A stretch of 64,000 nucleotides of DNA, taken from contig CANLHK010000001.1 of assembly GCA_947490615.1 (NCBI GenBank), forward strand, positions 62,001-126,000, written 5' to 3'. The translations under genes and the position numbers were made by a program. The notes beneath the pieces were generated by a model that did no database searches, was not told the origin of the DNA, and saw only the letters and a program-made list of their open reading frames with translations. Numbering within the stretch: the stretch's first letter is position 1; each line of letters opens with the position of its first letter. Source of the stretch: Planctomycetaceae bacterium (lineage in GTDB: Bacteria; Planctomycetota; Phycisphaerae; Phycisphaerales; SM1A02). Shown here piece after piece: positions 1 through 64,000 of this stretch.

Positions 1-572
1 GTGACGCGCGGGCGCTTCGCGTGCTCATCGAGCGCTACTCGGGCGAACTCCACGGATTCCTCACCCGCCTCGTCGGTTCCTCCGCGGGAGCCGACGATGT
101 GTTTCAGGAGGCGTTCCTGCAAGTGCACCTCTCGGCGGATCTCTTTGACGCCGAACGACGCTTCAAGCCCTGGCTCTACACCATCGCCGCGAACAAGGGC
201 CGCGACTTTCTGCGCCGACAGAAGCGCCGCTTTGCCGTGAGCCTCGATGCGCCAGTCTCCGCTAACGCGAATGCGGGGCTCATCGATCTGCTTCCTGGAA
301 ACTCCGAGCAGCCGAGTCACGCCAGCGCTTCGAGTGACGATGCCGCGATCGTCAAAGTGGTGATCGATGGACTTCCTGCACACCTGCGGGAAATCCTGCT
401 GCTCTCGTACTTCCAGAAACTGAGCTACGCACAGATCGCTGACAGCCTGTCGATTCCGCTCGGCACCGTGAAGAGCCGCCTCCACGCAGCCGTCGCGTCG
501 TTCTCGCAAAGCTGGAAGACTGCGCGCGCAACGCAAGAACTCAACGCACGATCGGCGAGGCCAAATCGATGA
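1..572 (+). CDS. ECF (extracytoplasmic function) RNA polymerase sigma factor, 5' end outside window
   Basis: Sigma-70 family regulator that would direct core RNA polymerase to a small regulon. The reading frame is open to base 3, and residues before the first ATG/GTG (D-A-R-A-L-R) still fit the conserved 'D..AF..L.ERY' start of sigma region 2, so the gene almost certainly begins upstream. Region 2 is visible in 'ADDVFQEAFLQVH' and 'FKPWLYTIAANKGRDFLR'; region 4 in 'HLREILLLSYFQKLSYAQIA' followed by 'IPLGTVKSRLHAA', the helix-turn-helix that reads the -35 element. The next gene, 46 bases downstream on the same strand, encodes a membrane protein that may be the cognate anti-sigma factor. The specific ECF group cannot be assigned by eye. 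Confidence 0.9.
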   Translation, partial: DARALRVLIERYSGELHGFLTRLVGSSAGADDVFQEAFLQVHLSADLFDAERRFKPWLYTIAANKGRDFLRRQKRRFAVSLDAPVSANANAGLIDLLPGNSEQPSHASASSDDAAIVKVVIDGLPAHLREILLLSYFQKLSYAQIADSLSIPLGTVKSRLHAAVASFSQSWKTARATQELNARSARPNR

Positions 573-618
573 GGTCGAGCTTCGCCATCTTCGCTCGGTC
601 AGCAAGGGTTCACACACG

Positions 619-1617
619 ATGACCTTCGACGATTCCACGCAGGACCAGCGCGATCCAACGCTCTCGCCGCTCGATGAGCAAGCGGTCGACCTCCTCGTGG
701 AGCATGGCTTTGATCTTGAGCGTGCCACTGCGGCAGCTCCAACGCTGCGCGAGCGACTCGCTGCAGCGCATGCAGTCTTTCATGCCACCGAGTCGTATCC
801 CGTTGCTGCGCCCGATGCCGCATTGATCGACGCCACGCTTGCTCGCATCGACCGCGAAGAAGACGCGCAGGCAAGCCGCATGCGTTTCGGCGCGACGGTG
901 GGCGATTCGGGCACTGGCGATCTTCCTTCGCGTGGCCTTCCGTCCCTTGGCCGCGGACGCTGGGCGGACTTTGTCGCCGTGGCGTGTGTAGCGATCCTCG
1001 TCGTCTCCATCGGATTGCCGATCCTCGACCAGATGGAGCACCGCAGCGCCGTTGCGGGATGTGCCAACAACATGCGCAGCATCGGCGCTGGGCTCGCGCA
1101 GTACCACGGTGACTTCAATTCGCGGCCCATCGCTGCGGGCTTTGCTCCCGATCTCGCTGGGCTCGCGTCGTGGGCGGGATACGACAACAGCAAGCACCTT
1201 GATGTCCTGCACCAAAAGGGCTACTGCGATCGTGCCTGCCTGAGTTGCGCGAACAACGATGACGACTCGGGCTACGCCTCACAGGTCCCCAACGAGCGCC
1301 TCAACCGCCTTTGGATGATGAACTCGCACCTCCCGCTCTTGGCGGATCGAAACCCTCTGGTGCTGCGGACGGCCTTCGGTCGCCCCATCGGAGCGTTGGC
1401 CGAAAACAGCCTCGACCACGGCGGAACCGGGCAGAACATCCTGTTCGCCGACCTCACGGTGGGCTTTGAGGGTTCACCGCTCCTTTCGGTGCGGTTTGAG
1501 GGCGCGGCAGCGGAAATGCCAGAGAACATCTGGATTCCAGCAGACCGAAGCGGCATCGAAGTCGGGCTGCAGTCGCCTCGCGACTGGAGCGCGCTCGATG
1601 TCTTCCTCCTCCAGTAG
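619..1617 (+). CDS. Membrane protein with pseudopilin/DUF1559-like C-terminus, candidate anti-sigma factor
   Basis: 332 residues. The soluble N-terminal ~110 residues are followed by one membrane segment (about 116-136, VAVACVAILVVSIGLPIL). After it comes a planctomycete prepilin-like pattern: 'CANNMRSIGAGLAQY' resembles the 'NNLKQIGLAL..Y' segment, and 'HGGTGQNILFADLTV' resembles the 'HGG.GQN.LFADGHV' end of DUF1559-type proteins. No type IV prepilin cleavage site precedes the hydrophobic segment. The position directly behind an ECF sigma gene and the single-pass topology suggest an anti-sigma role; this is inferred from context, and no zinc-binding ZAS motif (H-x3-C-x2-C) is seen. The start at 619 is the first ATG after the sigma gene stop; the Shine-Dalgarno sequence is weak. 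Confidence 0.7.
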   Translation: MTFDDSTQDQRDPTLSPLDEQAVDLLVEHGFDLERATAAAPTLRERLAAAHAVFHATESYPVAAPDAALIDATLARIDREEDAQASRMRFGATVGDSGTGDLPSRGLPSLGRGRWADFVAVACVAILVVSIGLPILDQMEHRSAVAGCANNMRSIGAGLAQYHGDFNSRPIAAGFAPDLAGLASWAGYDNSKHLDVLHQKGYCDRACLSCANNDDDSGYASQVPNERLNRLWMMNSHLPLLADRNPLVLRTAFGRPIGALAENSLDHGGTGQNILFADLTVGFEGSPLLSVRFEGAAAEMPENIWIPADRSGIEVGLQSPRDWSALDVFLLQ

Positions 1618-1654
1618 TGCTTGCCGATAACGGGAGGCAGCGGCTCGCGATGGG

Positions 1655-1682
1655 TTGACCACCGCGGCGCTTCTGCTATGTT
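1655..1682 (+). promoter_or_regulatory. Sigma-70-type promoter for rpmI-rplT
   Basis: TTGACC (1655-1660) and TATGTT (1677-1682) are separated by 16 bases and lie 24 bases upstream of the rpmI start. This is a good housekeeping -35/-10 match. It fits an independently transcribed rpmI-rplT unit, since no infC lies upstream. Confidence 0.55.
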
Positions 1683-1706
1683 CCTCGACCCGATTGGGAT
1701 TCCATT

Positions 1707-1964
1707 ATGCCGAAGAACAAAAGCCATAAGGGCCTCGCGAAGCGCATCAAAGTGAGCAAGACCGGCAAGGTCCGCTTTGGTCGTCCGCACAGCCGTCACC
1801 TCAAGAGCAACAAGTCAGGCACTGCGATCCAGAGCTATCGCAAGAAGCGGTACGCCCGCAGCGGAGAGATCCGCGCCCTGAGCAAGTTGCTGTTCCGTCC
1901 GCTCCTCTCTGTCGAGAAGGCGGAAAAGCGCGAAGCAGCACGCGAGCTCGAAGTGAAGGCCTAA
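1707..1964 (+). CDS. rpmI: 50S ribosomal protein L35
   Basis: 85-residue basic protein of the large ribosomal subunit. The N-terminus MPKNKSHKGLAKRIKVSKTG is the L35 family signature (usual MPKMKTHKGAAKRFK.T..G), and the 'HLKSNKS' segment is also typical. The length is slightly above the usual 64-70 residues because of an acidic/basic tail (EKAEKREAARELEVKA). It is followed 118 bases later by rplT on the same strand, the normal partner. In most bacteria infC precedes this pair and the trio is under L20 feedback control; infC is absent here and a sigma-70-like promoter lies directly upstream. Confidence 0.96.
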   Translation: MPKNKSHKGLAKRIKVSKTGKVRFGRPHSRHLKSNKSGTAIQSYRKKRYARSGEIRALSKLLFRPLLSVEKAEKREAARELEVKA

Positions 1965-2082
1965 GCCCTCACGCCAAGCACGCAGTCGATACCGAGTTCA
2001 TCAGATCACCAGACCGTCGGGACGAAGAGCCTGGGAAGTCCCAGACCCCCGCCGGTCGTTGAGAACAGCAGAGGATTGATCC

Positions 2083-2457
2083 ATGCCACGCGCACGCAAG
2101 GGTGCAGCCCGCACCCAGGCCCGTCGCAAGCTTCTTCGCGAAGCTCGCGGCTACTACGGAACGAAGTCCCGTCACAAGCAACAGGCGAAGGTCGCCATGA
2201 TGCGCGCCAAGCGGCACGCCTGGCGCGATCGTCGCGCGCGCAAGCGTGACTTCCGCGCGCTGTGGATCACCCGCATCACCGCGGCGTGCCGCATGCGTGG
2301 AACCCGCTACTCGCTCTTCATCAACGGTCTGCAGCGCGCTGGCGTGCTGCTGAACCGCAAGATGCTCTCACTGATCGCCATCGAGGATCCAAAGACCTTC
2401 GACGCGCTCGTGACCGTGGCCAAGGCCAACACCACTGCGATTCCAGCAGCGGCGTGA
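2083..2457 (+). CDS. rplT: 50S ribosomal protein L20
   Basis: 124 residues, the normal L20 length. L20 binds 23S rRNA early in 50S assembly and in several bacteria represses its own operon by binding the leader. The N-terminus MPRARKGAARTQARRKLLRE and the segments 'GYYGTKSRHKQQAKVAMMRA' and 'RDRRARKRDFRALWITRI' match the family closely. The C-terminal half with 'YSLFINGLQRAGVLLNRKML' and 'LSLIAIEDPKTFDALV' is also canonical. It forms a two-gene unit with rpmI and ends in a strong intrinsic terminator 31 bases after the stop codon. Confidence 0.97.
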   Translation: MPRARKGAARTQARRKLLREARGYYGTKSRHKQQAKVAMMRAKRHAWRDRRARKRDFRALWITRITAACRMRGTRYSLFINGLQRAGVLLNRKMLSLIAIEDPKTFDALVTVAKANTTAIPAAA

Positions 2458-2488
2458 GTTCGAGCTCAGCACTCAAGAAACATGACCC

Positions 2489-2522
2489 ACGACGCCCGCG
2501 ATTGCGGGCGTCGTGCTTTTTG
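2489..2522 (+). terminator. Rho-independent terminator of rpmI-rplT
   Basis: Perfect 11-bp stem ACGACGCCCGC/GCGGGCGTCGT with a GATT loop (2489-2514), followed by GCTTTTT. It sits just behind rplT and in front of the convergent methylase gene. Confidence 0.9.
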
Positions 2523-2547
2523 AGTCGTACTCTCGCAGCGCGCTCGT

Positions 2548-4143
2548 TCAACGGCGCTCGACGCGGCGGTTCCAGAACTCCAACATCGCGCGTCGCTCCG
2601 TGGCGTTGAGTCGATGCGCATGGCAGGACGCCAACGCAAACGCGCTCAATGCTGCATGGCGCGCGGCTGCCGCCGACTCCTGTGAGGCGCGCTTGAAATG
2701 CTGCGCACTCTCCAACCACGCCGCTTCATGAGAAGGAAGCGGCATCAGGAGCAGTTGCTTGGCCGACAACTTGATCGCCGTCGAGCTCAGCGCGCTTCCT
2801 GCGTAGTGCGCGACGGCGCGTGCAGCGACAATCGGTGAAGCGAGTGCAGCGGCGAGTTGCCACACATCGACTCCCTCACGCGGAGTCACGATGAGCAGCG
2901 GAACCAGTGGCAGAACTTCGCCCCGCGCATCCACCCAGGCCTCGATCACTTTGGTTTGGGTTGCGACAAGGATCTTGGGCACCAGTCGCGTCGTCATCCA
3001 CGCGGACATGACCTTCGACGCCTTGGCCAATCCAACGCGATCCACCGAGGGTTCTTCATAGCGCACTCCCAAGGCGCGCACCGCGCGTGTGCCGTAGTTG
3101 CAATGCGCGAGATCGATGTGTCCGGTCGTCACCAAACGCGGCGCACCACCCTCACGAATGAAACCCGCAAGCCCGTAGTACTGATCGCGAAAGTCCGCCG
3201 TCGCGTAGGCGATGCCGCCGATGGTCCGCTGCGGTGTCTGATGGACCGCGCGTCCGATCGGCGCGCCAAACGCTTCTGCGAGCACATTGGACCACGACTC
3301 GTCACCAATCTTGGGAGCGCTCGTCGACGACGCGAGCGGTTCAAACGAAGCGCCAAACGCGCGTCGAAGTGTGCGCGGACGCCTCGGCGACAAGACCAGC
3401 GTGCAGACGCGCACCGACGCGGCTTCGAAGAGTGACTCGTTGCACGACCAGATCGCGCAGAGATTTGCCTGCGCCAACGCCGCATCGCGCGCCGCACGAG
3501 CATCGCCCGTCGAGAGAAACGACTGCGGCATCACGAAGGCCAAACGCCCACCGCGCGTCAACCTCGAAAGATTCGTCAGGAGAAACGCAGCCGCAAGATC
3601 GGCGTAGCGACGCACCGCTCCATCGGTCGCATCGGCAATGACGCGTGCGCGTTCCCGCGAGGCTGCCGTGCCCTTCTCGAGCTGATTCAGAAACGGCGGA
3701 TTGCCGAGGATCAGATCAAACTTCGCGTCGCCGAGTTGCGCGTCGAGCGTTGGAACAAGCGCATCGTGGACGATGAGGTGTTTGCGGAGTGCAACGGCGA
3801 CCTTCTCGCGCGTGGCCTTCGAAACCCGGGGAGGAAGCAAACCGAGGAGCGCCGAGCGCGCAAGTTTCACAGCGACCGGATCAATGTCGACACCAAACAC
3901 GCGTGTCGAGAGGAAGGCCTGCATCGGCTCTTGAACACGCTGAGCAATCTCCCGCGCCGCAGCAACGAGAAAGTTCCCCGATCCGCAGGCAGGATCAAGG
4001 AGGCGCCAACTTGGCGAGGAGGGTTTCCAGCCGCGCAACGCCTCTGTGACGAGGGCGGACACCAGCGCAGGCGGCGTGTAGTGCGCGCCTTGGGCCTTGC
4101 GCTTGCTGACACCCGCAACCGTGACCGTCGATTCCAACGCCAT
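2548..4143 (-). CDS. N6-adenine DNA methyltransferase-like protein (orphan)
   Basis: 531 residues from the chosen start (548 if the ATG at 4194 is used; neither has a clear Shine-Dalgarno). It belongs to the gamma-type N6 adenine methylase group related to HsdM and Type IIG enzymes. 'GAHYTPPALV' is the usual N-terminal block. Motif I for SAM binding is DPACGSGNF, and catalytic motif IV is GNPPF. 'RLAFVMPQSFLSTGDARAAR' matches the following methylase block, and the C-terminal third probably carries target recognition ('YYGLAGFIREGGAPRLVTTG'). No nuclease domain is fused and no hsdS, hsdR or restriction gene is adjacent, so it is probably a solitary methylase or the remnant of a system. It converges on rplT. 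Confidence 0.8.
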   Translation of the reverse strand: MALESTVTVAGVSKRKAQGAHYTPPALVSALVTEALRGWKPSSPSWRLLDPACGSGNFLVAAAREIAQRVQEPMQAFLSTRVFGVDIDPVAVKLARSALLGLLPPRVSKATREKVAVALRKHLIVHDALVPTLDAQLGDAKFDLILGNPPFLNQLEKGTAASRERARVIADATDGAVRRYADLAAAFLLTNLSRLTRGGRLAFVMPQSFLSTGDARAARDAALAQANLCAIWSCNESLFEAASVRVCTLVLSPRRPRTLRRAFGASFEPLASSTSAPKIGDESWSNVLAEAFGAPIGRAVHQTPQRTIGGIAYATADFRDQYYGLAGFIREGGAPRLVTTGHIDLAHCNYGTRAVRALGVRYEEPSVDRVGLAKASKVMSAWMTTRLVPKILVATQTKVIEAWVDARGEVLPLVPLLIVTPREGVDVWQLAAALASPIVAARAVAHYAGSALSSTAIKLSAKQLLLMPLPSHEAAWLESAQHFKRASQESAAAARHAALSAFALASCHAHRLNATERRAMLEFWNRRVERR

Positions 4144-4343
4144 GAGATGTGTTCGGACAGAGATGGGAGTCCTTGGATGCCCGAGTCTGACCATGCGTGG
4201 ACGCTACCCCGAACGGCGGAGGTTCGCACGGGAAGTATCCCCAGCTGGAGGAATCCTTGCGGTTCTGCAGGCCAAACCGATTGACTTCCCACAGAGGCAC
4301 GCTCTGATGAATAGGTACCCATCACTCAACTCTGGAGGCTGCC

Positions 4344-6476
4344 ATGACGACCGTATCAACGTCGGAGAGCGCGTCTTCGCGGGAACGAGAACAATCGCAC
4401 GACGGAACCACTGGGCGCGCTGCGCCGAGCTCCGCCGTGCGCAACATCGTGTTGGCAGGTCCAACAGGATCGGGAAAGACGAGTCTGATCGAAGCGTTGC
4501 TGTTTGAGTCGGGCGCAACCAAGCGGTTAGGCACGATCGAGCACGGCGACACCGTCGGCGATCACGATCCAATCTCACGCGACTTGCGCCACTCTATCGA
4601 CAGCAGCATGGCGCATCTGGTCGCGCATGACACGCATCTCAACCTGATCGATACGCCTGGATCGATGGACTTCATCGGCCGCGCCATCGCAGCACTGGCC
4701 GCGAGCGACCTCGTCGTGATGGTCGTCGACGCGCGAACGATTCACGATCCTGCGTTGCGGCGCATCGCCTCGATCGCTGCGGAACACAAACTTGCGCGCA
4801 TGGTGGTCATCAACAAGATTGACGAGGACCGAGATCTCAGGCCCCTGCTCGCCTCACTCGGCGAGCTCTTCGGGCCAGCCCTTCGACCGATCGATCTGCC
4901 AAACGACCACGGACACGCCGTGGTCGATTGTTTTGTCGAGGAGGGCGGCGCGAGCGACCTCGGCAGCGTTGCCTCGTTCCACGCTGGGATCATCGATCAA
5001 GTCGTCGAAGTCGATGATGCGTTGATGGAGCGGTACCTCAGCGACGGCACGCTTCCACCCAAGCCATTGCATGACGCCTTCGAGAAGGCGCTGCGGCAAG
5101 GGCACTTGGTTCCTCTCGCGTTTTGTTCGGCACGCGAAGGCACGGGGATCCGCCAGCTCCTCGCTGACTTCATCTCGCTCGCACCCTGTCCAACAGAGGT
5201 CAATCCGCGACCGTTCCAACATCCCGCGAGTGAGGGCGAACCATGGCGCCCCACCTGCGATCCCACGCTGCCACTCGTCGCTCATGCGTGGAAGGTCGCT
5301 GCCGATCCCTATGTGGGACGACTTGCCACCTTCCGAGTCCATCAAGGCACGATCCAACGCGACTCGGTGATTCGCGTCGATGATCATCGTCGCACCGTGC
5401 GCGTGGCGCACCTCTATCGCGTGCAAGGACGACGACTTGTCGAAGTCGAATCACTTGGTGCTGGCGACATCGGCGCCGTGTCCAAGATCGATGAGATCCA
5501 CACAGGCAGCATCCTGCACGACGGGCGCATTCCTGAAGGATTGCAGATGGATGCGTTGCCAATCCCAAGGCCCATGCAAGGCCTCGCCATCACCGCCGTG
5601 GCCAAGGGCGCGGAAGCAAAGCTCGGTGAGGCGCTGCACAAGCTCGCGCTCGAAGATCCGACCTTCCAAGTTGATCATGTCGCGTCCACGGGTGAGACGG
5701 TCATTCGCTGTCTCGGCGACCTGCACCTGAAGGTCGTGCTGCGCATGCTCGCGGAGCGTTTCGGCGTCACCGTCGATTCGTATCCGCCGCGCATCCCCTA
5801 CCGCGAGTCGATCACGGCGTCCGCCGAAGGACACTGCAGGCACAAGAAACAGACAGGCGGTGCAGGACAGTTTGCCGAAGTGCACTTGCGCGTCGAACCG
5901 CTCGAGAGCGCTGCGCTCGATGGCAAGAACACTTCGGGACTCGAACTCGTCGACGACACCGTCGGCGGCAGCGTGCCGCGCCAGTTCTTCCCCGCCATCG
6001 AAAAGGGCGTTCGTCAAGCGATGGACGCTGGCGCCCTCGCGGGCTATCCGATTCGAGGAGTCCGCGTGAGCGTGTTTGATGGGAAGACCCATCCCGTCGA
6101 CAGTAAAGAAATCGCGTTCGTGAGCGCGGGACGCAAAGCGTTCCTTGATGCAGTGTCCAAGGCGCATCCTGTGCTGCTTGAGCCGTTCGTCACACTCGAG
6201 ATCACCACGCCGACCCAGGCGCTCGGCTCGATCGCGGCCGATCTCTCGACGCGTCGCGGACGCATCATCGAGACGCTCTCGCTGCCCTCCGACACGGCAC
6301 TGGTTCGTGCCGAAGCGCCGCTGGCCGAAGTCGCGAGCTACGGAAACACGCTGAAGTCGATGACGCGCGGGCTTGGCTCGTTCGTGATGGAGTTCAGCCA
6401 CGACGATCTCGCGCCTGCGTCGGTGCAACGGCAGCTCGCCGGCGAGTGGAAGCCCCGCGGCGGCGATGACGACTAG
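4344..6476 (+). CDS. Elongation factor G-like translational GTPase (EF-G paralog)
   Basis: 710 residues, full EF-G length. The GTPase domain has the P-loop GPTGSGKTSL (39-48), DTPGSMDF (103-110) and NKID (157-160). Later domains are typical: 'RVHQGTIQRDSVI' in domain II, 'KKQTGGAGQFAEVHLRVEP' in domain IV, and 'TPTQALGSIAADLSTRRGRI' in domain V. Switch I lacks the canonical RGITI: the corresponding segment reads 'DLRHSIDSSMAHL', and the P-loop is not the canonical AHIDAGKTT. This is the pattern of EF-G-like paralogs and not of the housekeeping fusA. It also lacks the str-operon neighbours (rpsL, rpsG, tuf). The start has a GGAGG 7 bases upstream. Its exact role in the ribosome cycle is unknown. 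Confidence 0.85.
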   Translation: MTTVSTSESASSREREQSHDGTTGRAAPSSAVRNIVLAGPTGSGKTSLIEALLFESGATKRLGTIEHGDTVGDHDPISRDLRHSIDSSMAHLVAHDTHLNLIDTPGSMDFIGRAIAALAASDLVVMVVDARTIHDPALRRIASIAAEHKLARMVVINKIDEDRDLRPLLASLGELFGPALRPIDLPNDHGHAVVDCFVEEGGASDLGSVASFHAGIIDQVVEVDDALMERYLSDGTLPPKPLHDAFEKALRQGHLVPLAFCSAREGTGIRQLLADFISLAPCPTEVNPRPFQHPASEGEPWRPTCDPTLPLVAHAWKVAADPYVGRLATFRVHQGTIQRDSVIRVDDHRRTVRVAHLYRVQGRRLVEVESLGAGDIGAVSKIDEIHTGSILHDGRIPEGLQMDALPIPRPMQGLAITAVAKGAEAKLGEALHKLALEDPTFQVDHVASTGETVIRCLGDLHLKVVLRMLAERFGVTVDSYPPRIPYRESITASAEGHCRHKKQTGGAGQFAEVHLRVEPLESAALDGKNTSGLELVDDTVGGSVPRQFFPAIEKGVRQAMDAGALAGYPIRGVRVSVFDGKTHPVDSKEIAFVSAGRKAFLDAVSKAHPVLLEPFVTLEITTPTQALGSIAADLSTRRGRIIETLSLPSDTALVRAEAPLAEVASYGNTLKSMTRGLGSFVMEFSHDDLAPASVQRQLAGEWKPRGGDDD

Positions 6477-6495
6477 CGGCGCGCCGCGGTGAGGC

Positions 6496-8658
6496 CTATC
6501 GCTGCGGCGCGAGCGCTACATCGGACCAGTCGCGTTCGGCTTCTTCGCTTCTTCCTTGTGCGGCGAGCACTTGGCGAAGCGTGTAGCGGACGCGGTTGCG
6601 CATGCCGTGTGACGGACCGATGCGGTCGCGCACGAGGATTTCTGCTTCGACGAGCTGGAGTTCGGCTTCGTGGTGGCGACCTAGGCGCGCCAACACCTCG
6701 CCGCGCTGCATCGCAAAACGAATCGTCCACGGTGAGAACCCGCGTTCGTGCTCTCGTTGGATCGTCAGCAGCTCTTCGAGTTCTCGCAGCGCATCATCCC
6801 AACGCTCTTGCTTTCGCAGAGCATCCACGAGGTAGCTGCGCGTCTGCACCACGAGTTCGGCGGATTCGCCCTTGATGCGCGTCGAACGCTTGACGGCGCG
6901 CTGGTAGTAGTTGGCTGCGCTGGCGTAGTCGCCGTCTTCTTCAGCAAACTCGCCAAGAGCGCCGAGGCAATCGCTGGCCTGATCGACATCGTCGCGCGCC
7001 TCGATGATGGGGAGGAGATCGACATAGCGCTGCCGCGATTGCCGCACCAGCGCAGGGTCGAGGACGCGTGCTTCAGCGACCGCCTGCGCGAAAGCCCAGG
7101 TTTGCACGCATCGCGCTTCAAGCGCGGTCTTACTCGCTGGTCCAAGGCTGGGCAGCGCAGAAGCAGAGCTCTCGGCGAGTTTCGCCCAAGACTCACTGCG
7201 CGCGCTGTCGTGTCCGACACCCTTGAGCCAATCAAACGCGAGCTTCAACGCAAGATCCGCCGAGACCTCGTGCGCCTCGCCGTTCACAAGCTTGCTGAGT
7301 TCGTAGGCGGCCTCATCGATCTCACGAATATACGGAGCGTCTTGGGTGATGCCGAGCTTGCGCGCTGCAGGAACCAACTGGTCGTAGACGCGGCGGGAAA
7401 TCTCAGCCGCGCGATACGACTCGTTGCTCTTCTCAACAGCGATCCAACCCGACACCACGGCGAATGCCACGGTGAGGAGTGCCGTGGCACCGACCGCCGC
7501 AGCGAGCTTCGGCTCCCGTCGAATCCACCATTGGAGTTTGCGCCAGGCGCCAGGAGCGCGTGCATGAACGGGCTCGCCGTGAATCACGCGGGCAAGGTCG
7601 TCCGCAAGTTCCTGCGCGCTTCCGTAGCGCGATCGCGGATCGCGCGCGCAGGCCATCGCCACGATGGCGTCGAGGTCGCGCGAAACCGTTGGATTCGACC
7701 TGCTTGGGACAGGCACATCTCGATCGGACACGGAGAGAATGGCTGCGTGCAACGGGATCCCATCAAAGATCCGCGGCTGCTTGTCGGTAATCAACTCGTA
7801 GAGCACCGCGCCAAGTGCAAAAACATCGCTGCGCACATCGATGGCGCGCGGATCACCAGTGCACTGCTCAGGACTCATGTAGAGAAGAGTGCCCACGATC
7901 TCGCCCGTCTCGGTTGCGACCGAACGGCCATCGGGCGTGGCCAACGCACGCGCAAGTCCAAAGTCGATGACCTTCACGACGCCCGCGTCGTCCACGAGGA
8001 GGTTCGACGGCTTGAGATCGCGATGCAGCACGCCCTTCGCGTGCGCCGAGGCGACGGCCTCGCACGCGGTTCGAAGCAGTTCGAGGCGCTGGTGCAGTGG
8101 AAGCCCGCCCTCCATGCACCGCCGAACGATGGATTTCGCACCCGAGACAAACTCCACGGCGATCCACGAAACCCGCGCATCGTCATCGAATCCTGCAGCG
8201 ATCACCTTGGCGATGTTGGGATGCGAGAGCAGCGCCATGTGCTCTGCTTCGAGCTCGAAGCGCTTGCGGGCGCGGGTCCCTGCCATTTCTGGACGCAGCG
8301 ACTTGAACGCCACATCGCGCGCAGGCCGCAATTGGCGCGCAGCATAGACCGCGCCGCTTCCACCTTGTCCAATCAGCGGACCAATCTCAAAGCCGCCGAT
8401 CTTGCGGCCCGTGAGGATGCCCGCATCGCCGCCTACTCCAGCACTCGAGCGGACCGCGACCAACGCATCTTCGCCGCGAATGCCGCTGTCGGTGTCTTGC
8501 ATCGCATCAGCGGCCAGGAGCGCAGCCACACGAGCAGCAAGATCGGGGTTGACCGCGGCGAGCTCGGCGAAATACTTCTCGCGCGCGAGCCCTTCGAGTG
8601 CGATCGCCTGCATGAAGGCGCGATCGAGCGACCCGAACTGGCTTGAAGGATCAGCCAT
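6496..8658 (-). CDS. Membrane Ser/Thr protein kinase with C-terminal TPR region
   Basis: 720 residues from ATG 8658, which overlaps the upstream sigma-factor stop by 8 bases and has GGAGCGACAGG just before it; the ORF-track start is 78 bases further upstream inside that gene. The Hanks-type kinase domain starts with a glycine loop (GQGGSGAVY, about 97-105). The ATP lysine is in 'DVAFKSL', the catalytic loop is HRDLKPSNLL (about 212-221), the metal site is DFG (about 232-234), and the activation segment ends in MSPEQ. One membrane helix (AVGATALLTVAFAVVSGWIAV) follows, then helical repeats rich in 'YASAANYYQRAVKRS'-type TPR units. Sigma factor/kinase pairs of this design are common in planctomycetes. 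The kinase may phosphorylate or gate the coupled ECF factor, but this is inference. Confidence 0.92.
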   Translation of the reverse strand: MADPSSQFGSLDRAFMQAIALEGLAREKYFAELAAVNPDLAARVAALLAADAMQDTDSGIRGEDALVAVRSSAGVGGDAGILTGRKIGGFEIGPLIGQGGSGAVYAARQLRPARDVAFKSLRPEMAGTRARKRFELEAEHMALLSHPNIAKVIAAGFDDDARVSWIAVEFVSGAKSIVRRCMEGGLPLHQRLELLRTACEAVASAHAKGVLHRDLKPSNLLVDDAGVVKVIDFGLARALATPDGRSVATETGEIVGTLLYMSPEQCTGDPRAIDVRSDVFALGAVLYELITDKQPRIFDGIPLHAAILSVSDRDVPVPSRSNPTVSRDLDAIVAMACARDPRSRYGSAQELADDLARVIHGEPVHARAPGAWRKLQWWIRREPKLAAAVGATALLTVAFAVVSGWIAVEKSNESYRAAEISRRVYDQLVPAARKLGITQDAPYIREIDEAAYELSKLVNGEAHEVSADLALKLAFDWLKGVGHDSARSESWAKLAESSASALPSLGPASKTALEARCVQTWAFAQAVAEARVLDPALVRQSRQRYVDLLPIIEARDDVDQASDCLGALGEFAEEDGDYASAANYYQRAVKRSTRIKGESAELVVQTRSYLVDALRKQERWDDALRELEELLTIQREHERGFSPWTIRFAMQRGEVLARLGRHHEAELQLVEAEILVRDRIGPSHGMRNRVRYTLRQVLAAQGRSEEAERDWSDVALAPQR

Positions 8659-9232
8659 CCTGTCGCTCCAGCGCCGAAGCGATGAACGCACGCCCAAATC
8701 GAACCATGCCCGCGACATCGGCTTCTGGAATGGCAAGCGCTGAAGCGACCTGTTGGTTGGTCAAACCGAAGACATAGCGAAATCGAATGATCTCCGCCGC
8801 CTCGGGTGACTCGTTCTCAAGCATCGCGACTTGCTCAAGCAGTCGGATCGCTTCTTCTCCAGTGCGCGCGGTCTGCGTGTCGCCAAGAGCCGCCGAGAGT
8901 TCGGCGATGCTCTGGTCCACGAAGATGGCCTTGCGCTTCTTCCGTGAGAAGGTCCGCGCCGCGTCAATAAGAAAGTGCTCCATCGCACGGGCGACCGCGC
9001 CAAAGAAGTGGCGGCGAGAGTTCCACTTCTTCTCGGGCTGTGCCACGAGCCGCAGATAAACCTCGTGCACCACCATCGTCGGCTCAAACTCATCGCGACG
9101 CGCTTCGCCCGCAATGGCCGACGCGGCCATCGCGCGGATGTCTCGGTACACAAGTGACCAGACTTCGTTCGCGGCGGCTGCGTCGCCCTCGGTTGCCCGG
9201 CGCAGGAGTTCCGTCAAGACAAGGGAGTGCAT
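8651..9232 (-). CDS. ECF-type sigma factor (Sigma70_ECF, TIGR02999-like)
   Basis: 193 residues from ATG 9232 (MHSLVLTELLRRATEGD), the usual start of this planctomycete-rich family; the longer ORF-track start adds an unrelated Arg-rich stretch. Conserved blocks include 'EPTMVVHEVYLRLV', 'WNSRRHFFGAVARAMEHFLIDAAR' and the region-4 helix 'VFGLTNQQVASALAIPEADV'. The gene overlaps the downstream kinase gene by 8 bases, implying translational coupling and a shared pathway. A Cache-type membrane sensor gene is divergently transcribed from a 52-base shared upstream region. Confidence 0.9.
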   Translation of the reverse strand: MHSLVLTELLRRATEGDAAAANEVWSLVYRDIRAMAASAIAGEARRDEFEPTMVVHEVYLRLVAQPEKKWNSRRHFFGAVARAMEHFLIDAARTFSRKKRKAIFVDQSIAELSAALGDTQTARTGEEAIRLLEQVAMLENESPEAAEIIRFRYVFGLTNQQVASALAIPEADVAGMVRFGRAFIASALERQDG

Positions 9233-9284
9233 CGCATCGAATCGTACCAACCGCTTCACCACCGTTGCGCGGTACGCTTCTCCG

Positions 9285-10385
9285 ATGCGCTCGCTTCTTT
9301 CTTCAGTCCGCCTTCGTCTGCTCGCCTGCTGCCTCATCGCTGCCCTCGGTCCGCTCGCGGCCGTTGCCTACATCACGGCGAGCCGCGCAGGCGATTCAGC
9401 TGAACGCACCGCCATCGCCTCGATGGCCGCGATCGCTGAGGCCCGCGGCGCGCAGCTCGATGCCTATGGGCGTGAGCGGTTTCGCAGCGTGTCGAGCCTG
9501 GCCAGCGCGCCTGCATTCACGGACGCCGCGGTCGCGCTCGCGGCGACCTACGCGGCCGATGGCACACGAGACGACGCCGCCTACACCGCTGCGCTCGAAC
9601 CGCACAAGGCACACCTTGACGGGGTCGCGAAGTCCTGCGAATTCACTTCCATGCTGCTCATCGACGCCAGCGGACGCGTGGTGTACACGACGGGCGAGTC
9701 GCCCCTGCTCCATCACGCTCTCAGAGAGGCCCCGCTTGCCGGACTGGGCGTTTCGCGCGCTGTGGAACGGGTCCGCAGCGACCGTGCCACACAACTTTCG
9801 CCTCCATCGTTCGCGACCGAGGGAGCACCGGCTTCGCTCGAGGTCGTCGGACCCCTCCTGAAGGGTGACGAGCTTGTCGGATTTGTGGCGGTGACGCTCG
9901 ATCGCGCAGAGCTCGCGGCCATCGTCTCCGACTACACGGGACTCGGCCGCACGGGCGACATCGTTGGCGTCTGCCGCATTGGCGCTGAGATGGCGATCAC
10001 CACGCCGACGCGCGCAGACCGTGACGCTGCCTACACGCAACGGATCAAACTCGGCGCGAGCGAAGGCCGACGCTTGCAGGAACTCGTGTACGGCAGCCCG
10101 TTTCGGGGACGCGGAACTGACCTCGCTGGAAACGAAGTCGTCGGAGCGTGGGTCCGCGTGCCCTCACTGCGTTGGGGGCTCGGGGTCACCCAGCAGGTCG
10201 ATGAGGCGCTCGCTCTGACGCGAAGCCAGGAAGAGGTCGTCAAGACCGTCGCCATGGCGTCGATCCCGCCCGTCATCGTGCTGGCGTTGGCAACAGCCTG
10301 GTCGATCCGTCGGCGCCCCACGATGAGTACGCCTCAAGTCAGCCAATCGCAACAACGCACCGCCGACCCGACCAGCGTTGCCTGA
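9285..10385 (+). CDS. Membrane-anchored Cache-type sensor without output domain
   Basis: 366 residues from ATG 9285 (MRSLLSSVRLRLLACC); the ORF-track start lies inside the divergent sigma-factor gene. Layout: membrane helix at about 10-30, a large extracytoplasmic region with a double-Cache look ('CEFTSMLLIDASGRVVYTTGE', 'GYTGLGRTGDIV'-like segment, 'GAWVRVPSLRWGLGVTQQVDEAL'), a second helix near the end (VIVLALATAWSI), then only about 25 cytoplasmic residues. Such ligand-binding modules normally continue into HAMP, kinase, GGDEF or chemotaxis domains; none follows here. Its position opposite the ECF/kinase pair suggests it could feed that system or partner with another membrane protein. The ligand is unknown. 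Confidence 0.75.
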   Translation: MRSLLSSVRLRLLACCLIAALGPLAAVAYITASRAGDSAERTAIASMAAIAEARGAQLDAYGRERFRSVSSLASAPAFTDAAVALAATYAADGTRDDAAYTAALEPHKAHLDGVAKSCEFTSMLLIDASGRVVYTTGESPLLHHALREAPLAGLGVSRAVERVRSDRATQLSPPSFATEGAPASLEVVGPLLKGDELVGFVAVTLDRAELAAIVSDYTGLGRTGDIVGVCRIGAEMAITTPTRADRDAAYTQRIKLGASEGRRLQELVYGSPFRGRGTDLAGNEVVGAWVRVPSLRWGLGVTQQVDEALALTRSQEEVVKTVAMASIPPVIVLALATAWSIRRRPTMSTPQVSQSQQRTADPTSVA

Positions 10386-10445
10386 TTGGCCTACGGCGTC
10401 GATTCAACGATCCATCGCATCCGCACCGCACTGGGCCAATGAGAA

Positions 10446-10481
10446 GCGCGGAGCCACGAGGTTTCCCTCGCGGCTCCGCGC
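10446..10481 (-). terminator. Hairpin terminator behind the PEP-CTERM-like gene
   Basis: Stem GCGCGGAGCC/GGCTCCGCGC, one mismatch, then CGAGG/CCTCG around a TTTC loop. It lies 18 bases after the stop of the minus-strand gene. The minus-strand 3' tail is TTCTCATT, a weak U-tract. A near-identical hairpin lies at 11439-11474. Confidence 0.6.
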
Positions 10482-10498
10482 ATCAGCAAGCAGAATTC

Positions 10499-11077
10499 TC
10501 AACGACGCCGTCGACCAGTCAACCCCGCGAGGGCGAGAAGTGCGACAGCTCCAGGAGCTGGTGCTGGTGGCTGGACTTGTCCGCCACCAGAAACCGGTGC
10601 TCCCGTTGCATCAACGAACGCGAGAGGACTGTCGGTACCGCCCTTGATGAAGAACGCTTCACTCTGCGAGTCTTGCGCCGCAGAGAAGAGCACCGCGGTG
10701 TAGGTACGACCTGCACGGAGCTCGATGGGCGCTGCTGAGAACATGATCGGCGACCAGCTCTGCGTGAAATCCGCTGGCGAGAGCGTCAGCGTCAGCAGAT
10801 TCACGGCGCTGCCAAAATCGCTGAATAGGCCTTCGTAAATCGAGAAAGTGATGCTCGCGCTGGTCTGTGGACCACGCTTCATCGTGAGCAGCGCGCCGCC
10901 GATGTCGGCGACATCTTGGCTGACGGAGTAAGTCCAGTGCTGCGTGTGATTCACATCACACTGCACTTGAGCTCCTGTCTGACCTGTGGACACAAAGATT
11001 GATGCCTCAGCAGCAGCCGCAAACGCCGACAGAGCGATGGCGGCGCACACCGTTGAACGAAACAACTGCGTACGCAT
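10499..11077 (-). CDS. Secreted protein with PEP-CTERM-like sorting tail
   Basis: 192 residues from ATG 11077, which has GGGGAA 8 bases upstream and begins with a signal peptide (MRTQLFRSTVCAAIALSAFAAAAEA). The mature part is a beta-rich domain of about 145 residues with the look of DUF4465/choice-of-anchor proteins ('LTLSPADFTQSWSPI', 'LRAGRTYTAVLFS'). The C-terminus reads PAPAPGAVALLALAGLTGRRRR: a PEP-like motif, a short hydrophobic stretch and a basic end. This is the sorting tripartite structure used by exosortase systems, in a variant common in Phycisphaerae. No exosortase gene is in this window. The longer ORF-track start is unlikely because it would bury the signal peptide. Confidence 0.8.
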   Translation of the reverse strand: MRTQLFRSTVCAAIALSAFAAAAEASIFVSTGQTGAQVQCDVNHTQHWTYSVSQDVADIGGALLTMKRGPQTSASITFSIYEGLFSDFGSAVNLLTLTLSPADFTQSWSPIMFSAAPIELRAGRTYTAVLFSAAQDSQSEAFFIKGGTDSPLAFVDATGAPVSGGGQVQPPAPAPGAVALLALAGLTGRRRR

Positions 11078-11438
11078 GATGGATTTCCCCGACAAGACCG
11101 AATTGAACTTTTGAGACTCGCAAAAGCGCGCCTCGACGGGCGCGCTTGCTTCTGAACCTCTCAGTTCTCTCTGCGCTCGCTCATACAACACGAGCGAATA
11201 CTGCGCCGAGAGAGACTGCGTGGATCGGATCATGTCGCGCGAGCGTTTGAACGCAAGTGACACGCGTCGGATTGTTGAAGGAGAGTTGAGGCGCGAACGC
11301 GATGCTTCGTTATGGAGTGTGGCGTTGCGATCGGGCTGGCCTGAAGCGCGCGCTCAGAGTTCGCGACTGAGCTGTCTCAAAGCTCCTCCAAGAATGCCTC
11401 CGCGTCGAAGTCTCAAAGTCCTGAACACCCAAAAAGAA
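11078..11438. other. Non-coding stretch upstream of the PEP-CTERM-like gene
   Basis: 361 bases between the secreted-protein start and the 11439 hairpin. The short ORFs here (for example 11220-11498 +) show no domain, signal or credible Shine-Dalgarno sequence. It most likely holds the promoter and leader of the minus-strand gene; no clear -35/-10 pair was identified. Confidence 0.4.
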
Positions 11439-11474
11439 GCGCGGAGCAGTGAGGTTTCCCTCGCTGCTCCGCGC
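11430..11474 (-). terminator. Strong minus-strand terminator, paralogous to the 10446 hairpin
   Basis: 16-bp stem GCGCGGAGCAG(U/G)GAGG around a TTTC loop (11439-11474), followed on the minus strand by TTCTTTTTG. The stem differs from the 10446-10481 hairpin by only a few paired changes (AGCC/GGCT versus AGCAG/CTGCT), which keep the structure. It implies a minus-strand transcript arriving from 11.5-12.3 kb. Confidence 0.75.
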
Positions 11475-11747
11475 ATCACAGCACGATTGGGGGCCTGAAG
11501 CGATCCCGCGCTTCGAGCCACGTGTGGCATGGGCTCCACTGGTTTTTCGTAGGTAGTACGCGGCCTGTCAGACGCGCATTTCCCTCCCTACGGTCCTTGG
11601 ATCCCTAGTCCTGTCTCTTCGGCAAGTGAGGCGCCCATTGCTGGGGTCCCTAAGGCTTCACTCGCGCACTGTCCCTTTTTCCTAACTGCCACAACCAAAC
11701 CGCGCCTGAGAGCGGTCCAAAGATCCGAGTCCTGTGTCCAGCAGGGC
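11475..11747. other. Non-coding stretch, nothing recognised
   Basis: 273 bases between a possible small ORF and the minus-strand terminator. The ORFs in this stretch (11588-11776 -, 11354-11539 -) have no recognisable features. It could be the 3' untranslated part of a minus-strand transcript ending at 11430. Confidence 0.35.
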
Positions 11748-12149
11748 TCAGTTCCGCGGCACGAAGAGTGCGACATGCATCGCAGCTCCAGTGACCGTAG
11801 GCTCGCTTCTTTCGCGCATCAACTTCCGCGTGCCAGCGCTTCCAGAGTGAACTCTAGAAGCTTCCGCTGACATTCCTTGAAGTTGGTCGGAAACGCCAAC
11901 TTCCTCAGAAGAGTTCTGCGCGGACGAAACGACCGCGTTGGACTCACTCTGACCGTGCGCTAGGTTCAGGCCTTCGCCTGCGCCGAGCCCGATCAGGAGT
12001 GTCGGGAGACACACCGCAAGAAACAATACAACTCGAGGGGCCCGAGGAGCAAAATGCTGCCAAGAACCACTCACCTCCCGGAACAACCGGGAAGTCCTAT
12101 CGTGCGACGACAAAACGCGTCGCGTCGAAGTTCCACGTTCGACAAACAT
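11748..12149 (-). CDS. Possible small membrane or secreted protein, unrecognised
   Basis: 133 residues. The N-terminus is arginine-rich and is followed by one hydrophobic segment (VVLFLAVCLPTLLIGLGAG, about 40-58) and a possible signal-peptidase site near 'LAHGQ'. The remainder is Ser/Glu-rich and hydrophilic. Codon use is less G/C-biased at third positions than in the flanking genes. A minus-strand terminator lies about 270 bases downstream, which would fit a real transcript. No homolog is recognised, and the ORF could be fortuitous. Confidence 0.3.
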   Translation of the reverse strand: MFVERGTSTRRVLSSHDRTSRLFREVSGSWQHFAPRAPRVVLFLAVCLPTLLIGLGAGEGLNLAHGQSESNAVVSSAQNSSEEVGVSDQLQGMSAEASRVHSGSAGTRKLMRERSEPTVTGAAMHVALFVPRN

Positions 12150-12339
12150 ATGAGGGTCACTCTCTCCCTTTGAGGGACCCTCCCTCCGAGATCGAACATG
12201 CCCTGCCTTCGCGCGCCGTCAACGCACAATTCTGAAAACAGTCGTCTTTTTGGGTAGCGCGCCATAACGGTCTGTTGGGCTTGTGTTTGCGCCCGAAAAT
12301 TCTCAGGACCATCGGGTGGACAACTCTGGAACCGAGGCC

Positions 12340-12374
12340 AAAAACGGAAAGGGGCGGTCCTTGTGGACCGCCCC
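12340..12374 (-). terminator. Terminator of the first flagellin gene
   Basis: 10-bp perfect stem GGGGCGGTCC/GGACCGCCCC with a four-base loop (12351-12374). On the minus strand it is followed by TTTCCGTTTTT. It lies 66 bases after the flagellin stop codon. Confidence 0.88.
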
Positions 12375-12440
12375 CTCTTTCTCGTGTTGTTCCCCTAAAG
12401 GTGAACCTGTCGGGGTTCCTCCGCCCCTCGCTGTCGGGTT

Positions 12441-13913
12441 TTAGCCGAGGAGCGAGAGGACCTGCTGGGGAGCGCTGTTGGCAAGGGCCAAGGCCTGGGT
12501 CGCAGCCTGCGAGAGGATCTGCGAACGAGTCATGGTTGCCGTTTCCGCTGCAAAGTCGGTGTCACGAATGGCACTCTCTGCTGCAGTGGTGTTCTCAAGC
12601 GCGATGCCAAGACTGGAGATCGTTGCACCGACGACGTTCTTCTGGAACGCGCCGAGACGACCGCGGAGACTGGAGACCTGCTTGATGGCAGAGTCAATGA
12701 CGTCCTGAGCCTTCGAGAGGTCGCCGTTCTGAACGTTGGCAAGACCACCCGACTTGAGGTCGGAGAGGAAGCCTGCCTCATTACCACCGAGGTTACCCGT
12801 GGTGACGGTCTCGATACCGAGCGAGACCTTACCAGCGAGGTTCACCGACGGAGCGAGGTTGAAGTTCGCACCACCGCTGGTGATGTGGAAAGTCTGCGTT
12901 CCGCCGACGTCGTTCATTGTGCTCGTACCGTCGAAGGTGATCGAGACATCGAAGCCGTCGCTCGAAACGCGGGCAGTCAGGCCGTCCGTAGTGGCCGAGG
13001 TGCCGTTGATGAGCACAGTTGCGTTGCGACCCGCATCCTTGAGATCGCCGACGGCTGCGCCGCCAGTCGCTGCTGCAAAGATGAAGTCCGTGGCGCCCTG
13101 GTTCGAGAGCTCCTTGACACGCACGAACGAATCGCTTCCGTAGGCCGTGGAGTTGATCGAGACGCGATCGGCCGCAGAGGCCGACTGCACCGCGGAGATT
13201 CCCAGGGCGTCCTTGAAGCTGTTGATCGCGGTGAGGATGTCGGTCTGCGAGGTGCCCGAGGCGAAGGTGAACTGCTGCACACCCTTCGTTCCCGTGATTT
13301 CGAAGCTGACTTCACCCGAACCACCGTTGGCGAAGTTCGCACCCGTCGACAGGAACACAGCACCGGTCTGGGCTGACTCAAGGACGGTGATGGTCACTGC
13401 GCGGGCAGTGCCGTCATCCGAGAGCTTGGCAGCGTTGACCGTCACGTCCGTGAGGAGCGTGTCGTCCACACCGCTGACCGTGTAGTCGAAGTTGCCGTTC
13501 AGGAGCTTGGTGCCCTGGAAGCTGGTGGCGTTGGCGATACGGTCGATGGTCTGAAGGATCGAGTCGATCTGGAGCTGATTTGCATCGCGCTCTTCCTTCG
13601 ACACGCCTGCCTCGTTGGCGGTGGCGCCCACGAGACCCTGCAGTTCGACGAGCATGTTCGAGACTTCCTGCAGACCACCTTCGGCGACGTTCACGACCTG
13701 CTCAGCGCGCTGAGAGTTCGAGATGGCGCTGTTGATGGCCGACTTCTCCGCACGGAGATTCTCCGATGCGATGAGGCCTGCGGGGTCGTCTGCACCACGA
13801 TTGATGCGAAGACCGGTCGACAGGCGTTGCAGGCTCTGAGCCATGCCCTTGTTCTGGTTGCCCAGCACGCGCTGAGCAATGAGTGACGGAATGTTCTGAT
13901 TGATACGACTCAT
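12441..13913 (-). CDS. Flagellin (first copy)
   Basis: 490 residues from ATG 13913, preceded by GGAGGA; the ORF-track start adds 41 unrelated residues. This is the structural protein of the flagellar filament. The conserved N-terminal D0/D1 domain is clear (MSRINQNIPSLIAQRVLGNQ, 'LQRLSTGLRINRGADDPAGLIASE') and so is the C-terminal D1/D0 ('SSLRGRLGAFQKNVVGATIS', 'AESAIRDTDFAAETATMTR', ending 'ANSAPQQVLSLLG'). The central 250 residues form a variable surface domain with flagellin-IN-like segments. It is monocistronic, with a 377-base leader and its own terminator. Its ribosome binding site lies inside CACGGAGG, a match to the CsrA recognition core, suggesting translational repression by the CsrA encoded nearby. 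Confidence 0.95.
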   Translation of the reverse strand: MSRINQNIPSLIAQRVLGNQNKGMAQSLQRLSTGLRINRGADDPAGLIASENLRAEKSAINSAISNSQRAEQVVNVAEGGLQEVSNMLVELQGLVGATANEAGVSKEERDANQLQIDSILQTIDRIANATSFQGTKLLNGNFDYTVSGVDDTLLTDVTVNAAKLSDDGTARAVTITVLESAQTGAVFLSTGANFANGGSGEVSFEITGTKGVQQFTFASGTSQTDILTAINSFKDALGISAVQSASAADRVSINSTAYGSDSFVRVKELSNQGATDFIFAAATGGAAVGDLKDAGRNATVLINGTSATTDGLTARVSSDGFDVSITFDGTSTMNDVGGTQTFHITSGGANFNLAPSVNLAGKVSLGIETVTTGNLGGNEAGFLSDLKSGGLANVQNGDLSKAQDVIDSAIKQVSSLRGRLGAFQKNVVGATISSLGIALENTTAAESAIRDTDFAAETATMTRSQILSQAATQALALANSAPQQVLSLLG

Positions 13914-14290
13914 GACAACTGTCCTCCGTGATATGCCGGGACTCCGGCTGGTTCGTTTCGACCGCCCCGCCTTGGGGCGTTCGCGCCCTCCGCGCATGCG
14001 GTGGTCTCTCTCGGTTGCTTGCCGGTCCTCCAGCAAGTCCGAACGATGATGAAGGCGCGTCCTGCACCCAGTGCTTGGCGGGACTGAGGTTCCCGACGCC
14101 GTTGAGATCGGAGGAGCACAGGGGTGACTTCACGGGCAGCCTGCATTTCCCGCCCGATTCGCCGTGGGAAGAGTCGGATGGGGAAAAAGCCCGCCACTTC
14201 TGCGCGTCGCGACGGACCTGCGGACTCGCCCCACGAGTTACCGAGCCGCGACGGCGAGTTCGAGACGGGTTTCGGAAGGCCGATTGAGCC
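13914..14290 (-). other. Long leader/promoter region of the first flagellin gene
   Basis: 377 bases without a gene between the second flagellin's terminator and the first flagellin's start. It must hold the promoter of the first flagellin. I found no convincing sigma-28 (TAAA-N15-GCCGATAA) or sigma-54 element in it. On the minus strand it carries a small hairpin with GGAGGA in the loop (14018-14037) and a GGA-containing Shine-Dalgarno sequence. Confidence 0.5.
13923..13930 (-). promoter_or_regulatory. Putative CsrA site at flagellin-1 ribosome binding site
   Basis: On the minus strand the sequence is CACGGAGG, matching the CsrA core CANGGANG and overlapping the Shine-Dalgarno sequence 9 bases before the start codon. 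A second GGA element, in the loop of a CTTGC/GCAAG hairpin, lies at 14018-14037. Paired sites of this kind allow a CsrA dimer to block ribosome entry. Confidence 0.5.
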
Positions 14291-14324
14291 AAAAATGCGA
14301 CCGCCCAGCAGATGCTGGGCGGTC
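14291..14324 (-). terminator. Terminator of the flgL-fliW-csrA-flagellin operon
   Basis: Perfect 12-bp palindromic stem GACCGCCCAGCA/TGCTGGGCGGTC (14299-14324), with TTTTT following on the minus strand. It lies 49 bases after the second flagellin stop codon. Confidence 0.88.
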
Positions 14325-14373
14325 GGGAGGGTCAGTCAGGTTGAAGGAGCAGGTCCCAATGGACTCCCCACGA

Positions 14374-15843
14374 TTACTGGAGGAGCCTGAGCACATTCTG
14401 CGAACTCGAGTTCGCGGTCGCAAGGACCGAGGTGCCGGCCTGCTGAAGGATCTGGGCTCGGGTCATGGCGGCAGTCTCAGCGGCGAAGTCCGTGTCGCGG
14501 ATCTTCGATTCGCTCGAGGTGATGTTCTCAAGACCAACCTGCAAGCTGCGTGAGTTGGTCTGCAGCGTGTTGCGCTCGAAGGCGCCGAGTCGTCCACGAA
14601 GAATCGAAACTTCCGTGATCGCAGCGCTCAGCACATCGCTTGCTTCCGCTGTCCTTCCGAGCGCCAGCGCATTGGGCTGGCCACTCTTGAGACTGTCGAG
14701 GAAGAAGCGCCCGCCTTCGATGGTGGTGCCACCGATGCGGCTCGCCGCCACCGACTTGATGCCGATACCGACTTGTTGCGCGGTGGTGATCGACGGTCCG
14801 AGTTGGAAGGTCGCTCCACCACCCGTGATGTTGAAGTTCGACGGCGTTCCGCTCACGGTCGTCGCAAAGAGATCACTGAGTTCGACATCGATGGCCAACG
14901 CTGGCGTGTTCAAGGCCACCGCGGTGCCGTTGCCGGTCGCCAGGGCACCGTTGATGATCGCCGCCACATCGCGACCTGTGTCACGCTGCGTCGCTGTACC
15001 ACCTGGTGCGCTGTAGGTCTGGAAGAATGCGCCACCCTGTCCAATGCGACGGACCGAGACAAACGAATCGCTGCCGTAGTCGGTCGAGTTGAAGTAGATG
15101 CCTGAGAGCATGCTCGCGCTGTTGCGAAGCGCTGCGCTGATACCTGTCGTGTCGCGCACGGTGTTGACCGCAGCAAGGACGGCGGAGAGCGCGGTGCCCG
15201 ACACAAAGGTCAGCGTCTGCACACCGAGATTGCCCGCGAGTTCAAGCGTGACGCTTGAAGCCAGCGTGCCCGTCGCGGCCGAGAGGAAGAGCTGCCCAGT
15301 TTGCGCGGACTGCGTGACTTCCACCGAGACAGCGATGGAAGGATTGCTTCCAAACTGCACGCCGTGGATGTCCACGCCGTCGATGTCGACCGCGTTGATG
15401 CCGCTCGTGACATACTCCAAGGAGCCATTGAGCAGTTGCAGACCCGCGAACGAAGCCGTGTTGGAAATGCGCGTGATCGATTCGACCGCGCTGTCGATCT
15501 CCAACTGGTTGGCCTGGATTTCCTCTTCGCTGATGCCGCCCGTGTTGGCGCTGTTCACCACGAGACTCTTGATCGAGTTGAGCAGGTCGGCGACCTCGGC
15601 GAGGTAGCCTTCGGTCGTTGCGATGACCGAGCTTGCGCGCTCCGAGTTGTCGATCGCTTGTCCGATGCCCCTGATCTCCGAACGCAAGCGCTCGGACACA
15701 ATCAGGCCAGCGGGATCATCGGCGCCGCGGTTGATCCGCAGGCCAGTGGCGAGGCGTTGGAGGCGAGTAGAGAGGTCGACATTCGATCGCGCGAGGTTGT
15801 TCTGTGCGATGAGCGACGGGACGTTGGTATTGATGCGAGCCAT
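14374..15843 (-). CDS. Flagellin (second copy)
   Basis: 489 residues from ATG 15843 with the strong ribosome binding site AAGGAGGA; the ORF-track start runs back through csrA. N-terminus MARINTNVPSLIAQNNLARS and 'RLATGLRINRGADDPAGLIV'; C-terminus 'SILRGRLGAFERNTLQTNSR', 'ESKIRDTDFAAETAAMTRAQ', ending 'ANSSSQNVLRLLQ'. It is clearly paralogous to the first flagellin at both ends but diverged in the central surface domain. The gene starts 28 bases after the csrA stop. The ribosome binding site is CAAGGAGG, again matching the CsrA core, so the filament protein and its likely translational repressor are made from one transcript. Confidence 0.95.
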   Translation of the reverse strand: MARINTNVPSLIAQNNLARSNVDLSTRLQRLATGLRINRGADDPAGLIVSERLRSEIRGIGQAIDNSERASSVIATTEGYLAEVADLLNSIKSLVVNSANTGGISEEEIQANQLEIDSAVESITRISNTASFAGLQLLNGSLEYVTSGINAVDIDGVDIHGVQFGSNPSIAVSVEVTQSAQTGQLFLSAATGTLASSVTLELAGNLGVQTLTFVSGTALSAVLAAVNTVRDTTGISAALRNSASMLSGIYFNSTDYGSDSFVSVRRIGQGGAFFQTYSAPGGTATQRDTGRDVAAIINGALATGNGTAVALNTPALAIDVELSDLFATTVSGTPSNFNITGGGATFQLGPSITTAQQVGIGIKSVAASRIGGTTIEGGRFFLDSLKSGQPNALALGRTAEASDVLSAAITEVSILRGRLGAFERNTLQTNSRSLQVGLENITSSESKIRDTDFAAETAAMTRAQILQQAGTSVLATANSSSQNVLRLLQ

Positions 15844-15849
15844 GGCAAT

Positions 15850-15857
15850 CCTCCTTG
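15850..15857 (-). promoter_or_regulatory. Putative CsrA site at flagellin-2 ribosome binding site
   Basis: Minus-strand CAAGGAGG matches CANGGANG and is itself the Shine-Dalgarno sequence, 6 bases from the flagellin start codon. Confidence 0.5.
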
Positions 15858-15871
15858 ACTGAGAGGCCCGG

Positions 15872-16183
15872 TCAGGCGGTCTCGCGCCTGCTGGTCTGGG
15901 TTGCCGCGAGCTTCGCGGCTGTGGGCAGGACCGTCCCGCCCGAGGGAGCCTTCGCGCCGCGTGCATGCGCACGAGGACGAAGTAAGCCGAGTTCACCGCG
16001 GAACGCCGCAGCTTGCTCGTTCTCATTCTTGATGGCGTCGTACACCTCTTTGCGGTGCACAGCCACTGTTGCAGGCGCTTTGATGCCGATTCGCACCTTG
16101 TCGCCTCGAATGTCCACGATCGTGAGTTCGACGTCATCGCCGATCATGATCGTTTCGTCGATCTGCCTGGAGAGCACCAGCAT
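15872..16183 (-). CDS. csrA: Carbon storage regulator CsrA with C-terminal extension
   Basis: 103 residues; CsrA is normally 60-75. The first 60 residues are canonical: [17 protein letters not shown], '[22 protein letters not shown]'. The RNA-contacting residues L4, R6 and R44 are all present. The additional ~40 residues are basic and Pro/Ala-rich ([12 protein letters not shown]...), and could be disordered RNA-binding sequence or a FliW contact. CsrA homodimers bind GGA motifs in mRNA leaders and block or stabilise them. Gene order fliW-csrA-flagellin and GGA motifs in the relevant leaders strongly suggest control of flagellin synthesis, as worked out for Hag in Bacillus subtilis. Its own leader holds three CANGGANG motifs, suggesting autoregulation. 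Confidence 0.95.
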
Positions 16184-16194
16184 GATGCGGGCTC

Positions 16195-16234
16195 CTTCCT
16201 TGTGGGCATCCGTGCCCGTGAGAGTTCATCCATG
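16195..16234 (-). promoter_or_regulatory. Cluster of three CsrA-type motifs in the csrA leader
   Basis: Reading the minus strand towards csrA there are CATGGATG (16234-16227), CACGGATG (16214-16207) and CAAGGAAG (16202-16195). Each matches CANGGANG. The middle one sits in a perfect small hairpin GGGCA-CGGA-TGCCC (16217-16204) that presents GGA in the loop, the preferred CsrA geometry. The last one overlaps the csrA ribosome binding site. Confidence 0.65.
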
Positions 16235-16288
16235 TCACGCTGGCATTTGCCAGCACGCCATCTATCCCGGACTGACACAACGCACGCG

Positions 16289-16735
16289 TCAGGCGATCTT
16301 GGCGACCGCGGTCTCCGCGATCTTCACCAACTCGTGGCGGGTCGACCACTTCTTCTCGGCAAGCACCAGCTGCATCGCCGTGCGATTGCCGCTGTTCACC
16401 ACCAAGGGACCCTGAAGGTTCGCGGTGAGCGACTGGTCGCGCTTGTTCACGATCACGAGCACCTGGGCATCCGCGATCTCGCGCAATCCGAGTTCGTCCA
16501 TCTGCTCTTTGCGAATGTTGGCTTGGAAGTCCGGCAGCCAGAGGGCTGGGTCGGTGACCACGAACGCGAGATCCGCGCTCTCGGTCGATTGCAGCCAGAA
16601 GAACACGCCGTTCTCGTCGGGCTGCAGCAAAGCGAACTTCTTGTAGCTCGAGAAGCCCAGCAATCCGCCGGGGAACTCGAGGGTGCGCGACTCGTCGATG
16701 TCGACAGGGCCAAAGCGCGTGGTCTGGATCAGCAT
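16289..16735 (-). CDS. fliW: Flagellar assembly factor FliW
   Basis: 148 residues from ATG 16735 (MLIQTTRFGPVDIDESRTLE), the family's normal length and start; the ORF-track start adds 26 residues. Typical blocks are 'FPGGLLGFSSYKKFALL', 'FFWLQSTESADLAFVVTDP' and 'NLQGPLVVNSGNRTAMQLVL'. FliW binds either CsrA or free flagellin: when flagellin accumulates it takes FliW, freeing CsrA to repress flagellin translation. Here fliW, csrA and a flagellin gene follow one another on one strand (gaps 105 and 28 bases), behind flgL. All elements of the partner switch are thus in one operon. Confidence 0.95.
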   Translation of the reverse strand: MLIQTTRFGPVDIDESRTLEFPGGLLGFSSYKKFALLQPDENGVFFWLQSTESADLAFVVTDPALWLPDFQANIRKEQMDELGLREIADAQVLVIVNKRDQSLTANLQGPLVVNSGNRTAMQLVLAEKKWSTRHELVKIAETAVAKIA

Positions 16736-16872
16736 GTCCTGTGCTCCATGCGGCCTTCCAATCCTTGGAGTCTGGCATCCATGCCAGTCGGGCTCCATCC
16801 CTGGTCCGATCAAAGGGGCCGTACCCTCGATCAGTGAACCGCGCTTCCGCGCGGGTTGTGTGCTGTGCTGTG

Positions 16873-18852
16873 CTAGCGAAGGTAGTCAAGGAGGCTCAGA
16901 TTCACTGCCTTGGCGGCTCCCGCGAGTCCTGCCTCCAGCTGTTGCTGAAGATTGGCAAATCGCGTCGCTGCCTGCGTGAAGTCGAGATCCTGAATACTCG
17001 ATCGCAACGCCATGTCCTGAATGCCGAGGTCTTCCTCGCGGACCGCCGACTCTGCGACGCGCCGCGAGCGGACTCCAACATCAGCACGCGCTTTCGCTGC
17101 GAGTGAGATGTCAGACTCCAATTTGCCAGTTGCAAACTCGATGCCACGCTGGTCGTTGCTCTGCAACGCCTCGCGCAAGGCAATGAGGTGCGAAAACACA
17201 CTGTCCACGGCAACAAGTGCGCGATCAGTGCCCACCAAACTTGCCGTGCTGCTGGTGCCCGCAATTCCCAGATCGGTCGCGGTCCCGCTGTTGTTGATGT
17301 CCGTGACAACGAGGGAAGCTCCGATGGTCGCATCGGTGAGTTCAATGCCGTTGCCCGTCGTGGTGAGAGAGGCGCTGAACTCTGCAGGCGTGATGCCTGC
17401 CGCCAGCGCAGCCGCATTGATCTGATCGAGGACATCTTGCACCGTGGCAGCGCCATCGATGTCGACTTCGAAAGTGCGCCCGTCCTTCACCGTCACGCGG
17501 AAGTCGCGGTCGGCGGCTGGATCGGGAAGACCCGTGAGTGGATCGACCGAACCATCGATCTGCGAGACGCCGCGACCCTCGTTGAAGTCCGCGAGCCGCG
17601 TGCCGCCGCTGAACGATCGGAGGCCGAGTTCACTGGCGGTAGTGCCGCCAATCTCCTCGATCGCCATCGTGGTGCCCGAGAGTTCATTGCGAATGTTGAG
17701 GCGAGTTCCATCTTCGGCGATCTCGACGCGCGCGCCGATTCCCGCACTGGTGACGGCGTTCTGGAAGTCCTGAATCGTCGTAAGCGCGCCAAGGTCGATG
17801 CGCCGCGTCTGACCGCCGTTCCTGAGCATGATTTCGCCGAGAGGCAGCGTCATGCCTGAGAGCGAGTCGAGTCGAGTCAGCGGCGTGATCTTCGGATCGA
17901 GATCCATGCCCGAGGTCGTCGCGCCGCCTGGATAGGTCCCTTGAAGGCCAAGGTCCCCCGCCGCGGTCGATGAGTTCGAATCGCGGATGATGACGCTGAT
18001 CCCCAAGGACGGCGTGATGGCGATGCGGTCCCCCGTGGCCGCGTCAATCCCCACGGTCGCGCCTGGGTCGGTCGCCTGAATGACCGTCGTGAGTGCGGTG
18101 AGGACATCCCCCACGGAGTCCGCATCGGACAGGTCGAGTTGCGAGACCGTCCCGTTCACATCGATTTCGATGACTCCAGCTCGGACGCCGTTTCCGTTGG
18201 CGCCGCGAAGTTCCGAGAGCCGCGTGGCTGCCACCATCGACGGATCGAGGTCACGCTCACCTTCGACGCGTCCTGAGAGCGCGCCGAAGGCAGCCTCTGC
18301 GCCGATCGTGACTCGCACATCCGAGGCCAAGCCGAGATCGCCAAGCATGCCCTCGCCACCGCCGATGTAGCGCACACCGCCGAGAAGCGAGGTAAAGGGT
18401 GCTTCGCTGTGACGATCCCCACCAAAGAAGTGAATCCCGCGAAGGTCGCGGTTGGCCACCGAAAGGAGCGAGTTGAGCATCGAGTCGATGACCGTGGCCT
18501 GGTTCTGCCGCGTCGCCTGGTCGCTGCCGACACCGATCTGAGAGAGCCCGATGCCGCGCGCCTCCTGCAAGAGGTCGCTCACATCGCCAATCGAGTTGTC
18601 GAGGGCGTTCAGCGTGGCGTCGGCCTGGCTGAGATTTCGCGTCCGCTGCTCACGCCGCTCGATCGCATCTTCCAAGACGCTCACCGTCGAAGCGCCGATG
18701 GCGTTCTCTGACGGCCGCGTGAATTCCTTTCCCGCAGCAAGCCGAACCTGGAGAAGCAGGAACTCGCGATTAGTCTTCTGAACACCCGACAGGGCAATTC
18801 TCGACGCTAGAGCATTCGGAACGCGCGCGAGGTTGGCAGGAATTGCACCCAT
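16873..18852 (-). CDS. flgL: Flagellar hook-filament junction protein FlgL (large form)
   Basis: 659 residues from ATG 18852 (MGAIPANLARVPNALASRIA), about twice the common FlgL length. FlgL forms the junction ring between hook and filament. The conserved N-terminal part is seen in 'LQVRLAAGKEFTRPSENAIGAST' and 'RNLSQADATLNALDNSIGDV'. The C-terminal helix 'EEDLGIQDMALRSSIQDLDF' then 'QAATRFANLQQQLEAGLAG' is canonical. The insertion (about 150-560) contains repeated beta modules of flagellin-hook-IN type, each ending near 'ATDLGIAGT' or 'AGDLGLQGT'. A sigma-54-type promoter lies 23 bases before the start, so this gene probably heads the flgL-fliW-csrA-flagellin operon. The longer ORF-track start runs through the promoter and is rejected. 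Confidence 0.92.
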   Translation of the reverse strand: MGAIPANLARVPNALASRIALSGVQKTNREFLLLQVRLAAGKEFTRPSENAIGASTVSVLEDAIERREQRTRNLSQADATLNALDNSIGDVSDLLQEARGIGLSQIGVGSDQATRQNQATVIDSMLNSLLSVANRDLRGIHFFGGDRHSEAPFTSLLGGVRYIGGGEGMLGDLGLASDVRVTIGAEAAFGALSGRVEGERDLDPSMVAATRLSELRGANGNGVRAGVIEIDVNGTVSQLDLSDADSVGDVLTALTTVIQATDPGATVGIDAATGDRIAITPSLGISVIIRDSNSSTAAGDLGLQGTYPGGATTSGMDLDPKITPLTRLDSLSGMTLPLGEIMLRNGGQTRRIDLGALTTIQDFQNAVTSAGIGARVEIAEDGTRLNIRNELSGTTMAIEEIGGTTASELGLRSFSGGTRLADFNEGRGVSQIDGSVDPLTGLPDPAADRDFRVTVKDGRTFEVDIDGAATVQDVLDQINAAALAAGITPAEFSASLTTTGNGIELTDATIGASLVVTDINNSGTATDLGIAGTSSTASLVGTDRALVAVDSVFSHLIALREALQSNDQRGIEFATGKLESDISLAAKARADVGVRSRRVAESAVREEDLGIQDMALRSSIQDLDFTQAATRFANLQQQLEAGLAGAAKAVNLSLLDYLR

Positions 18853-18874
18853 GGGAGGATCTCCAACCCAAGGG

Positions 18875-18890
18875 AGCAAGGGGTGTGCCG
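18875..18890 (-). promoter_or_regulatory. Sigma-54 (-24/-12) promoter of the flgL operon
   Basis: Minus-strand CGGCACACCCCTTGCT. It has GG and GC 10 bases apart and matches GGCAC-N5-TTGC of the RpoN consensus. The predicted transcript start is about 12 bases before the flgL ATG, which gives a very short leader that still includes the GGAG ribosome binding site. Confidence 0.65.
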
Positions 18891-19009
18891 CTCCGTAATC
18901 ACGGCGCCCATCGCCTCCAATTGATCCGCGGTCCGCGGAACCGGGTCTGAGAAACCAAATCACGGAGCGAAGTAGGGTGAAATCCCCCGAAGGGCTGCAT
19001 GGCGAAGCA

Positions 19010-19346
19010 GTTCTGTCGCACTTCCTAGTGAGTCCTTCCGGGCTTCGCCGCGAAAGCGGCACAGAGAATTCGAGCAGTGAGTTGAGAATGTGAGACCTGC
19101 AACCAAGCGATTCGTTCGGGGCAACAACCGGATCGCTTGGTGTGTGGGGTGTGCTGAGGTGGTTCAATCGATCGCTGGCTGCTAGTGGTGAGCCTTGTGG
19201 TCGAACCGCCTCAATGCCGCTCCAACGGGGGCTGGTCTCCGCTTGTGTCTTGGACGTGCGATCACGTCCCGTACGTCCTAGACAGAAGTCTCAACGACAC
19301 GCCGATTACATCGCGCCGACGAGCAATCGTCGGCGCGTCTGTTTTT
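19010..19346 (+). ncRNA. Candidate structured non-coding RNA, copy A
   Basis: No credible ORF. The + strand folds into a series of hairpins ending in an intrinsic terminator. These are GCCGC-GAAA-GCGGC (19047-19060, GNRA loop), CCAAGCGAT/ATCGCTTGG (19103-19140), the 11-bp stem TGAGGTGGTTC/GAACCGCCTCA (19155-19213), and GTCTTGGACGT/ACGTCCTAGAC with one T-T mismatch (19247-19283), which competes with a local GGACGTG/CACGTCC hairpin. Wobble pairs fit only the + strand. Copy B, 505 bases downstream, is collinear: the shared GTCGCACTTCC lies 297 and 293 bases before the two terminators, and a related TTGAGxATG block and a GCCTCA block follow at matching distances. The 5' end is uncertain and may be near 18950. 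No match to tmRNA, RNase P, 6S or SRP RNA is apparent. Confidence 0.55.
19312..19346 (+). terminator. Intrinsic terminator of RNA copy A
   Basis: Perfect 11-bp stem CGCGCCGACGA/TCGTCGGCGCG with a GCAA tetraloop, then TCTGTTTTT. It is closely similar to the 19813-19848 terminator. Confidence 0.88.
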
Positions 19347-19514
19347 GCATTGATTTGCATTGAGTGGAGGTCAGTGCTTCGACTTGATTCCCTTTGGGCG
19401 CCTGCAGTTACGACTGCCGCGCTCTCAAACTGCCGCAGTGGATCGGGCGTTGGCGCACCTGGAAAACTGCACAACTTTCAAAAAATCGGCGACGCTGCTT
19501 TGCGCGGAAACGGC

Positions 19515-19848
19515 GTTTCGTCGCACTTCCAATTGGTGGATGCAGCATTGCGGCCCTATGGCCGCACCAGGAGCTCGCAGGTTGTTTGAGCATGGGATGG
19601 CATGACTGTGGGTATCGCACTCTTCGATCCAACCGAGACGACCTGTGGATCGAGGGGAGTTTGGCGCGCGAGAATGGCTCAGAGGAAGCGACCGGCTTGC
19701 CGATCGCCTCACGAGAGTGACGCGTTGAGCTCAATGGGCGTTTCCGCACCGCGTGTCGTGACGCAGCTGTCGCGTTGTGCGTCGTGACATCGGGACAATC
19801 AATCCTCGAGGACCAAGCGCCGACGGCAACGTCGGCGCTTGGGTTTTT
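19515..19848 (+). ncRNA. Candidate structured non-coding RNA, copy B
   Basis: Second member of the tandem pair. It starts around the shared GTCGCACTTCC (19520-19530). Structural elements in order: GCGGCC-CTAT-GGCCGC (19550-19565), TCTTCGATCC/GGATCGAGGG with two U-G pairs (19621-19656), CGG-CTTG-CCG within GCGA/TCGC (about 19687-19710), and UGUCGUGACGCA/UGCGUCGUGACA with tandem G-U/U-G pairs (19754-19789), then the terminator. The wobble pairs can form only in + strand RNA. Sequence between elements has diverged from copy A while order and spacing are kept, which looks like duplication followed by structure-preserving drift. No ORF in it has a recognisable feature. Confidence 0.55.
19813..19848 (+). 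terminator. Intrinsic terminator of RNA copy B
   Basis: Perfect 13-bp stem CCAAGCGCCGACG/CGTCGGCGCTTGG with a GCAA loop (19813-19842), followed by GTTTTTGG. Core and loop are the same as in the copy A terminator. Confidence 0.88.
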
Positions 19849-19994
19849 GGGGTGGGCATCGTGCGCGCGGGAGCGGTGAGGCCAGTCTGCCGCTTCATGA
19901 GCGTGCCGCCGCAGCCGAACTGTCGAAGGAGCGAACTTGATCCTCCGACGAAACTCGGAAACCCACAGCGCCCGACTCCTAACCTCGCGGCGCT

Positions 19995-20645
19995 ATGTCG
20001 GACTACCTCTACATCGATCCTCGCGGACGCCGCTCGGGCCCCTTCTCGGAAGCTGAACTGAAGCTCCTCGCGAGCCGCGGGCTGCTTGAGACGGACGGCC
20101 ATGTTGAACTCGAAGGTCTCGGCAGCGTGTGGTCGGTGGGTGAGGTTCCGTGGCTGAGCCAGCGGCCTGCCGCTTCGGTCACGCAACCCACGACTCCCCC
20201 GCCGCCGCCGCCTGACGCGCCCGCGGCGCCCACGGCATCGGGAGCGCATCAGCCCACGCTCGAATCGCTCGACCACCGCTGCGCGGCCGCGTTTTCGATC
20301 CCTCCGCAGACCCCACAAGACGCCTTCGCGCGGGCCAGCAGTGCGACGCCCTCGCCGCTCGGCGCGCCTCTGCCAACTTCGAGTTGCTCGCGCGCGGTCT
20401 TTGTGATCCTCGCGATCCTCCCCGCGTGCATCGGACTCTTCGGTCTGCACAGCATCGTCGCTGGCTACACCCGTCGCGGCATCATCGCGCTGGTCTTGTC
20501 CATCGTCACCTGCTTCGGATGTTGCTGCATCGCGATCCCGCCCTGCGCGTGCTTGAGCGTTCCAGTGTGGATCGTGCTCTTCGTGCTCGCGATCTATGAC
20601 GCCTGCACGGTCAAGGTCGATGCGAAGGGTCGAGCCCTCAGCTAA
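19995..20645 (+). CDS. GYF-domain membrane protein with TM2-like C-terminus
   Basis: 216 residues. The N-terminal ~55 residues form a bacterial GYF_2-type domain (YIDPRGRRSGPFSEAELKLL, 'GSVWSVGEVPWL'), which usually binds proline-rich peptides. Next is a proline-rich linker with a run of six prolines (about 68-73), which could itself be a ligand. The C-terminal ~85 residues hold two hydrophobic segments ('VFVILAILPACIGLFGLHSI', 'IIALVLSIVTCFGCCCIAI...') with the loop 'GYTRRGIIALVLS' and the end 'WIVLFVLAIYDACTVK', resembling TM2-domain proteins. It converges on flgK with a 30-base gap. Function unknown. Confidence 0.75.
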   Translation: MSDYLYIDPRGRRSGPFSEAELKLLASRGLLETDGHVELEGLGSVWSVGEVPWLSQRPAASVTQPTTPPPPPPDAPAAPTASGAHQPTLESLDHRCAAAFSIPPQTPQDAFARASSATPSPLGAPLPTSSCSRAVFVILAILPACIGLFGLHSIVAGYTRRGIIALVLSIVTCFGCCCIAIPPCACLSVPVWIVLFVLAIYDACTVKVDAKGRALS

Positions 20646-20675
20646 GAGCGGCGCCAAGTCGCAGCGTCACTCCAC

Positions 20676-22376
20676 TCACACAATCGACAGGAGCGTCTGC
20701 AGCGTCTCGTCAATCGTGGCGATGTAACGCGCTGCAGCTTGGAACTGCCGCTGGTAGGCGAGCATGTTGATCGACTCTTCATCGATCGACACGCCGCTGG
20801 TGGCCTGAATCTGCGACTCGAGGTTTTCGCGCACGAGCATCGAGCTCTCGGCTTTGGTGTTGGCTGCCTCAGTGCGCACCGCGAGGTCGGTCGTGACGCT
20901 CTGCCAGAAGCCGCGCAAACTGCGGCCCGCGAGACTCTCGACGCCCACATCTTCCAATCCTGCGATGGCCAGAGCGCCAGTGTTGGAGCCAGGAATGTGG
21001 CCTTGTCCAGCAGCGAGCAATCGTGGATCGTCGACGAGCGCCTGGTTGATGGCGAGATCGGTCGCGTCGCTTCCACCAAAGAAACTGTTGATGCCAAGAG
21101 CCGCGAGCATCCCGCTCGAATCCTCGCTGAAGCTGACTTGGTAGCCGTTGGACGCATCAATGCGCAGTGCGCCGTCGGCCGTCACGCTGGAACTGCCCGT
21201 GCCTGACGGGAACGCAGCAGCGATGGTCGCGGAGAGCGCGTTGAGCGAAGTCGTCGCAGGATCAACGGCAATGAGCACGGTGGTGCGCTCGCCTGTCGAT
21301 TGGTTGGTGACATGCAACTCAAACGAGCCGTTCCTGATGTCAAAGGGAATCTCCGCAGCGTCGGCCGCGAGATTGGCCGTTGGATCGCGGACGGCATTGA
21401 GGCCCGTGACGCTGGAAAAGCCCCGCAAACCCTGGCCTTGCGAGTGAACGCGGTTCACCTGGAACGCGAGTTCGCGCGCAAGGGTGTCGAGGTCTTCAAT
21501 CGCAGGATCCACGGTGTCGGCGCGCTGACGGAAGAGTGCACCGATCTGGCCGCCATCAGGATTGAGCGTCGTGCCGTCGGCTTCAACGCGCAAGGAGAGC
21601 GCGGTGCCGTTGCCACTGGCTTCAGTGCGCAGCACGATGCCGCGCGACTCGCCTCCAAGGACGACAGGAATGGAGTTCACCAGCACATCGATGGCGCCGT
21701 TGGCCTGCTCGATGCAGCTCACGGGAATGAACTGGGAGATCTCGTCGATGAGAATGTCCCGCTGATCACGCAGCGCGTTGGCGTCGCCGCCTGTTCCGCC
21801 CTGCTCGGTCTCGACGATCTGGCGATTGACATCGGCAACCTGATCGAGCAATCCATCGACAGTACGAATCGTCGCGCCCAGCGCGCGGTCGATCTCGGTG
21901 CGGACCTTGGTGTGCTCGATGCGCAGCTCGCGAACCGCTGTGGCGAGGCCGCTTCCCTGCTGAATGACGACGGTTCGGACCGCTTCATCGGTGGGGTTGT
22001 TGGCCAGTTCGCTGAAGCTGTTGAAGAACGCGCTGAGACGGCTGGAAAGGTCCTGATCGGTGAGCTCGTTGCGGATCGTTTCGATCGCGTTGAGGAAGCG
22101 CTGGTCGACCTCTGCAGAGTTCTGATCGCTGATGGCGGAACGGGCGCGACCTTGCAGCGCGGTATCGACGGTGCGCTGAATGCGTGCGAGTTGCACACCT
22201 GTTCCGATGAATCCGCCGCGACCGATGAACTCAGGACGACTGGGCGACAGCCGTGCAACTTGCCGGTTGTAGCCAGGCGTCGCTGCGTTGGCCATGTTGT
22301 TGCCTGCGACCTGAATCGCGGCTTGCGACGCGAGAATCGCCGACTGTCCGATTTGAAGAGCGCCGTTGATGCTCAT
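20676..22376 (-). CDS. flgK: Flagellar hook-associated protein FlgK
   Basis: 566 residues, a normal length. HAP1 joins hook to filament together with FlgL. The N-terminus 'GQSAILASQAAIQVAGNNMANAATPGYNRQ' is the flagellar rod/hook family signature. 'LSSRLSAFFNSFSELANNPTDEAVR' and 'LRDQRDILIDEISQFIPV' are typical FlgK blocks. The C-terminus 'SSGVSIDEESINMLAYQRQFQAAARYIATIDETLQTLLSIV' type helix is diagnostic (read as SGVSIDEESINMLAYQRQF). It is the last gene of the flgI-flgJ-flgN-flgK unit, 60 bases after flgN. Confidence 0.96.
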   Translation of the reverse strand: MSINGALQIGQSAILASQAAIQVAGNNMANAATPGYNRQVARLSPSRPEFIGRGGFIGTGVQLARIQRTVDTALQGRARSAISDQNSAEVDQRFLNAIETIRNELTDQDLSSRLSAFFNSFSELANNPTDEAVRTVVIQQGSGLATAVRELRIEHTKVRTEIDRALGATIRTVDGLLDQVADVNRQIVETEQGGTGGDANALRDQRDILIDEISQFIPVSCIEQANGAIDVLVNSIPVVLGGESRGIVLRTEASGNGTALSLRVEADGTTLNPDGGQIGALFRQRADTVDPAIEDLDTLARELAFQVNRVHSQGQGLRGFSSVTGLNAVRDPTANLAADAAEIPFDIRNGSFELHVTNQSTGERTTVLIAVDPATTSLNALSATIAAAFPSGTGSSSVTADGALRIDASNGYQVSFSEDSSGMLAALGINSFFGGSDATDLAINQALVDDPRLLAAGQGHIPGSNTGALAIAGLEDVGVESLAGRSLRGFWQSVTTDLAVRTEAANTKAESSMLVRENLESQIQATSGVSIDEESINMLAYQRQFQAAARYIATIDETLQTLLSIV

Positions 22377-22436
22377 GGTTGCTCACTTCTAAGCGCTTGC
22401 ACGCTTCGACTCTGGAACACTTCGACTGCCCGCAGC

Positions 22437-23009
22437 TCAACTTCGAATGTCGAGGCTGGACACCACATTCGGTCCCATCGCAATAGCACCGCCGCGCGAA
22501 TACACCTTGGCGTGGGCGAGTGCGGAGTTCACGGTCTGCATGATTCCCGCCATGTGCGCGGAGAGCCGCTCACTGGCCTGACGAACCACGCTGGTCTCAC
22601 GCGCGGTGGATTCGATGACGGTGCGCAACTCACTGCGCACGAGATCGAGTTTGGCGCGTTCTGGCTCAGCGAGATGCGCGGCGACTTCACTGAGCGGCGA
22701 CTTTGCGGCGATGCCCAATCGCGCTGAGAGCGCTGCCGATTCGGCCACGCGAGCCTGTTCAACTGCTGCGAGTTTCTGCAGCAGCGCGCTTTCGCCTTTC
22801 TCAAGACGACGGAGCTCTTCGAAGTTCGCAGTGCGCACTGCCTCACGACGCGCGCGGACTCCCGTGAGAATCTGCGCGTGAATCAGGCGCGACGATTCGA
22901 GAATCTCAAGAAGTCGCATCGCCTGTGGACGCGTGGGCGTTGTTGCTGGCGCAGCTTGACGCTGCGGAGTTTGCAACGGCGACGAAGGAGATCCGTGCGG
23001 CTTATTCAT
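22437..23009 (-). CDS. flgN: FlgN-like flagellar export chaperone
   Basis: 190 residues, mostly helical. In well-studied systems FlgN binds FlgK and FlgL before export. Evidence is the central helical hairpin 'RLLEILESSRLIHAQILTGVRARREAVRTANFEELRRL', the 'ALLQKLAAVEQARV' segment and the end 'AHAKVYSRGGAIAM', which fits the family's 'xYxxxG' tail, plus the position directly before flgK. The gene overlaps the upstream flgJ-like gene by ATGA. The N-terminal ~30 residues are Pro/Thr/Gln-rich and probably disordered; an internal ATG at MRLLEI is an alternative start. Confidence 0.85.
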   Translation of the reverse strand: MNKPHGSPSSPLQTPQRQAAPATTPTRPQAMRLLEILESSRLIHAQILTGVRARREAVRTANFEELRRLEKGESALLQKLAAVEQARVAESAALSARLGIAAKSPLSEVAAHLAEPERAKLDLVRSELRTVIESTARETSVVRQASERLSAHMAGIMQTVNSALAHAKVYSRGGAIAMGPNVVSSLDIRS

Positions 23010-23350
23010 GGCTTGACCGCCTTTCCTTCGGGCCGAACACCCATCGAGCGCTCGAAGCGATCGGCGGTGCGCTCGACGAGTGCGAAGTTCGAACTCTCGA
23101 CAAGCTTGTCCGCAAGCATCGCGTCAAACATCGGGCGAAAGCGCCGTTCCGCGGTGCCTGGAGTGAACCCCTCTGCCGCAAAGCCGCCTTCGCGCAGCGC
23201 AGCGAACACGGGCTTCACTAGGCCTTCACTCACCAGCGTCTTGGCGGCTTCGCGCGCAAGACCACGCGTATCGCCGTGGCGCGCCCGAGCAGCAAGTCGC
23301 TCGTCAGGAGCCAGAACGCTCGACATGGCACTTGGAACGATCGTGCTCAT
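23006..23350 (-). CDS. flgJ: Rod-binding (FlgJ N-terminal type) protein
   Basis: 114 residues, corresponding to the rod-capping N-terminal domain of FlgJ only. 'AAKTLVSEGLVKPVFAALRE' and 'RRFRPMFDAMLADKLVESSNFALVERTADRF' match the domain. The peptidoglycan hydrolase domain found fused in gammaproteobacteria is absent, as in most other phyla, so a separate muralytic enzyme would be needed. It overlaps flgI by ATGA upstream and flgN by ATGA downstream. Confidence 0.88.
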   Translation of the reverse strand: MSTIVPSAMSSVLAPDERLAARARHGDTRGLAREAAKTLVSEGLVKPVFAALREGGFAAEGFTPGTAERRFRPMFDAMLADKLVESSNFALVERTADRFERSMGVRPEGKAVKP

Positions 23351-24564
23351 GACTTGATGACCTCCGCCTTGAGCGCGCCTTGGCGCACCAGCGCTTCGAT
23401 GATCGAAACTTGCGTCTTGAACGGCACATCGATTTCAATCAGTGCATCCAAGAGCGTGCGCAATCGCATGCTCTGTCGCTGCGACTCGCCTGTGGCAATG
23501 CCCGCCCAGGCGACAGTGTCGGTAATGGGCTGCGCGGCCGACGGCTCAATCTCAGGCGTGATCGTGGTAATGCGCAGATTTCCTGCCGAAACAGCTGCAG
23601 GACGGAACTCCACGCGCTCGTCAACGGTGATGACTTCTGCGGTGCGATCGATGGTGATGCGCGCGGGTGTGCGAATGAGATCGCCAGGCACCGAGAAGGT
23701 CATGAGCTGCGCGAGGAACTTGTTGCGGTTCTCCAACTCATCGACGGGAATGCGCACCCGAATGGTCTGCGCGTCCTCCACCTTGGCAGCTCCCGAGTGA
23801 CCCGACACCACTGAGAGCTCATCGTTGATGAGGTCGGCGATGCCCGAAGCCGTGGGATATCCCGCGTATTGCGGATGAAGCACGAGCGCGATGGTGTCGC
23901 CCTCAAACGGGTTCATCGTGATATCGCGCACCATGCGAGCCCCCGCGCGAATGCGGGCCTTGGTCGGCATGAGTGGATCGACTTCGAGTTCGCCTTCAGC
24001 CACGGCAAAAGGGGTCCACTCCGCAGGGTCCGCGGGCCGCACGGGCATCTTGAGGAAGCTCGTGACCAACTGGCCGCCTTCGAGGCTGGTCGCCGTGCCG
24101 ACGATGCCGATGGTGGCGTCGAGTCGGTCGTCGGTTCGAGCACCAGTCCGTGGGATTTCGATACTGACAAACACGAGTGCCATCGAGCGGGTCTTGGCTG
24201 CGCTGCGAAGATCGAGGGAGATGTTCCCCGTGTTCTTCAAGAGCTGCGCGTAGGGACCCATCGTGACCGTCGAGTCCTTCATGCTGTCGCCCGTGCCGTT
24301 GAGGCCGTAGACGAGTCCGACGCCGACGAGCCGGTCACCCTCAAGTCCGCGCAACCGCGCGTACTCCTGCAGGTCGCCAGCGACCGCGATCGGAACCAAC
24401 AGGGTGAGCACGACCAAGAGCGCCGCCGCAGCGACAGCGACACTCGCGATCGATTCGGGGGTCGACGGAGGCGCAGAAACTGCGCCAAGTCGACGGGTCT
24501 GCGCCCGAATGGTCGTGCCGAGGAATGCAAGGAATGCGCAGTGCGAGCCGAGACCGCGTGTCAT
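23347..24564 (-). CDS. flgI: Flagellar P-ring protein FlgI
   Basis: 405 residues from ATG 24564, with AGGAGGT upstream. FlgI forms the periplasmic P ring around the rod. An unusually long N-terminal leader (about 60 residues) ends in a hydrophobic stretch and signal-peptidase site (LLVPIAVAG). The mature protein begins canonically: 'RLRGLEGDRLVGVGLVYGLNGTGDS', then 'LKNTGNISLDLRSAAKTRSMALV', 'ASSLEGGQLV'-like and 'FSVPGDLIRTPARITIDRTAEVI'. It heads the flgI-flgJ-flgN-flgK operon, and an almost perfect sigma-54 promoter ends 30 bases upstream. A P ring is consistent with a Gram-negative-type envelope. Confidence 0.95.
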   Translation of the reverse strand: MTRGLGSHCAFLAFLGTTIRAQTRRLGAVSAPPSTPESIASVAVAAAALLVVLTLLVPIAVAGDLQEYARLRGLEGDRLVGVGLVYGLNGTGDSMKDSTVTMGPYAQLLKNTGNISLDLRSAAKTRSMALVFVSIEIPRTGARTDDRLDATIGIVGTATSLEGGQLVTSFLKMPVRPADPAEWTPFAVAEGELEVDPLMPTKARIRAGARMVRDITMNPFEGDTIALVLHPQYAGYPTASGIADLINDELSVVSGHSGAAKVEDAQTIRVRIPVDELENRNKFLAQLMTFSVPGDLIRTPARITIDRTAEVITVDERVEFRPAAVSAGNLRITTITPEIEPSAAQPITDTVAWAGIATGESQRQSMRLRTLLDALIEIDVPFKTQVSIIEALVRQGALKAEVIKS

Positions 24565-24594
24565 GGGTGGGACCTCCTGTCCGTCGGCGTTGGA

Positions 24595-24611
24595 TTGCAA
24601 GCCTTGTGCCA
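24595..24611 (-). promoter_or_regulatory. Sigma-54 (-24/-12) promoter of flgIJNK
   Basis: Minus-strand TGGCACAAGGCTTGCAA equals the RpoN consensus TGGCAC-N5-TTGCA at every consensus position. The predicted transcript start is about 21 bases upstream of the flgI ATG, leaving a leader that includes AGGAGGT. Confidence 0.85.
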
Positions 24612-24667
24612 GTCAGGACCGTTGGCGTGGATGCGAGAAGTCGCCCCTCGCAGGCCGATAGACCGCG

Positions 24668-26890
24668 ATGCTGTCCGCCTTCACGCGCTTCGTGCGACTC
24701 GCCGCCCCATTCGTCCTGGGGTTTTTGCTGACGGCGTTCATCCTGACGGGCTGGACGGGGGACGCGCAGACCAATGTGATCCTCTCGCTCGGGACCGTCG
24801 CCTACCGCGATGGCTCACTGGCCCTCTGTTGGTGGGCGGGCGCGTGGGGACTCGGCCTCGGACTGACGCGCCTGGCCATCGGGCCGAGCTTGCGCGCGAT
24901 TCGCAGTGCGGCGGTTGGCAGGACTCCTGTGCACCACGCGGATGAAACCAGTCTTGACGAACTGGCGATCGCGTTGGGCTTGGGCTCGGCATTCCTCTTG
25001 ACACTCGACGCGGTGCTCGGTTCGGTTGGACTCCTCGGGAGTGCCAACGGACTTGTCGCGTGGGGCGTGATTGGAGTTGGAGTGATCCTTGGCGCGCGCG
25101 TGCTGCGTGAGGCGCCTGTCCAAGTCGGCGGAGCAGCTTCGACGAGTTCCGTGAAGGCACCAGGTGAAGTTCCTGCGCCGAGCAGTGCGATCACGGCGGT
25201 GTATGGCCTGGCCTTCGGCGCGATCACGGCGCTCTTGATCACCGCTGCCTCGAGCGCTCCTGGTTGGCTCTGGTCGAGCGAGTTCGGCGGCTTTGATGCG
25301 CTGAGCTACCACTTGGTGCTCCCGAAGGAGTGGTTCCTCGCTGGAGGAACCATCACGCCGATCGACGGCAATGTCTACTCCGCGCTGCCGTCGTTCGTGG
25401 AGAGCGCGTTTCTGCACTTGATGTTCCTGCGGAGTAATCCCATCGACGGCGCGTACGCCTGCCAATGGTGGGCGGCGGGCGCCACACTTGCGACGGCGTT
25501 TGCGCTGACACGACTCGCGCGTGCGCTGATCTCGCCACACGCTGGCACGATGGCGGCGCTGGTGTTTCTCGCGACGCCGTGGACCACCGTCGTGGGATCG
25601 CTCGCCTACAACGACATGGCCCCCTGCCTTCTCTTGGCCACGGGATGGCTGCTGCTTGTTCGCGCCAGTGGTGCAGACCAGCGACTCGATCTTCGCGCTG
25701 CTCTGTCGCTTGCGCTGCTTGCCGCTGCTGCATTTGGCGGCAAGCCGAGCGCGCTGCTGTTCATGGCGTTCCCGCTTCTCACACTCACACTCCTGCGTGC
25801 GGGACCCCGCGCGTTGCGGTTCGCACCGATGGTGCTCCTTCTCGCGGTCGTCGTCCTCAGCCCGTGGTTGGTGCGAAACCAACTGGCCTACGGCAATCCT
25901 TGCTTCCCATTCTTGAGCAAGTGGTTTGGAAGCGACTCGTGGAGCAGCGAGCAAATGGCCGTCTTTCAGCAGGCGCATGGCGCACCAGGAACGATCCTCG
26001 AACGACTGCCGCTCTTCATCGATCAGTGGATTGGCTACGGACTCATCGATCCGCGCACGCCGCGTGAGCCTTGGTTTCCGCTGTGGAGCGTGCTGCCTGT
26101 CGTCGGACTCGGCGCGCTCGTCTGGTTTGCGTCAACGTCGATGAAACGCGCGGCTCCAAGCGGTCGCTTCCAACATTGGTCGCTCCACGCACTTCTCGTG
26201 ATCGTCGTGATGGGCGCAGGATGGGTTCTGGCCACGCACCTCAAGAGTCGCTTTCTCCTTCCATCCGTCGTGCCGCTGTCGCTTGGTGTTGCTGCGCTCT
26301 TTGTTCAGGTGCGCGCGCACTTTGGTGAGAGGACCGTCGCTGGTGTGCTCATCGTTGCACTCCTCGTACCCTTCGTTGCCTACATGCGAGAGCCCGTGCG
26401 CGCTGGAAAGGAACTGCGCGCGCCGTCCCTCTTCATCGATGGTGCCGACCAACGCACGGGGTTCCTCGCCGCCGCGGCGCTGGCAGAGGTGCCGCCCGAC
26501 CAACGCGCGGCACTGCTGCAGACCGCCGACTGCAGCTACTTCATCAACTTCGCGCTTCCGCAAGATGCGAAACTCGTCGGCATCGGATTCGCCACACCGT
26601 TCTACATTCTGCGCCCGCTGAAGTGGTCGACGGTCTGGGATCGCGGCGCGTTTGACGCCGTCGTTGACGCCGCGCCAGGAACTCCAGCCGCCTGGGGCGC
26701 GCGACTGCACGCACTGGGCTTCACACACGCGGTCATCGATCCGACGATGCTCGAAGTGTGGAGTCGCAGCGGCTGGCTCAATCCTTCGATCACCTCAGGG
26801 CAGTGGCTCCAACCATTCGTCGACGCCAACACGCTCTTCGCGCGAACCGTCGATGGCAAGATCATCCTGACGCTTGAACCCGCGCCCTGA
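24668..26890 (+). CDS. Multispanning GT-C-type glycosyltransferase-like membrane protein
   Basis: 740 residues with about a dozen hydrophobic segments. After the first ~200 residues comes 'GGFDALSYHLVLPKEWFLAG', a D-x-x-x-Y-H segment like the first extracytoplasmic loop of PMT/ArnT-type (GT39-like) enzymes, where an acidic residue takes part in catalysis with a polyprenyl-phosphate sugar. 'WWAAGATLATAFALTRLARAL' and 'AALVFLATPWTTVVGSLAYND' also resemble this group. The C-terminal ~150 residues form a soluble domain ('GARLHALGFTHAVIDP'). Substrate unknown; protein or lipid glycosylation at the cell surface is possible. It is divergent from the flagellar flgI operon. Confidence 0.65.
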   Translation: MLSAFTRFVRLAAPFVLGFLLTAFILTGWTGDAQTNVILSLGTVAYRDGSLALCWWAGAWGLGLGLTRLAIGPSLRAIRSAAVGRTPVHHADETSLDELAIALGLGSAFLLTLDAVLGSVGLLGSANGLVAWGVIGVGVILGARVLREAPVQVGGAASTSSVKAPGEVPAPSSAITAVYGLAFGAITALLITAASSAPGWLWSSEFGGFDALSYHLVLPKEWFLAGGTITPIDGNVYSALPSFVESAFLHLMFLRSNPIDGAYACQWWAAGATLATAFALTRLARALISPHAGTMAALVFLATPWTTVVGSLAYNDMAPCLLLATGWLLLVRASGADQRLDLRAALSLALLAAAAFGGKPSALLFMAFPLLTLTLLRAGPRALRFAPMVLLLAVVVLSPWLVRNQLAYGNPCFPFLSKWFGSDSWSSEQMAVFQQAHGAPGTILERLPLFIDQWIGYGLIDPRTPREPWFPLWSVLPVVGLGALVWFASTSMKRAAPSGRFQHWSLHALLVIVVMGAGWVLATHLKSRFLLPSVVPLSLGVAALFVQVRAHFGERTVAGVLIVALLVPFVAYMREPVRAGKELRAPSLFIDGADQRTGFLAAAALAEVPPDQRAALLQTADCSYFINFALPQDAKLVGIGFATPFYILRPLKWSTVWDRGAFDAVVDAAPGTPAAWGARLHALGFTHAVIDPTMLEVWSRSGWLNPSITSGQWLQPFVDANTLFARTVDGKIILTLEPAP

Positions 26891-26897
26891 CGCGATC

Positions 26898-27956
26898 TCA
26901 CGGAGTTTGCCGCAATGCGCCTGACGATGGCACGACGGGCATCGGCGGAAGTTCGGGCTGCTTGTGCTCGACAACAGGGAGCGCAGCAGCCGAAGATGGC
27001 GCCAACTCCGCGCGCGTGGCGCGGACTGCTTCGTTCACGCGTGCGTTGATCTTCGTCTCAAGTTCGCGACGATGGCTCTCGGCCTTGGCCATGTAGAGCA
27101 AGACCGCTGCAATCGCCGCGAGAAATGAGATGGCCGCCGTTCCAAGCAGCACGCGGTTCACGCGCTCAAGCTTGTGCACGCGATCCGCCAATCCACGGTG
27201 AAGCGGCGTGAGCGCGCTGTGCGGACTCGCCGTCGCGTGTGAGGCGCTCTTGGGAAGTGGAGGCGGCGGCGCAACCAACGCTGGATCGCTTCGCACTGTC
27301 ACCGTTGCAGCGGAGGGAACAATCTGCGATTGCAATCGTGACGGAGTTCCCGTCGACGCGGCGACGACTACGGCTGTGACGCGAACCATGAGGACTCCAC
27401 CATCCTCGACGAACGCCGACAAGTCGGTGCGCGCATCCGACGGCGGCGCCACGCGCTCGATAGAAGGCAGTCCAAAGAAATTGCGATCCTGCTGGGCGAA
27501 CGGTTCGGCGCCGCAGCAGCCGCACTTCGGCGCGCGCGGTTGCACAGGACTCTGACAGGCAAAGCAGCGACCAAAGACATGCGCCAGTCCAGGCACACGG
27601 CGCGCGATCGTCCAGAACTGCCGCGTGGTTGGCCCGCGGACAATCGCGTGCATTCCTAACTCGCCCGCCTCGACGGCTGCCAAGAGCGCCTCGTAGGAGA
27701 AACCTACAAAGTGCGGACGCTGCGAGTCGCGGACATACCACGCGCCCATGTCATCTTGCGTGGCCCGCAGGCTCCACTCATCAAAGCACCCTCCACACTG
27801 ATCGCACTCAAAACCTGGCGCCTGCGTGTGTCCGCAGTAGGGACACAGGAGGGCGCGCGGCGACGACTGAGAGAGAGAATCGCCTCCGACGCTCTCGTTG
27901 GCGAGGGCCTGAACATCACTGCGCTCGCCGTCGTCGGTTTGGCTCTTCATCAACAC
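26898..27956 (-). CDS. Zinc-ribbon / GYF-like / coiled-coil membrane protein
   Basis: 352 residues. Two CxxC pairs near the N-terminus (CPYCGHTQAPGFECDQC, about 38-54) form one zinc ribbon. 'WYVRDSQRPHFVGFSYEALL' to 'ARRVPGLAHV' resembles a GYF_2-like domain. A second ribbon follows (CFACQSPVQPRAPKCGCCG). The remainder is a low-complexity linker, a coiled coil (DRVHKLERVNRVLL), one membrane helix (TAAISFLAAIAAVLLYM) and a charged helical tail. The GTG at 27956 has AAAGG at suitable spacing; the ATG two codons later is the alternative. It converges on the glycosyltransferase gene with a 7-base gap. Function unknown. Confidence 0.7.
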   Translation of the reverse strand: MLMKSQTDDGERSDVQALANESVGGDSLSQSSPRALLCPYCGHTQAPGFECDQCGGCFDEWSLRATQDDMGAWYVRDSQRPHFVGFSYEALLAAVEAGELGMHAIVRGPTTRQFWTIARRVPGLAHVFGRCFACQSPVQPRAPKCGCCGAEPFAQQDRNFFGLPSIERVAPPSDARTDLSAFVEDGGVLMVRVTAVVVAASTGTPSRLQSQIVPSAATVTVRSDPALVAPPPPLPKSASHATASPHSALTPLHRGLADRVHKLERVNRVLLGTAAISFLAAIAAVLLYMAKAESHRRELETKINARVNEAVRATRAELAPSSAAALPVVEHKQPELPPMPVVPSSGALRQTP

Positions 27957-28064
27957 AGGATACCTTTCGGCGCGCCAACTTCAGGCGGCTCCTTGGGTAC
28001 GCTGTCGGGCCCGTGACTGTTGCATCGAGCTCACGAAGAGAATCATGCAGCACGGGTTCTCGCC

Positions 28065-29009
28065 ATGCGCAAGCCATCCCTTCCCCACCTGCTCGCCCTC
28101 GTTTCCTGCAGCTTGACCGCGTGCGTGGCTGCGACACCGACGCACACCGCCACGCCGACGGAGGTTGGCGCGACCAAAGTCTCCGCAAGACCATCCACGG
28201 GAACGCTCGTCGCGGTCGTGGATGGTCAGTCGATCGAGTTTGACGCGCTCCGACCAGCGCTCATCGAATTGGCAGGCTCGACCGCGCTGCGCGATGCGAT
28301 CGTCGACCAGCGGCTTGCTGCGCGGTTGGCGGCCCGAGGTCAGCACCTCGATGCGCAGGCGATCGAGCGCGAGCGTGCACTACTCCTCGATGCACTGCAC
28401 GCCGACCGCGAACGCGCGATGGAGTTGCTCGGTGAGATTCGCACGCGCCAAGGCCTTGGTGAGATTCGCTTCGCTGCACTCTTACGGCGCAATGCGGGGT
28501 TGCGCGCGCTGGTCGCGTCGTCGGTCACCATGGATGACGAGGGAATTGAAAACGCCTTTGACATGCTGCATGGAGCCAAGCGCGTCGCGCGCCTAGCCGT
28601 CCTAGCGTCACTGGCTGATGCCGAGCGATTCTGTAGCGACGCGACGCAGAGTAACTTTGCTGAACTCGCCTCAACACGAAGCCTCGACGAGAGCGCACAC
28701 CGCGGCGGTCTCCTGCTTCCTGTGGCACGCCGCGATCCGAGCGTCCCACAGGGAGTGCGTGCTGCGTTGTTCATCACCCCCGTAGGATCGATCTCGACGC
28801 CAACGCTCGACGGCTCCAAGTTCGTCGTGCTGCAAGTCCTCAGTGAGACGCCCGCCGATGGCGTGACGCGTGAGGCTTCACGCGCGCGCTGCGAGGAACT
28901 CCTGCGCCGTTCTCGCGAGCGCCTCCTCATGGATGCACTCGCGCGCGAACTCGCGCAGGAGAGTGGTGTGACGATCTTTGATCGAGCGTTTGATCGCGCG
29001 CAACGCTAA
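28065..29009 (+). CDS. SurA/PpiC-like periplasmic lipoprotein
   Basis: 314 residues from ATG 28065 (MRKPSLPHLLALVSCSLTAC), with a lipobox ending in SLTAC. The ORF-track start adds 15 residues before the signal peptide. The N-terminal SurA-like helical part contains 'VAVVDGQSIEFDALRPALIE', the family's typical opening (usual 'VARVNGEPI...'). The C-terminal part resembles a parvulin PPIase ('FAELASTRSLDESAHRGGLL', 'TPVGSISTPTLDGSKFVVLQ'). Such proteins fold or escort outer-membrane proteins in the periplasm. Two parvulin blocks are recognisable, but activity is not certain. Its stop codon overlaps the lptG stop on the other strand. Confidence 0.8.
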   Translation: MRKPSLPHLLALVSCSLTACVAATPTHTATPTEVGATKVSARPSTGTLVAVVDGQSIEFDALRPALIELAGSTALRDAIVDQRLAARLAARGQHLDAQAIERERALLLDALHADRERAMELLGEIRTRQGLGEIRFAALLRRNAGLRALVASSVTMDDEGIENAFDMLHGAKRVARLAVLASLADAERFCSDATQSNFAELASTRSLDESAHRGGLLLPVARRDPSVPQGVRAALFITPVGSISTPTLDGSKFVVLQVLSETPADGVTREASRARCEELLRRSRERLLMDALARELAQESGVTIFDRAFDRAQR

Positions 29010-30136
29010 CTTCGCAACGCGCCGACACGCCACGCCGCGATGGGCAACAGCAGCGCGACAGGAAGAAACACACCGACGGACGCCGCGAGACCGGGGAGAT
29101 CAAGCGTCATGGTGAAGAGACTTCCAAGAAGCCCGGGCACAGCGACCGCAGCGCAGAGCACGCTTGGCCGCATCATCTTCTTGGGCTCGCGCACGAGGAA
29201 GAACGGCACGCAGATCACCAGCATGAGCAGATTGACGCAGGCGCCAGCAAACCGCTGACCGACCAAGCGCGTTGCCGTGGGAGCATCGATGCTTCCTTCA
29301 CTGGCCAGCTCGGCAATCTGTGGCGAGCTGAGCAACTGCGCGAAGCCGCGGAATCGCCGCGCCAGGATCGCACGCGGCGCCACAATGCTCTCCAGAAATG
29401 CCAGCGGCTCTGGCGGCTGAAACGAGACCTCGCGCGCACCTTCGCCAGCCTCGCGTGAGGTGCGGCGCGTGGAGAAACCATCCTCGAGATCCCATCCGCC
29501 CCGCTGTGGGTTCCAAGTGGCAAACGCAGCTTCGATGCGACGCGTCGCCTCGCCGCGCTCGTTGCGCTCAAGAACAATGAGGTTGCTCAGGCGCTCGTCC
29601 GCGGGATCAAATGAGGAGGCGAGCAGCAAGCGTCGATCGCGATCCTCGATGAGCTTCACGGGGAAACTCCGCACGGTTTGGCCGAGGATCGAAGAGTGCT
29701 CACGCACGAGAAGCGGAGCCAGGCGCGGCAGGAGCACTTCGCCGTTGAAGAGTTGCACGAGGTTGAGCACGACTGCGACAGCAAGAATCGCCAGACCGAT
29801 GCGCCACAGACTGATTCCCGCCGCGAGCATGGCGACAACTTCGCGCGTCCGCACCATCTGCGTGAGCGTGAAGCCCGCCGCGCCAACCGAGCAGAGACCG
29901 ACCATGTACGCGAACAACTGAAACACGCGTGGCGCGTGGTAGTCGATGATTGCGATGGGCAACGCTGCCCACACGCCAGGAAATCGACCCGAGGCGACCG
30001 CGCCGCGCGCGGCTTCGATGTAGGCGTCCAACTGCAGAATCGTGTCGATCGACACCGCGAAGAGGAACATCACGCTGAAGATCAGCGCGAAGTTGCCAAA
30101 GAATCGGAGAGCGATCCAACGGTCGAACAGCTGCAT
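29006..30136 (-). CDS. lptG: LptF/LptG-family permease (LptG position)
   Basis: 376 residues, normal length. It is a membrane subunit of the LptB2FG ABC transporter that extracts lipopolysaccharide from the inner membrane. N-terminal helix 'LFDRWIALRFFGNFALIFSV', second block 'GAAGFTLTQMVRTREVVAMLAAG' (the coupling-helix region), a periplasmic beta-jellyroll in the middle, and 3 C-terminal helices. It starts one base inside the stop of the preceding lptF (TGATG), so the two are translationally coupled. The presence of both supports an outer membrane with LPS. Confidence 0.88.
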   Translation of the reverse strand: MQLFDRWIALRFFGNFALIFSVMFLFAVSIDTILQLDAYIEAARGAVASGRFPGVWAALPIAIIDYHAPRVFQLFAYMVGLCSVGAAGFTLTQMVRTREVVAMLAAGISLWRIGLAILAVAVVLNLVQLFNGEVLLPRLAPLLVREHSSILGQTVRSFPVKLIEDRDRRLLLASSFDPADERLSNLIVLERNERGEATRRIEAAFATWNPQRGGWDLEDGFSTRRTSREAGEGAREVSFQPPEPLAFLESIVAPRAILARRFRGFAQLLSSPQIAELASEGSIDAPTATRLVGQRFAGACVNLLMLVICVPFFLVREPKKMMRPSVLCAAVAVPGLLGSLFTMTLDLPGLAASVGVFLPVALLLPIAAWRVGALRS

Positions 30137-31806
30137 CAGTTCCTCGCCAACTGCCGATAGGCGATGAAGATCATGCAGGTCAGTCCGAGGTTTCCGCTGC
30201 AGGCCACCGTGAGTCCGAGCACGCTCGTCGAGTCGCGCAGCATCTGCTCACCACCCGAAATCAGCAGAATCGCCGCAATCGACGGGATAAACGCCAGCAT
30301 GTAGACGCGCAGCGGGTTCGAGCCGCGCAGCCGCATTGCCAGCACCGCCCCAAGGATGAGCATCAAGGGCGCGCACAGCGACTGGTTCGCGCGCTGCACG
30401 ATGCGCGCCACGATGTCCGCCCGAACCTTGCGCACTGCCTCACTCATCTCAGATGCGGCGGAGTACGCATCGAGCCGTGCGGCCAGCGCGGGATTGTCGC
30501 GCACCGCTTCGTTGTTCGGGTCCAGTTCCGCGGGCAACCTCGAGCCTTCGATCAATTCCGCGACGGAGAAGGCACTGCGATCGGTGATGGCGCATGCACT
30601 TGGAAGGAGTCCCGTCAATCGTGGCGGCCATCGTCCGTTGGTGCTCCCGCGATTGTCCGTCACCGTGTCGGAAGCATGATCAGGACTGGCGGCGAGTTCA
30701 AAGGCAAGTTCACCCGCACGCCGTCGACTATCCGTGCGCAGCGTCGCCTCACGCACCGACGCACGGCGCCCAGCAGATCCACGCTCGAGCTCCACCAATT
30801 CCAGGGCGTCACCCGTGCGCGGCAAGAGGCGCTCCCCCACCAGACGCGCGTTTCGCACTTCAAACGCGCGCCGCCCATCGCGATCGACGAGCCGCACTGC
30901 GCCATCGGATTCCAGCCGCTCCAGCACACAGGTCCAGTAGTCCACCCCAGCCAGCGCGGCGACTGCGCGCTCCCGCGGCTCGGCCACGGCGTGGTAGCGC
31001 TCGATGTCGTTCCAAACACCAAGGAGCCCGCGCAGATCAAGGTCCTTGGGCTTCAGCCGCAATCCTTTCCCAAGGTCAATCGCCTCAGGTTCGGCCTGCG
31101 GCACACTGACCAACGCGCCCTCATCGCTGTTGTAGGCCGTCGCGTTCTTGAAGAGGAGCTTGAGGTACGCGCTGTCGTTTTCGCGATAGACATCGACTGT
31201 GGCAAACTCCGCGGTGAACTCGCTCACAGGGCGACCATCAAGGCCAAGCTCGATCGCAGCAACACCCGCGAGTGAAAGTCGCGTGGCGGGTCCAGTCCCA
31301 TCCGTCACACCCTCAAAGACCGCCACCTCATCGGCGTAGAGCTGGGTGCGATCAATCACCAGGGCTTCGCGTCGTTCGACAGCACCCACAAAGAGCCTCG
31401 TCACATCGCGGGTGATGAGTCGCTGCACCGAGGTCCAGGAACGCGGCACCGCTGCGTCGAGCAGCACCACCATCACGATGAAGAAGATGAGCCCAAGTCC
31501 AGCGGCGGGCATGAGGATGCGCCGATAGGAAAGCCCCGCGGCGGACATCGCCAACACCTCGTTGTCCGCGGCAAGGCGTGCGTAGACCAGCGTGCCCGCG
31601 AACGCTCCCGCAAAGGGGAGCGCGAACTGCAGCATGGGGATCGACGCCAGCGCGATAAACGCAAGCAAGTCTTCCACACCAATCAGGTTTTGCATGATCG
31701 GGCGGATCGCCGCACCGAAGGCGATCACCGAAACGAGCACGCTCGCGGTGAGCAGATGGATGCGGATGAGGTCCGCCAAGATGTTCCGAAAGAGGATGCG
31801 CGGCAT
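30136..31806 (-). CDS. lptF: LptF/LptG-family permease (LptF position), enlarged
   Basis: 556 residues from ATG 31806 (MPRILFRNILADLIRIHLLT); family members are usually 350-400. The extra ~170 residues lie in the periplasmic region between the N- and C-terminal membrane halves. Conserved membrane blocks are 'LPFAGAFAGTLVYARLAADNEVLAMSAAG', with the E-x-x-A-M coupling motif, and 'RANQSLCAPLMLILGAVLAMRLRG'. The ORF continues 80 codons upstream, but that part looks non-coding and lacks family similarity; no strong Shine-Dalgarno sequence marks either start. It partners with lptG directly downstream. Confidence 0.85.
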   Translation of the reverse strand: MPRILFRNILADLIRIHLLTASVLVSVIAFGAAIRPIMQNLIGVEDLLAFIALASIPMLQFALPFAGAFAGTLVYARLAADNEVLAMSAAGLSYRRILMPAAGLGLIFFIVMVVLLDAAVPRSWTSVQRLITRDVTRLFVGAVERREALVIDRTQLYADEVAVFEGVTDGTGPATRLSLAGVAAIELGLDGRPVSEFTAEFATVDVYRENDSAYLKLLFKNATAYNSDEGALVSVPQAEPEAIDLGKGLRLKPKDLDLRGLLGVWNDIERYHAVAEPRERAVAALAGVDYWTCVLERLESDGAVRLVDRDGRRAFEVRNARLVGERLLPRTGDALELVELERGSAGRRASVREATLRTDSRRRAGELAFELAASPDHASDTVTDNRGSTNGRWPPRLTGLLPSACAITDRSAFSVAELIEGSRLPAELDPNNEAVRDNPALAARLDAYSAASEMSEAVRKVRADIVARIVQRANQSLCAPLMLILGAVLAMRLRGSNPLRVYMLAFIPSIAAILLISGGEQMLRDSTSVLGLTVACSGNLGLTCMIFIAYRQLARN

Positions 31807-32126
31807 GCCGAGGCGAGCATCGTCCCGAGAACCTCGCGGCGATGCAACCGTGCCGCCCGTTCGAGTTTTTGCGACATCCCGCACAGCTCCTACAGACGGA
31901 TACGGGAAGAACCCCTTTTCGCCGCATGCGCGTGCAGCGTTTCCATTGTGGCCATCTGCTTTCGAGGCTGCTCTTGGGGAAGAGTTCGAAATCACCGGCA
32001 TCGTCGTGTCGGTGGTGCCGTTGGCGCGTCGCCCGCGCAAGAACAACTCCCCGCAGTAGGAGCTCGGGTCTCGACCCGTGATACGGCGTGATGTCTGCCT
32101 TCGGCCACAACAACAGCAGCAGAACC

Positions 32127-32561
32127 ATGCACGCGCTTCACCGCGCGCGTGGCCTCACGCTCATTGAGGTGCTCGTCGCGTCGGTCATCCTCTCGGTGGC
32201 GGGCGCCGCCTCACTCGAACTCCTCTCGCGCAGTGACTCCGCAAGTCTGTTCGCGCGCCGACAGGCGCTTGCGTCGGTCGAGGCGGAGCGCATGCTCAGT
32301 GACGCAGCGGTCCTCGTGAAGGCCAACAAGTCGGCGGCGCGCCAGGGTGAACTCGATGCGGGGAGCTCAGCCGAGGCGCTCGGTGGCTGTTCGGTCGCAG
32401 TGCACGAGACGCGTGAGATGCTCTCAATCGCCAACGCAGGCGCGGCCTCGGTGCGCGTCGCGGTCGTGCGACTCACCGCCGAAATTCGCGATCCGAGCGG
32501 CGACGCGCTGGTCACCATTGAGCGCATCGTGCCCGTTGGCAGCGCGGAGGATGCGCGATGA
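32127..32561 (+). CDS. Type II secretion/type IV pilus-like pseudopilin (GspI-like)
   Basis: 144 residues from ATG 32127, giving a 9-residue prepilin leader (MHALHRARG) before LTLIEVLVASVIL. The glycine before the cleavage site and glutamate at position +5 are conserved. ATG 32091 or GTG 32088 would give a longer leader. The rest is a small globular domain typical of minor pseudopilins of GspI type ('SVEAERMLSDA'). First gene of a four-gene overlapping operon; it shares ATGA with the next gene. The prepilin peptidase and the assembly ATPase are not in this window. Confidence 0.8.
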   Translation: MHALHRARGLTLIEVLVASVILSVAGAASLELLSRSDSASLFARRQALASVEAERMLSDAAVLVKANKSAARQGELDAGSSAEALGGCSVAVHETREMLSIANAGAASVRVAVVRLTAEIRDPSGDALVTIERIVPVGSAEDAR

Positions 32562-33178
32562 AGTGCGCCGCACGCCTGCGCCGCTCCACAGCGCTCATCG
32601 CACCGCGCACGCGCGGCTTCACGCTCATTGAGGTCACCCTTGCCACGGCGCTTCTTGGCGTTGTCGGCGCAGGAATCGTGACCTTTCTCGGTGCATTTGC
32701 CACGGGAGCCAGCGCGCGAACGCGTGTCTCCGATCCCGCACTCGAAGCGACCCTCGCGCTGCGACGGCTTGATGCCATCGCGCCTGACCTGCGCACCGTG
32801 CTCGCAGCGGACAAGACTTCGGCGGTGCTCTGGCTGAACGACCGTGTGCCCAGTCGCACGGTGCATCTCAGTGAACTCGGTTGCCTTCGCGTCGATCTCG
32901 AGCGCGGCGAACTCGTGCTCGAAACGATCGATGAGTCCGCGCTCGCGTCGGATCGCTCGCTCGAGACCGAGTTCGAGGCGGGCGACGACTTTCTCGCGGC
33001 GATGGAATCGGCGCGCACTGCGGGAGTCCTCCGCACTCGCGTACTGGCCGAAGGTCTGGAGTCGATGCGTTTCTCGGCCGCTGCCACGCGCAGCGCCGTG
33101 GTTCTTGAAGTTGGCGCGGCGGGCGCCACATCGGGCGTCGTCCTCTCACCCGCAAAGCCAGAGGAGCCACTGCGATGA
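32558..33178 (+). CDS. Pseudopilin (GspJ-like)
   Basis: 206 residues. The prepilin leader and helix are 'TRGFTLIEVTLATALLGVVGAGI', with the G/F cleavage site and E+5. The globular part ('LRRLDAIAPDLRTVLAADK', 'LGCLRVDLERGELVLETIDE') fits the GspJ-like minor pseudopilin class, which caps the pseudopilus tip with GspI, GspK and GspX. It overlaps both neighbours by ATGA, so equimolar synthesis is likely. Confidence 0.78.
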   Translation: MKCAARLRRSTALIAPRTRGFTLIEVTLATALLGVVGAGIVTFLGAFATGASARTRVSDPALEATLALRRLDAIAPDLRTVLAADKTSAVLWLNDRVPSRTVHLSELGCLRVDLERGELVLETIDESALASDRSLETEFEAGDDFLAAMESARTAGVLRTRVLAEGLESMRFSAAATRSAVVLEVGAAGATSGVVLSPAKPEEPLR

Positions 33179-34869
33179 TTCCCATCGTCCCCGCGATTCA
33201 TCGAGCCCGCGCGAAGCGCCGCGGTGTCGCCGTGCTCCTTGCACTGGTGGCCGTCTCGGTTGCCACACTCTTGGGTTTGTCCCTGGCCTCAAGCCGCGAC
33301 GCGTCGGTTGCCACCAGCTCCAACCTGTCGAAGGTCGCGACCGTGCGCGCTGCAGCCGCGAGTGGACTTGACCTCGCCAATTCGATTCTGGCCAAGGAAG
33401 ACGCACTCGCTGCGCTCGACGGCGCTGAGCTGTTCACCAAGGTGCTCATCAACGGCGCCAGCGTCCGCGCTGAAGTGCGCGATCTCGAGACCAATCGCCC
33501 CGCCACCGTCGAGAGCGCGGCCATTGAAGTCATCGTCTACGCCGACGCCGACGGCGTCGCGCAGGTTGCCCGGGCGGTCGGACGCATGCCTGCGACCGAT
33601 GCGCCGTTGCGCGCCGATCTTGACTGCTCGGAGTTTGCATTGCTCGGCACGGGATCGATCTCGGTCCTCGATGACGCGCATGTCGGCGTGTGGAGCGCTT
33701 CGCCGCTCGCGGTTCTGGGCGAACCCGTGCGCTACGGACTCGCCAGTGGCTCATCGAGCGGCCTCACCGTCGGCCACAACGCCAGCGTGCACGGATGTGT
33801 CGCGGTGCGCCAGGGAGCGTTTACGCAGGGCAGCGAAGAGTTCGAACAGTCTCTCGCGGACAAACTCTGCCCGATCCCAGCACCGATTCATGTGCCAGGC
33901 GCGCCGATTCCGTTGACGAGCGAGACCACGGTCGCGCAGCCCTCACTCATGCTCGATGGACTCGTCTCGCACAACGCCTCAAGCAGCGGCGACGCCCGCG
34001 TTCCTGCGCGCGGTTCGCTCACGCTGCGCGGCACCGTCACGCTCGATGTCGGCGGCAACTTCTTTGTGGAGCGCGGCGCGCGGATGTTTGTTGAAGGCGC
34101 CGCCGTCCTCGTCGTACGCGGCAACGCCGTGGTCGATGCGGGCACGGTGGAAGTCGCGCCGCTTGGGTCTTTGACGATCGTGGCGCAGGGAGATCTCACG
34201 CTGGGTACTTCGTTTGTCGGCGGTGCGCGCACCAATCCGAGCGAAGTGCGCGACGCGACGGGTGCTGCAAGCTACGACGGCGGCGCGGCGCGCGTGATGA
34301 TCTACGCGGGCGCCGAGTCGCGCGTCCTCGTGGCCGATGGCACGGTCATCAAGGGACAGATCTACGCGCCCGACGCGCGCATTGATGTCGAAAGCCGCAG
34401 CGCGATTTACGGGCGAATCCTCGGCAAACAAGTGGTTCTCCATGAGGGCGTGGGTCTCTTCTACGACCCGACGCTTGACGCGCGCCGCGGATGGTCGAAC
34501 CGCGCAAGCGGCATCTGGACCGAGACGGGCGTGGTGCAGGAAGCTGTGCGCGCCATCACCACGCTCGACGACGCCGCGCTGTTGGACTTTGCGGTCAAGT
34601 CGGGAGTCGAGCCCGATCCACCAAGCATCGCGGAGGCTGCGGTCGTGCTCGTGAACGAGTCGTTCACGGCACAAGACTTCGACGAGCGCGCCGACGATCG
34701 AGCCAGTGATCGCGTCCGCGCCCAGCGCAAGCTTCTGAAGTCGCGCCTGATGCAGCGCGTGGAGGCGCTCAAGCGTTTCCACGAGCAAGCGGTGCTGACG
34801 CCGATCGAAGGCTCAGGCGCTGGCTTGACGTCGCAGGGATTTGAGTGGTCACGGGAGGGCGACGACTGA
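33175..34869 (+). CDS. PilX/GspK-like exported protein with bactofilin/DUF7305-like repeats
   Basis: 564 residues. The N-terminus is basic with a hydrophobic helix 'RRGVAVLLALVAVSVATLLGL', like PilX_N/GspK proteins (an R-G-x-A start without the classical FTLIE). The middle (about 150-430) is a right-handed beta-helix-like repeat region ('GSISVLDDAHVGVWS', 'GSLTLRGTVTLDVGGNFFVE', 'VEVAPLGSLTIVAQGDLTL', 'GTVIKGQIYAPDARIDV') ending with 'GVGLFYDPTLD', a phrase typical of DUF7305-type pilus-associated proteins. The C-terminal ~100 residues are charged and helical. It lies in the pseudopilin operon, with ATGA and TGATG overlaps. Confidence 0.75.
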   Translation: MIPIVPAIHRARAKRRGVAVLLALVAVSVATLLGLSLASSRDASVATSSNLSKVATVRAAAASGLDLANSILAKEDALAALDGAELFTKVLINGASVRAEVRDLETNRPATVESAAIEVIVYADADGVAQVARAVGRMPATDAPLRADLDCSEFALLGTGSISVLDDAHVGVWSASPLAVLGEPVRYGLASGSSSGLTVGHNASVHGCVAVRQGAFTQGSEEFEQSLADKLCPIPAPIHVPGAPIPLTSETTVAQPSLMLDGLVSHNASSSGDARVPARGSLTLRGTVTLDVGGNFFVERGARMFVEGAAVLVVRGNAVVDAGTVEVAPLGSLTIVAQGDLTLGTSFVGGARTNPSEVRDATGAASYDGGAARVMIYAGAESRVLVADGTVIKGQIYAPDARIDVESRSAIYGRILGKQVVLHEGVGLFYDPTLDARRGWSNRASGIWTETGVVQEAVRAITTLDDAALLDFAVKSGVEPDPPSIAEAAVVLVNESFTAQDFDERADDRASDRVRAQRKLLKSRLMQRVEALKRFHEQAVLTPIEGSGAGLTSQGFEWSREGDD

Positions 34870-35366
34870 TGCGCCGCCGCGCCTTCACCCTCGTGGAGCT
34901 CATGATTGTCGTTGGCGTGATCGGCGTCTTTGCGGGTGTCGTCATTCCACGCATGGGTGATGGAGCTCGACCGATCGCCGCGCGCGTGGCGGAGATTCTC
35001 GAAGCAGACTTGCGCCGCGCGCGCACCGAAGCGTTGGCGCGCGGTGGACCGATCGTGGCTGTTGCCGCGGCGGATGGTCATGCGTGGTGGCTCGCAGGCG
35101 CGAAGACTCCCGCGACTCCGATCGATGGAACGGAGCGACAGTTTGGACGCAGCGGGCTCGCGCCGATGAAGGGCGCCACGCTCACCATCACCAACGACGA
35201 CGCTGCTGAAGAGGCAGCGGAAATCAACGGATGCGTCGTCTTCGCATCCTTTGATGCGCTTGGAAGTCGCGACGAGTCAACGCCAGCGTTCACTCTGCAC
35301 GATGCGACAGGCGCGTCACTGGCCAACTGGACGCTTCCCGCTGGCCGCACGCGACTCGCGCGCTAA
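34869..35366 (+). CDS. Pseudopilin (GspH/FimT-like)
   Basis: 165 residues from ATG 34869, whose first base is the last base of the previous stop (TGATG). Leader MRRRA, then FTLVELMIVVGVIGVFAGV: a short prepilin leader with E+5. The residue before the cleavage site is alanine instead of glycine, an accepted variant. 'LEADLRRARTEALARGGPIV' is the characteristic GspH/FimT segment. Last gene of the pseudopilin operon; it converges on the NtrC-type regulator gene. Confidence 0.85.
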   Translation: MRRRAFTLVELMIVVGVIGVFAGVVIPRMGDGARPIAARVAEILEADLRRARTEALARGGPIVAVAAADGHAWWLAGAKTPATPIDGTERQFGRSGLAPMKGATLTITNDDAAEEAAEINGCVVFASFDALGSRDESTPAFTLHDATGASLANWTLPAGRTRLAR

Positions 35367-35375
35367 GCCCGCGGC

Positions 35376-36791
35376 TCAGCGCAACCCGTACTCCTTGAGC
35401 TTGCGGTAGAGCGTGCGCTCACCGATACCGAGCAGTTGCGCGGCTTGCTCGCGGTTGCCCGCGGTCATCGCAAGAGTCTGACGAATCGCTTCCTTCTCGA
35501 GTTTGTCGAGTCCAACGCCAGCGAGCCCTGCGCGGGTCTGGGTGTGATTCTCACCCGAATCATCACTCGAGCGGATCTCATCGGGGATGTCGCGCAGATC
35601 GATGACCTCTCCCGTGGCCATCACCACCATGCGATGCAGCAGCTGGAAGACCTCGCGCACATTGCCCGGCCAGTCGTAGGCCACGAGGCGCATCAACGCA
35701 GGTTGGGTGATGGTTGGACGCAGACGACCAAGTTCTGCGGAGTATTTTCCGATGGCGTGATGCACGAGAAGCGGGATGTCCTCGCGTCGATCACGCAACG
35801 GTGGGATGGTGATCTCTGCGCCTTTGAGTCGGAAGTAGAGGTCTTCGCGGAATCGACCCTCGGTGGAGAGCTTGCGAAGGTCGCGGTTGGTGGCGCTCAC
35901 GATGCGCACATCGACCTTGCGTGATTCGTTAGCACCAAGTCGCACGATGTCGCCCGTCTCAAGGACACGGAGCAACTTCGGCTGCATCGAAAGCGGCATG
36001 TCGCCGATCTCGTCAAGAAAGACCGTGCCGCGGTCGGCGTACTCAAACACGCCTTCGCGGTCTTTGTCGGCTCCAGTGAAGGCGCCGCGCACATGGCCAA
36101 AGAGTTGGTCTTCAAGGAGGCTCTCTGCCTGCCCTGCTGCATTGAAGGTCAGGTAGCGACGCGGCGCGCGCTTGGAGAGTTTGTGCAGCGCGCTGGCGAC
36201 GAGCTCCTTGCCCGTTCCCGACTCGCCCGTGATCAGGACTGGAAGCGTGCTCGGGGCAAGTTGTCGCACCATCTGCACGACGGCGCGCATTGCCGGGCTC
36301 TCGCCGATGATTCCTTCGAACCCGAACGCTGCGTCGACCTGTCCCTTGAGCGATTCGTTCTGACTGCGCAAGAGCACGGTCTCGGCCGCACGATGCACGA
36401 TGTTGCGCAGCACCACGAGATCCACGGGCTTCTCAATGAAGTCGTAGGCACCGCCTTGCAGGGCGCGCTTGGCCGTGGGAATGTCGCCGTGCGCCGTGAC
36501 CATGATGGTCTCGGCGTGCGGCTGCTCGACGCGGGCGGAGGCCAGCACCTCAAGTCCCGAAGTTTCCGTCTCCATCACGAGGTCGGTCACGATCACATCG
36601 AAGTGACCGTGGAGCAGTTCCTCCCGCGCCGCGGCCTGCGAATGCACGATGGTGCAGACATGGCCAGGCTTGCGCAGCGCGTCAGCCATGACCTCGGCGT
36701 GATCGCGTTCATCGTCGACGATTAAGACCTGCGCGCGAACATGTCCGTCGCCCATCGATTTCGTCCCAAGTTGGTCTGCGCTTCGTGTCAT
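35376..36791 (-). CDS. NtrC-family sigma-54-dependent response regulator
   Basis: 471 residues. The receiver domain (about 20-135) has the acidic pair 'VDDE', phosphoacceptor D70 (VIVTD) and K121 (FIEKP). The AAA+ domain has Walker A GESGTGKE (189-196), the sigma-54 contact loop GAFTGA (236-241) and Walker B 'GTVFLDEIGD'. A Fis-type helix-turn-helix closes it (REQAAQLLGIGERTLYRKLK). All parts needed to activate RpoN are intact, so it can open -24/-12 promoters such as those before flgL and flgI; whether these are its targets is unknown. The start overlaps the upstream gene's stop (ATGA). No histidine kinase is adjacent. Confidence 0.93.
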   Translation of the reverse strand: MTRSADQLGTKSMGDGHVRAQVLIVDDERDHAEVMADALRKPGHVCTIVHSQAAAREELLHGHFDVIVTDLVMETETSGLEVLASARVEQPHAETIMVTAHGDIPTAKRALQGGAYDFIEKPVDLVVLRNIVHRAAETVLLRSQNESLKGQVDAAFGFEGIIGESPAMRAVVQMVRQLAPSTLPVLITGESGTGKELVASALHKLSKRAPRRYLTFNAAGQAESLLEDQLFGHVRGAFTGADKDREGVFEYADRGTVFLDEIGDMPLSMQPKLLRVLETGDIVRLGANESRKVDVRIVSATNRDLRKLSTEGRFREDLYFRLKGAEITIPPLRDRREDIPLLVHHAIGKYSAELGRLRPTITQPALMRLVAYDWPGNVREVFQLLHRMVVMATGEVIDLRDIPDEIRSSDDSGENHTQTRAGLAGVGLDKLEKEAIRQTLAMTAGNREQAAQLLGIGERTLYRKLKEYGLR

Positions 36792-38500
36792 GGCCTTCTC
36801 GTTGGGTCCTGCGTGACCTGCATGGTTGGCGTGCTCGGGTCAAGGTAGCCCCGCAAGCTGCCTGGAGATTGCACTGGTGGTGCCGTGATGGCGATCGGCC
36901 GAATGACACCGAATCCATCGAAGCGCGCCACGTAGTTCACGCCGCCCCCGACGCGCGCGGGGTAGATCGCGATGATCGGTCCCGCGAGCACGATGCGATC
37001 TTCGGCGACGATTTCACCCGTGAGCGGGTCATAGCCCACGACATCAATGCCATGGTCATGACCGATCCAAATCTTGCCATCGGCCGCTGCGAGTGTCGAC
37101 ACCTTGCCGTCACGCGACGGGAAGTAGCTGACTGCGCGATCACCAACTCGAAAGACCACTTCGAGACGCTCATCATCGCAGGACGCTGAACCCCAGGCCG
37201 TCTCCGCGGTGGCACTCTGAAGATCGGGTGAAGCGATGGGACGATCAGTGAGTTCTGCATTCTCGCCGATCAGGTACATCCACGCGCCTTCTGCGCCGAC
37301 GGCCAGAATGCGCCGTCGATCGGTCACCGAAACATCGAGTCGTCCTGGCATGCGCTGCGTCCAGTAGAAGTCGTCACCAGGATGCTCACCTTCGGGGAGA
37401 TAGCGATAGAGCGCGCGGCCGAAAGTTCCCGAGACCGCGAATCGATTGCGCTTGACCCACGCCACATCCATCGCGCCTTTCACAGGAATCGCAGCCAGCG
37501 CACCAAGTTGCGTGCCTTCGCCTTGCACGGTGGTCGCGCTTCCCGCTGTGGCGTCGAGTCGCCATGAAGCGATTTCCGATTCGGTCACGGCAAAGAGTCT
37601 GCCCTCGTAGAAGCGAATCGAATGCACCTTGCCGCGCACGCCACTCGAGGAACGCTTGCGAAAGTCCAGTCCCATGAGGCCGACTTCCGCGCCCTCACTG
37701 GCCTGCAGGGCAAAGCCGTAGCCGCCACCAGACTCTTGCGGAAGTGGAAGGAGCACACTGGCCGCGCCAAGATAGGTTCCATCCGCGACGCGAAGAATGC
37801 GTCGACCAACGCAGGCAACCGCGCCGTCAGCCGCAGCGACGACGGAGCCGACTTCCATGCCCTCGAGTTGACGCGCGGGCGGATCGGGGAGTGTGGCATT
37901 CGGCTCGCCTGCGGTGGTTGGTTCGGTGATCCGCACAGCCAGCGCTGCATCTGAAGGAACTTCGGCCAGGTGCACGACTCCACCTGCGCCCGAGACGAGG
38001 ATGCGCTCGTCGACCAACGAAAGCGTTCGAGGCGCGAGACCGAGCGCGGGGCGGCTCCAGCGCGCTACAAAAGTCGGAAGTCGCGGCGCTGTGACATCAA
38101 GCTCGACGACCGCATCATCTTCAAGAACCACAAACAGTCTCGTGCCGCGCAACAAGAGATCCACGACCGGTCCTGTGGTTCCGCGCGGGGCGACTTCGAT
38201 GTCGCTCACCAGCGTCCCCGTTTGCGCATCGAGCAGAAGCACGCGGTTCACGAACGACTGGTACCAGACCGTGCCCGAGACCTCGAGGGTTCGATGGGCG
38301 CCTCCGAACGAGCTCACGACGCGCATGCCCTTGGGGACTGCTGGGAGCGCGGGATCTTCCTCGTCGTAGACAGGAGTGCCTTGCGGCGCCGACGAGCAAC
38401 CGTGAAAGAGCGCGAGCGCGACCGCGGAACCCAATGTCGCGGACAAGCCAACGCACGAAGCGGCGAGCAGATGAACGGTGCGCCTTCCGAAAGAAGCCAT
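36788..38500 (-). CDS. Exported beta-propeller-like protein coupled to the NtrC-type regulator
   Basis: 570 residues from ATG 38500 (MASFGRRTVHLLAASCVGLS). The hydrophobic N-terminus ends in 'ALALFHGCSS', which could be a lipobox with unusual residues before the cysteine. The body consists of repeated WD/PQQ-like beta blades ('GTRLFVVLEDDAVVELDV', 'DERILVSGAGGVVHLAEV', 'EGRLFAVTESEIASWRL', 'DGKIWIGHDHGIDVVGYDP'). Similarity to the LVIVD/PQQ propeller class is structural impression only. It overlaps the response-regulator start by ATGA, so the two are made together; it could be a periplasmic sensor component, but no transmembrane signalling domain is present. Confidence 0.65.
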   Translation of the reverse strand: MASFGRRTVHLLAASCVGLSATLGSAVALALFHGCSSAPQGTPVYDEEDPALPAVPKGMRVVSSFGGAHRTLEVSGTVWYQSFVNRVLLLDAQTGTLVSDIEVAPRGTTGPVVDLLLRGTRLFVVLEDDAVVELDVTAPRLPTFVARWSRPALGLAPRTLSLVDERILVSGAGGVVHLAEVPSDAALAVRITEPTTAGEPNATLPDPPARQLEGMEVGSVVAAADGAVACVGRRILRVADGTYLGAASVLLPLPQESGGGYGFALQASEGAEVGLMGLDFRKRSSSGVRGKVHSIRFYEGRLFAVTESEIASWRLDATAGSATTVQGEGTQLGALAAIPVKGAMDVAWVKRNRFAVSGTFGRALYRYLPEGEHPGDDFYWTQRMPGRLDVSVTDRRRILAVGAEGAWMYLIGENAELTDRPIASPDLQSATAETAWGSASCDDERLEVVFRVGDRAVSYFPSRDGKVSTLAAADGKIWIGHDHGIDVVGYDPLTGEIVAEDRIVLAGPIIAIYPARVGGGVNYVARFDGFGVIRPIAITAPPVQSPGSLRGYLDPSTPTMQVTQDPTRRP

Positions 38501-38549
38501 GGTCGGTAGAGTATCCGTCCGCGCCACTCTCTTCAGTCGTCCGCCTTCC

Positions 38550-38870
38550 ATGCATGCTGAATCCGACCGCCTTCAGAAACTCCGCACGCTGCTCGCCGCG
38601 GAACCCGACGATGGATTCTTGCTGTACGGTGTCGCACAGGAGCTGCAGAAACTCGGGCGATTCCTCGAAGCCTGCGAGTTCTACGACCGCGCGATCGCCG
38701 TCGATGCCAAGGAGTGCTACGCGTTCTTTCACAAGGCCAAAGCACTCGAACAAGCCGGCCGACGCGCCGACGCGGCGGCGTCGCTTCGCACGGGACTCGC
38801 GCGGGCACGCACCGTCGGCGATCACAAGGCCAGCAGTGAGATCGAGGGGTTCCTCGATGATCTTGAGTGA
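38550..38870 (+). CDS. Small TPR protein
   Basis: 106 residues from ATG 38550 (MHAESDRLQKLRTLL); the ORF-track start lies inside the divergent gene's 5' end. Two to three tetratricopeptide units: 'DGFLLYGVAQELQKLGRFLEACEFYDRAIAV', 'CYAFFHKAKALEQAGRRADAAASLRTGL'. No signal peptide, so probably a cytoplasmic scaffold. The same arrangement is common among small planctomycete TPR proteins. Partner unknown. Confidence 0.75.
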   Translation: MHAESDRLQKLRTLLAAEPDDGFLLYGVAQELQKLGRFLEACEFYDRAIAVDAKECYAFFHKAKALEQAGRRADAAASLRTGLARARTVGDHKASSEIEGFLDDLE

Positions 38871-38994
38871 CTTCGAGAAAGCACACGACGACTCTCCAAC
38901 CTGCAGGCGCTTCGAGTATCACCCTCTGCAGATTTCCAGAAACGACTGATCGGCAACCACGCTTCACACCACGCATCGAAAGGCACGACACACC

Positions 38995-39486
38995 ATGGCA
39001 AGCAAGAAGAAATCGGTAAGCAAGAAGACGACATCGAAGAAGGCTCCCGCAAAGAAGGCCATCAAGAAGGCCGTCAAGAAGGCCATCAAGAAAACCGTCA
39101 AGAACGCAGTGATGCCTGTCAAGAAGGTCACCAAGAAAGTTGCGAAGCCAGCCGTCAAGACAGCGGCCGCAGCAGGCCGCATCGATGCCATCACCCCGTC
39201 GAAGGACAGCGCGGTGTGGACGCTTGCACTCCAAGGCGGCGCCAAGGTGCAGGTGCCTTCTGCAGCAGCACAGAGCGCGGAGATTCGCGTCGGCGGTGCG
39301 TGGAACGCGAAGGCGGAGGCCAAGGTGGCCGCTGCGACGCAGAGCCAAGCGCTTCTGACCAAGGCCATGGGCGAGCTTGCCAAGAACGGCAAGACTTCCA
39401 AGAGCGTGATGGTGAAGAAGCTCGGCGGCGACGCCAACGCAACGGCCACGGTCGCGACCCTCGTGCGCAACGGCTGGATCGCCTGA
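38995..39486 (+). CDS. Histone H1-like lysine-rich DNA-binding protein
   Basis: 163 residues. The first ~57 residues are a Lys/Ala repeat tail (KKAIKKAVKKAIKKTVK-type), much like eukaryotic H1 tails and the bacterial HctA/HctB-like and AlgP-like proteins. The C-terminal ~100 residues are a soluble domain with 'SKDSAVWTLALQGGAKVQVP' and 'LVRNGWIA'. Such proteins compact DNA, and condensed nucleoids are typical of planctomycetes. An AAAGG lies upstream of the start. The C-terminal domain is not a recognised HU or H-NS fold. Internal repeats of 'AIKKAVKKAIKK' at codon level suggest slippage-prone expansion. Confidence 0.7.
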   Translation: MASKKKSVSKKTTSKKAPAKKAIKKAVKKAIKKTVKNAVMPVKKVTKKVAKPAVKTAAAAGRIDAITPSKDSAVWTLALQGGAKVQVPSAAAQSAEIRVGGAWNAKAEAKVAAATQSQALLTKAMGELAKNGKTSKSVMVKKLGGDANATATVATLVRNGWIA

Positions 39487-39499
39487 TGCGGACTCCTCA

Positions 39500-39886
39500 A
39501 TGAGCGCGCTCGATGGTGCAGGCCTTCCAACGGGCTACCCCTATCGCGCGGAAGATGAGACGACGCCGCGCGAACTCGCTGCGTTGTTGAGCGGCAAAGC
39601 GTCGGTGGTCATCCTCGATGTGCGCACGGGGCCCGAGTGGGAGATCTGCAAGATCGCAGGCGCGCGGCTCCTGCCCTTGCAAGAGCTCGATCGACGGATC
39701 GATGATCTCAAGGCTGATCTCGAGGACAATCTCAGCACGCGCGTTGTCGTGCACTGCCATCACGGTCGGCGAAGTCTCACCGCGACGCATGTCTTGCGTG
39801 CGGCTGGATTCACCAATGTGACGAGCCTCGCAGGCGGAATCAGTCTTTGGGCGCAGGACATCGATCGGACGATGGCCACCTACTAA
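39500..39886 (+). CDS. Rhodanese-like sulfurtransferase domain protein
   Basis: 128 residues, a single-domain rhodanese. The active-site loop is CHHGRRS with the catalytic Cys86 in 'VVVHCHHGRRS', matching the C-x-x-G-x-R/S loop. Upstream landmarks are 'ASVVILDVRTGPEWEICKIAGARLLPL' and the end is 'GFTNVTSLAGGISLWAQDID'. It transfers sulfur from a donor to cyanide or, physiologically, to protein acceptors. It starts 13 bases after the histone-like gene and precedes cdsA on the same strand. Confidence 0.88.
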   Translation: MSALDGAGLPTGYPYRAEDETTPRELAALLSGKASVVILDVRTGPEWEICKIAGARLLPLQELDRRIDDLKADLEDNLSTRVVVHCHHGRRSLTATHVLRAAGFTNVTSLAGGISLWAQDIDRTMATY

Positions 39887-39941
39887 ACAACGCCGCGCAG
39901 GCGCGGACACCCAGTGCGGCATCGGGCAAGACACTTCAAGC

Positions 39942-40823
39942 ATGCTCTGGCAACGACTCATCACCGGCCCGCTGCTCATCGCGCTGATTCTTGGCGTGGT
40001 GTGGTTCGATGGATCGTTGGACGACTTCGCACAGGAGCGTGGACTGCCCCATGGTCTGCTTCTCCTGCTCTTCGCCCTCGTGCTGTCCCTTTTGATCGCG
40101 CGGGAACTCACGGCGTTCTTGCGCGCCGCGGGGATGAGGACATCGCTCGCAGCGACTTCTTGCGCCGCTCTCCTAGGACTTCTTGCAACCGCGGCCAGCC
40201 CGCAGCTTGGTGCTGTACGCGCCGACAGCGCAGGCATCGCGGCCACGGGATTCACGCTCATGTTGCTGGTCGCGCTGGTCGTCATGGCGCGCGGGCGCGA
40301 TCCCAAGGGCTCACTCATGCTCGCGGGAGGAACTCTCCTTGCTGGCGTTTACGGCGGCGTGCTGCTGGGATTCTGGATCCTCGTGCGCGAGGAACACTCG
40401 CCATGGATCGTCGTCGGCGCGATTCTGACCACCAAGAGTTGCGACATCGGCGCGTACTTCACAGGCCGAGCGATTGGTCGCCACAAACTCATTCCGTGGC
40501 TCTCGCCCAAGAAGACCTGGGAAGGACTTGTCGGCGGCGTCATCGTCGCGACGAGTGTCGGCGCTGCGCTCGCGCATCTCACCATGACACACGGCACAGA
40601 AGGTGATCGCATCCCTTGGTGGATCGGCGCGCTTGGTGGTGCCTTGGTTGCGGTGATTGGACAGGCGGGCGATCTCGCGGAGAGTTCCTTCAAGCGCGAC
40701 AGCGGACTGAAGGATTCAGGAAATCTCCTGCCAGGAATGGGCGGAGTGCTTGATGTGCTCGATAGCCCGCTGTTTGCAGGCCCCGTCGTCTACTGGCTGC
40801 TGCGCCTCGCGCCATTGAGTTGA
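39942..40823 (+). CDS. cdsA: Phosphatidate cytidylyltransferase
   Basis: 293 residues with about seven membrane segments. It makes CDP-diacylglycerol from phosphatidate and CTP for phospholipid synthesis. The C-terminal signature reads SSFKRDSGLKDSGNLLPGMG then GVLDVLDS. Compared with the PROSITE pattern (S-x-x-K-R-x4-K-D-x-x-x-x-x-P-G-H-G-G-x-x-D-R-x-D), H is replaced by M and R by V. The metal- and CTP-binding Asp and Lys residues are otherwise kept. 'KSCDIGAYFTGRAIGRHKL' and 'SPKKTWEGLVGG' are canonical. The variant is probably lineage-specific and active. Confidence 0.9.
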   Translation: MLWQRLITGPLLIALILGVVWFDGSLDDFAQERGLPHGLLLLLFALVLSLLIARELTAFLRAAGMRTSLAATSCAALLGLLATAASPQLGAVRADSAGIAATGFTLMLLVALVVMARGRDPKGSLMLAGGTLLAGVYGGVLLGFWILVREEHSPWIVVGAILTTKSCDIGAYFTGRAIGRHKLIPWLSPKKTWEGLVGGVIVATSVGAALAHLTMTHGTEGDRIPWWIGALGGALVAVIGQAGDLAESSFKRDSGLKDSGNLLPGMGGVLDVLDSPLFAGPVVYWLLRLAPLS

Positions 40824-40913
40824 ACGCGAGGGCGCGTGGTGCCACACCGCGCACGGAATGCGACGAAAACGCCGCCGACCGCGCGCGAATTGTTGTTACC
40901 ATCCGACCCTCCT

Positions 40914-41807
40914 ATGGCGCTTCTAGACAATCTCCTGACGCTTCACCGAGTCGACAGCCAAGTCCGAGCCCTGAGTAGCAGAGTCGACAGCGCGAAGACT
41001 TACTTCGCGGCGCAGGAGCGACAGTTGGGGCTTCTCGAGAAGCAGCGGGACGAGCTCGCCACCCAATTGCGCCAGCTCAAGGCGTCGGTGCATGCGCTTG
41101 AGCTCGACCAGACCACGGCAACGGACCGCGTGACCAAGCTGCGCAGCGAGCTCAACCTTGCCACCAACGACAAGCAGTACAAGGCGATCCTCAACGAGAT
41201 GAAGGTCCTCGAGGGGCAGAAGGACGACATCGTCCGTCGCGCTGTCGAGGAGATGCAGCGCGTCGAAGAATCCACCAAGCGCGGCGAAACCCACGCCTCC
41301 ACGATCGTCGAGCGCCAGAAGATCCGCGAAGTCGCCAAGGGCAAGCTCGCCGAGTGCTTGGCCGAGGTCGGCGAGCGCTTGTCTGAGCTCGAAGCTGAGC
41401 GCACCCGCGCCGCCGATCTGATCCCCGAGCGTGACCGCAAGCTCTTCGACAAGGTGGCCGACCTCACCGAAGGTCAGACCATGGCCGAGGTGACGATTGT
41501 CGATCTGCGCCACCGCGAGTTTGCCTGCGGCGAGTGCAACATTGAAGTCCCCTTTGAGACCTTCGCGCGACTGAGTTCGAACTCGGAGTCGGTCGTGCAG
41601 TGCAAGGCGTGCGCGCGCATTCTCTTTCTCGCCGAAGCGAACCGCGGCGGCGAGAAGGCCAAGCCCGAGCGCAGCAAGTCTGGCGCTGGGAAGTCCGACG
41701 ACGCGCCAACCCCGCGCAAGCGCTCAGCCTCGAGCAAGGCTCCTTTGACTGAGGAAGAACAACTCCTCAAGGACAAGGCCAAGTTCGAGAAGACGCGCAA
41801 GCTCTGA
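40914..41807 (+). CDS. Coiled-coil C4-type zinc-ribbon protein (CT398-like)
   Basis: 297 residues from ATG 40914 (MALLDNLLTLHRVDSQVRAL). The first ~170 residues form a long coiled-coil hairpin, with 'RSELNLATNDKQYKAILNEM' at its tip region. A C4 zinc ribbon follows (CGECNIEVPFETFARL...CKAC). This is the architecture of the zf-RING_7/CT398 family. The tail (about 250-297) is Lys/Ser-rich and probably disordered, an addition to the usual ~240 residues. The family is proposed to interact with RNA polymerase or secretion parts in different bacteria, so no firm role is given. Upstream starts in the same ORF lack support. Confidence 0.85.
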   Translation: MALLDNLLTLHRVDSQVRALSSRVDSAKTYFAAQERQLGLLEKQRDELATQLRQLKASVHALELDQTTATDRVTKLRSELNLATNDKQYKAILNEMKVLEGQKDDIVRRAVEEMQRVEESTKRGETHASTIVERQKIREVAKGKLAECLAEVGERLSELEAERTRAADLIPERDRKLFDKVADLTEGQTMAEVTIVDLRHREFACGECNIEVPFETFARLSSNSESVVQCKACARILFLAEANRGGEKAKPERSKSGAGKSDDAPTPRKRSASSKAPLTEEEQLLKDKAKFEKTRKL

Positions 41808-41819
41808 GTTGCCGCGCTG

Positions 41820-43718
41820 CTACCTCGGCAGCGCGATGCGCATCACGCGATCGACTGGAAGGTCGCTGTACTCCAACAACTCGCCGCTGGGTAATCGCAC
41901 CGTGAGGTTCGCGATCGTGGTCGCGTGGCCCAATCCAAAGTGCGCGATCGGCTCGCACTGCGATTGGTAGCTGCGCGTGGGTGAAAGCACGCGGCGTTGC
42001 ATGGTGCTGACGCCGGCTTGGACAGTCGTGACCGAAACCTCTGCACCGACCGCCACGCGCCCCGCGATCGACACAGCAAGCCAATGGTGATTGGTCGCAC
42101 ACTCGTTGCGCAACACGCGAGCCCTTCCGCCAAGGTCGACCGCCACGAGATCGAGATCGCCATCGCCATCGAGATCGCCCGAGGCGAGTCCTCGTCCCAC
42201 CATCGGCTCGCCCAATGCGCCGATGGCGTCGGCGGGTGCTTCCACAAACAGCGGCACGCTCGCGCCACCGCGATTCAGAAAGAGCTGACCGCGCTGCGCG
42301 TAAGTCTGCGAGGGTTGCAGGCGAGCGATCTCGGGTTCGAGATGACCGTTGAGCTGCACGATGTCCTCATCACCATCAAGGTCCGCGTCAAGAAAGAGCG
42401 TGCCGAAAGTGAGGAAACGCCGCGTCGGTGCGCCGAAACCCTGACCCAGCGCTTCGTCGGAAAAGACGGGGCGCGCGCGATCGCGGATGTAGAGCGCGCT
42501 TGGTTCGTTGGCGAAGTTCCCGATGGCAATCGCAAGCTCCTCGTTGTTGCGCGGCCACGCCACATCGATGCCCATCGCGCCTGTCGCGCTGCCATCACGA
42601 TCAAAGGCGAATCCCGTTTCCACCGCGATGTCTGCAAATCGTGGCGCGCCGTCGGGTGAAGCTCCGAGATTGCGCAAGAGAAACTTGGGAGTCTTGTCGT
42701 TGGCCACGAGGATGTCGACGCGTCCGTCGCGGTCCGCATCCACGAAGGCGAGCCCGAGCGCTTTGGCGGCCAATGCGTTGCTCACAGGATTGCGCAGCAC
42801 GACACCGGACGACTCGCTTGCGTCCGTCAGCACACCCGCGTTGTTCACCAGAAGAGCCAGCGCTGCGCCAGCGAACCCTGTCGGCGCGCCGTACGCGCGA
42901 CCAATGCCATCGAGCGTGTAGTTCACAGCACGATCAATCGCGGGCGACCACTGCACATAGTTCGCCACGACAACATCAAGGTCGCCGTCGAGGTCAGCAT
43001 CAAACATTCCAGCGCTCGAACCCCACGCGGAATCTTGTGGGAGAGCGGCCTCCACGAATTCCAAGGCGCCCGACGCGCCAACGCGATTGAGCAGCAACCG
43101 ATCCTGTCCCACGCACGCGAGATAGAGATCACTGCGTTCATCGCCATCGACATCACCGATGGCCAGGCCGTTGGCGAAACTGTTGAGTGTCGGAATCGCC
43201 GCGCGATCGAGCGGCATGAACGCGAGGGCGCCACCGGGTGTCGTCCGATTCAGGTAGACCCGCACGCCGCCCTGCGCTGCGGCGGGATCGTTTGAAGCAT
43301 CGGCTTCGAGGGGTTGCCCTTGCGTGAAGATGAGATCGGGAAGCGCGTCACCATCGAGGTCGGCGATCCCGACGCCGCCGCTGAGGCACTCAGGAAGGAG
43401 CTTCCCGCCGCGCGCGCCCGACTCGTGCACGAAGTCGACTCCCGAACTCGCCGCGACATCCACCAAGCGCACCGGCTCTGGAGCCTGAAATCCTGCAGCG
43501 GGACTCGGGAGCGGCGCCGTAACGGGATCCGCCGATCCTGGCGTTTGACGAGGTGTTGGGCGCAGCAGGGCGACGCCCAGAGCGATCGCGGCGACGATGG
43601 CCATGACCGTGAAGGAGCGCCAAAACCCGCGGCCAACGAGGCGATCGTCGCCAGGAGTTTCAGAAAGATCGTGCGGTTCTTCAGTCACAGTTCCGAGTGT
43701 AGCGACGACCGTGCGCAC
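41820..43718 (-). CDS. CRTAC1-type FG-GAP/ASPIC-UnbV protein
   Basis: 632 residues. One membrane anchor near the N-terminus (TVMAIVAAIALGVALL, about 37-52) puts the body outside the cytoplasm. It then carries about six FG-GAP/VCBS-type repeats with D-x-D-G-D calcium loops ('GIADLDGDALPDLIF', 'AIGDVDGDERSDLYLA', 'MFDADLDGDLDVVVANY', 'ASGDLDGDGDLDLVAVD'). An ASPIC/UnbV module ends it ('NHHWLAVSIAG', 'YQSQCEPIAHFGLGHATTIA', 'RLPSGELLEY'). The predicted fold is a calcium-stabilised propeller, possibly binding surface glycans or proteins. GTG at 43718 or 43688 are both possible starts. It converges on the coiled-coil zinc-ribbon gene. Confidence 0.85.
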   Translation of the reverse strand: MRTVVATLGTVTEEPHDLSETPGDDRLVGRGFWRSFTVMAIVAAIALGVALLRPTPRQTPGSADPVTAPLPSPAAGFQAPEPVRLVDVAASSGVDFVHESGARGGKLLPECLSGGVGIADLDGDALPDLIFTQGQPLEADASNDPAAAQGGVRVYLNRTTPGGALAFMPLDRAAIPTLNSFANGLAIGDVDGDERSDLYLACVGQDRLLLNRVGASGALEFVEAALPQDSAWGSSAGMFDADLDGDLDVVVANYVQWSPAIDRAVNYTLDGIGRAYGAPTGFAGAALALLVNNAGVLTDASESSGVVLRNPVSNALAAKALGLAFVDADRDGRVDILVANDKTPKFLLRNLGASPDGAPRFADIAVETGFAFDRDGSATGAMGIDVAWPRNNEELAIAIGNFANEPSALYIRDRARPVFSDEALGQGFGAPTRRFLTFGTLFLDADLDGDEDIVQLNGHLEPEIARLQPSQTYAQRGQLFLNRGGASVPLFVEAPADAIGALGEPMVGRGLASGDLDGDGDLDLVAVDLGGRARVLRNECATNHHWLAVSIAGRVAVGAEVSVTTVQAGVSTMQRRVLSPTRSYQSQCEPIAHFGLGHATTIANLTVRLPSGELLEYSDLPVDRVMRIALPR

Positions 43719-43783
43719 TTCCGTTTGAGCCGCGGTCGATTAGGCTGCGCTTCTGTGTCCGACCGACACACCTAGGAGTCCCC

Positions 43784-46093
43784 ATGTCCTCGATCTTTGC
43801 TTTGGTTCGTGCTCTTTTCCTCGCCCCCATGTTTGCGTTGGCCGCGGTGCTCACAGTGCCGACGATTGGACAATCGACTCCGACGAACAGCACGCCACCT
43901 GTGCTCGCGCCGTCCGTCGACGCGGGTTGGCCGCGCGACTTCGTTCTCGACAGCAACAAGGTGCGCGTCTTTCAGCCTCAGGTGACGAGTTGGCCCAACC
44001 TCGACCGCATCAACTTTCTTGCAGCCGTGTCGATTGCGCCCGTCTCAGCGCCCTCGGACTGGATCTACGGCACGATTGAAGTCGACGCCGCCACCGAGGT
44101 GTCGTACGGCAATCGCCTCGTCGTGCTGACCGATCGGAAGATCCGTGCGGTGCAATTCAGCGACCAACCTGCCGATGTTGCAGCGCGACTCGAGAAGACG
44201 ATCCGCGCCTCGTTCTCAGGAACCAAGCCGCTCTCGGTCTCGCTCGATCGGCTCATCGCGGGCATGGACCTCTCGAAACTCAATGTGCCGCGCGTCGATG
44301 TCTCGTTGGCTCCGCCACCGATCTACACCAGCACGACACCCGCGGTCCTCATGGTCCTGATCGGAAAGCCGCGCTTTCAGGCAGCGCCAGGAAGTAACGG
44401 TGCGCTGCTTTATGCGCTGAACACGAACTGGGATCTCTTCCTCGAACCCGCTTCGAAGCGTTACTTCCTGCGCAACGATTCGTCGTGGCTCACGACGAAT
44501 GACCTTGAGAAGGGAACCTGGACCGCAGCGAGCAGCCTCCCTGCCGCTTTCAGCACGCTGCCCAGTGATGCCAACTGGCAGGATGTGCTCGCGGCGATGC
44601 CGCCGAAGGCTGGCGCGGTGGTTCCCAAGGTCTTCGTGGCCCATGAACCGAGTGAGCTCATCGTCCTTGACGGTGAAGCGCAGCTCGAGCCCATCGACGG
44701 CACTTCGCTCATGCTTGTTGTGAACGCCGACAACGACCTCGTCTACGACAGCGTCTCGCACGCCTACTACCTGCTCGCTGCAGGACGCTGGTTCCGCGCC
44801 GCCACGCTCAACGGTCCGTGGGAGAGCGCGAGTTCCTCACTGCCCGCTGATTTTGCGCGCATCGGTGCGGACTCAAGCGCAGGACATTTGCTCGCGTCGA
44901 TTCCAGGAACGCCCGCAGCAACGCACGCTGCGATCTTGGCCTCGATTCCTCAGAAGGCGACGGTCACGCGCAGCGCGATGTCGTTGACCGTCGCCTACAA
45001 CGGCGAACCAATGTTCGTGCCCATCGACGGCACCACGGTGAGCTACGCGCGCAACACTCCATCAGCCGTGTTGCTGGTGGGCGGTCGATACTACTGCTGC
45101 TCGAACGCAGTCTGGTTTACCGCGCTGACTCCGAAGGGCGCGTGGGTCGTTGCCGATGTGATCCCCGCTGCGATCTACACCATTCCACCGACAAGTTCGA
45201 TGTACTCCGTCACAACTGTGCGCGTCTATGACTCGACGCCTGATGTCGTCGTCTACGGCTACACCAGCGGCTACAGCGGTGCGACGGTTGCGGCGACAGG
45301 CGTGGTGATGTTCGGACTCGGACTCGCCGTCGGCGCTGTGATCGCAGACGACGACTGCTGCTGGAACTACGCGTATCCCTCCTGCTACTACTCCTACGGT
45401 TGCGGCGCCTACTGGTATGGCGGCTGCGGCGGCTATGTCTGCGGCGGCGCGCACTACGGGCCCTACGGCGGGTGTGGATCGTGGGCGGCGTACAACCCTT
45501 CAACGGGCTTCTACTCGCGCGGCGGCTACGCCTACGGACCAGGTGGCGCCACGGCCTACCGCGCTGCCTACAACCCGTCGACGGGTGTCGGCGGCGCGCG
45601 CACGGCGGGCGTCACCCCCTACGGATCGTGGACGCACGGTGTGGCGACCAACGGAGATCGATGGGTCGAAGGCGGCACCGTGGACACCCGTCGCGGCGAT
45701 GCGGCGGCCGTGCATGGATCTGAAGGCGCAGGCGCTGCGCATGTGGACACGCGTTCGGGCAACAGCACCACGGTGGCGCGCACGGGAACGGGCGAGGTCT
45801 ACGCGGGACACAACGGCGAGGTCTACCAGCGCAGTGACGATGGTTGGCAGCAGGTCGGCGGTAATCGCAGCACTTCGACGACGCGCAACGATGCTGCAGC
45901 ACAACGCGACGCCAACTTGAACAGCGAAGAAGGCGCGCGCGCGCGCGGCAATGCCGAGGCGAACGAGTCCCAGCGCTTCCGCGATTCTGGTGGTTACAAC
46001 CAAACCAACCAGTCCAGCGGATCAAGCGGGTCACGATCCGGAAGCAGCGGTGGATCGCGGGGCGGTGGCGGTGGACGCGGCGGGCGCCGCTAA
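43784..46093 (+). CDS. Large secreted Gly/Tyr/Cys-rich protein, unrecognised
   Basis: 769 residues with a signal peptide (MSSIFALVRALFLAPMFALA...). The first ~480 residues contain three or four related units around 'YYLLAAGRWFRAATLNGPWESASSSLPADFARI' ('KRYFLRNDSSWLTTNDLEKG', 'GRYYCCSNAVWFTALTPKG'), a W-x-PW-type repeat seen in surface proteins of soil and aquatic bacteria. A possible membrane segment (GVVMFGLGLAVGAVIA) follows. Next come ~60 residues extremely rich in Tyr, Gly and Cys ('DDDCCWNYAYPSCYYSYGCG'), then 'AAYNPSTG' repeats and a low-complexity Ser/Gly/Arg tail. No catalytic motif is recognised. It probably lies at the cell surface or in the matrix. Confidence 0.8.
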   Translation: MSSIFALVRALFLAPMFALAAVLTVPTIGQSTPTNSTPPVLAPSVDAGWPRDFVLDSNKVRVFQPQVTSWPNLDRINFLAAVSIAPVSAPSDWIYGTIEVDAATEVSYGNRLVVLTDRKIRAVQFSDQPADVAARLEKTIRASFSGTKPLSVSLDRLIAGMDLSKLNVPRVDVSLAPPPIYTSTTPAVLMVLIGKPRFQAAPGSNGALLYALNTNWDLFLEPASKRYFLRNDSSWLTTNDLEKGTWTAASSLPAAFSTLPSDANWQDVLAAMPPKAGAVVPKVFVAHEPSELIVLDGEAQLEPIDGTSLMLVVNADNDLVYDSVSHAYYLLAAGRWFRAATLNGPWESASSSLPADFARIGADSSAGHLLASIPGTPAATHAAILASIPQKATVTRSAMSLTVAYNGEPMFVPIDGTTVSYARNTPSAVLLVGGRYYCCSNAVWFTALTPKGAWVVADVIPAAIYTIPPTSSMYSVTTVRVYDSTPDVVVYGYTSGYSGATVAATGVVMFGLGLAVGAVIADDDCCWNYAYPSCYYSYGCGAYWYGGCGGYVCGGAHYGPYGGCGSWAAYNPSTGFYSRGGYAYGPGGATAYRAAYNPSTGVGGARTAGVTPYGSWTHGVATNGDRWVEGGTVDTRRGDAAAVHGSEGAGAAHVDTRSGNSTTVARTGTGEVYAGHNGEVYQRSDDGWQQVGGNRSTSTTRNDAAAQRDANLNSEEGARARGNAEANESQRFRDSGGYNQTNQSSGSSGSRSGSSGGSRGGGGGRGGRR

Positions 46094-46119
46094 ACAGGCG
46101 CACTAGACCAGCAATCAAA

Positions 46120-49008
46120 TCACGGAACGACGAGTGCGCTGTTCGGCAAGAGATCGCCTTCCAAGCGACCTTCGCGCATGAGCGGGTAGATCACCGTGGC
46201 TTCTGCTGCGTGATTCGCCCATGGATAGCGCTCTCGCGCGAGACGCACCGCGGTGTCGCGGGCGTTCTCGTCGGGCTTGTAGAGCGCGTGCTGCTTGCGT
46301 GCGGCCTCCGCGCCTCCTTGGTCATTGAGCGCCGTGCAGGCACGCACGCGCAGCCACCAAGTTGGCGCTTGCTCAGGGTCAATCGCCAGCGACGCATCGA
46401 CCGCGCGCAAGGCTTCGTAGGCAAGCTCCGCTTCATCCGCGAGATCACCGCGCCCTAACGCCAGCTCTTCGAGAGCAGTCTCGGCAAGCTCATGAAGAAC
46501 GCGGGTGTCGAGAGAGAAGTCGAAGCCGCGCTCACGCGCCGTTGCGAAATCGGTCGCAAGAACACGACGGAAGCCCTCGAGCGCAGCGGTGAAGTTTCCG
46601 TTCTGCTTATCCACGAGTGCCGTGAAGTACGCGATCGTCCATGGAAACGAAGGCTTCGCACCATCGGCTGCAGCCTTGGTCGCGCGCGTCAACGCGGCGG
46701 CGGCCTCTTCGAGCCGACCTTCACGAATCGCCAGACGCGCCGAGGCCAGCGCACCCACGGAGGGCGCGAGCGACTCCACCATCTGAAATGCCTCCTGCGC
46801 TTGCACGAGCGCGCCACGGCCTGCGCCGCGATCGCCTTCGCGCAGAAGTCCGATGCCGTAGTCGTACCAGCGCTGCCACGCGACGATCGCATCGTCCGCG
46901 CCCCGCCGCGCCCCGTAAATCGTGCCGTCTTGAGCGCGCAACGGAAGCGTGACGCGATCGCGCGCGAGGACCAGAACCGGCAGATCATTGACTCGCTCTT
47001 CACCGAGCGAGTACTGCACATACGCAGCATCAAACTTGCGGTAGCGAACTTCGGTCACGATCTCAATGGGAGCCGCCGCCGTCAGCGGGACATCGACTTG
47101 CAGATGCGTCACATCGCCCGCGCCCGGAGGAATCTGGTTGTTGTAGAGGCTCAGGAAGATGTCCTGCGGATTGCGGCGATCGATGCGATGCCCCGAGCGG
47201 TCAATGACGAACGCGTTGAACATCCGCGACCAAGGATCGAGTGCGCCGCGCGCGTTCATCCCGCCTGTCGTGCCGAGATCCGCTTCGCCGCAACGCGCGC
47301 GCGCGTAGAGCCACGCCTCGTTGGAGTCGGCCGTTCCCTGCGTGAACTCATGGCCAATGTCGAGTGTGCGCACGACGACTTCGAGGAGGTACTTCTTTCC
47401 CGCCTCAAGCACTGGAAACTCTCCACCGATGATCGACAACGCGCCGTCGATGGTGCCACCCTCGCGCACCGCAAAGAGATCGACGCGCAAGGTCGTGCGA
47501 TTGAAGAGCGCGTGCCCCGCTTGGATCGATTGACGCGCGGCGTCGGCCGACTCGTTGGAATACTCCTCGCCAGCGTCTGGCACCATCGCACCCGTCGATT
47601 GGTCGACAAGCGTCGAAAGCGCGGTATTGGCGCTGGGAAACGCATGAGAAAGCACGCTGCGAACTCCCGAGCCGTCGCGATCGCGCGCCGCGAAGTCGTT
47701 GCTCGGTTGTTCCTTCATGTGACAACTGCTGCAGTTCTGCGCCGCCGTTTCGGGGTAGTACCAACCCAGCACCCCATGCCCGCTGCGCCCCGAGGCGAGG
47801 AAGGACCCGTAGTGATCCTGCCCGCGGAGCCATTTGTAGTCGTTGAGTTCTTTCGGCAACGAAACCTTGTGGCACGACGCGCAGAACTGGCTCGACCGAT
47901 GAACGGAGTCCTTTAGAAAGGTGCGCTTGTGAAACGCAGGCTTGGCCTTGATGAGCTGGTTCGACGCCCACTGCAAGAGCGGCGAGTCGCTGAAAGCCAA
48001 CGGATAGTGCGCACTGGCTTCGATGGTGTAGTCGGCGTTGCCACGCGGACTGTCAATCGACACGATGCCATGGCAGACCGTGCAGGTGATGCTCGCGCGT
48101 CCTAAGGGATCGCTCGCCACGGCGTAGTTGGGGTCGTCCCACTTGGGATCCTCAAACGCACCAGAGAAGAATGGCACGGGATCATGACAGCCTGCGCAGA
48201 AGCGCGCGTCGCGGACGCTTCCTTCGTTGGCGTGGGCGCGCTGACGAGTCTCTCGCACACTGGCGGTGTAGAACGGATTGTTGAACGAACTCACCGCGTG
48301 CGCCGAGTGCGCCCAACTGCGCGTGACATCGGCGTGGCACTCGATGCAGTACTCGTTGGTCATCATGCTTGACGCAGGAATGAACGCGCCCGTTGCGGTC
48401 TTTGCCAGTGAGGGCTCAAAGTATTGCTGGCCATCCTTGGGCCGCGCCGCTGTGTCGCCTGATGCCGCGAAGTGAAACGAGACCGCTCCCGCCACGACCA
48501 ATGCCGCAGCGATCGCCCAGCGCACGCCGATCTTCCACCGAATCGTTCGGCCCGAGAGTCGATGCACCACAAACATCCACACCGCAGCCACGGGCGCCAC
48601 CACATGCAGCCAGTAGATGAGATCACGCCACGCTGGTTCGCGCACGCCGATGGTGGTGCCCGCAAGTTCGACGCGCGTGAGCAGCATGCCCGTCGTCAGC
48701 AGCACGATGGCACTGATGAAGGTGGCGATCCCCGCAGCAATCGCGCGCGGATTGGGGCGTGACCGCACATTGCGCCAGTGAAACACGCCAAAGGCGATTG
48801 TCGGCAGCACGATCGCAAAGCCGAGCGCGAGATGCGCGAGAAAGTTCCACAGATAGAACTGGTTCTGCAGCGTTCGTCCCGACGACCACTCGAGGAGCGT
48901 CACCGAACTGAGATAGACGCTGTTCACCACCAAGAGCGCGAACAATCCAAGCAGCGTCGTGAGCACGACGCGCAAGCGCGGACCGACAGCTGGTCGAGTG
49001 ACTTTCAC
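46120..49008 (-). CDS. Membrane pentaheme c-type cytochrome with TPR tail
   Basis: 962 residues, GTG start, 20 bases after the preceding gene. The N-terminal ~180 residues have about five membrane helices; H59 and H77 lie in one and H135-x13-H149 in another, a pattern that could ligate heme b. Next, five CxxCH heme-c sites: CIECH (221), CAGCH (271), CTVCH (308), then CASCH and CSSCH before about residue 440, in cytochrome c554/NrfA-like spacing. A beta-rich domain and a TPR-like helical region (about 700-930) complete it. The architecture suggests electrons passing between a quinone pool and periplasmic or outside partners. It is the last gene of the ferredoxin-to-cytochrome operon. The redox substrate is unknown. 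Confidence 0.85.
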   Translation of the reverse strand: MKVTRPAVGPRLRVVLTTLLGLFALLVVNSVYLSSVTLLEWSSGRTLQNQFYLWNFLAHLALGFAIVLPTIAFGVFHWRNVRSRPNPRAIAAGIATFISAIVLLTTGMLLTRVELAGTTIGVREPAWRDLIYWLHVVAPVAAVWMFVVHRLSGRTIRWKIGVRWAIAAALVVAGAVSFHFAASGDTAARPKDGQQYFEPSLAKTATGAFIPASSMMTNEYCIECHADVTRSWAHSAHAVSSFNNPFYTASVRETRQRAHANEGSVRDARFCAGCHDPVPFFSGAFEDPKWDDPNYAVASDPLGRASITCTVCHGIVSIDSPRGNADYTIEASAHYPLAFSDSPLLQWASNQLIKAKPAFHKRTFLKDSVHRSSQFCASCHKVSLPKELNDYKWLRGQDHYGSFLASGRSGHGVLGWYYPETAAQNCSSCHMKEQPSNDFAARDRDGSGVRSVLSHAFPSANTALSTLVDQSTGAMVPDAGEEYSNESADAARQSIQAGHALFNRTTLRVDLFAVREGGTIDGALSIIGGEFPVLEAGKKYLLEVVVRTLDIGHEFTQGTADSNEAWLYARARCGEADLGTTGGMNARGALDPWSRMFNAFVIDRSGHRIDRRNPQDIFLSLYNNQIPPGAGDVTHLQVDVPLTAAAPIEIVTEVRYRKFDAAYVQYSLGEERVNDLPVLVLARDRVTLPLRAQDGTIYGARRGADDAIVAWQRWYDYGIGLLREGDRGAGRGALVQAQEAFQMVESLAPSVGALASARLAIREGRLEEAAAALTRATKAAADGAKPSFPWTIAYFTALVDKQNGNFTAALEGFRRVLATDFATARERGFDFSLDTRVLHELAETALEELALGRGDLADEAELAYEALRAVDASLAIDPEQAPTWWLRVRACTALNDQGGAEAARKQHALYKPDENARDTAVRLARERYPWANHAAEATVIYPLMREGRLEGDLLPNSALVVP

Positions 49009-49028
49009 GCGCTGAGTCTAACGGCCAA

Positions 49029-52000
49029 TCAGCGGCCACCCGCAGCACGAGTGCGCGACTTTCGCAGGAGCGTTTCCGCGGTTGCATCCTGCGGCGAACA
49101 TGGCAGCGGGTCGATGGTCTCCCCATCACGCGTGAAGAGGTCCATGTCCTTACACCAGCCATCGACTTCCAAGAGATAGCGACGCGTGGTTCCCAGAGCG
49201 CGGGCTTCCGTGGGCGAAGCGAACTCCAAGCTCACTTCCTCACCAGGACCAAAGATCACAGGCGCGCCATCGGCGGAGGCCACCAATTCCGTCGCGTCAC
49301 CGAAGTCGGTGTAGAGCCCGCGTTGGTGGCGGCAATCCCACAACGGCAGCGTGCGGTTGCGATCGTAGAAAGGCTGACGCTGTGGACCCGTGGTCCGCAA
49401 GGCAAATCCTGGTGCGGTAAGCGTCGCGCGCAACAGCGGACACTCCATCGGTTGCCGCGGCAACGGCTCGCGCGCGACAAGCCGCACGCTGTCGAAGTAG
49501 ATCTCCATGTTGGTGCGCAGGCGGAGCGTTGTCGTGCCCACTGGAAGTTTCTCGTGCGGAATCGGTAACGCCAAACGGCGCGGCATCCCCGCGGGATAGC
49601 CCCACTCAGGCACAAGCTCGACCCACGATCCATCGACGCCGCGTGCTTCGAGCGTCACGGCGCGATAGGTCGCGCCTGCTTGCCACGCAGCGAACATGGT
49701 CTGGCAGTAGGGATACTCAATCCAACCATCGATGACGAGCCACGGATCGTTGATGCTTTCAATCGTCGTGTCAAACGAGAGCTCGATGACCTGCTCGTTC
49801 TTGAGTCTTCCGATGAAGCGCGCATCGAGCACTCCTGGATCTACCGCCAGAAGATCGGCCGACGCAAGCGTGGCGTTTCCGCGCGGGAGCCACTCACTCG
49901 TCCACGCCACCGCGGCACTCGTTGGTGGAGCGCCACCGAGACCAAGCCGCTCATCGGGCGCGATGTCCCATCCCGCAGGAAGATCCAGCGCAAAGAGCCG
50001 CGCGCGGTCAAGCATGCAGGATTCCTCCATCGGCTCTCCAAGGGAAAGGGCAAGTGATCCGTCAGACTTTGGAACGAGCGCCTGCAACGGAAGGACCAGC
50101 ATTTCGTGCGGACGCGGCTCGGCGTAGACCCCTGGCTCAAGCAAGAATCCAACGCCGCCAACGCCCAAGAGGTCGGTCACGAAGCGTTGCGAGGTTCCAT
50201 CAAACGCAAAGAGCACAGGGCACGACGAGAGCTGCCGCTGCGTCTCGGTGATCGCGTGCACTTTGCCTGCAGCGAGATTGATCTCGCTTTGCAGGACACC
50301 ATCGGACCACTCGACTTCGAGGAGCTCGATGCCATTGGCCGTACCAACACCCACAGGAATCGGCGCGAGCGATTGACTGCGGCCAGTCTGCGCGCGAAAC
50401 GACTCGCCGCCCGACCAGACGCCGCCCGTGCGCGCCGCAAACGAAGTGCCGATGCCACTCGCGTTCGAGCGCATCGATTGGCTCTCATCGGCGCGCCCCG
50501 AAAAACCAACAGCCGCAAACGCACCGCGATCGCTGCCGGGCTCCCACAAGAGTGGCGCAGCGCCCGCGCGCAGCGTGATGAGATGCGCACCGAAGGTCGG
50601 CTCGAGGACCATGAGTTGTGTGCGCACAGCCAGCGGCGGAACGGCGAATTCCTGCAGGAGGCGCAGCGATTCCGAGTGCATGGCGATGCGATCACTTCCG
50701 AGGACCATCAGTTCGGAGTGCCCGTCACCCGTGACATCCCCCACGCCAAGCTCGATACCGCGCGTGGCAGGAATCGGCTCGTAGCGCGTGGCGAGTCGAA
50801 GATGACCCTGCGACGCCACGACCGCGCGTCGCAGCGGCAGATCAGCGATCTCAATGATGGCCGCACTGCTCGTTGCATCGTTCAACTGACTTTCGGAGAT
50901 GCCTGGCGCTGTGCCCGCGGTCCACTTCCACAGTCGCTCATTGAGGAGCAACTGGTGCGGAAGAACTTCGTTGAGGATGAAGATGTCGGCGTCGCGGTCG
51001 TAATCAAAATCGCCCACGATCACGGAGATGGGAAGACGCGACTCGACGGCGATTCCCGCACTCTCACCGATCGCCTTGAATCCCTCGGCCCCCGTGTTGG
51101 CTAGCAGTTCGTTGGGAGAGTCTCGATAGAGCAAGAGAAGATCGAGATCGCCATCGTGATCGAGATCCGCCAGCGCGCCGTCGTTGCAGCTACCGCCAGG
51201 ACCTTGGGCTTTCCACTCGGCGGTCGCATCGTGAAACGCGCCGAGTTCGTTCTGCAGGAGCAGTGCGTTGCCGCCACTTCGGCAGACATAGACATCAACG
51301 CGCCCATTGCCATCGATGTCGCCGAACAAGACCGAGTTGGCGCGCGGACCGATGAGGGCGGTCAATGGATGCGTCGGCGCAGCGTGGAAGAGGCCTCCCT
51401 CACGACCAAAGAGCACGAGCGTGCGCGCTTCGGGATCGCCCTTGGCGTCGGCGACAAACTGCCCGCGCACGAGGATGAGATCAAGCCGCGCATCTCCATC
51501 GAGATCCACGCTCACTGCGTGTTGCGCGACATCCGTCGACCAGGTGATGGCGACAGGTGTGTCGAGGCGAATCTCTCGTGGCTCGAGGAAGATCGAAGCC
51601 GGAGCTCCAGGCGTCGCCGCGGGTTTGACCGTTGGCACAGCCGTTTCTGGAAGCACCGCCAAGGCAAGCGCGCCCGTGCGGGTGTACTTGAACTCCGCTG
51701 CGTGCGCGCGCGGATTGGCGGCAAGAATCTCAAACGCGGCCAGCGCACGCTCGGCGCGCGCCTCGTCACCGAGTTTGCGCGCGCACCGCTGAATCCCCAA
51801 AGGAGCGCTCTTCAGATTGGAGTCCGCAGCAGCGGCCCGCACAAACGCCTCGAGCGCCGCAGCAGTCTGGTCGGATTGTTCGAGCGCCTGCGCGGCAAAG
51901 TACTGCGCGTATCCGTCGCTGCTGCGATTGCGCGCGATCGCCTCAAGCAATGGCGCGGCCTCACTCGCACGCCCCATGTAGAGCGCGCACAACGCCTCGG

Positions 52001-52415
52001 CGTAGCGAGCGCGTTCAGCGAGCGCCTTTGAAGGCTCGGTCGCCTGAAACGCACGCAACAACGCCATCGCTTCATCTTGCGCGCCCTCACGCGACTGGTT
52101 CATGATCGCGAGCGCCTGATTGAGCAGCGCTTCGGGTGGTGCGTCTTCTTGCCGAGCAATCTTGGCAAACGCAGCGGCGGCGCCCTCAAAATCAAATTGC
52201 CCCATCAATCCCACGGCGCTGTTCATCGCGGCCTGCGTTGGAGCATCCGTCGTGCGCGCCACAACTGAAGGTCCTGCGGAATCACCACCGCATGACCCGA
52301 GTAAGCCCAACGACGCGACAACTCCCACAAGACACGCAGCGTTCCCGCACCGCGTCACGGCGCTGCAGGTCGCGAGGACGAAACTAGGAGGAAACCGACG
52401 GACGACTCGACGCAT
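49029..52415 (-). CDS. TPR-FG-GAP-ASPIC/UnbV lipoprotein
   Basis: 1128 residues. The signal peptide ends in the lipobox LLGSC, so it is a lipoprotein. Residues about 55-240 are TPR-like ('GLMGQFDFEGAAAAFAKIAR', 'YAQYFAAQALEQSDQTAAAL'). Next are FG-GAP/VCBS repeats with D-x-D-G-D loops ('SVDLDGDARLDLILVRG', 'LFGDIDGNGRVDVYVCRSGG', 'ALADLDHDGDLDLLLLYR'), then an ASPIC/UnbV-like module ('GIELLEVEWSDGVLQSEINL'). The C-terminal ~400-residue region begins at 'SCPVLFAFDGTSQRFVTDLL', a block I associate with large TPR-UnbV proteins. It lies between the nitrilase and the pentaheme cytochrome (gaps 18 and 20 bases), so the three are probably co-expressed at the cell envelope. Confidence 0.82.
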   Translation of the reverse strand: MRRVVRRFPPSFVLATCSAVTRCGNAACLVGVVASLGLLGSCGGDSAGPSVVARTTDAPTQAAMNSAVGLMGQFDFEGAAAAFAKIARQEDAPPEALLNQALAIMNQSREGAQDEAMALLRAFQATEPSKALAERARYAEALCALYMGRASEAAPLLEAIARNRSSDGYAQYFAAQALEQSDQTAAALEAFVRAAAADSNLKSAPLGIQRCARKLGDEARAERALAAFEILAANPRAHAAEFKYTRTGALALAVLPETAVPTVKPAATPGAPASIFLEPREIRLDTPVAITWSTDVAQHAVSVDLDGDARLDLILVRGQFVADAKGDPEARTLVLFGREGGLFHAAPTHPLTALIGPRANSVLFGDIDGNGRVDVYVCRSGGNALLLQNELGAFHDATAEWKAQGPGGSCNDGALADLDHDGDLDLLLLYRDSPNELLANTGAEGFKAIGESAGIAVESRLPISVIVGDFDYDRDADIFILNEVLPHQLLLNERLWKWTAGTAPGISESQLNDATSSAAIIEIADLPLRRAVVASQGHLRLATRYEPIPATRGIELGVGDVTGDGHSELMVLGSDRIAMHSESLRLLQEFAVPPLAVRTQLMVLEPTFGAHLITLRAGAAPLLWEPGSDRGAFAAVGFSGRADESQSMRSNASGIGTSFAARTGGVWSGGESFRAQTGRSQSLAPIPVGVGTANGIELLEVEWSDGVLQSEINLAAGKVHAITETQRQLSSCPVLFAFDGTSQRFVTDLLGVGGVGFLLEPGVYAEPRPHEMLVLPLQALVPKSDGSLALSLGEPMEESCMLDRARLFALDLPAGWDIAPDERLGLGGAPPTSAAVAWTSEWLPRGNATLASADLLAVDPGVLDARFIGRLKNEQVIELSFDTTIESINDPWLVIDGWIEYPYCQTMFAAWQAGATYRAVTLEARGVDGSWVELVPEWGYPAGMPRRLALPIPHEKLPVGTTTLRLRTNMEIYFDSVRLVAREPLPRQPMECPLLRATLTAPGFALRTTGPQRQPFYDRNRTLPLWDCRHQRGLYTDFGDATELVASADGAPVIFGPGEEVSLEFASPTEARALGTTRRYLLEVDGWCKDMDLFTRDGETIDPLPCSPQDATAETLLRKSRTRAAGGR

Positions 52416-52433
52416 GCGGGCAGGATACGCCTT

Positions 52434-53552
52434 TCACTCAAGCGTGCGTTTGGCCGCAGCGATGCGCGCGTCGTTCTGTTCGATGGTGATACTCGCGCTG
52501 CCCGCGCGCGCAAATCGCGGAATCGCGGCGTAGGGATAGACCTCCGAGCGAAGATGGGCGCGCATGTCATGCCCGCGGCGTCGCTCGCGCGCTTCACGCA
52601 GCGCGCCGAGATCAATCGGAGCCACCACAACCTTCTCACCCGCACCTGGATCAGCTTGCGCAAGGATGCGGCCATCGAAGTCAACCGCCATCGATCCGCC
52701 TGGCCACGAGAACGGCGGATAGCCCTCGAAGGTCGCGCCTTGATTGCAGGCGAGCACAAACGCGGTGTTCTCAATCGCGCGCGCGCGGTTGATCGTCGTC
52801 CACCAATCCATCGGAGCCGTCGCTCCCCACGGATCCATGTACGCACTCACGCGCACCAAGACCTCCGCGCCATTGAAGGCCAGTTGTCGAATCGCTTCAG
52901 GAAAGAGCCAGTCGTAACAGATCGCGCAACCGATGCGCCCAATCTCGGTGTCGGCGACGGGAAAGGGATTCTCGCTGTAGTCCGCAAAATCATGGGGACT
53001 CGCGTGGACCTCCCACGGGATCCACGGATTCACTTTGCGGTACTTGGCCGCGATGCCATCGGGCCCGATGAGGCAAGTCGTGTTGAACACCGCACCAGGA
53101 AACCGCGCGTCGCGCTCGATGAAGGTACCCGTTTGCACGAAGCAACCAGTCTTCTTGGCAAAGCGCGTGTAGGCGTCGGTGTGATCGTTGGGGATCTCGA
53201 CGGCGAGGTGCTCGAGCAACTCTGCAACGGTGAAATACACTGGCGCAGCGTGGGCAAACTCGGGGAACGCGATCAATCGCACATCAAAGAACGGCGCGTA
53301 GCCCGCCACGGTCTGCTCGGCCATGGCGATCATGCGACTGACGCGCTCGGGGATTTCCGCGCGGGTCTTCGGATTTGCGAATGCGGTTTGGATCGCAGCA
53401 GCGTGGTAGCGCGGCGCAGCGCGCGTCGGGCGCGGCGTTGCGTCCGATTGCGCCTCAATCCTCTCCGAGGGGACCGCGAGTGCCGCAGCTCCCACCGCCA
53501 CCGAACCAAGGAACTCGCGTCGTGAGGCGTTGGATGGATCAGGCTCCGTCAT
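52434..53552 (-). CDS. Tat-exported nitrilase-superfamily amidohydrolase
   Basis: 372 residues from ATG 53552 (MTEPDPSNASRREFLGS). The twin-arginine motif SRREFLG with the following hydrophobic stretch (VAVGAAALAV) predicts Tat export. The nitrilase catalytic triad is visible: Glu98 in FPEF, Lys173 in KYRKVNPW, Cys212 in CAICYDWLFPE. Family members hydrolyse C-N bonds of nitriles, amides or N-carbamoyl compounds. Additional 'HASPHDFADYSE' and 'VSAYMDPWGATAPMDWW' segments are not diagnostic. It sits in an operon with IscX, ferredoxin and a multiheme cytochrome, an unusual setting for this enzyme; an exported nitrilase is also less common than a cytosolic one. Confidence 0.9.
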   Translation of the reverse strand: MTEPDPSNASRREFLGSVAVGAAALAVPSERIEAQSDATPRPTRAAPRYHAAAIQTAFANPKTRAEIPERVSRMIAMAEQTVAGYAPFFDVRLIAFPEFAHAAPVYFTVAELLEHLAVEIPNDHTDAYTRFAKKTGCFVQTGTFIERDARFPGAVFNTTCLIGPDGIAAKYRKVNPWIPWEVHASPHDFADYSENPFPVADTEIGRIGCAICYDWLFPEAIRQLAFNGAEVLVRVSAYMDPWGATAPMDWWTTINRARAIENTAFVLACNQGATFEGYPPFSWPGGSMAVDFDGRILAQADPGAGEKVVVAPIDLGALREARERRRGHDMRAHLRSEVYPYAAIPRFARAGSASITIEQNDARIAAAKRTLE

Positions 53553-53596
53553 GGGCAACTCGAACTCCGTTGGCGATCACTCGCGATCAGTCGCGT

Positions 53597-53794
53597 TCAC
53601 TCTCGTTCATCAATCCACGCCTGCTGAATCGCCTCGAGAATGCGCTCGTTGCAGGGATGCCCTGCTTCCTCGTGGAATCCATCGAGACCGAGCACGAGCG
53701 ACTTCAGCGCGGGAAACGAGATCGTACTCGGCTCAAGCGTCGGGTGCGCATCGACGAGCGCCTCGGCGATCTGCTGGACATCAAGCCAATGCAT
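53597..53794 (-). CDS. iscX: IscX-like Fe-S cluster assembly protein
   Basis: 65 residues, the exact size of IscX (YfhJ). MHWLDVQQIAEALVDAHPTL, 'TISFPALKSLVLGL' and 'NERILEAIQQAWIDERE' align with the family's W-x-D-x-x-x-I-A-x-x-L and N-E-x-I-L-E-A-I-x-x-x-W-x-D-E blocks. IscX binds IscS and iron and modulates the rate of cluster formation. The start has GGAG 7 bases upstream. It lies 10 bases after a 2Fe-2S ferredoxin gene, reproducing the fdx-iscX order at the end of proteobacterial isc operons. The rest of an isc operon is absent. Confidence 0.88.
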   Translation of the reverse strand: MHWLDVQQIAEALVDAHPTLEPSTISFPALKSLVLGLDGFHEEAGHPCNERILEAIQQAWIDERE

Positions 53795-53804
53795 GGCTCC
53801 GCAC

Positions 53805-54221
53805 TCAGTGCGGAATCTCCTTCACGGCGTTGCGGTTCCACGAGGGCACACGGATCACAATCGGTGTCCGACGCCCTTCGCCGATGTCCTTGAGTTCGCA
53901 CTGACAAGCCAGCCGAGAAACTCGACGAAGACCTGGCGCCTCTTCAACGCGGTCTTCTTCGTCTTCCTTGGCCTCGTTGACCTGCTCCGAGCCTTGCTCG
54001 AGGTAGATGTGGCAAGTCGAACAGGCGCAGACTCCGCCGCAAGCGTGCTCAATGTTGATGCCGTTGTCGAGCGCGACTTCCAAGAGCGACTCATGCTCGC
54101 CACCGAGCACATGCCACTCTTTCTGTGGCGTCGCGGTCAGCCCCTCGGGGTCTTCGAGGAGGAAGGTGATTGGGATGACGGGCGGCCCGTGTTGATGATC
54201 GTCGTCGCGCTTGAGGTGCAT
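53805..54221 (-). CDS. fdx: 2Fe-2S ferredoxin (Isc/adrenodoxin type)
   Basis: 138 residues from ATG 54221 (MHLKRDDDHQHGPPVIPITF); the ORF-track start at 54314 has no support. Cluster ligands: HACGGVCACSTCHIYL gives C-x5-C-x2-C and 'SRLACQCEL' supplies the fourth cysteine, the vertebrate-type/Isc Fdx pattern. 'EHESLLEVALDNGINIEHAC' is the conserved lead-in. It would pass electrons in Fe-S biogenesis or to a partner oxidoreductase. First gene of a minus-strand run fdx-iscX-nitrilase-TPR/UnbV-pentaheme cytochrome. A His/Asp-rich N-terminus (about 25 residues) is unusual. Confidence 0.9.
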   Translation of the reverse strand: MHLKRDDDHQHGPPVIPITFLLEDPEGLTATPQKEWHVLGGEHESLLEVALDNGINIEHACGGVCACSTCHIYLEQGSEQVNEAKEDEEDRVEEAPGLRRVSRLACQCELKDIGEGRRTPIVIRVPSWNRNAVKEIPH

Positions 54222-54352
54222 AGGAGAACTCGAAGCGTGATGGTACCGAGAGGCCGCGGGAGGCGAATTGCTATCCTGCGGCCGAGGAAGGGTCGCGTGC
54301 GAGAGTCCCCGCACACGAGCCCGAGCACTTCAATACTGGCAACGGAGATCCG

Positions 54353-55843
54353 ATGGTGCCCACGCTTAGTCGTGACCTCGACGGCACGCACCCCTTGGTG
54401 GTCATCGAGACCGATGACGAAACGGAGCTTCGCGAAGCACTCTTCGCAGCCATCGATTCCTCCTTCGCCTACCGCCGATGGAGCGCCGTGCATGGCGTGG
54501 TCCCTGCACGCCTGGCCGAAAACGAGCCCATCGCCGACACCGAGCAAGCCGTTGCGGCCTTGGTCTGGCTCACACTGCACGGCGGCAGCGATCCATCGGT
54601 GACGGTGTTCTTTGACCTCGGTGCCCATCTCACCGATCCGCGCACCCTGCGCGCACTCAAAGAAGCGATCGCCTGGGCGCGGCTGCGAGGCAGCGTGCTG
54701 GTGCTTGTCGAGCGAAGCGCCAACCTTCCCGATGCGATTCAGGCCGAGGCGCACCATTCCAAGCAACAACTTCCAAACGACGAAGAGCTCGAAGCAGTGG
54801 TGCGCGAAACCGTGCGCAATGTTTCCAAGGCACGAACGATCGAAGCGTCGATTCGTCGCACCACGCTCTCCGCCATCGCGCGCTCCATGCGTGGACTCAC
54901 GCGTCGACAGGCGCGTTCGGTCATCACGGCCTCGATCGTGGAGGACAACGCCTTCAACGACAAAGATCTTGAGCAAGTGATGCTCCACAAGCGCAACGCG
55001 TGCGCTGATCTTGATGGCGTACTGGAGTTCGTGCAGGCGCCCGTGTCGATGGATCGAGTCGGCGGATTGCAGCGACTCAAGTCCTGGCTTGCAGCACGCG
55101 AACTCTCGAGCGCAGTCGAAGCGGAGCAATTCGGGTTGTCGCTTCCGCGCGGTGTACTCCTGCTCGGCGTGCAAGGCGCGGGCAAGAGTCTTGCCGCCAA
55201 GGCCGTTGCGACGGCGTGGCGGGTTCCGCTTCTGCGTCTCGACGCGGGCGCGCTGTTTGACAAGTTTGTTGGTGAGAGCGAGCGCAAACTCCGCGACTCT
55301 CTCGCGCAAGCGGATCGCATGGCCCCCGCAGTCCTGTGGATCGACGAGATTGAGAAAGGCTTCGCGAGCGCGAGTTCGGTCTCGTCCGACGGCGGACTCT
55401 CGCGCCGCATGTTCGGCACGCTCTTGACTTGGATGCAAGAGCGCACCGCGGGAACTTTCCTCGTCGCCACCGCCAACGACATCTCCGCACTACCGCCCGA
55501 ACTCCTTCGCAAGGGACGCTTCGACGAGATCTTCTTCGTCGATCTGCCCGATGCCCCCGTGCGGCGCATGATCTTCGGCATCCACCTGACCCAACGCAAA
55601 CGCGTGACGACGGCCTTCGACATGGACTCGTTGATCACCGCGACCAACGGCTTCAGCGGTGCTGAGATTGAAGCGGGTATCGAAAGCGCGCTGCGTGTCG
55701 CGTTCGCGGATGGGCGACGCGATCTCACGACCGAGGATCTCGTGGCCGCCTACGAGGCCAGTCCGCCCATCTCGGTGATCATGGCCGATCGCATGACCGA
55801 GTTGCGCGCCTGGTCGCGCGGCCGCTGCGTTCCCGCTGACTGA
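54353..55843 (+). CDS. AAA ATPase (Ycf46-like)
   Basis: 496 residues. The N-terminal ~230 residues form an inactive P-loop-like or RecA-like domain ('VTVFFDLGAHLTDPRTLRAL', 'GSVLVLVERSANLPDAIQ'). The C-terminal AAA domain has Walker A GVQGAGKS, Walker B 'AVLWIDEIEK', sensor-1 'FLVATANDISALPPELLRKGRFDEIFFV' with the arginine finger, and a lid with 'ATNGFSGAEIEAGI'. This architecture matches the Ycf46/AAA proteins of cyanobacteria and some other phyla, whose role is not firmly known. It is divergently transcribed from fdx with a 131-base shared region. No protease domain is attached. Confidence 0.85.
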   Translation: MVPTLSRDLDGTHPLVVIETDDETELREALFAAIDSSFAYRRWSAVHGVVPARLAENEPIADTEQAVAALVWLTLHGGSDPSVTVFFDLGAHLTDPRTLRALKEAIAWARLRGSVLVLVERSANLPDAIQAEAHHSKQQLPNDEELEAVVRETVRNVSKARTIEASIRRTTLSAIARSMRGLTRRQARSVITASIVEDNAFNDKDLEQVMLHKRNACADLDGVLEFVQAPVSMDRVGGLQRLKSWLAARELSSAVEAEQFGLSLPRGVLLLGVQGAGKSLAAKAVATAWRVPLLRLDAGALFDKFVGESERKLRDSLAQADRMAPAVLWIDEIEKGFASASSVSSDGGLSRRMFGTLLTWMQERTAGTFLVATANDISALPPELLRKGRFDEIFFVDLPDAPVRRMIFGIHLTQRKRVTTAFDMDSLITATNGFSGAEIEAGIESALRVAFADGRRDLTTEDLVAAYEASPPISVIMADRMTELRAWSRGRCVPAD

Positions 55844-55886
55844 GGCGCTGACTGAGCCTCATCGCGTTCTCTGCTAGGCTCGCGAA

Positions 55887-57023
55887 ATGCCCGGCGCGGC
55901 CAGCCACCCAACTCTTCGACCGCTCGGGCTCACCCGAGTGCAGTTTGTTGCGGCGGCGAGTGAACGCGGCCGATCGCCGAGCAAGGCCCGCGACGAGTAC
56001 AAGGCACTCTTCCGCGAGGGAAAGCCCGCTGCGTGGTTTGCCGAACCCGGCGTCGAACTGCCCGACTATCCCGTCTCGGCGACCCTCGTCGATGGCGAGA
56101 CCTCGAAGTTTGTGCTCCGCCACGAAGACGGACTCGAAACCGAGAGCGTGCTCATTCCCATGCCGCGCTCAACAGGCACCACGACGACGCTGTGCGTTTC
56201 GAGCCAAGTGGGCTGCGCGATGGGATGCCACTTCTGTGAGACCGCGCAGATGGGACTCCTGAAGAATCTGCGCGCCGACCAAATCGTGCACCAGTGGTTC
56301 TCTGCGACGCATCGTGTGCAACACAGCGCTTCACGCGCGGTGAAGAACATCGTCTTCATGGGCATGGGTGAGCCAACCGACAACATCGATGAGGTGATCC
56401 AATCCGTCCGCGTGCTCACTGATCACGATGGTGCGTCGGTGCCTGCGTCGAACATCTCCATCTCGACGGTGGGCAACCCTGATGGCATCGTCAAGATCGG
56501 CGAACTCGTCCGCGAGCGCGGCTTTCACCGACTCAACCTTGCGCTCTCGCTCAACGCACCCAACGATGAGATCCGCACCCAGATCATGCCCGTCAATCGC
56601 GCGTGGCCGATGGCGCGACTCAAAGAGGCGCTCGTGTCCTTCCCGCGCTTCTCGCAGGCTGCGTTCTGCGTGGAGTATGTGCTCATCCCTGGCGTGAATG
56701 ACCGCGACGAACACTGCGACGAGGTCTGCGCGTTCTTGCGCGACATCCGCTGTTCGCTCAATGTGATCCCCTACAACCCGCGGCGCAATTCTCCCTGGCC
56801 TGCGCCCGCGGAAGCGTCGGTCGAGCGATTCGTTGCACGCGCCTTGACCAACGGGCAATTCACCAAACGACGCGGCACCAAGGGACGCGATGTGATGGCT
56901 GCCTGCGGACAACTTGGCAACGAGAAGATTCGGCAGCGCAAGCTGGTGCACGACGACGGATCGTCGCAGCCGATCAAGTTGCGCATCAGCACGCGCGAGG
57001 CGACGCGCGAGGAACAGACATGA
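55887..57023 (+). CDS. rlmN: RlmN/Cfr-family radical SAM rRNA methyltransferase
   Basis: 378 residues. The enzyme group methylates C2 (RlmN) or C8 (Cfr) of A2503 in 23S rRNA and certain tRNAs. Radical SAM cysteines are C110, C114 and C117 (VGCAMGCHFCETAQMGL). 'NIVFMGMGEPTDN' is the GGEP-like SAM site. The catalytic C-terminal cysteine is in 'GRDVMAACGQLG'. 'RLNLALSLNAPNDEIRTQIMP' and 'FCVEYVLIPGVND' are family blocks. The residues after the CxxC are E-T where most RlmN have A-T. A housekeeping RlmN role is more likely than resistance. It overlaps the ABC transporter gene by ATGA. Confidence 0.85.
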   Translation: MPGAASHPTLRPLGLTRVQFVAAASERGRSPSKARDEYKALFREGKPAAWFAEPGVELPDYPVSATLVDGETSKFVLRHEDGLETESVLIPMPRSTGTTTTLCVSSQVGCAMGCHFCETAQMGLLKNLRADQIVHQWFSATHRVQHSASRAVKNIVFMGMGEPTDNIDEVIQSVRVLTDHDGASVPASNISISTVGNPDGIVKIGELVRERGFHRLNLALSLNAPNDEIRTQIMPVNRAWPMARLKEALVSFPRFSQAAFCVEYVLIPGVNDRDEHCDEVCAFLRDIRCSLNVIPYNPRRNSPWPAPAEASVERFVARALTNGQFTKRRGTKGRDVMAACGQLGNEKIRQRKLVHDDGSSQPIKLRISTREATREEQT

Positions 57024-59038
57024 GTCAGGACTCCCGAAAGATTTCCCACGACACCGCGCCGCGCTCGGGTTCGAGCCGCCAACGCTTCGATCGCTATCGC
57101 GAAGAACTCGCTCGCCGCACCCGCGAGAAGAAAGAAGACGCGCGTGGCAAACCCAAGGGCGCGATGCAGCGCTCGTTTGGCACGCTCTTCCGCGCGTATC
57201 TTTCGTTGCTTGGTCCCCACCGAAGGCCGTTGATCGTCGCATTTACAGCGCTGGCCATCGCGACCTGCCTCGCCTTGATCCCACCTGCAGGCATCAAGAT
57301 CGCCATCGACAGCGTGTTCGGAAACCAGCCGATTCCTGCGTTCCTGGAGCGACTCGCGCCCGCAACGCTTGATCTCACCGACCGCGGCACGATCCTGGCA
57401 TTGATCGCTGGACTCACGCTGACCACGATCACCATCAAGGTTTCGATTGGCGTGGTGGGACGCAGTCGAGCGACGATTGTGGCCAAGCGTCTGCAAGTTG
57501 CCTTGCGCCGCCGTGCCTTCACCAAGGCGATCCATCTTCCGCTTGCGCGCGTGCACGAACTCAAAGCTGGCGGCGTCGCGAGTTTGATCCGCGAAGACGC
57601 GGGCGCTGCGGGCGAGCTGCTCTTTGGCCTGCTCTACAACCCGTTTCGCGCGATCATCCAACTGCTCGGCAGTCTCATCATTCTCGCGATCACCGATTGG
57701 CGGCTGCTCTTAGGCGCGATCGTGCTGCTTCCGATGGTGTGGTTCAGTCATCGCACCTGGATCGGCCGCATCCGACCGATCTATCGCGACCTCAAGACTC
57801 TGCGCGATGAGGTCGACGGCCACGCCGCTGAGGCATTCAGCGGCATTCGCGTCGTGCGCGGCTTTGCGCGGGAACGCGCCGAGGCGCTGCGTTTCGCTCG
57901 TGGCACCTCCATGCAAGCGCGCACCGAAGTCTTCGTCTGGTGGTGGTCACGCGGCGTGGAGATTTCGTGGGAGCTCTTCATTCCTGCGGCAACGGCGGCC
58001 TTGCTCTGGTACGGCGGAACGCAAGTGGTCGAGGGTCGACTCACCGCGGGTGATCTGGTGATGTTCCTCACCTACCTCACGCTGTTGCTTGGGCCGTTGG
58101 AAGTGCTCGCCAACACCGCGACGAATCTGCAGACCAGTCTTGCGAGCTTTGACCGCACCCTTGACTTGCTTGAAGAACCCGACGAGTTCGCCGAGACCGC
58201 CGCGCGCGCCAGCGTCGTGGCCGATCCTGCGCGCGTGCGCGGCGATCTTGCGTTTGAAGGCGTTTCGTTTCGCTATCCCGTCTCGAATCGCTCGGTGCTT
58301 GAAGGCATCAACTTCACAGCGCCCGCAGGAACCATGATCGCGCTCGTCGGACATTCAGGCGCAGGAAAGACCACGCTCTCCAATCTCGTGGCGCGCTTTC
58401 ACGATCCAAGCGAAGGTCGCGTGACTCTCGATGGCACGGACCTGCGCGATCTCAAACTGGCCTCCTACCGCCGCCTTCTCGGCATCGTCGAGCAGGATGT
58501 CTTTCTCTTTGATGGTTCGATCCGCGACAACATCGCCTACGCGCGGCCCGAAGCAAGCGAAGCTGAAATCTTGCGCGCTGCGAAAGTCGCGCGCGCCGAT
58601 GTCTTCATCGAGAAGCTCGATGGGAAGTACGAGACCCGCATCGGTGAGCGCGGCGTGAAACTCTCGGGTGGCGAGCGGCAGCGACTGGCACTCGCCCGCG
58701 CGGTGCTCGCGGATCCCCGCATCCTCATTCTTGACGAAGCGACGAGTAACCTCGACACCGAGAGCGAGCGGCACATTCAGGCGGCGCTCGGCGAGATTCT
58801 CCACGGCCGCACCAGTTTCGTGATCGCTCACCGTCTCTCCACCATCCAAGAGGCCGACCTCATTCTCGTGATGGAAGACGGACGCATCGTGGAGCGCGGC
58901 ACGCACACGGAGCTCATGCACTCAAGCGGCCGCTACGCAACGATGGTGGTGTTGCAAACCGAAACGCGGCGTGCTCACGCCGCGGGAAGCGTTGCTCCGC
59001 ACTCGCTGCAGACGACGCCGTCAGTGCCGCGCGGATAG
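57020..59038 (+). CDS. MsbA-like ABC exporter (fused TMD-NBD)
   Basis: 672 residues. An additional basic N-terminus of about 50 residues precedes six membrane helices (about 60-370). The nucleotide-binding domain has Walker A GHSGAGKTT, Q-loop 'GIVEQDVFLFDGSIRDNIAY', signature LSGGERQR, Walker B ILILDEATS and H-loop 'FVIAHRLSTI'. This is the homodimeric type IV exporter layout of MsbA/LmrA. The substrate may be lipid A core, a lipid or a peptide; none is implied by the neighbours. Start overlaps rlmN (ATGA). The last 64 bases overlap, in antisense, the 3' end of the next minus-strand gene. Confidence 0.92.
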   Translation: MSQDSRKISHDTAPRSGSSRQRFDRYREELARRTREKKEDARGKPKGAMQRSFGTLFRAYLSLLGPHRRPLIVAFTALAIATCLALIPPAGIKIAIDSVFGNQPIPAFLERLAPATLDLTDRGTILALIAGLTLTTITIKVSIGVVGRSRATIVAKRLQVALRRRAFTKAIHLPLARVHELKAGGVASLIREDAGAAGELLFGLLYNPFRAIIQLLGSLIILAITDWRLLLGAIVLLPMVWFSHRTWIGRIRPIYRDLKTLRDEVDGHAAEAFSGIRVVRGFARERAEALRFARGTSMQARTEVFVWWWSRGVEISWELFIPAATAALLWYGGTQVVEGRLTAGDLVMFLTYLTLLLGPLEVLANTATNLQTSLASFDRTLDLLEEPDEFAETAARASVVADPARVRGDLAFEGVSFRYPVSNRSVLEGINFTAPAGTMIALVGHSGAGKTTLSNLVARFHDPSEGRVTLDGTDLRDLKLASYRRLLGIVEQDVFLFDGSIRDNIAYARPEASEAEILRAAKVARADVFIEKLDGKYETRIGERGVKLSGGERQRLALARAVLADPRILILDEATSNLDTESERHIQAALGEILHGRTSFVIAHRLSTIQEADLILVMEDGRIVERGTHTELMHSSGRYATMVVLQTETRRAHAAGSVAPHSLQTTPSVPRG

Positions 59039-59808
59039 CCGCAGTGCGGACAGGCCGCGTTTCGCCAGCTGCGACGCGCGCTGCGTGTCAAGAGCAAGAG
59101 CGACCACGGACCGCAGAGCCAGAGCAGTCCTGTGGTACCCATGACGAGATTCAGGAAGGTCGCCGTCGAGCAGACGCAATCAAGTTTCTTGCGCGCCATG
59201 AAGTAGAGCGGGAGTCCGAGCGCCAATTCCACGGTCGTACCCGCGAGAGAGATGCGCAAGAGGCGATCGAGCCCGACTGGGCTGCGCGAGCGACCTGCGT
59301 GGCGCAGGAGGTACATCCACACTGCGCCGCTCACAATCCAGACCGCCAGCGCGCCAGTCCAAATCTTGGCTTGTGCAGGGTCGTAGATGTCCATGAACCC
59401 GCTCAGGTCCTGCACCAGAAGCGCGATGACCCCTTCAACGAGTGTCGCAAACAGCAGCGCACAACTGAACGCACCGAGCACAGAGATCGCCACCACGCTC
59501 GACCGCAACGAACGACCTTCGCCGCTCGCCTTCGGCCGACCAACAACGGGCGCGATGAAGGCGACGGCAAGGCCAGCCCACGCTCCGATCGCTCCCATGC
59601 AGACCAGACCGAACTCCAGATCGCGCGTCCACTCAAGCGCGACGAGGTCGCGGTAGTACTCCGCGAAGATCTCGGGAATCTCGCCAACACTGGGTTCCTC
59701 GATGAGGATGGGCGCGAAAAACGCAGGCCCAATCACGATTGCAAAGGCCACATGCGCGAAGAACACGGCGACAAGTGCCTTCCATCGTGACCAGCGCGAG
59801 AGAATCAT
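58975..59808 (-). CDS. Membrane protein with C-terminal zinc ribbon
   Basis: 277 residues, about six membrane segments, and a C-terminal ribbon CPHCGYPRGTDGVVCSECG. Such tails (CxxCGYxxxG...CxECG) are frequent on planctomycete membrane proteins, where they face the cytoplasm. No enzymatic motif is seen. The start overlaps the stop of the upstream phosphoesterase-like gene (ATGA). Its 3' end runs 64 bases into the ABC exporter gene on the opposite strand, so the two transcripts are complementary there. Confidence 0.8.
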   Translation of the reverse strand: MILSRWSRWKALVAVFFAHVAFAIVIGPAFFAPILIEEPSVGEIPEIFAEYYRDLVALEWTRDLEFGLVCMGAIGAWAGLAVAFIAPVVGRPKASGEGRSLRSSVVAISVLGAFSCALLFATLVEGVIALLVQDLSGFMDIYDPAQAKIWTGALAVWIVSGAVWMYLLRHAGRSRSPVGLDRLLRISLAGTTVELALGLPLYFMARKKLDCVCSTATFLNLVMGTTGLLWLCGPWSLLLLTRSARRSWRNAACPHCGYPRGTDGVVCSECGATLPAA

Positions 59809-60467
59809 GCGACACCTTGGCCCTGCGGGTCGATCACGGTGGAGTCCTCCACGGTGAACACCTCAACGCCAGCGCGTGATGCGAAGCGGACGCCAGGCGC
59901 AAAGCGCGAGAACGCGGGCAGCACGAGGATTCGACGCGCACGATCAACCACAAACGCAGGCGTGTCACTCCGCTCGTGAGGAACCGAGCGAAAGGACTCA
60001 GGCGAAACCGCGAGCGTCCAGTGCGCAGCTGGAGCTTGCTCAACGACGGGCGGCTCATAGGCGAATCGCACGCCACCAAGTGCGAAGCGCGCGCCGACAG
60101 CGTCGACTCGCCACTCGGGTGGCAGCGTGCGGCCAACCATCGACTGCGCGTGTCGCGCGACAAGGCGAATCGGAAGGGCGATGCGCTCGCGAAAGCGCTC
60201 GACGCGCTCGAGCTCCGCTTCGTCGAGTTCGTCGAGTTCGCGTGTGAGGTCGCCGAGCACAACGATGACGCGCGCGCCCGCCCGCATCGCTGCGCGACCG
60301 AGGCGATCAAGGGCTTCCTCATCAGGACGCGAGCTTTCGCTGCGTCGCTCATGGACATCGGCCACAACGAGTGCCCGCGCGCTGCCCAGAAAAACGGCGC
60401 GCTCGGGCAGAAGCAACGCCTCGGTTCCATCGAGATTGATCGCCACGCTCGACATGGTGCGGCTCAT
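59805..60467 (-). CDS. Degenerate PdeM-like metallophosphoesterase
   Basis: 220 residues. The framework of PdeM/YfcE-type phosphoesterases is visible: 'ARALVVADVHERRS' has the D-x-H pair (37, 39), 'VIVVLGDLTREL' the GD (72-73), and 'RRILVLPAFSRFAPGVRF' matches the PdeM end. The remaining metal ligands are missing: the GNHD site reads ARHA (104-107), the H of 'L.HEP' is Tyr (RFAYEPPV), and the GHxHP block is absent. It therefore looks like a pseudoenzyme or an enzyme with altered chemistry. It overlaps the FHA/SpoIIE phosphatase stop by ATGA and the next gene by ATGA. The DNA-ligase/exonuclease partners of genuine PdeM are not adjacent. Confidence 0.7.
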   Translation of the reverse strand: MSRTMSSVAINLDGTEALLLPERAVFLGSARALVVADVHERRSESSRPDEEALDRLGRAAMRAGARVIVVLGDLTRELDELDEAELERVERFRERIALPIRLVARHAQSMVGRTLPPEWRVDAVGARFALGGVRFAYEPPVVEQAPAAHWTLAVSPESFRSVPHERSDTPAFVVDRARRILVLPAFSRFAPGVRFASRAGVEVFTVEDSTVIDPQGQGVA

Positions 60468-62107
60468 CCACGCGTCTCAGGAGGGGCGTCGGTGCAGGCG
60501 ATGGAGAGAATGGTGAGGTCGTCGCGCAAGACACCGCCGTTGAATCCACGCAGCACTTCAAGCAGCGTGCGCACATCACTCTGCGCGCCGGTTGAATCGG
60601 CCAGCGCTGCGGCGATTCGATCCACGCCAAACTCTTCGCCCTCGAGCGAGCGACTCTCGTGAACACCGTCGGTGGTGATGACCAGTCGATCACCCACGCG
60701 CATTGGAATCGACTTCGAGGCGTAAAGACCATCGGGAAACGCACCGACGACGGCACCGCCTTCATGGGCGTGGAACTTGATCATCTCGACACCCGACTCG
60801 TGCACGCGAAACGCTTGGCCGTGGCCTGCGTCACACAACACCACGGTGCCGTCTCGTTCAAACGCCACGACGAGGAGCGAGGCGAAGTCGTGCGCTTCGG
60901 TGTGTTGATAGAGAAACCCGTTGAGCGCCGCCACGGTGATGGCGGGCTCTTCCACGCGCCCCGCTGCGGCGTGCAGCCACGCCTGCGCGGCCGACATCAA
61001 CAGCGCTGCACCAGGACCATGGCCTGAAACATCACCCACCCACGCGAGCACCGAACCATCGGGACGCGCAGCGATTCCCACGATGTCGCCTGAGACATTC
61101 GAACCGATGTCCGCTTCATCAGGCGGGGCCGCGGGCAGCGACTCCAATGCCCACGCAACCGAGCCCGCTTCACCTTGGCGTGCAGGCAACAGCCGTTGCT
61201 GCACCGCCGCAGCGCGCGCGTAATCGAGTCGCACTTCCTCAAGGCGCCGTCGCGCGATCCCGTCAAACACAAGACTGCAGACACGCGCCGCCACGCCGAC
61301 AAACTCCGCCATGTTCGCGCCCACGGCGCTCGCTGGCTGACGGGAGTCGAGGTAGATGTAGAGGTTCTCATCGCCGCGAACCTGCAGGCGCGCGCAGAGG
61401 ACCTCGCGGGTTCCTGAGCCGATGACACTCTCGGCGTAGCGCAAATCTTCGGTCTGCGAAAGCTGCGCGACGCGATTGGGCTGCTCGGCCGCAGCGAGGA
61501 GATTGCGACTCAGCGCGCCCGCTTCGCTTCCGACACGCGCGATGACCTGCACTTCGGCGGCGGTACCAAGACGACGCACGATCAGGCCGCGATCAAGTCC
61601 GAGCACTCCGATGAGTCGCGTGAGCAGAAGTACGCCCGCGGCTTCTTCGGTCATCTCCGAACTGATGCTGCGCACGACATCAAAGAGGACGCGGAGCATC
61701 TGCTCGGCAACGCCTTCCTCACCGAGTTCGACAGTGCGCACGCGCTCCGAGACTTCATGACCGAGCTCCGTCGCGAGACGGGCGTAGGCGCGCTCCACGC
61801 GAATCTGAATGGGGCCACAGGTGATGTGAAATCCATCGTCGATGCGCACAGGAAGTCGTGGCGCGCAGCGCTGGCCATTGACGCGCGTGCCGTGCCGGCT
61901 GTCGTGATCCTCGATGGTGGCGCCCGACTCATCAAAGCGCACGACCGCGTGAATGCGCGACAGCGACGGATCCGCCACCGAGATCTCACACTCGTGCGCG
62001 CGACCGATGCGCAGCACATCTCCGCGACTGAGCTGAACCGGAGGACGATCCGGCATCTCCACGAATCGCAACTCAAGAGCGGGCGGATGTTGGACGGTCT
62101 GCGGCAC
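60464..62107 (-). CDS. FHA-GAF-SpoIIE-type PP2C serine phosphatase
   Basis: 547 residues, GTG start. The N-terminal FHA domain (about 15-105) has the phosphothreonine-binding pattern 'LRIGRAHECEISVADPSLSRIHAVV' and 'SRHGTRVNG'. A GAF-like domain follows (about 135-290; 'RVLFDVVRSISSEMTEEAAG'). The C-terminal PPM/SpoIIE domain has 'GSNVSGDIVGI', the metal-binding 'AWVGDVSGHGPGAALLM' and 'RDDLTILSI' aspartates. It would read a phosphothreonine signal and dephosphorylate a serine target, often an anti-anti-sigma factor (RsbU type). It is coupled (ATGA) to the degenerate phosphoesterase. STAS or anti-sigma partners are not in the window, though Hanks kinases are. Confidence 0.9.
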   Translation of the reverse strand: MPQTVQHPPALELRFVEMPDRPPVQLSRGDVLRIGRAHECEISVADPSLSRIHAVVRFDESGATIEDHDSRHGTRVNGQRCAPRLPVRIDDGFHITCGPIQIRVERAYARLATELGHEVSERVRTVELGEEGVAEQMLRVLFDVVRSISSEMTEEAAGVLLLTRLIGVLGLDRGLIVRRLGTAAEVQVIARVGSEAGALSRNLLAAAEQPNRVAQLSQTEDLRYAESVIGSGTREVLCARLQVRGDENLYIYLDSRQPASAVGANMAEFVGVAARVCSLVFDGIARRRLEEVRLDYARAAAVQQRLLPARQGEAGSVAWALESLPAAPPDEADIGSNVSGDIVGIAARPDGSVLAWVGDVSGHGPGAALLMSAAQAWLHAAAGRVEEPAITVAALNGFLYQHTEAHDFASLLVVAFERDGTVVLCDAGHGQAFRVHESGVEMIKFHAHEGGAVVGAFPDGLYASKSIPMRVGDRLVITTDGVHESRSLEGEEFGVDRIAAALADSTGAQSDVRTLLEVLRGFNGGVLRDDLTILSIACTDAPPETRG

Positions 62108-62181
62108 GCGGAGATAGTACCGTTGCCGCGCGTGCGCTCCTTGGCCGCGAGCATCGCCCGGCCATGCTTGGACGGTGTGAC

Positions 62182-63996
62182 TCAGGCAGCTCCCGCGCTT
62201 CGACGAGAGCTCTTGGCGTAAATGTATCCCGTTCCCACGAGCACCAGTCCTGTCACGAGGAGAAGAGCAATGCGCACAAGGAGCGTGGTTTCCGCGAGCT
62301 CAATGAAGTAGAGCCGCACCACGAGGAAGAGCAGCGCTGCGAGTCCTGCCCAACGCAACGGTGGAACGGCTTGTCGAAAGCCAACCAGAAGCGCTCCCAC
62401 GCCGAACCCGCCCATCCACGAAACTGCGACCGCTGAACCCATTGGTGTTCCGAAGAGTTCCGCCAGAATGATCGTGCCAAGCGGTGCGATCGAGCAAGAC
62501 GCGACGACGACGGCGGCTTGGTGTCGCCACGCGCCTGCTTCACCGAGGCGACGCGTCGCTCCAACGGCCGTCAGCAGAGAAGCACCCATGACCAATACCG
62601 CCACCAACAGACCGTCGAGCTCGAGGGAAGTGCTTGGTGCCTGCTGGAAAAACCGCAAGTATCCGAAGAGCACTCCGACAAGGACAGCGACCAGCGAGAC
62701 GATCATGCCTCCGTCGACCACGCGCGGCCGACGCCACAGTGAACCAACGAGGATCGCCACCAAACCCGCCGCGGCGAGCGTGGTCGCGACGGCGATGGAA
62801 GCCTGAAGCCCGCTCGTCCCTCGGCCCAGACTCTCCGTGCAGGCGATCACTGCCAGCCCACCAGCGGCGATGCACATCAACGGCAAGACGAGCATGGTGC
62901 GCACCGAGCCAAGAGCAGCATGCATCGCGATATGACACACAATCGGCAGACCGATGGCAAACACAAAGACCAAAGCAGGCACATCGCACTCAGTCCTACC
63001 AAGTCCTGCTGCGCGCGGCACACGCTCGGACAGCGTGAGCCACAACGCCGCGCCGAAACACCACAGAAGCATGGAGATCAGCACGGTCAGAAGCCGCGCC
63101 CGAGGAATCCACGCGACCACTGCAGCAGGCAGGATCAACGCGAGACAGGCGAAACGACTCTGAAAGAGCACGGCGCTCACGGCGACCCACAATCCCGTGC
63201 AGGGGATCATCAAGGCCGCAGCAGCGACCCGCGTGCGCGCCATCGACACACCGACAAAGAGCAGACACGAAGCCGCGATCAAACCAAGGTACGAGGCACT
63301 CCAATGGATCTCGATGGCGTCGGCGCTTGAAAACGGCAATGAGAACGAAACATCCACAGTTGCCACGCGACGCTGCGCGACAACCGCCAAGGCTGTGATC
63401 GCACCAATCCAACCCATCACGGCGCCTACAGCATCCAACGCGCGACTCTTCACTCTGCGTGAGAGCACGATCGCTGCGATGGCCGTGGCCAGAACGAGCG
63501 CGCCCTTCAGAGCGTCGGTGACGAGAAACGCCAGTCCGCCGACGCCGAGTGCCAGTGCCAGTGCTGCGGCAGTGCGTGAGAGATCCGAGCACGCTTCGGA
63601 ACTCGCCCGCGTTGATTGGTCCAGTTCGGCTGCGTCATGCGGATCGTCGACGGGCATGACGAACCCACGCAGGAACATCGACTGCGCGAAGAGGAGCGCG
63701 CCGACGACGCTCGGTAGAAACTCGATCACAGAGATCGATCCAGCGGCCGTCGTCCACGATCCAACTTCAACCAGCGCCATCAGAGAAGACGCCACACAGA
63801 GCACGAAGATGTTCGATCGCCGCGCGATGCCGCGAAGCGCGCACAGGGTCGCATCGCCCGCGATGATCGCCCACCAGACCAGGGCGTATCCGCAGGCTTC
63901 GATGGGATTCCGCGTGGCTGCAAGAGCCACGATGCCGAGCAAGATCGTGGCGACCAGCGCAAAGATGCGCACAGGTGCAAACTTGCGGCTGCCCAA
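62182..63996 (-). CDS. Multispanning membrane protein (DUF2339/DUF2157-like), 5' end possibly outside window
   Basis: 604 residues visible. The frame is open to the window edge; the first usable start is TTG at 63996, so the true start may lie beyond base 64000. About eighteen hydrophobic segments span it, with short loops. The C-terminal block 'RLYFIELAETTLLVRIALLLVTGLVLVGTGYIY' resembles the end of DUF2339 ('LF..LA.L..L.R.LSFL.LGL.LL..GYLY'). This is a resemblance, not a firm assignment. No motif for transport or catalysis is evident. A 74-base gap separates it from the FHA-SpoIIE phosphatase on the same strand. Confidence 0.7.
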   Translation of the reverse strand: MGSRKFAPVRIFALVATILLGIVALAATRNPIEACGYALVWWAIIAGDATLCALRGIARRSNIFVLCVASSLMALVEVGSWTTAAGSISVIEFLPSVVGALLFAQSMFLRGFVMPVDDPHDAAELDQSTRASSEACSDLSRTAAALALALGVGGLAFLVTDALKGALVLATAIAAIVLSRRVKSRALDAVGAVMGWIGAITALAVVAQRRVATVDVSFSLPFSSADAIEIHWSASYLGLIAASCLLFVGVSMARTRVAAAALMIPCTGLWVAVSAVLFQSRFACLALILPAAVVAWIPRARLLTVLISMLLWCFGAALWLTLSERVPRAAGLGRTECDVPALVFVFAIGLPIVCHIAMHAALGSVRTMLVLPLMCIAAGGLAVIACTESLGRGTSGLQASIAVATTLAAAGLVAILVGSLWRRPRVVDGGMIVSLVAVLVGVLFGYLRFFQQAPSTSLELDGLLVAVLVMGASLLTAVGATRRLGEAGAWRHQAAVVVASCSIAPLGTIILAELFGTPMGSAVAVSWMGGFGVGALLVGFRQAVPPLRWAGLAALLFLVVRLYFIELAETTLLVRIALLLVTGLVLVGTGYIYAKSSRRSAGAA

Positions 63997-64000
63997 GATG

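Follow-up and report, generated by a model that had tools for sequence, protein, structure and literature searches.

The 105-nt leader of csrA in a flagellar locus of the Phycisphaerae is probably a CsrA-binding translational operator, through which CsrA would repress its own translation within a CsrA-FliW-flagellin circuit. The locus lies in a 64,000-nucleotide stretch of DNA (hereafter the window) from a 3.26-Mb draft genome, where open reading frames and Pfam domains give the gene order flgK, flgL, fliW, csrA, fliC1, and fliC2 on the minus strand. The class is called Phycisphaerae here after the labels of the relatives (mostly Planctomycetota MAGs and one Phycisphaera), not by formal placement. 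The following genes and intergenic region, all on the minus strand, frame the leader.

14374..15843, minus strand: flagellin gene fliC1, 489 aa (domain match)
15872..16183, minus strand: csrA, 103 aa, PF02599, encoding the putative binder (open reading frame and domain match)
16184..16288, minus strand: csrA 5' leader, the 105-nt fliW-csrA intergenic region, from the fliW stop to the csrA ATG
16289..16735, minus strand: fliW, 148 aa, PF02623, encoding the putative CsrA antagonist (domain match)
16873..19167, minus strand: flgL-like hook-associated protein gene (open reading frame limits; the true start is probably internal)

No csrA start codon farther upstream in frame occurs in the fliW-csrA gap. 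The solved structure closest to the encoded protein is the CsrA chain of 5dmb, with an alignment that runs through the EN-containing C-terminal helix, and the RNA-binding core is retained as in that chain. The target of a CsrA dimer is a pair of GGAs, with a preference for those in hairpin loops, and a dimer bound over the Shine-Dalgarno (SD) sequence blocks translation (PMC7652899). A preliminary description of this DNA had reported three such motifs within 40 nt upstream of csrA, and all three are exact matches on the minus strand.

16227..16234, minus strand: GGA site 1, CATGGATG (exact motif match; predicted mostly unpaired)
16204..16217, minus strand: hairpin GGGCA(16217-16213)-CGGA-TGCCC(16208-16204) around site 2 (perfect, 5 bp; present in the predicted fold)
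16207..16214, minus strand: GGA site 2, CACGGATG (exact motif match; GGA in the hairpin loop)
16195..16202, minus strand: GGA site 3, CAAGGAAG (exact motif match; overlaps the SD)
16192..16202, minus strand: site 3 together with the Shine-Dalgarno, CAAGGAAGGAG (sequence)

The claim that the middle motif is displayed in a perfect GGGCA-CGGA-TGCCC hairpin holds to the letter, also in the predicted fold, and the 3' end of this hairpin stands 20 nt from the ATG. The last motif was said to cover the ribosome binding site, and site 3 (16202-16195) indeed overlaps the SD AAGGAAGGAG (16201-16192), whose core GGAG lies 8 nt from the ATG. Over the whole window CANGGANG shows no general enrichment, with 44 occurrences vs. 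40.7 expected. The densest cluster is the one of three in 40 nt, a number reached by 0 of 800 shuffled strands (two were reached by 115 of 800), and the density was thus rightly described as far above expectation. Among 16 sequences of the genus there is no variation in the GGA of site 1, of site 2, or of the SD core. The 8-mer of site 3 varies there, with L008, L011-L013, and L025 lacking its first GGA and keeping the AGGAG core; this third 8-mer owes its presence partly to the SD and is the least independent and least conserved of the three. The folding energy of the window's csrA leader is ordinary (z -0.30), and the case therefore rests on comparison, not on energy. Mean folding z values over the order were -1.3, -1.0, and -0.6 for the fliW, csrA, and fliC leaders, respectively; these are too weak, and folding energy alone was dropped as an argument.

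The comparison covered 90 fliW-csrA loci of the order, in about 80 of which fliW, csrA, and flagellin are adjacent; a loop hairpin was defined by a stem of at least 5 bp. A GGA in a hairpin loop was found in 68 of the 90 csrA leaders, against 12.3 in shuffles (maximum 19), which ignore relatedness, and in 14% of control slices from coding sequence. Among all 64 triplets, GGA ranks first in the hairpin loops of the csrA, fliW, and fliC leaders, and in csrA-leader loops the permuted triplets are much scarcer (GAG in 24 leaders, AGG in 32). For a stem test unbiased by the stems themselves, the upstream GGA was chosen on the letters of CANGGANG alone and pairing was scored afterwards. Pairing amounted to 61% in register vs. 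32-37% when slid, and the pairing observed over six consecutive outer pairs of the stem was reached by 0 of 1000 shuffles, each of these pairs occurring in several Watson-Crick types. Apart from the SD, 65 of 87 csrA leaders contain a GGA hairpin whose stem has at least 5 bp, with 50 different 5' arms; examples of exchanged stems are GCCCCGACA-CGGA-TGTCGGGGC (L104) and CGCGACAC-ACGGAC-GTGTCGCG (L109). Replacement of the stem with both the pairing and the loop GGA kept is the pattern expected if selection acts to present a GGA in a loop. Within the genus of the window no covariation of the csrA hairpin was seen, because it barely varies there. No recognisable csrA hairpin was found in the order members L086, L098, L100, and L106 and in the group L092/L093/L095/L101. 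The SD AGGAAGGAGCC is conserved across the order and the class.

These data contradict an account by chance and a strong SD, according to which purine-rich ribosome sites simply tend to contain GGA and the hairpin has no significance of its own. The overlap of the third motif with the SD, the fact that it is not kept as an 8-mer in the genus, and the ordinary folding energy would suit such an account, but the absence of comparable clusters from the shuffled strands, the conservation of the upstream hairpins through stem replacement, and the scarcity of GAG and AGG in csrA loops make it extremely improbable. The preliminary description had itself named a lack of GGA conservation in relatives as evidence against its proposal; this was examined and did not occur, since GGA hairpins are kept in the order, where their stems are replaced, and in the class. 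The observation on the csrA leader is real, and its reading as autoregulation is very likely right: the relatives support it strongly, with binding and repression by CsrA predicted from sequence.

A separate question is which protein would bind. A second, divergent CsrA-like gene was noticed in L002 (1459-1734), near frames that by eye are NifU-like and MraZ-like. A distant CsrA-like gene occurs in 20 of 20 genomes examined, including non-flagellated ones, so that such a paralog, or some other protein, might bind the GGA hairpins, and the leader of the flagellar csrA would escape control by its own product. We consider this improbable, as only the paralog is kept where FliW and flagellin are missing, which suggests that the flagellar csrA is lost along with its partners, and as the csrA-leader hairpins track flagellin. 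In seven genomes of the order fliW and csrA are kept and no flagellin domain was detected in the assembly (L031, L052, L059, L066, L071, L072, and L096, from genomes G054, G033, G019, G049, G040, G051, and G072). The csrA-leader GGA hairpin is absent in 7 of these 7 and present in 67 of the 82 others (Fisher p 2.5e-5); L030 (G018), whose contig ends before fliC, was left out, and counting it as flagellin-less gives p 1.5e-4. The flagellin-less label changes at least five separate times on the FliW tree, and the hairpin loss is thus not that of one lineage. The csrA leaders of these genomes are shorter (12-88 nt), which contributes to the absence of the hairpin, and the fliW-leader hairpins persist in 6 of the 7.

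The flagellar CsrA thus remains the favored binder, and the fliW leader offers it further putative targets. This leader carries several GGA hairpins and an apparently new pseudoknot beside the start codon.

16736..16840, minus strand: fliW 5' leader, a structured RNA with several GGA hairpins (comparison; no Rfam match)
16806..16834, minus strand: P1 hairpin CTGATCGAGGG-TACGGCC-CCTTTGATCGG (9 of 11 pairs changed on both sides in the genus)
16817..16821, minus strand: 5' arm of the pseudoknot, CGGCC, in the P1 loop (complementarity test)
16790..16801, minus strand: hairpin GGG-ATGGAG-CCC (GGG, GGA, and CCC columns invariant in the genus)
16772..16787, minus strand: GGA hairpin CTGGCA-TGGA-TGCCAG (4 of 6 pairs changed on both sides; 100% paired)
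16758..16768, minus strand: GGA hairpin CCAA-GGA-TTGG (sequence; a ACCAGGATGG-type counterpart across the order)
16751..16755, minus strand: 3' arm of the pseudoknot, GGCCG, just 5' of the fliW SD (complementarity test)
16744..16747, minus strand: fliW Shine-Dalgarno GGAG (sequence)

The fliW leader is denser in GGA sites than the csrA leader, with 536 GGAs in 81 leaders vs. 357 expected, and 70 of the 81 have a GGA hairpin vs. 16.2 when shuffled; the preliminary description had overlooked both this and the GGA hairpin at the flagellin SD. In the genus, the P1 stem and the GGA hairpin have 17 pairs between them, 13 of which changed on both sides, with a covariation score of 0.477 vs. 0.198 shuffled and at most 0.157 slid. 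In most leaders the pairing partner of the P1 loop is a stretch that ends 12-22 nt upstream of the fliW start. A general test of upstream-downstream complementarity was weaker (17.9 vs. 16.8 swapped, best swap 17.95); the signal became clear once the test was restricted to the P1 loop, where complementarity within the own leader was 15.7 vs. 13.6 with swapped leaders (sd 0.25), the own value being higher in all 5000 permutations. Alternative pairs are seen in other leaders, for example CGGUC/GACCG, CGGCU/AGCCG, GGGCC/GGCCC, and, in L102, GUGGCC/GGCCAC. An Rfam search returned only chance-level matches, none above the gathering score. A covariance model built on the leader finds it once per genus genome, with no convincing match to a second copy in these genomes; the model lost most of the order and is thus useful at the genus level only.

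It is conceivable, and we propose it tentatively, that Phycisphaerae have in the fliW leader a structured RNA not described before, in which a loop-to-start pseudoknot encloses GGA hairpins. As a switch that senses CsrA, or as a sponge, it would place the antagonist of CsrA, CsrA itself, and flagellin all under CsrA control. If true, translational coupling as in Bacillus would here give way to a double-negative loop on fliW combined with csrA negative autoregulation. The fliW leader resembles sponge RNAs in its many GGA hairpins 5' of the SD, and C. jejuni flaA mRNA is described as a flagellin mRNA with two functions within the CsrA-FliW network (PMC4894983). Both features would agree with a csrA leader that is a CsrA site and chiefly activates csrA, stabilises its mRNA, or titrates CsrA as a sponge. 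The layout of the csrA leader, with its last GGA in the SD and its hairpin close upstream of the ATG, is that of a repressor site, and such a role is unlikely, although less so than binding by another protein. Repression of csrA by CsrA thus remains the preferred reading.

The flagellin leader bears the third set of predicted CsrA sites.

15847..15860, minus strand: flagellin SD hairpin AGTC-AAGGAG-GATT; the fliC start codon follows after 3 nt (sequence and comparison)

A GGA hairpin is present in 70 of 81 fliC leaders vs. 7.9 shuffled, and across the order and the class the loop of an AAUC-AAGGAG-GAUU hairpin presents the flagellin SD. The stem is mostly conserved in sequence, with a few exchanged versions, for example in L104 (ACAAAC/GUUUGU), L156 (CAGUC/GACUG), and L158 (ACAAC/GUUGU); double changes are too few, and a claim of strong covariation for this hairpin was dropped. 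The second flagellin gene, fliC2, has CACGGAGG at its SD (window 13914-13930, minus strand) and shows no clear hairpin like that of fliC1.

A separate csrA leader looks, from sequence comparison, like a trait of the class, nearly restricted to it. Flagellin-bearing members of the order have fliW-csrA gaps of 54-498 nt, and 38 class members beyond the order have the same gene order, with gaps of 99-483 nt. In these 38, loop GGAs are enriched in the leaders of csrA (39 vs. 8.5), fliW (51 vs. 9), and fliC (49 vs. 4). In the rest of the phylum, the usual arrangement is an overlap of the two genes, often of 14 nt, or a gap of less than 30 nt. Exceptions outside the class are L122, L188, L193, L198, and L200, with gaps of 66-97 nt. 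Family f73 (L197 and L199), also outside the class, has long fliW-csrA gaps and the AGGAAGGAGCC SD, which might reflect transfer or an ancestral state.

In the proposed mechanism, one RNA pocket of a CsrA dimer would hold the GGA of the hairpin loop in the csrA leader, presumably transcribed as drawn, and the other either the SD GGA or upstream site 1. The ribosome would thereby be kept off csrA and CsrA synthesis would limit itself. The same CsrA would have binding sites in the other two leaders, namely the GGA hairpins of fliW and the hairpin displaying the flagellin SD, and FliW free of flagellin would remove CsrA from all three leaders.

The proposed circuit is of a known kind in a different form, and the apparently new fliW-leader pseudoknot is its most novel part. 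E. coli CsrA represses translation from its own leader (Yakhnin et al. 2011, as reviewed in PMC7652899), which likewise has several GGA sites with one over the SD; self-repression is demonstrated there and proposed here. E. coli uses the CsrB/C sRNAs and has no FliW, whereas here csrA belongs to a fliW-csrA-fliC locus with a class-wide hairpin. The partners FliW, CsrA, and flagellin are those of the Hag-FliW-CsrA system of B. subtilis, in which the flagellin SD is a CsrA target (PMC6529632, PMC7652899), as is predicted here. In B. subtilis, fliW overlaps csrA and translational coupling fixes the stoichiometry (PMC6529632). Such an overlap is absent at the window locus, where the genes are separated and each has a leader with GGA hairpins. 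C. jejuni CsrA binds, by preference, AAGGA in hairpin loops (PMC4894983), with flagellin mRNA as a main target and FliW, not an sRNA, as the antagonist, an arrangement like the one predicted here for CsrA, FliW, and flagellin (flaA in C. jejuni); a text search of that paper found neither an autoregulatory csrA leader nor a fliW-leader target. Searches of open-access PMC text yielded no study of CsrA in planctomycetes and none that places CsrA sites on fliW.

According to a prediction by Oshiro et al., additional systems have to limit FliW-CsrA levels (PMC6529632). Phycisphaerae appear to solve this stoichiometry otherwise, through separate, putatively CsrA-responsive leaders on three genes, which would stand in for the Bacillus overlap and coupling in fixing the FliW:CsrA ratio. 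The logic of flagellin homeostasis can thus be tested by comparing coupled with uncoupled lineages, and the analysis yields likely, covariation-supported CsrA sites in Planctomycetota together with a candidate new structured RNA.

Two further observations concern the window itself. An alternative pairing of the GGGC in the csrA hairpin, with a GCCC directly after the SD (GGAGCCCG; 16192-16217, minus strand), would enclose the SD; it is a possible switch, but L015 lacks the GCCC. Further dense GGA stretches with loop hairpins occur at 40621-40760 and 4141-4280, both on the plus strand.

Follow-up and report, generated by a model that had tools for sequence, protein, structure and literature searches.

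What is encoded beside flgL in the flagellar gene cluster of this planctomycetal bacterium, where two segments of the + strand each end in a terminator? The window, by which we mean the whole stretch of 64,000 nucleotides that was analysed, belongs to a genome of 3.26 Mb (G000), and csrA and fliW lie in the same flagellar cluster as the first of the two segments, csrA being two genes away. From the DNA letters it had been proposed that the segments, here called RNA1 and RNA2 (Table 1), are non-coding RNAs of 330-400 nt, duplicated and conserved in structure, that belong to no known class. Our comparison with sister genomes leaves little doubt that RNA1 is a genuine structured RNA and conserved, and RNA2 is, on the sequence comparisons given below, most plausibly a tandem duplicate of it that is either old or quick to diverge.

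Table 1. Features of the RNA1/RNA2 locus (positions in the window).
Feature	Position	Strand	Description
flgL	16873-18852	-	divergent neighbour of RNA1; Flagellin_N and Flagellin_C domains; start set by conservation
Conserved block GTGAAATCCCCC...GCATGG...	18978-19014	+	just upstream of RNA1
RNA1	~18995-19346	+	structured non-coding RNA, ~340-350 nt; 5' end is an estimate; syntenic homologues, covariation, fold z -6.2
M1 GUCGCACUUCCUAGUGAGUCCUUCCGGGC	19015-19043	+	near-invariant across four genomes; UUCC in its hairpin loops
H1c	19047-19060	+	short GC hairpin; stem different in each copy, RNA2 included
H2	19102-19141	+	hairpin, near-invariant 14-nt loop UUCGGGGCAACAAC; 6/8 core pairs double-changed
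H3	19177-19194	+	hairpin, invariant loop (G)AGUGGUG (GAGUGGUG); 5/7 pairs double-changed
M4 GGGGGC	19227-19232	+	may form a pseudoknot with GUCC (19266-19269) of the H4 loop
H4	19246-19284	+	two-part hairpin, loop AnnnCGUCC; 7/14 pairs double-changed
RNA1 terminator	19312-19346	+	stem 19312-19337, 11 bp, GCAA loop, T-run to 19346
RNA2	~19495-19849	+	diverged tandem paralogue of RNA1; R1 match of 21.3 bits at 19495-19662
GTCGCACTTCC of RNA2	19520-19530	+	sequence match
H2 counterpart in RNA2	19620-19657	+	14-nt loop length kept, loop sequence changed
H4 counterpart in RNA2	19754-19789	+	position and form (tandem G-U/U-G); no sequence-level support
RNA2 terminator	19813-19848	+	stem 19813-19842, 13 bp, GCAA loop, T-run to 19848
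GYF_2-like gene	19995-20645	+	downstream of RNA2; domain match below the Pfam cut-off
flgK	20676-22376	-	after the GYF_2-like gene

The physical features of the original prediction were found as described. A terminator scan recovered both GC stems with their GCAA loops and T-runs, and the two terminators share the same core. The sequence GTCGCACTTCC, placed 297 and 293 bases before the terminator stems, was located at 19015-19025 and 19520-19530; the short GC hairpins are present, as are the TTGAG landmarks, at the distances claimed, and the hairpin with tandem G-U/U-G at 19754-19789. Folding energies were -170.7 kcal/mol for the + strand versus -137.6 kcal/mol for the - strand of the RNA1 segment (W1), and -158.5 versus -142.9 kcal/mol for the RNA2 segment (W2), i.e. 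both strands of both segments fold stably, the + strand more so. Relative to dinucleotide shuffles the fold reached z = -6.2 for W1 and -3.1 for W2.

Homologues were sought by DNA search of 60 relatives, which led to two sister genomes, G008 (E 2e-20) and G009 (E 8e-13), whose matches are syntenic with RNA1 and divergent from flgL. A covariance model of the 5' domain (R1) was built from RNA1 and these two sequences. Among genomes held out from the model, R1 finds G013 at the syntenic place (20.7 bits, E 0.006) and G014, first spotted by reading flgL upstream regions (34.4 bits, E 9e-9). The covariance search suggested along with the original prediction, carried out with RNA1 and two foreign homologues, thus recovers G013 and G014 as well as RNA2. 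A second model (R2), covering the 3' domain and built from five genomes, recovers the same five carrier genomes. Homologues of RNA1 are therefore present in 4 of 15 sister genomes, namely G008, G009, G014 and, much diverged, G013.

Compensatory changes are abundant in these syntenic homologues, as expected if the claim of structure conservation holds. Pairing holds for 87.6% of cells in the 3' domain, where both sides have changed in 12 of 21 pairs; shuffling gave a mean of 3.7 such pairs, with 0 of 500 shuffles as high, and slid controls gave 0-3. For the 3' domain and for H2, 0-2 of 500 shuffles reached the respective double-change counts. All H2 cells are paired and six of the eight core pairs are double-changed, RNA2 included, a count taken from five short sequences cut by hand around the loop, which is a choice favouring pairing. 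On a full-length alignment of three sequences, 22 of 92 predicted pairs are double-changed. The stems thus vary among genomes and the apical loops stay constant: UUCGGGGCAACAAC in H2, GAGUGGUG in H3, AnnnCGUCC in H4 and UUCC in the 5' hairpin H1b. The H1b loop reads UUCC in RNA1, G008, G009 and G014 and UCC in G013, which is without the first UUCC loop. Every homologue ends in a terminator, the stem sequence of which is different in each. Read off the alignment, GUCC of the H4 loop could also pair with upstream GGGC (GGAU in G013), a possible pseudoknot.

A protein-coding region was considered and ruled out, as no frame is kept across the homologues: similarity is scattered over all frames and both strands, and no open reading frame conserved through the region was found. 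Covariation in homologues and the lack of such a frame were two of the points on which the prediction had been staked beforehand, and it has withstood both. Changing stems and fixed loops, with no shared reading frame, form the pattern expected from selection on RNA structure. The claim that these RNAs lie outside known classes likewise stands, since the window has no match in Rfam 15 at the gathering threshold (the best weak matches, with E 1.1 and 2.3, fall far short of it).

The duplication is a more delicate matter. With R1, RNA2 scores 21.3 bits, a value exceeded at only one other place in the genome (E 1e-5 in 9 kb and 0.004 genome-wide), and in a plain alignment of RNA1 with RNA2 the 5' domain reaches a p of about 0.001. 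The 3' domain does not exceed chance (p 0.43), and what the two RNAs share there is limited to the terminator and to where the long hairpin lies and how it is shaped. The predicted duplication is hence solid for the 5' half and positional only for the 3' half. One could object that RNA2 is unrelated to RNA1 and simply a terminator-ended sequence; the chance-level similarity of the 3' domain and the failure of R2 to detect RNA2 (1.0 bit) would fit. Against this, the R1 score is far above that of unrelated places in the region, the two segments are in tandem and in register, the 5' alignment is significant, the 14-nt loop length of H2 is the same on a fully paired stem, and the terminator core is shared. 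We consider an unrelated RNA2 improbable. RNA2 is nevertheless without the most conserved loops of RNA1 (GGGGCAACAAC, GAGUGGUG, CGUCC).

The four homologous loci are each single-copy, so that the tandem pair is peculiar to the window species among the genomes seen. The order in G014 runs from flgL through the RNA, a dockerin-like gene and a GYF gene to flgK. The window has no dockerin-like gene in the corresponding slot (19346-20645, compared with L105 of G014), and RNA2 lies there; about 100 dockerin-domain matches exist elsewhere in the window genome, none of them full-length to the dockerin-like protein of G014.

The RNA is restricted to part of one planctomycete-type genus. For 14 genomes of the genus we read the sequence upstream of flgL (G010 and G011 were left out, their FlgL match being the protein end only). 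The RNA is absent from eight of them (G001-G007 and G012), all of which retain flgL and the neighbouring dockerin-like gene. In the FlgL tree the carriers cluster, which is compatible with one change or with two. Beyond the genus, an R1 scan of 151 family genomes gave only matches at about chance level, and an R2 scan of 400 order and 397 class genomes gave nothing convincing. A pattern scan of a named genome collection yielded only two MAG contigs (L093 and L094, one from an isolate labelled Erken-D2), whose motif spacing makes it most likely that they are G014 and G009 again. We also considered a mobile or phage-borne RNA. This was rejected: RNA1 has a single strong match in the whole genome, and searches of viral contigs, phages and plasmids returned no match.

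Two further observations concern the same interval in other genomes. That of G015 holds a very strong + strand terminator (L058, ~19 bp stem) and no detectable homologue of the RNA; the terminator perhaps belongs to a further diverged or an unrelated non-coding RNA. Genome-specific short tandem direct repeats occur upstream of flgL in G006 (L053), G008 (L049), G009 (L051) and G013 (L052), on the stretch from the flgL promoter to the RNA or to the next gene, e.g. GATCGAGGACTTG many times in G006 and GCTGCGAGATG in G008.

How is the RNA transcribed? The conserved block just upstream of RNA1 can be aligned among the window, G008, G009 and G013, and weakly in G014; it is also the stretch that links the diverged G013 to G009 in a DNA search. 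It may be a putative promoter or the 5' boundary of RNA1. A promoter scan recognised no sigma-70 promoter for the RNA, and by eye the block holds no convincing sigma-54-like or sigma-70 promoter. On the - strand, the sigma-54-like promoter sequence GGCAC-N5-TTGC lies directly before flgL (18876-18889); it is found in the carrier genomes and, by eye, also in other sister genomes. Because flgL has its own sigma-54-like promoter sequence next to its start, its transcript does not include the RNA.

The conserved domain might instead be a cis-acting leader, a riboswitch or attenuator controlling the next + strand gene with the terminator as its switch, present twice in tandem in the window. The downstream gene is indeed on the same strand in all carriers, and the terminator directly follows the conserved domain, with 50-150 bases to the next start. 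Its identity varies, however: the four sister genomes have a dockerin-like gene there and the window a GYF-like one. The downstream gene has an AT-rich hexamer of its own just before the start with or without the RNA, and eight sister genomes keep it without the RNA. Nor do minimum-energy folds show a mutually exclusive antiterminator. A downstream gene that varies, has its own near-start hexamer and persists without the RNA makes a leader role unlikely, and we would give it only a slim chance. Taken together with the separate flgL promoter, this suggests that the RNA is an independent transcript.

We therefore prefer, with no more than middling confidence, to see RNA1 as a stand-alone, terminator-ended, multi-arm non-coding RNA of ~340 nt that would be transcribed from its own promoter and act in trans, with RNA2 as its diverged tandem duplicate. 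Its covarying stems would present the fixed loops for base pairing, and the two UUCC-bearing 5' loops might be anti-Shine-Dalgarno seeds, by analogy with the C-rich loops of RNAIII. Speculatively, csrA (Shine-Dalgarno stretch AAGGAAGGAG) may be among the targets, as the conserved UCCUUCCGGGC could pair with csrA GCCC-(ACAA)-GGAAGGA through UCCUUCC/GGAAGGA and GGGC/GCCC. When M1 was tested against flagellar leaders, csrA was the best partner in each of the four genomes. In three of them it ranks among the top 5-7% of background starts; in G014, 24% of the background equals it. The candidate pairing is modest and draws on bases that are themselves part of H1b, and G001, which has no copy of the RNA, still has the csrA stretch unaltered. 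We thus treat csrA as a weak and speculative candidate, a lead only.

Proximity to csrA and fliW also brings to mind an RNA that sequesters CsrA, of the CsrB/RsmY type. Such RNAs are stand-alone and multi-hairpin, as is RNA1, which here lies in a cluster with csrA. They are defined by repeated GGA loops, though, which RNA1 is without: GGA is depleted in the five main copies (2, 3, 2, 4 and 5, versus 5.5-9.4 expected), and no conserved GGA sits in a hairpin loop. Depletion of GGA in RNA1 and its homologues shows that the RNA is not a CsrA sponge, and the idea can practically be dismissed for CsrB, CsrC and RsmY alike. Short hairpins with GGA in the loop do occur on the - strand in the leaders of csrA (16184-16240; GGGCAcggauGCCC, then AAGGAAGGA) and fliW (16736-16800; UGGCAUGGAUGCCA and CCAAGGAUUGG), and are kept in four sister genomes. 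They resemble CsrA sites, which suggests possible feedback control of csrA and fliW.

The loops of H2, H3 and H4 gave no consistent target among flagellar leaders. This bears on a further explanation, in which the fixed loops would contact a protein, or one another in a tertiary structure (cf. 6S RNA), and not mRNA. The three apical loops outside M1 are as conserved as M1, have no consistent mRNA partner, and the H4 loop may form a pseudoknot with M4. The neighbourhood, by contrast, suggests no partner protein, because flgL and the dockerin-like gene also occur without the RNA. We regard a scaffold or protein-binding RNA as possible and on the doubtful side. A bolder and rather unlikely version would make the RNA a lineage-specific class of large non-coding RNAs with a new biochemical role, its loops UUCGGGGCAACAAC, GAGUGGUG and CGUCC forming a tertiary structure or binding a dedicated partner; it would have undergone duplication in the window species, which has no dockerin gene next to it, followed by divergence of the second copy.

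Returning to RNA1 as a trans-acting RNA, a close comparison is Staphylococcus aureus RNAIII, which binds ribosome-binding sites by its C-rich loops (PMC2837412). Like RNAIII, RNA1 is long, has many hairpins and carries pyrimidine-rich or C-rich loops that could dock on Shine-Dalgarno sequences. In contrast to RNAIII it belongs to a different phylum, shows no homology (no Rfam match), has UUCC in place of UCCC loops, and is without known targets or a recognised peptide frame. Two other RNAs, Termite-flg and flg-Rhizobiales, are by their names (flg) placed with flagellar genes. Both (RF01729 and RF01736) are candidate structured RNAs in PMC2864571, and RNA1 matches neither model (E up to 5). The same study describes Rhodopirellula-1, a candidate structured RNA from Proteobacteria and Planctomycetes, which has no Rfam accession there (PMC2864571) and is hence outside the Rfam comparison with RNA1. 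Within the papers covered by full-text word searches there was no report of a regulatory RNA at the planctomycete csrA-fliW-flagellar locus. By Rfam and by this word-based search, RNA1 is a new family of stand-alone bacterial structured RNAs.

The locus thus adds a structured RNA family that is not yet listed, and whose covariation is clear although the sequences are few, to a bacterial group in which, as far as our literature searches found, little regulatory RNA has been described. The RNA lies among flagellar genes together with csrA and fliW; its gain or loss happened within a single genus, and it is single-copy in the sisters and a diverging pair in the window. RNA1 and RNA2 are a compact case for studying how a large structured RNA originates, is duplicated and acquires a role.
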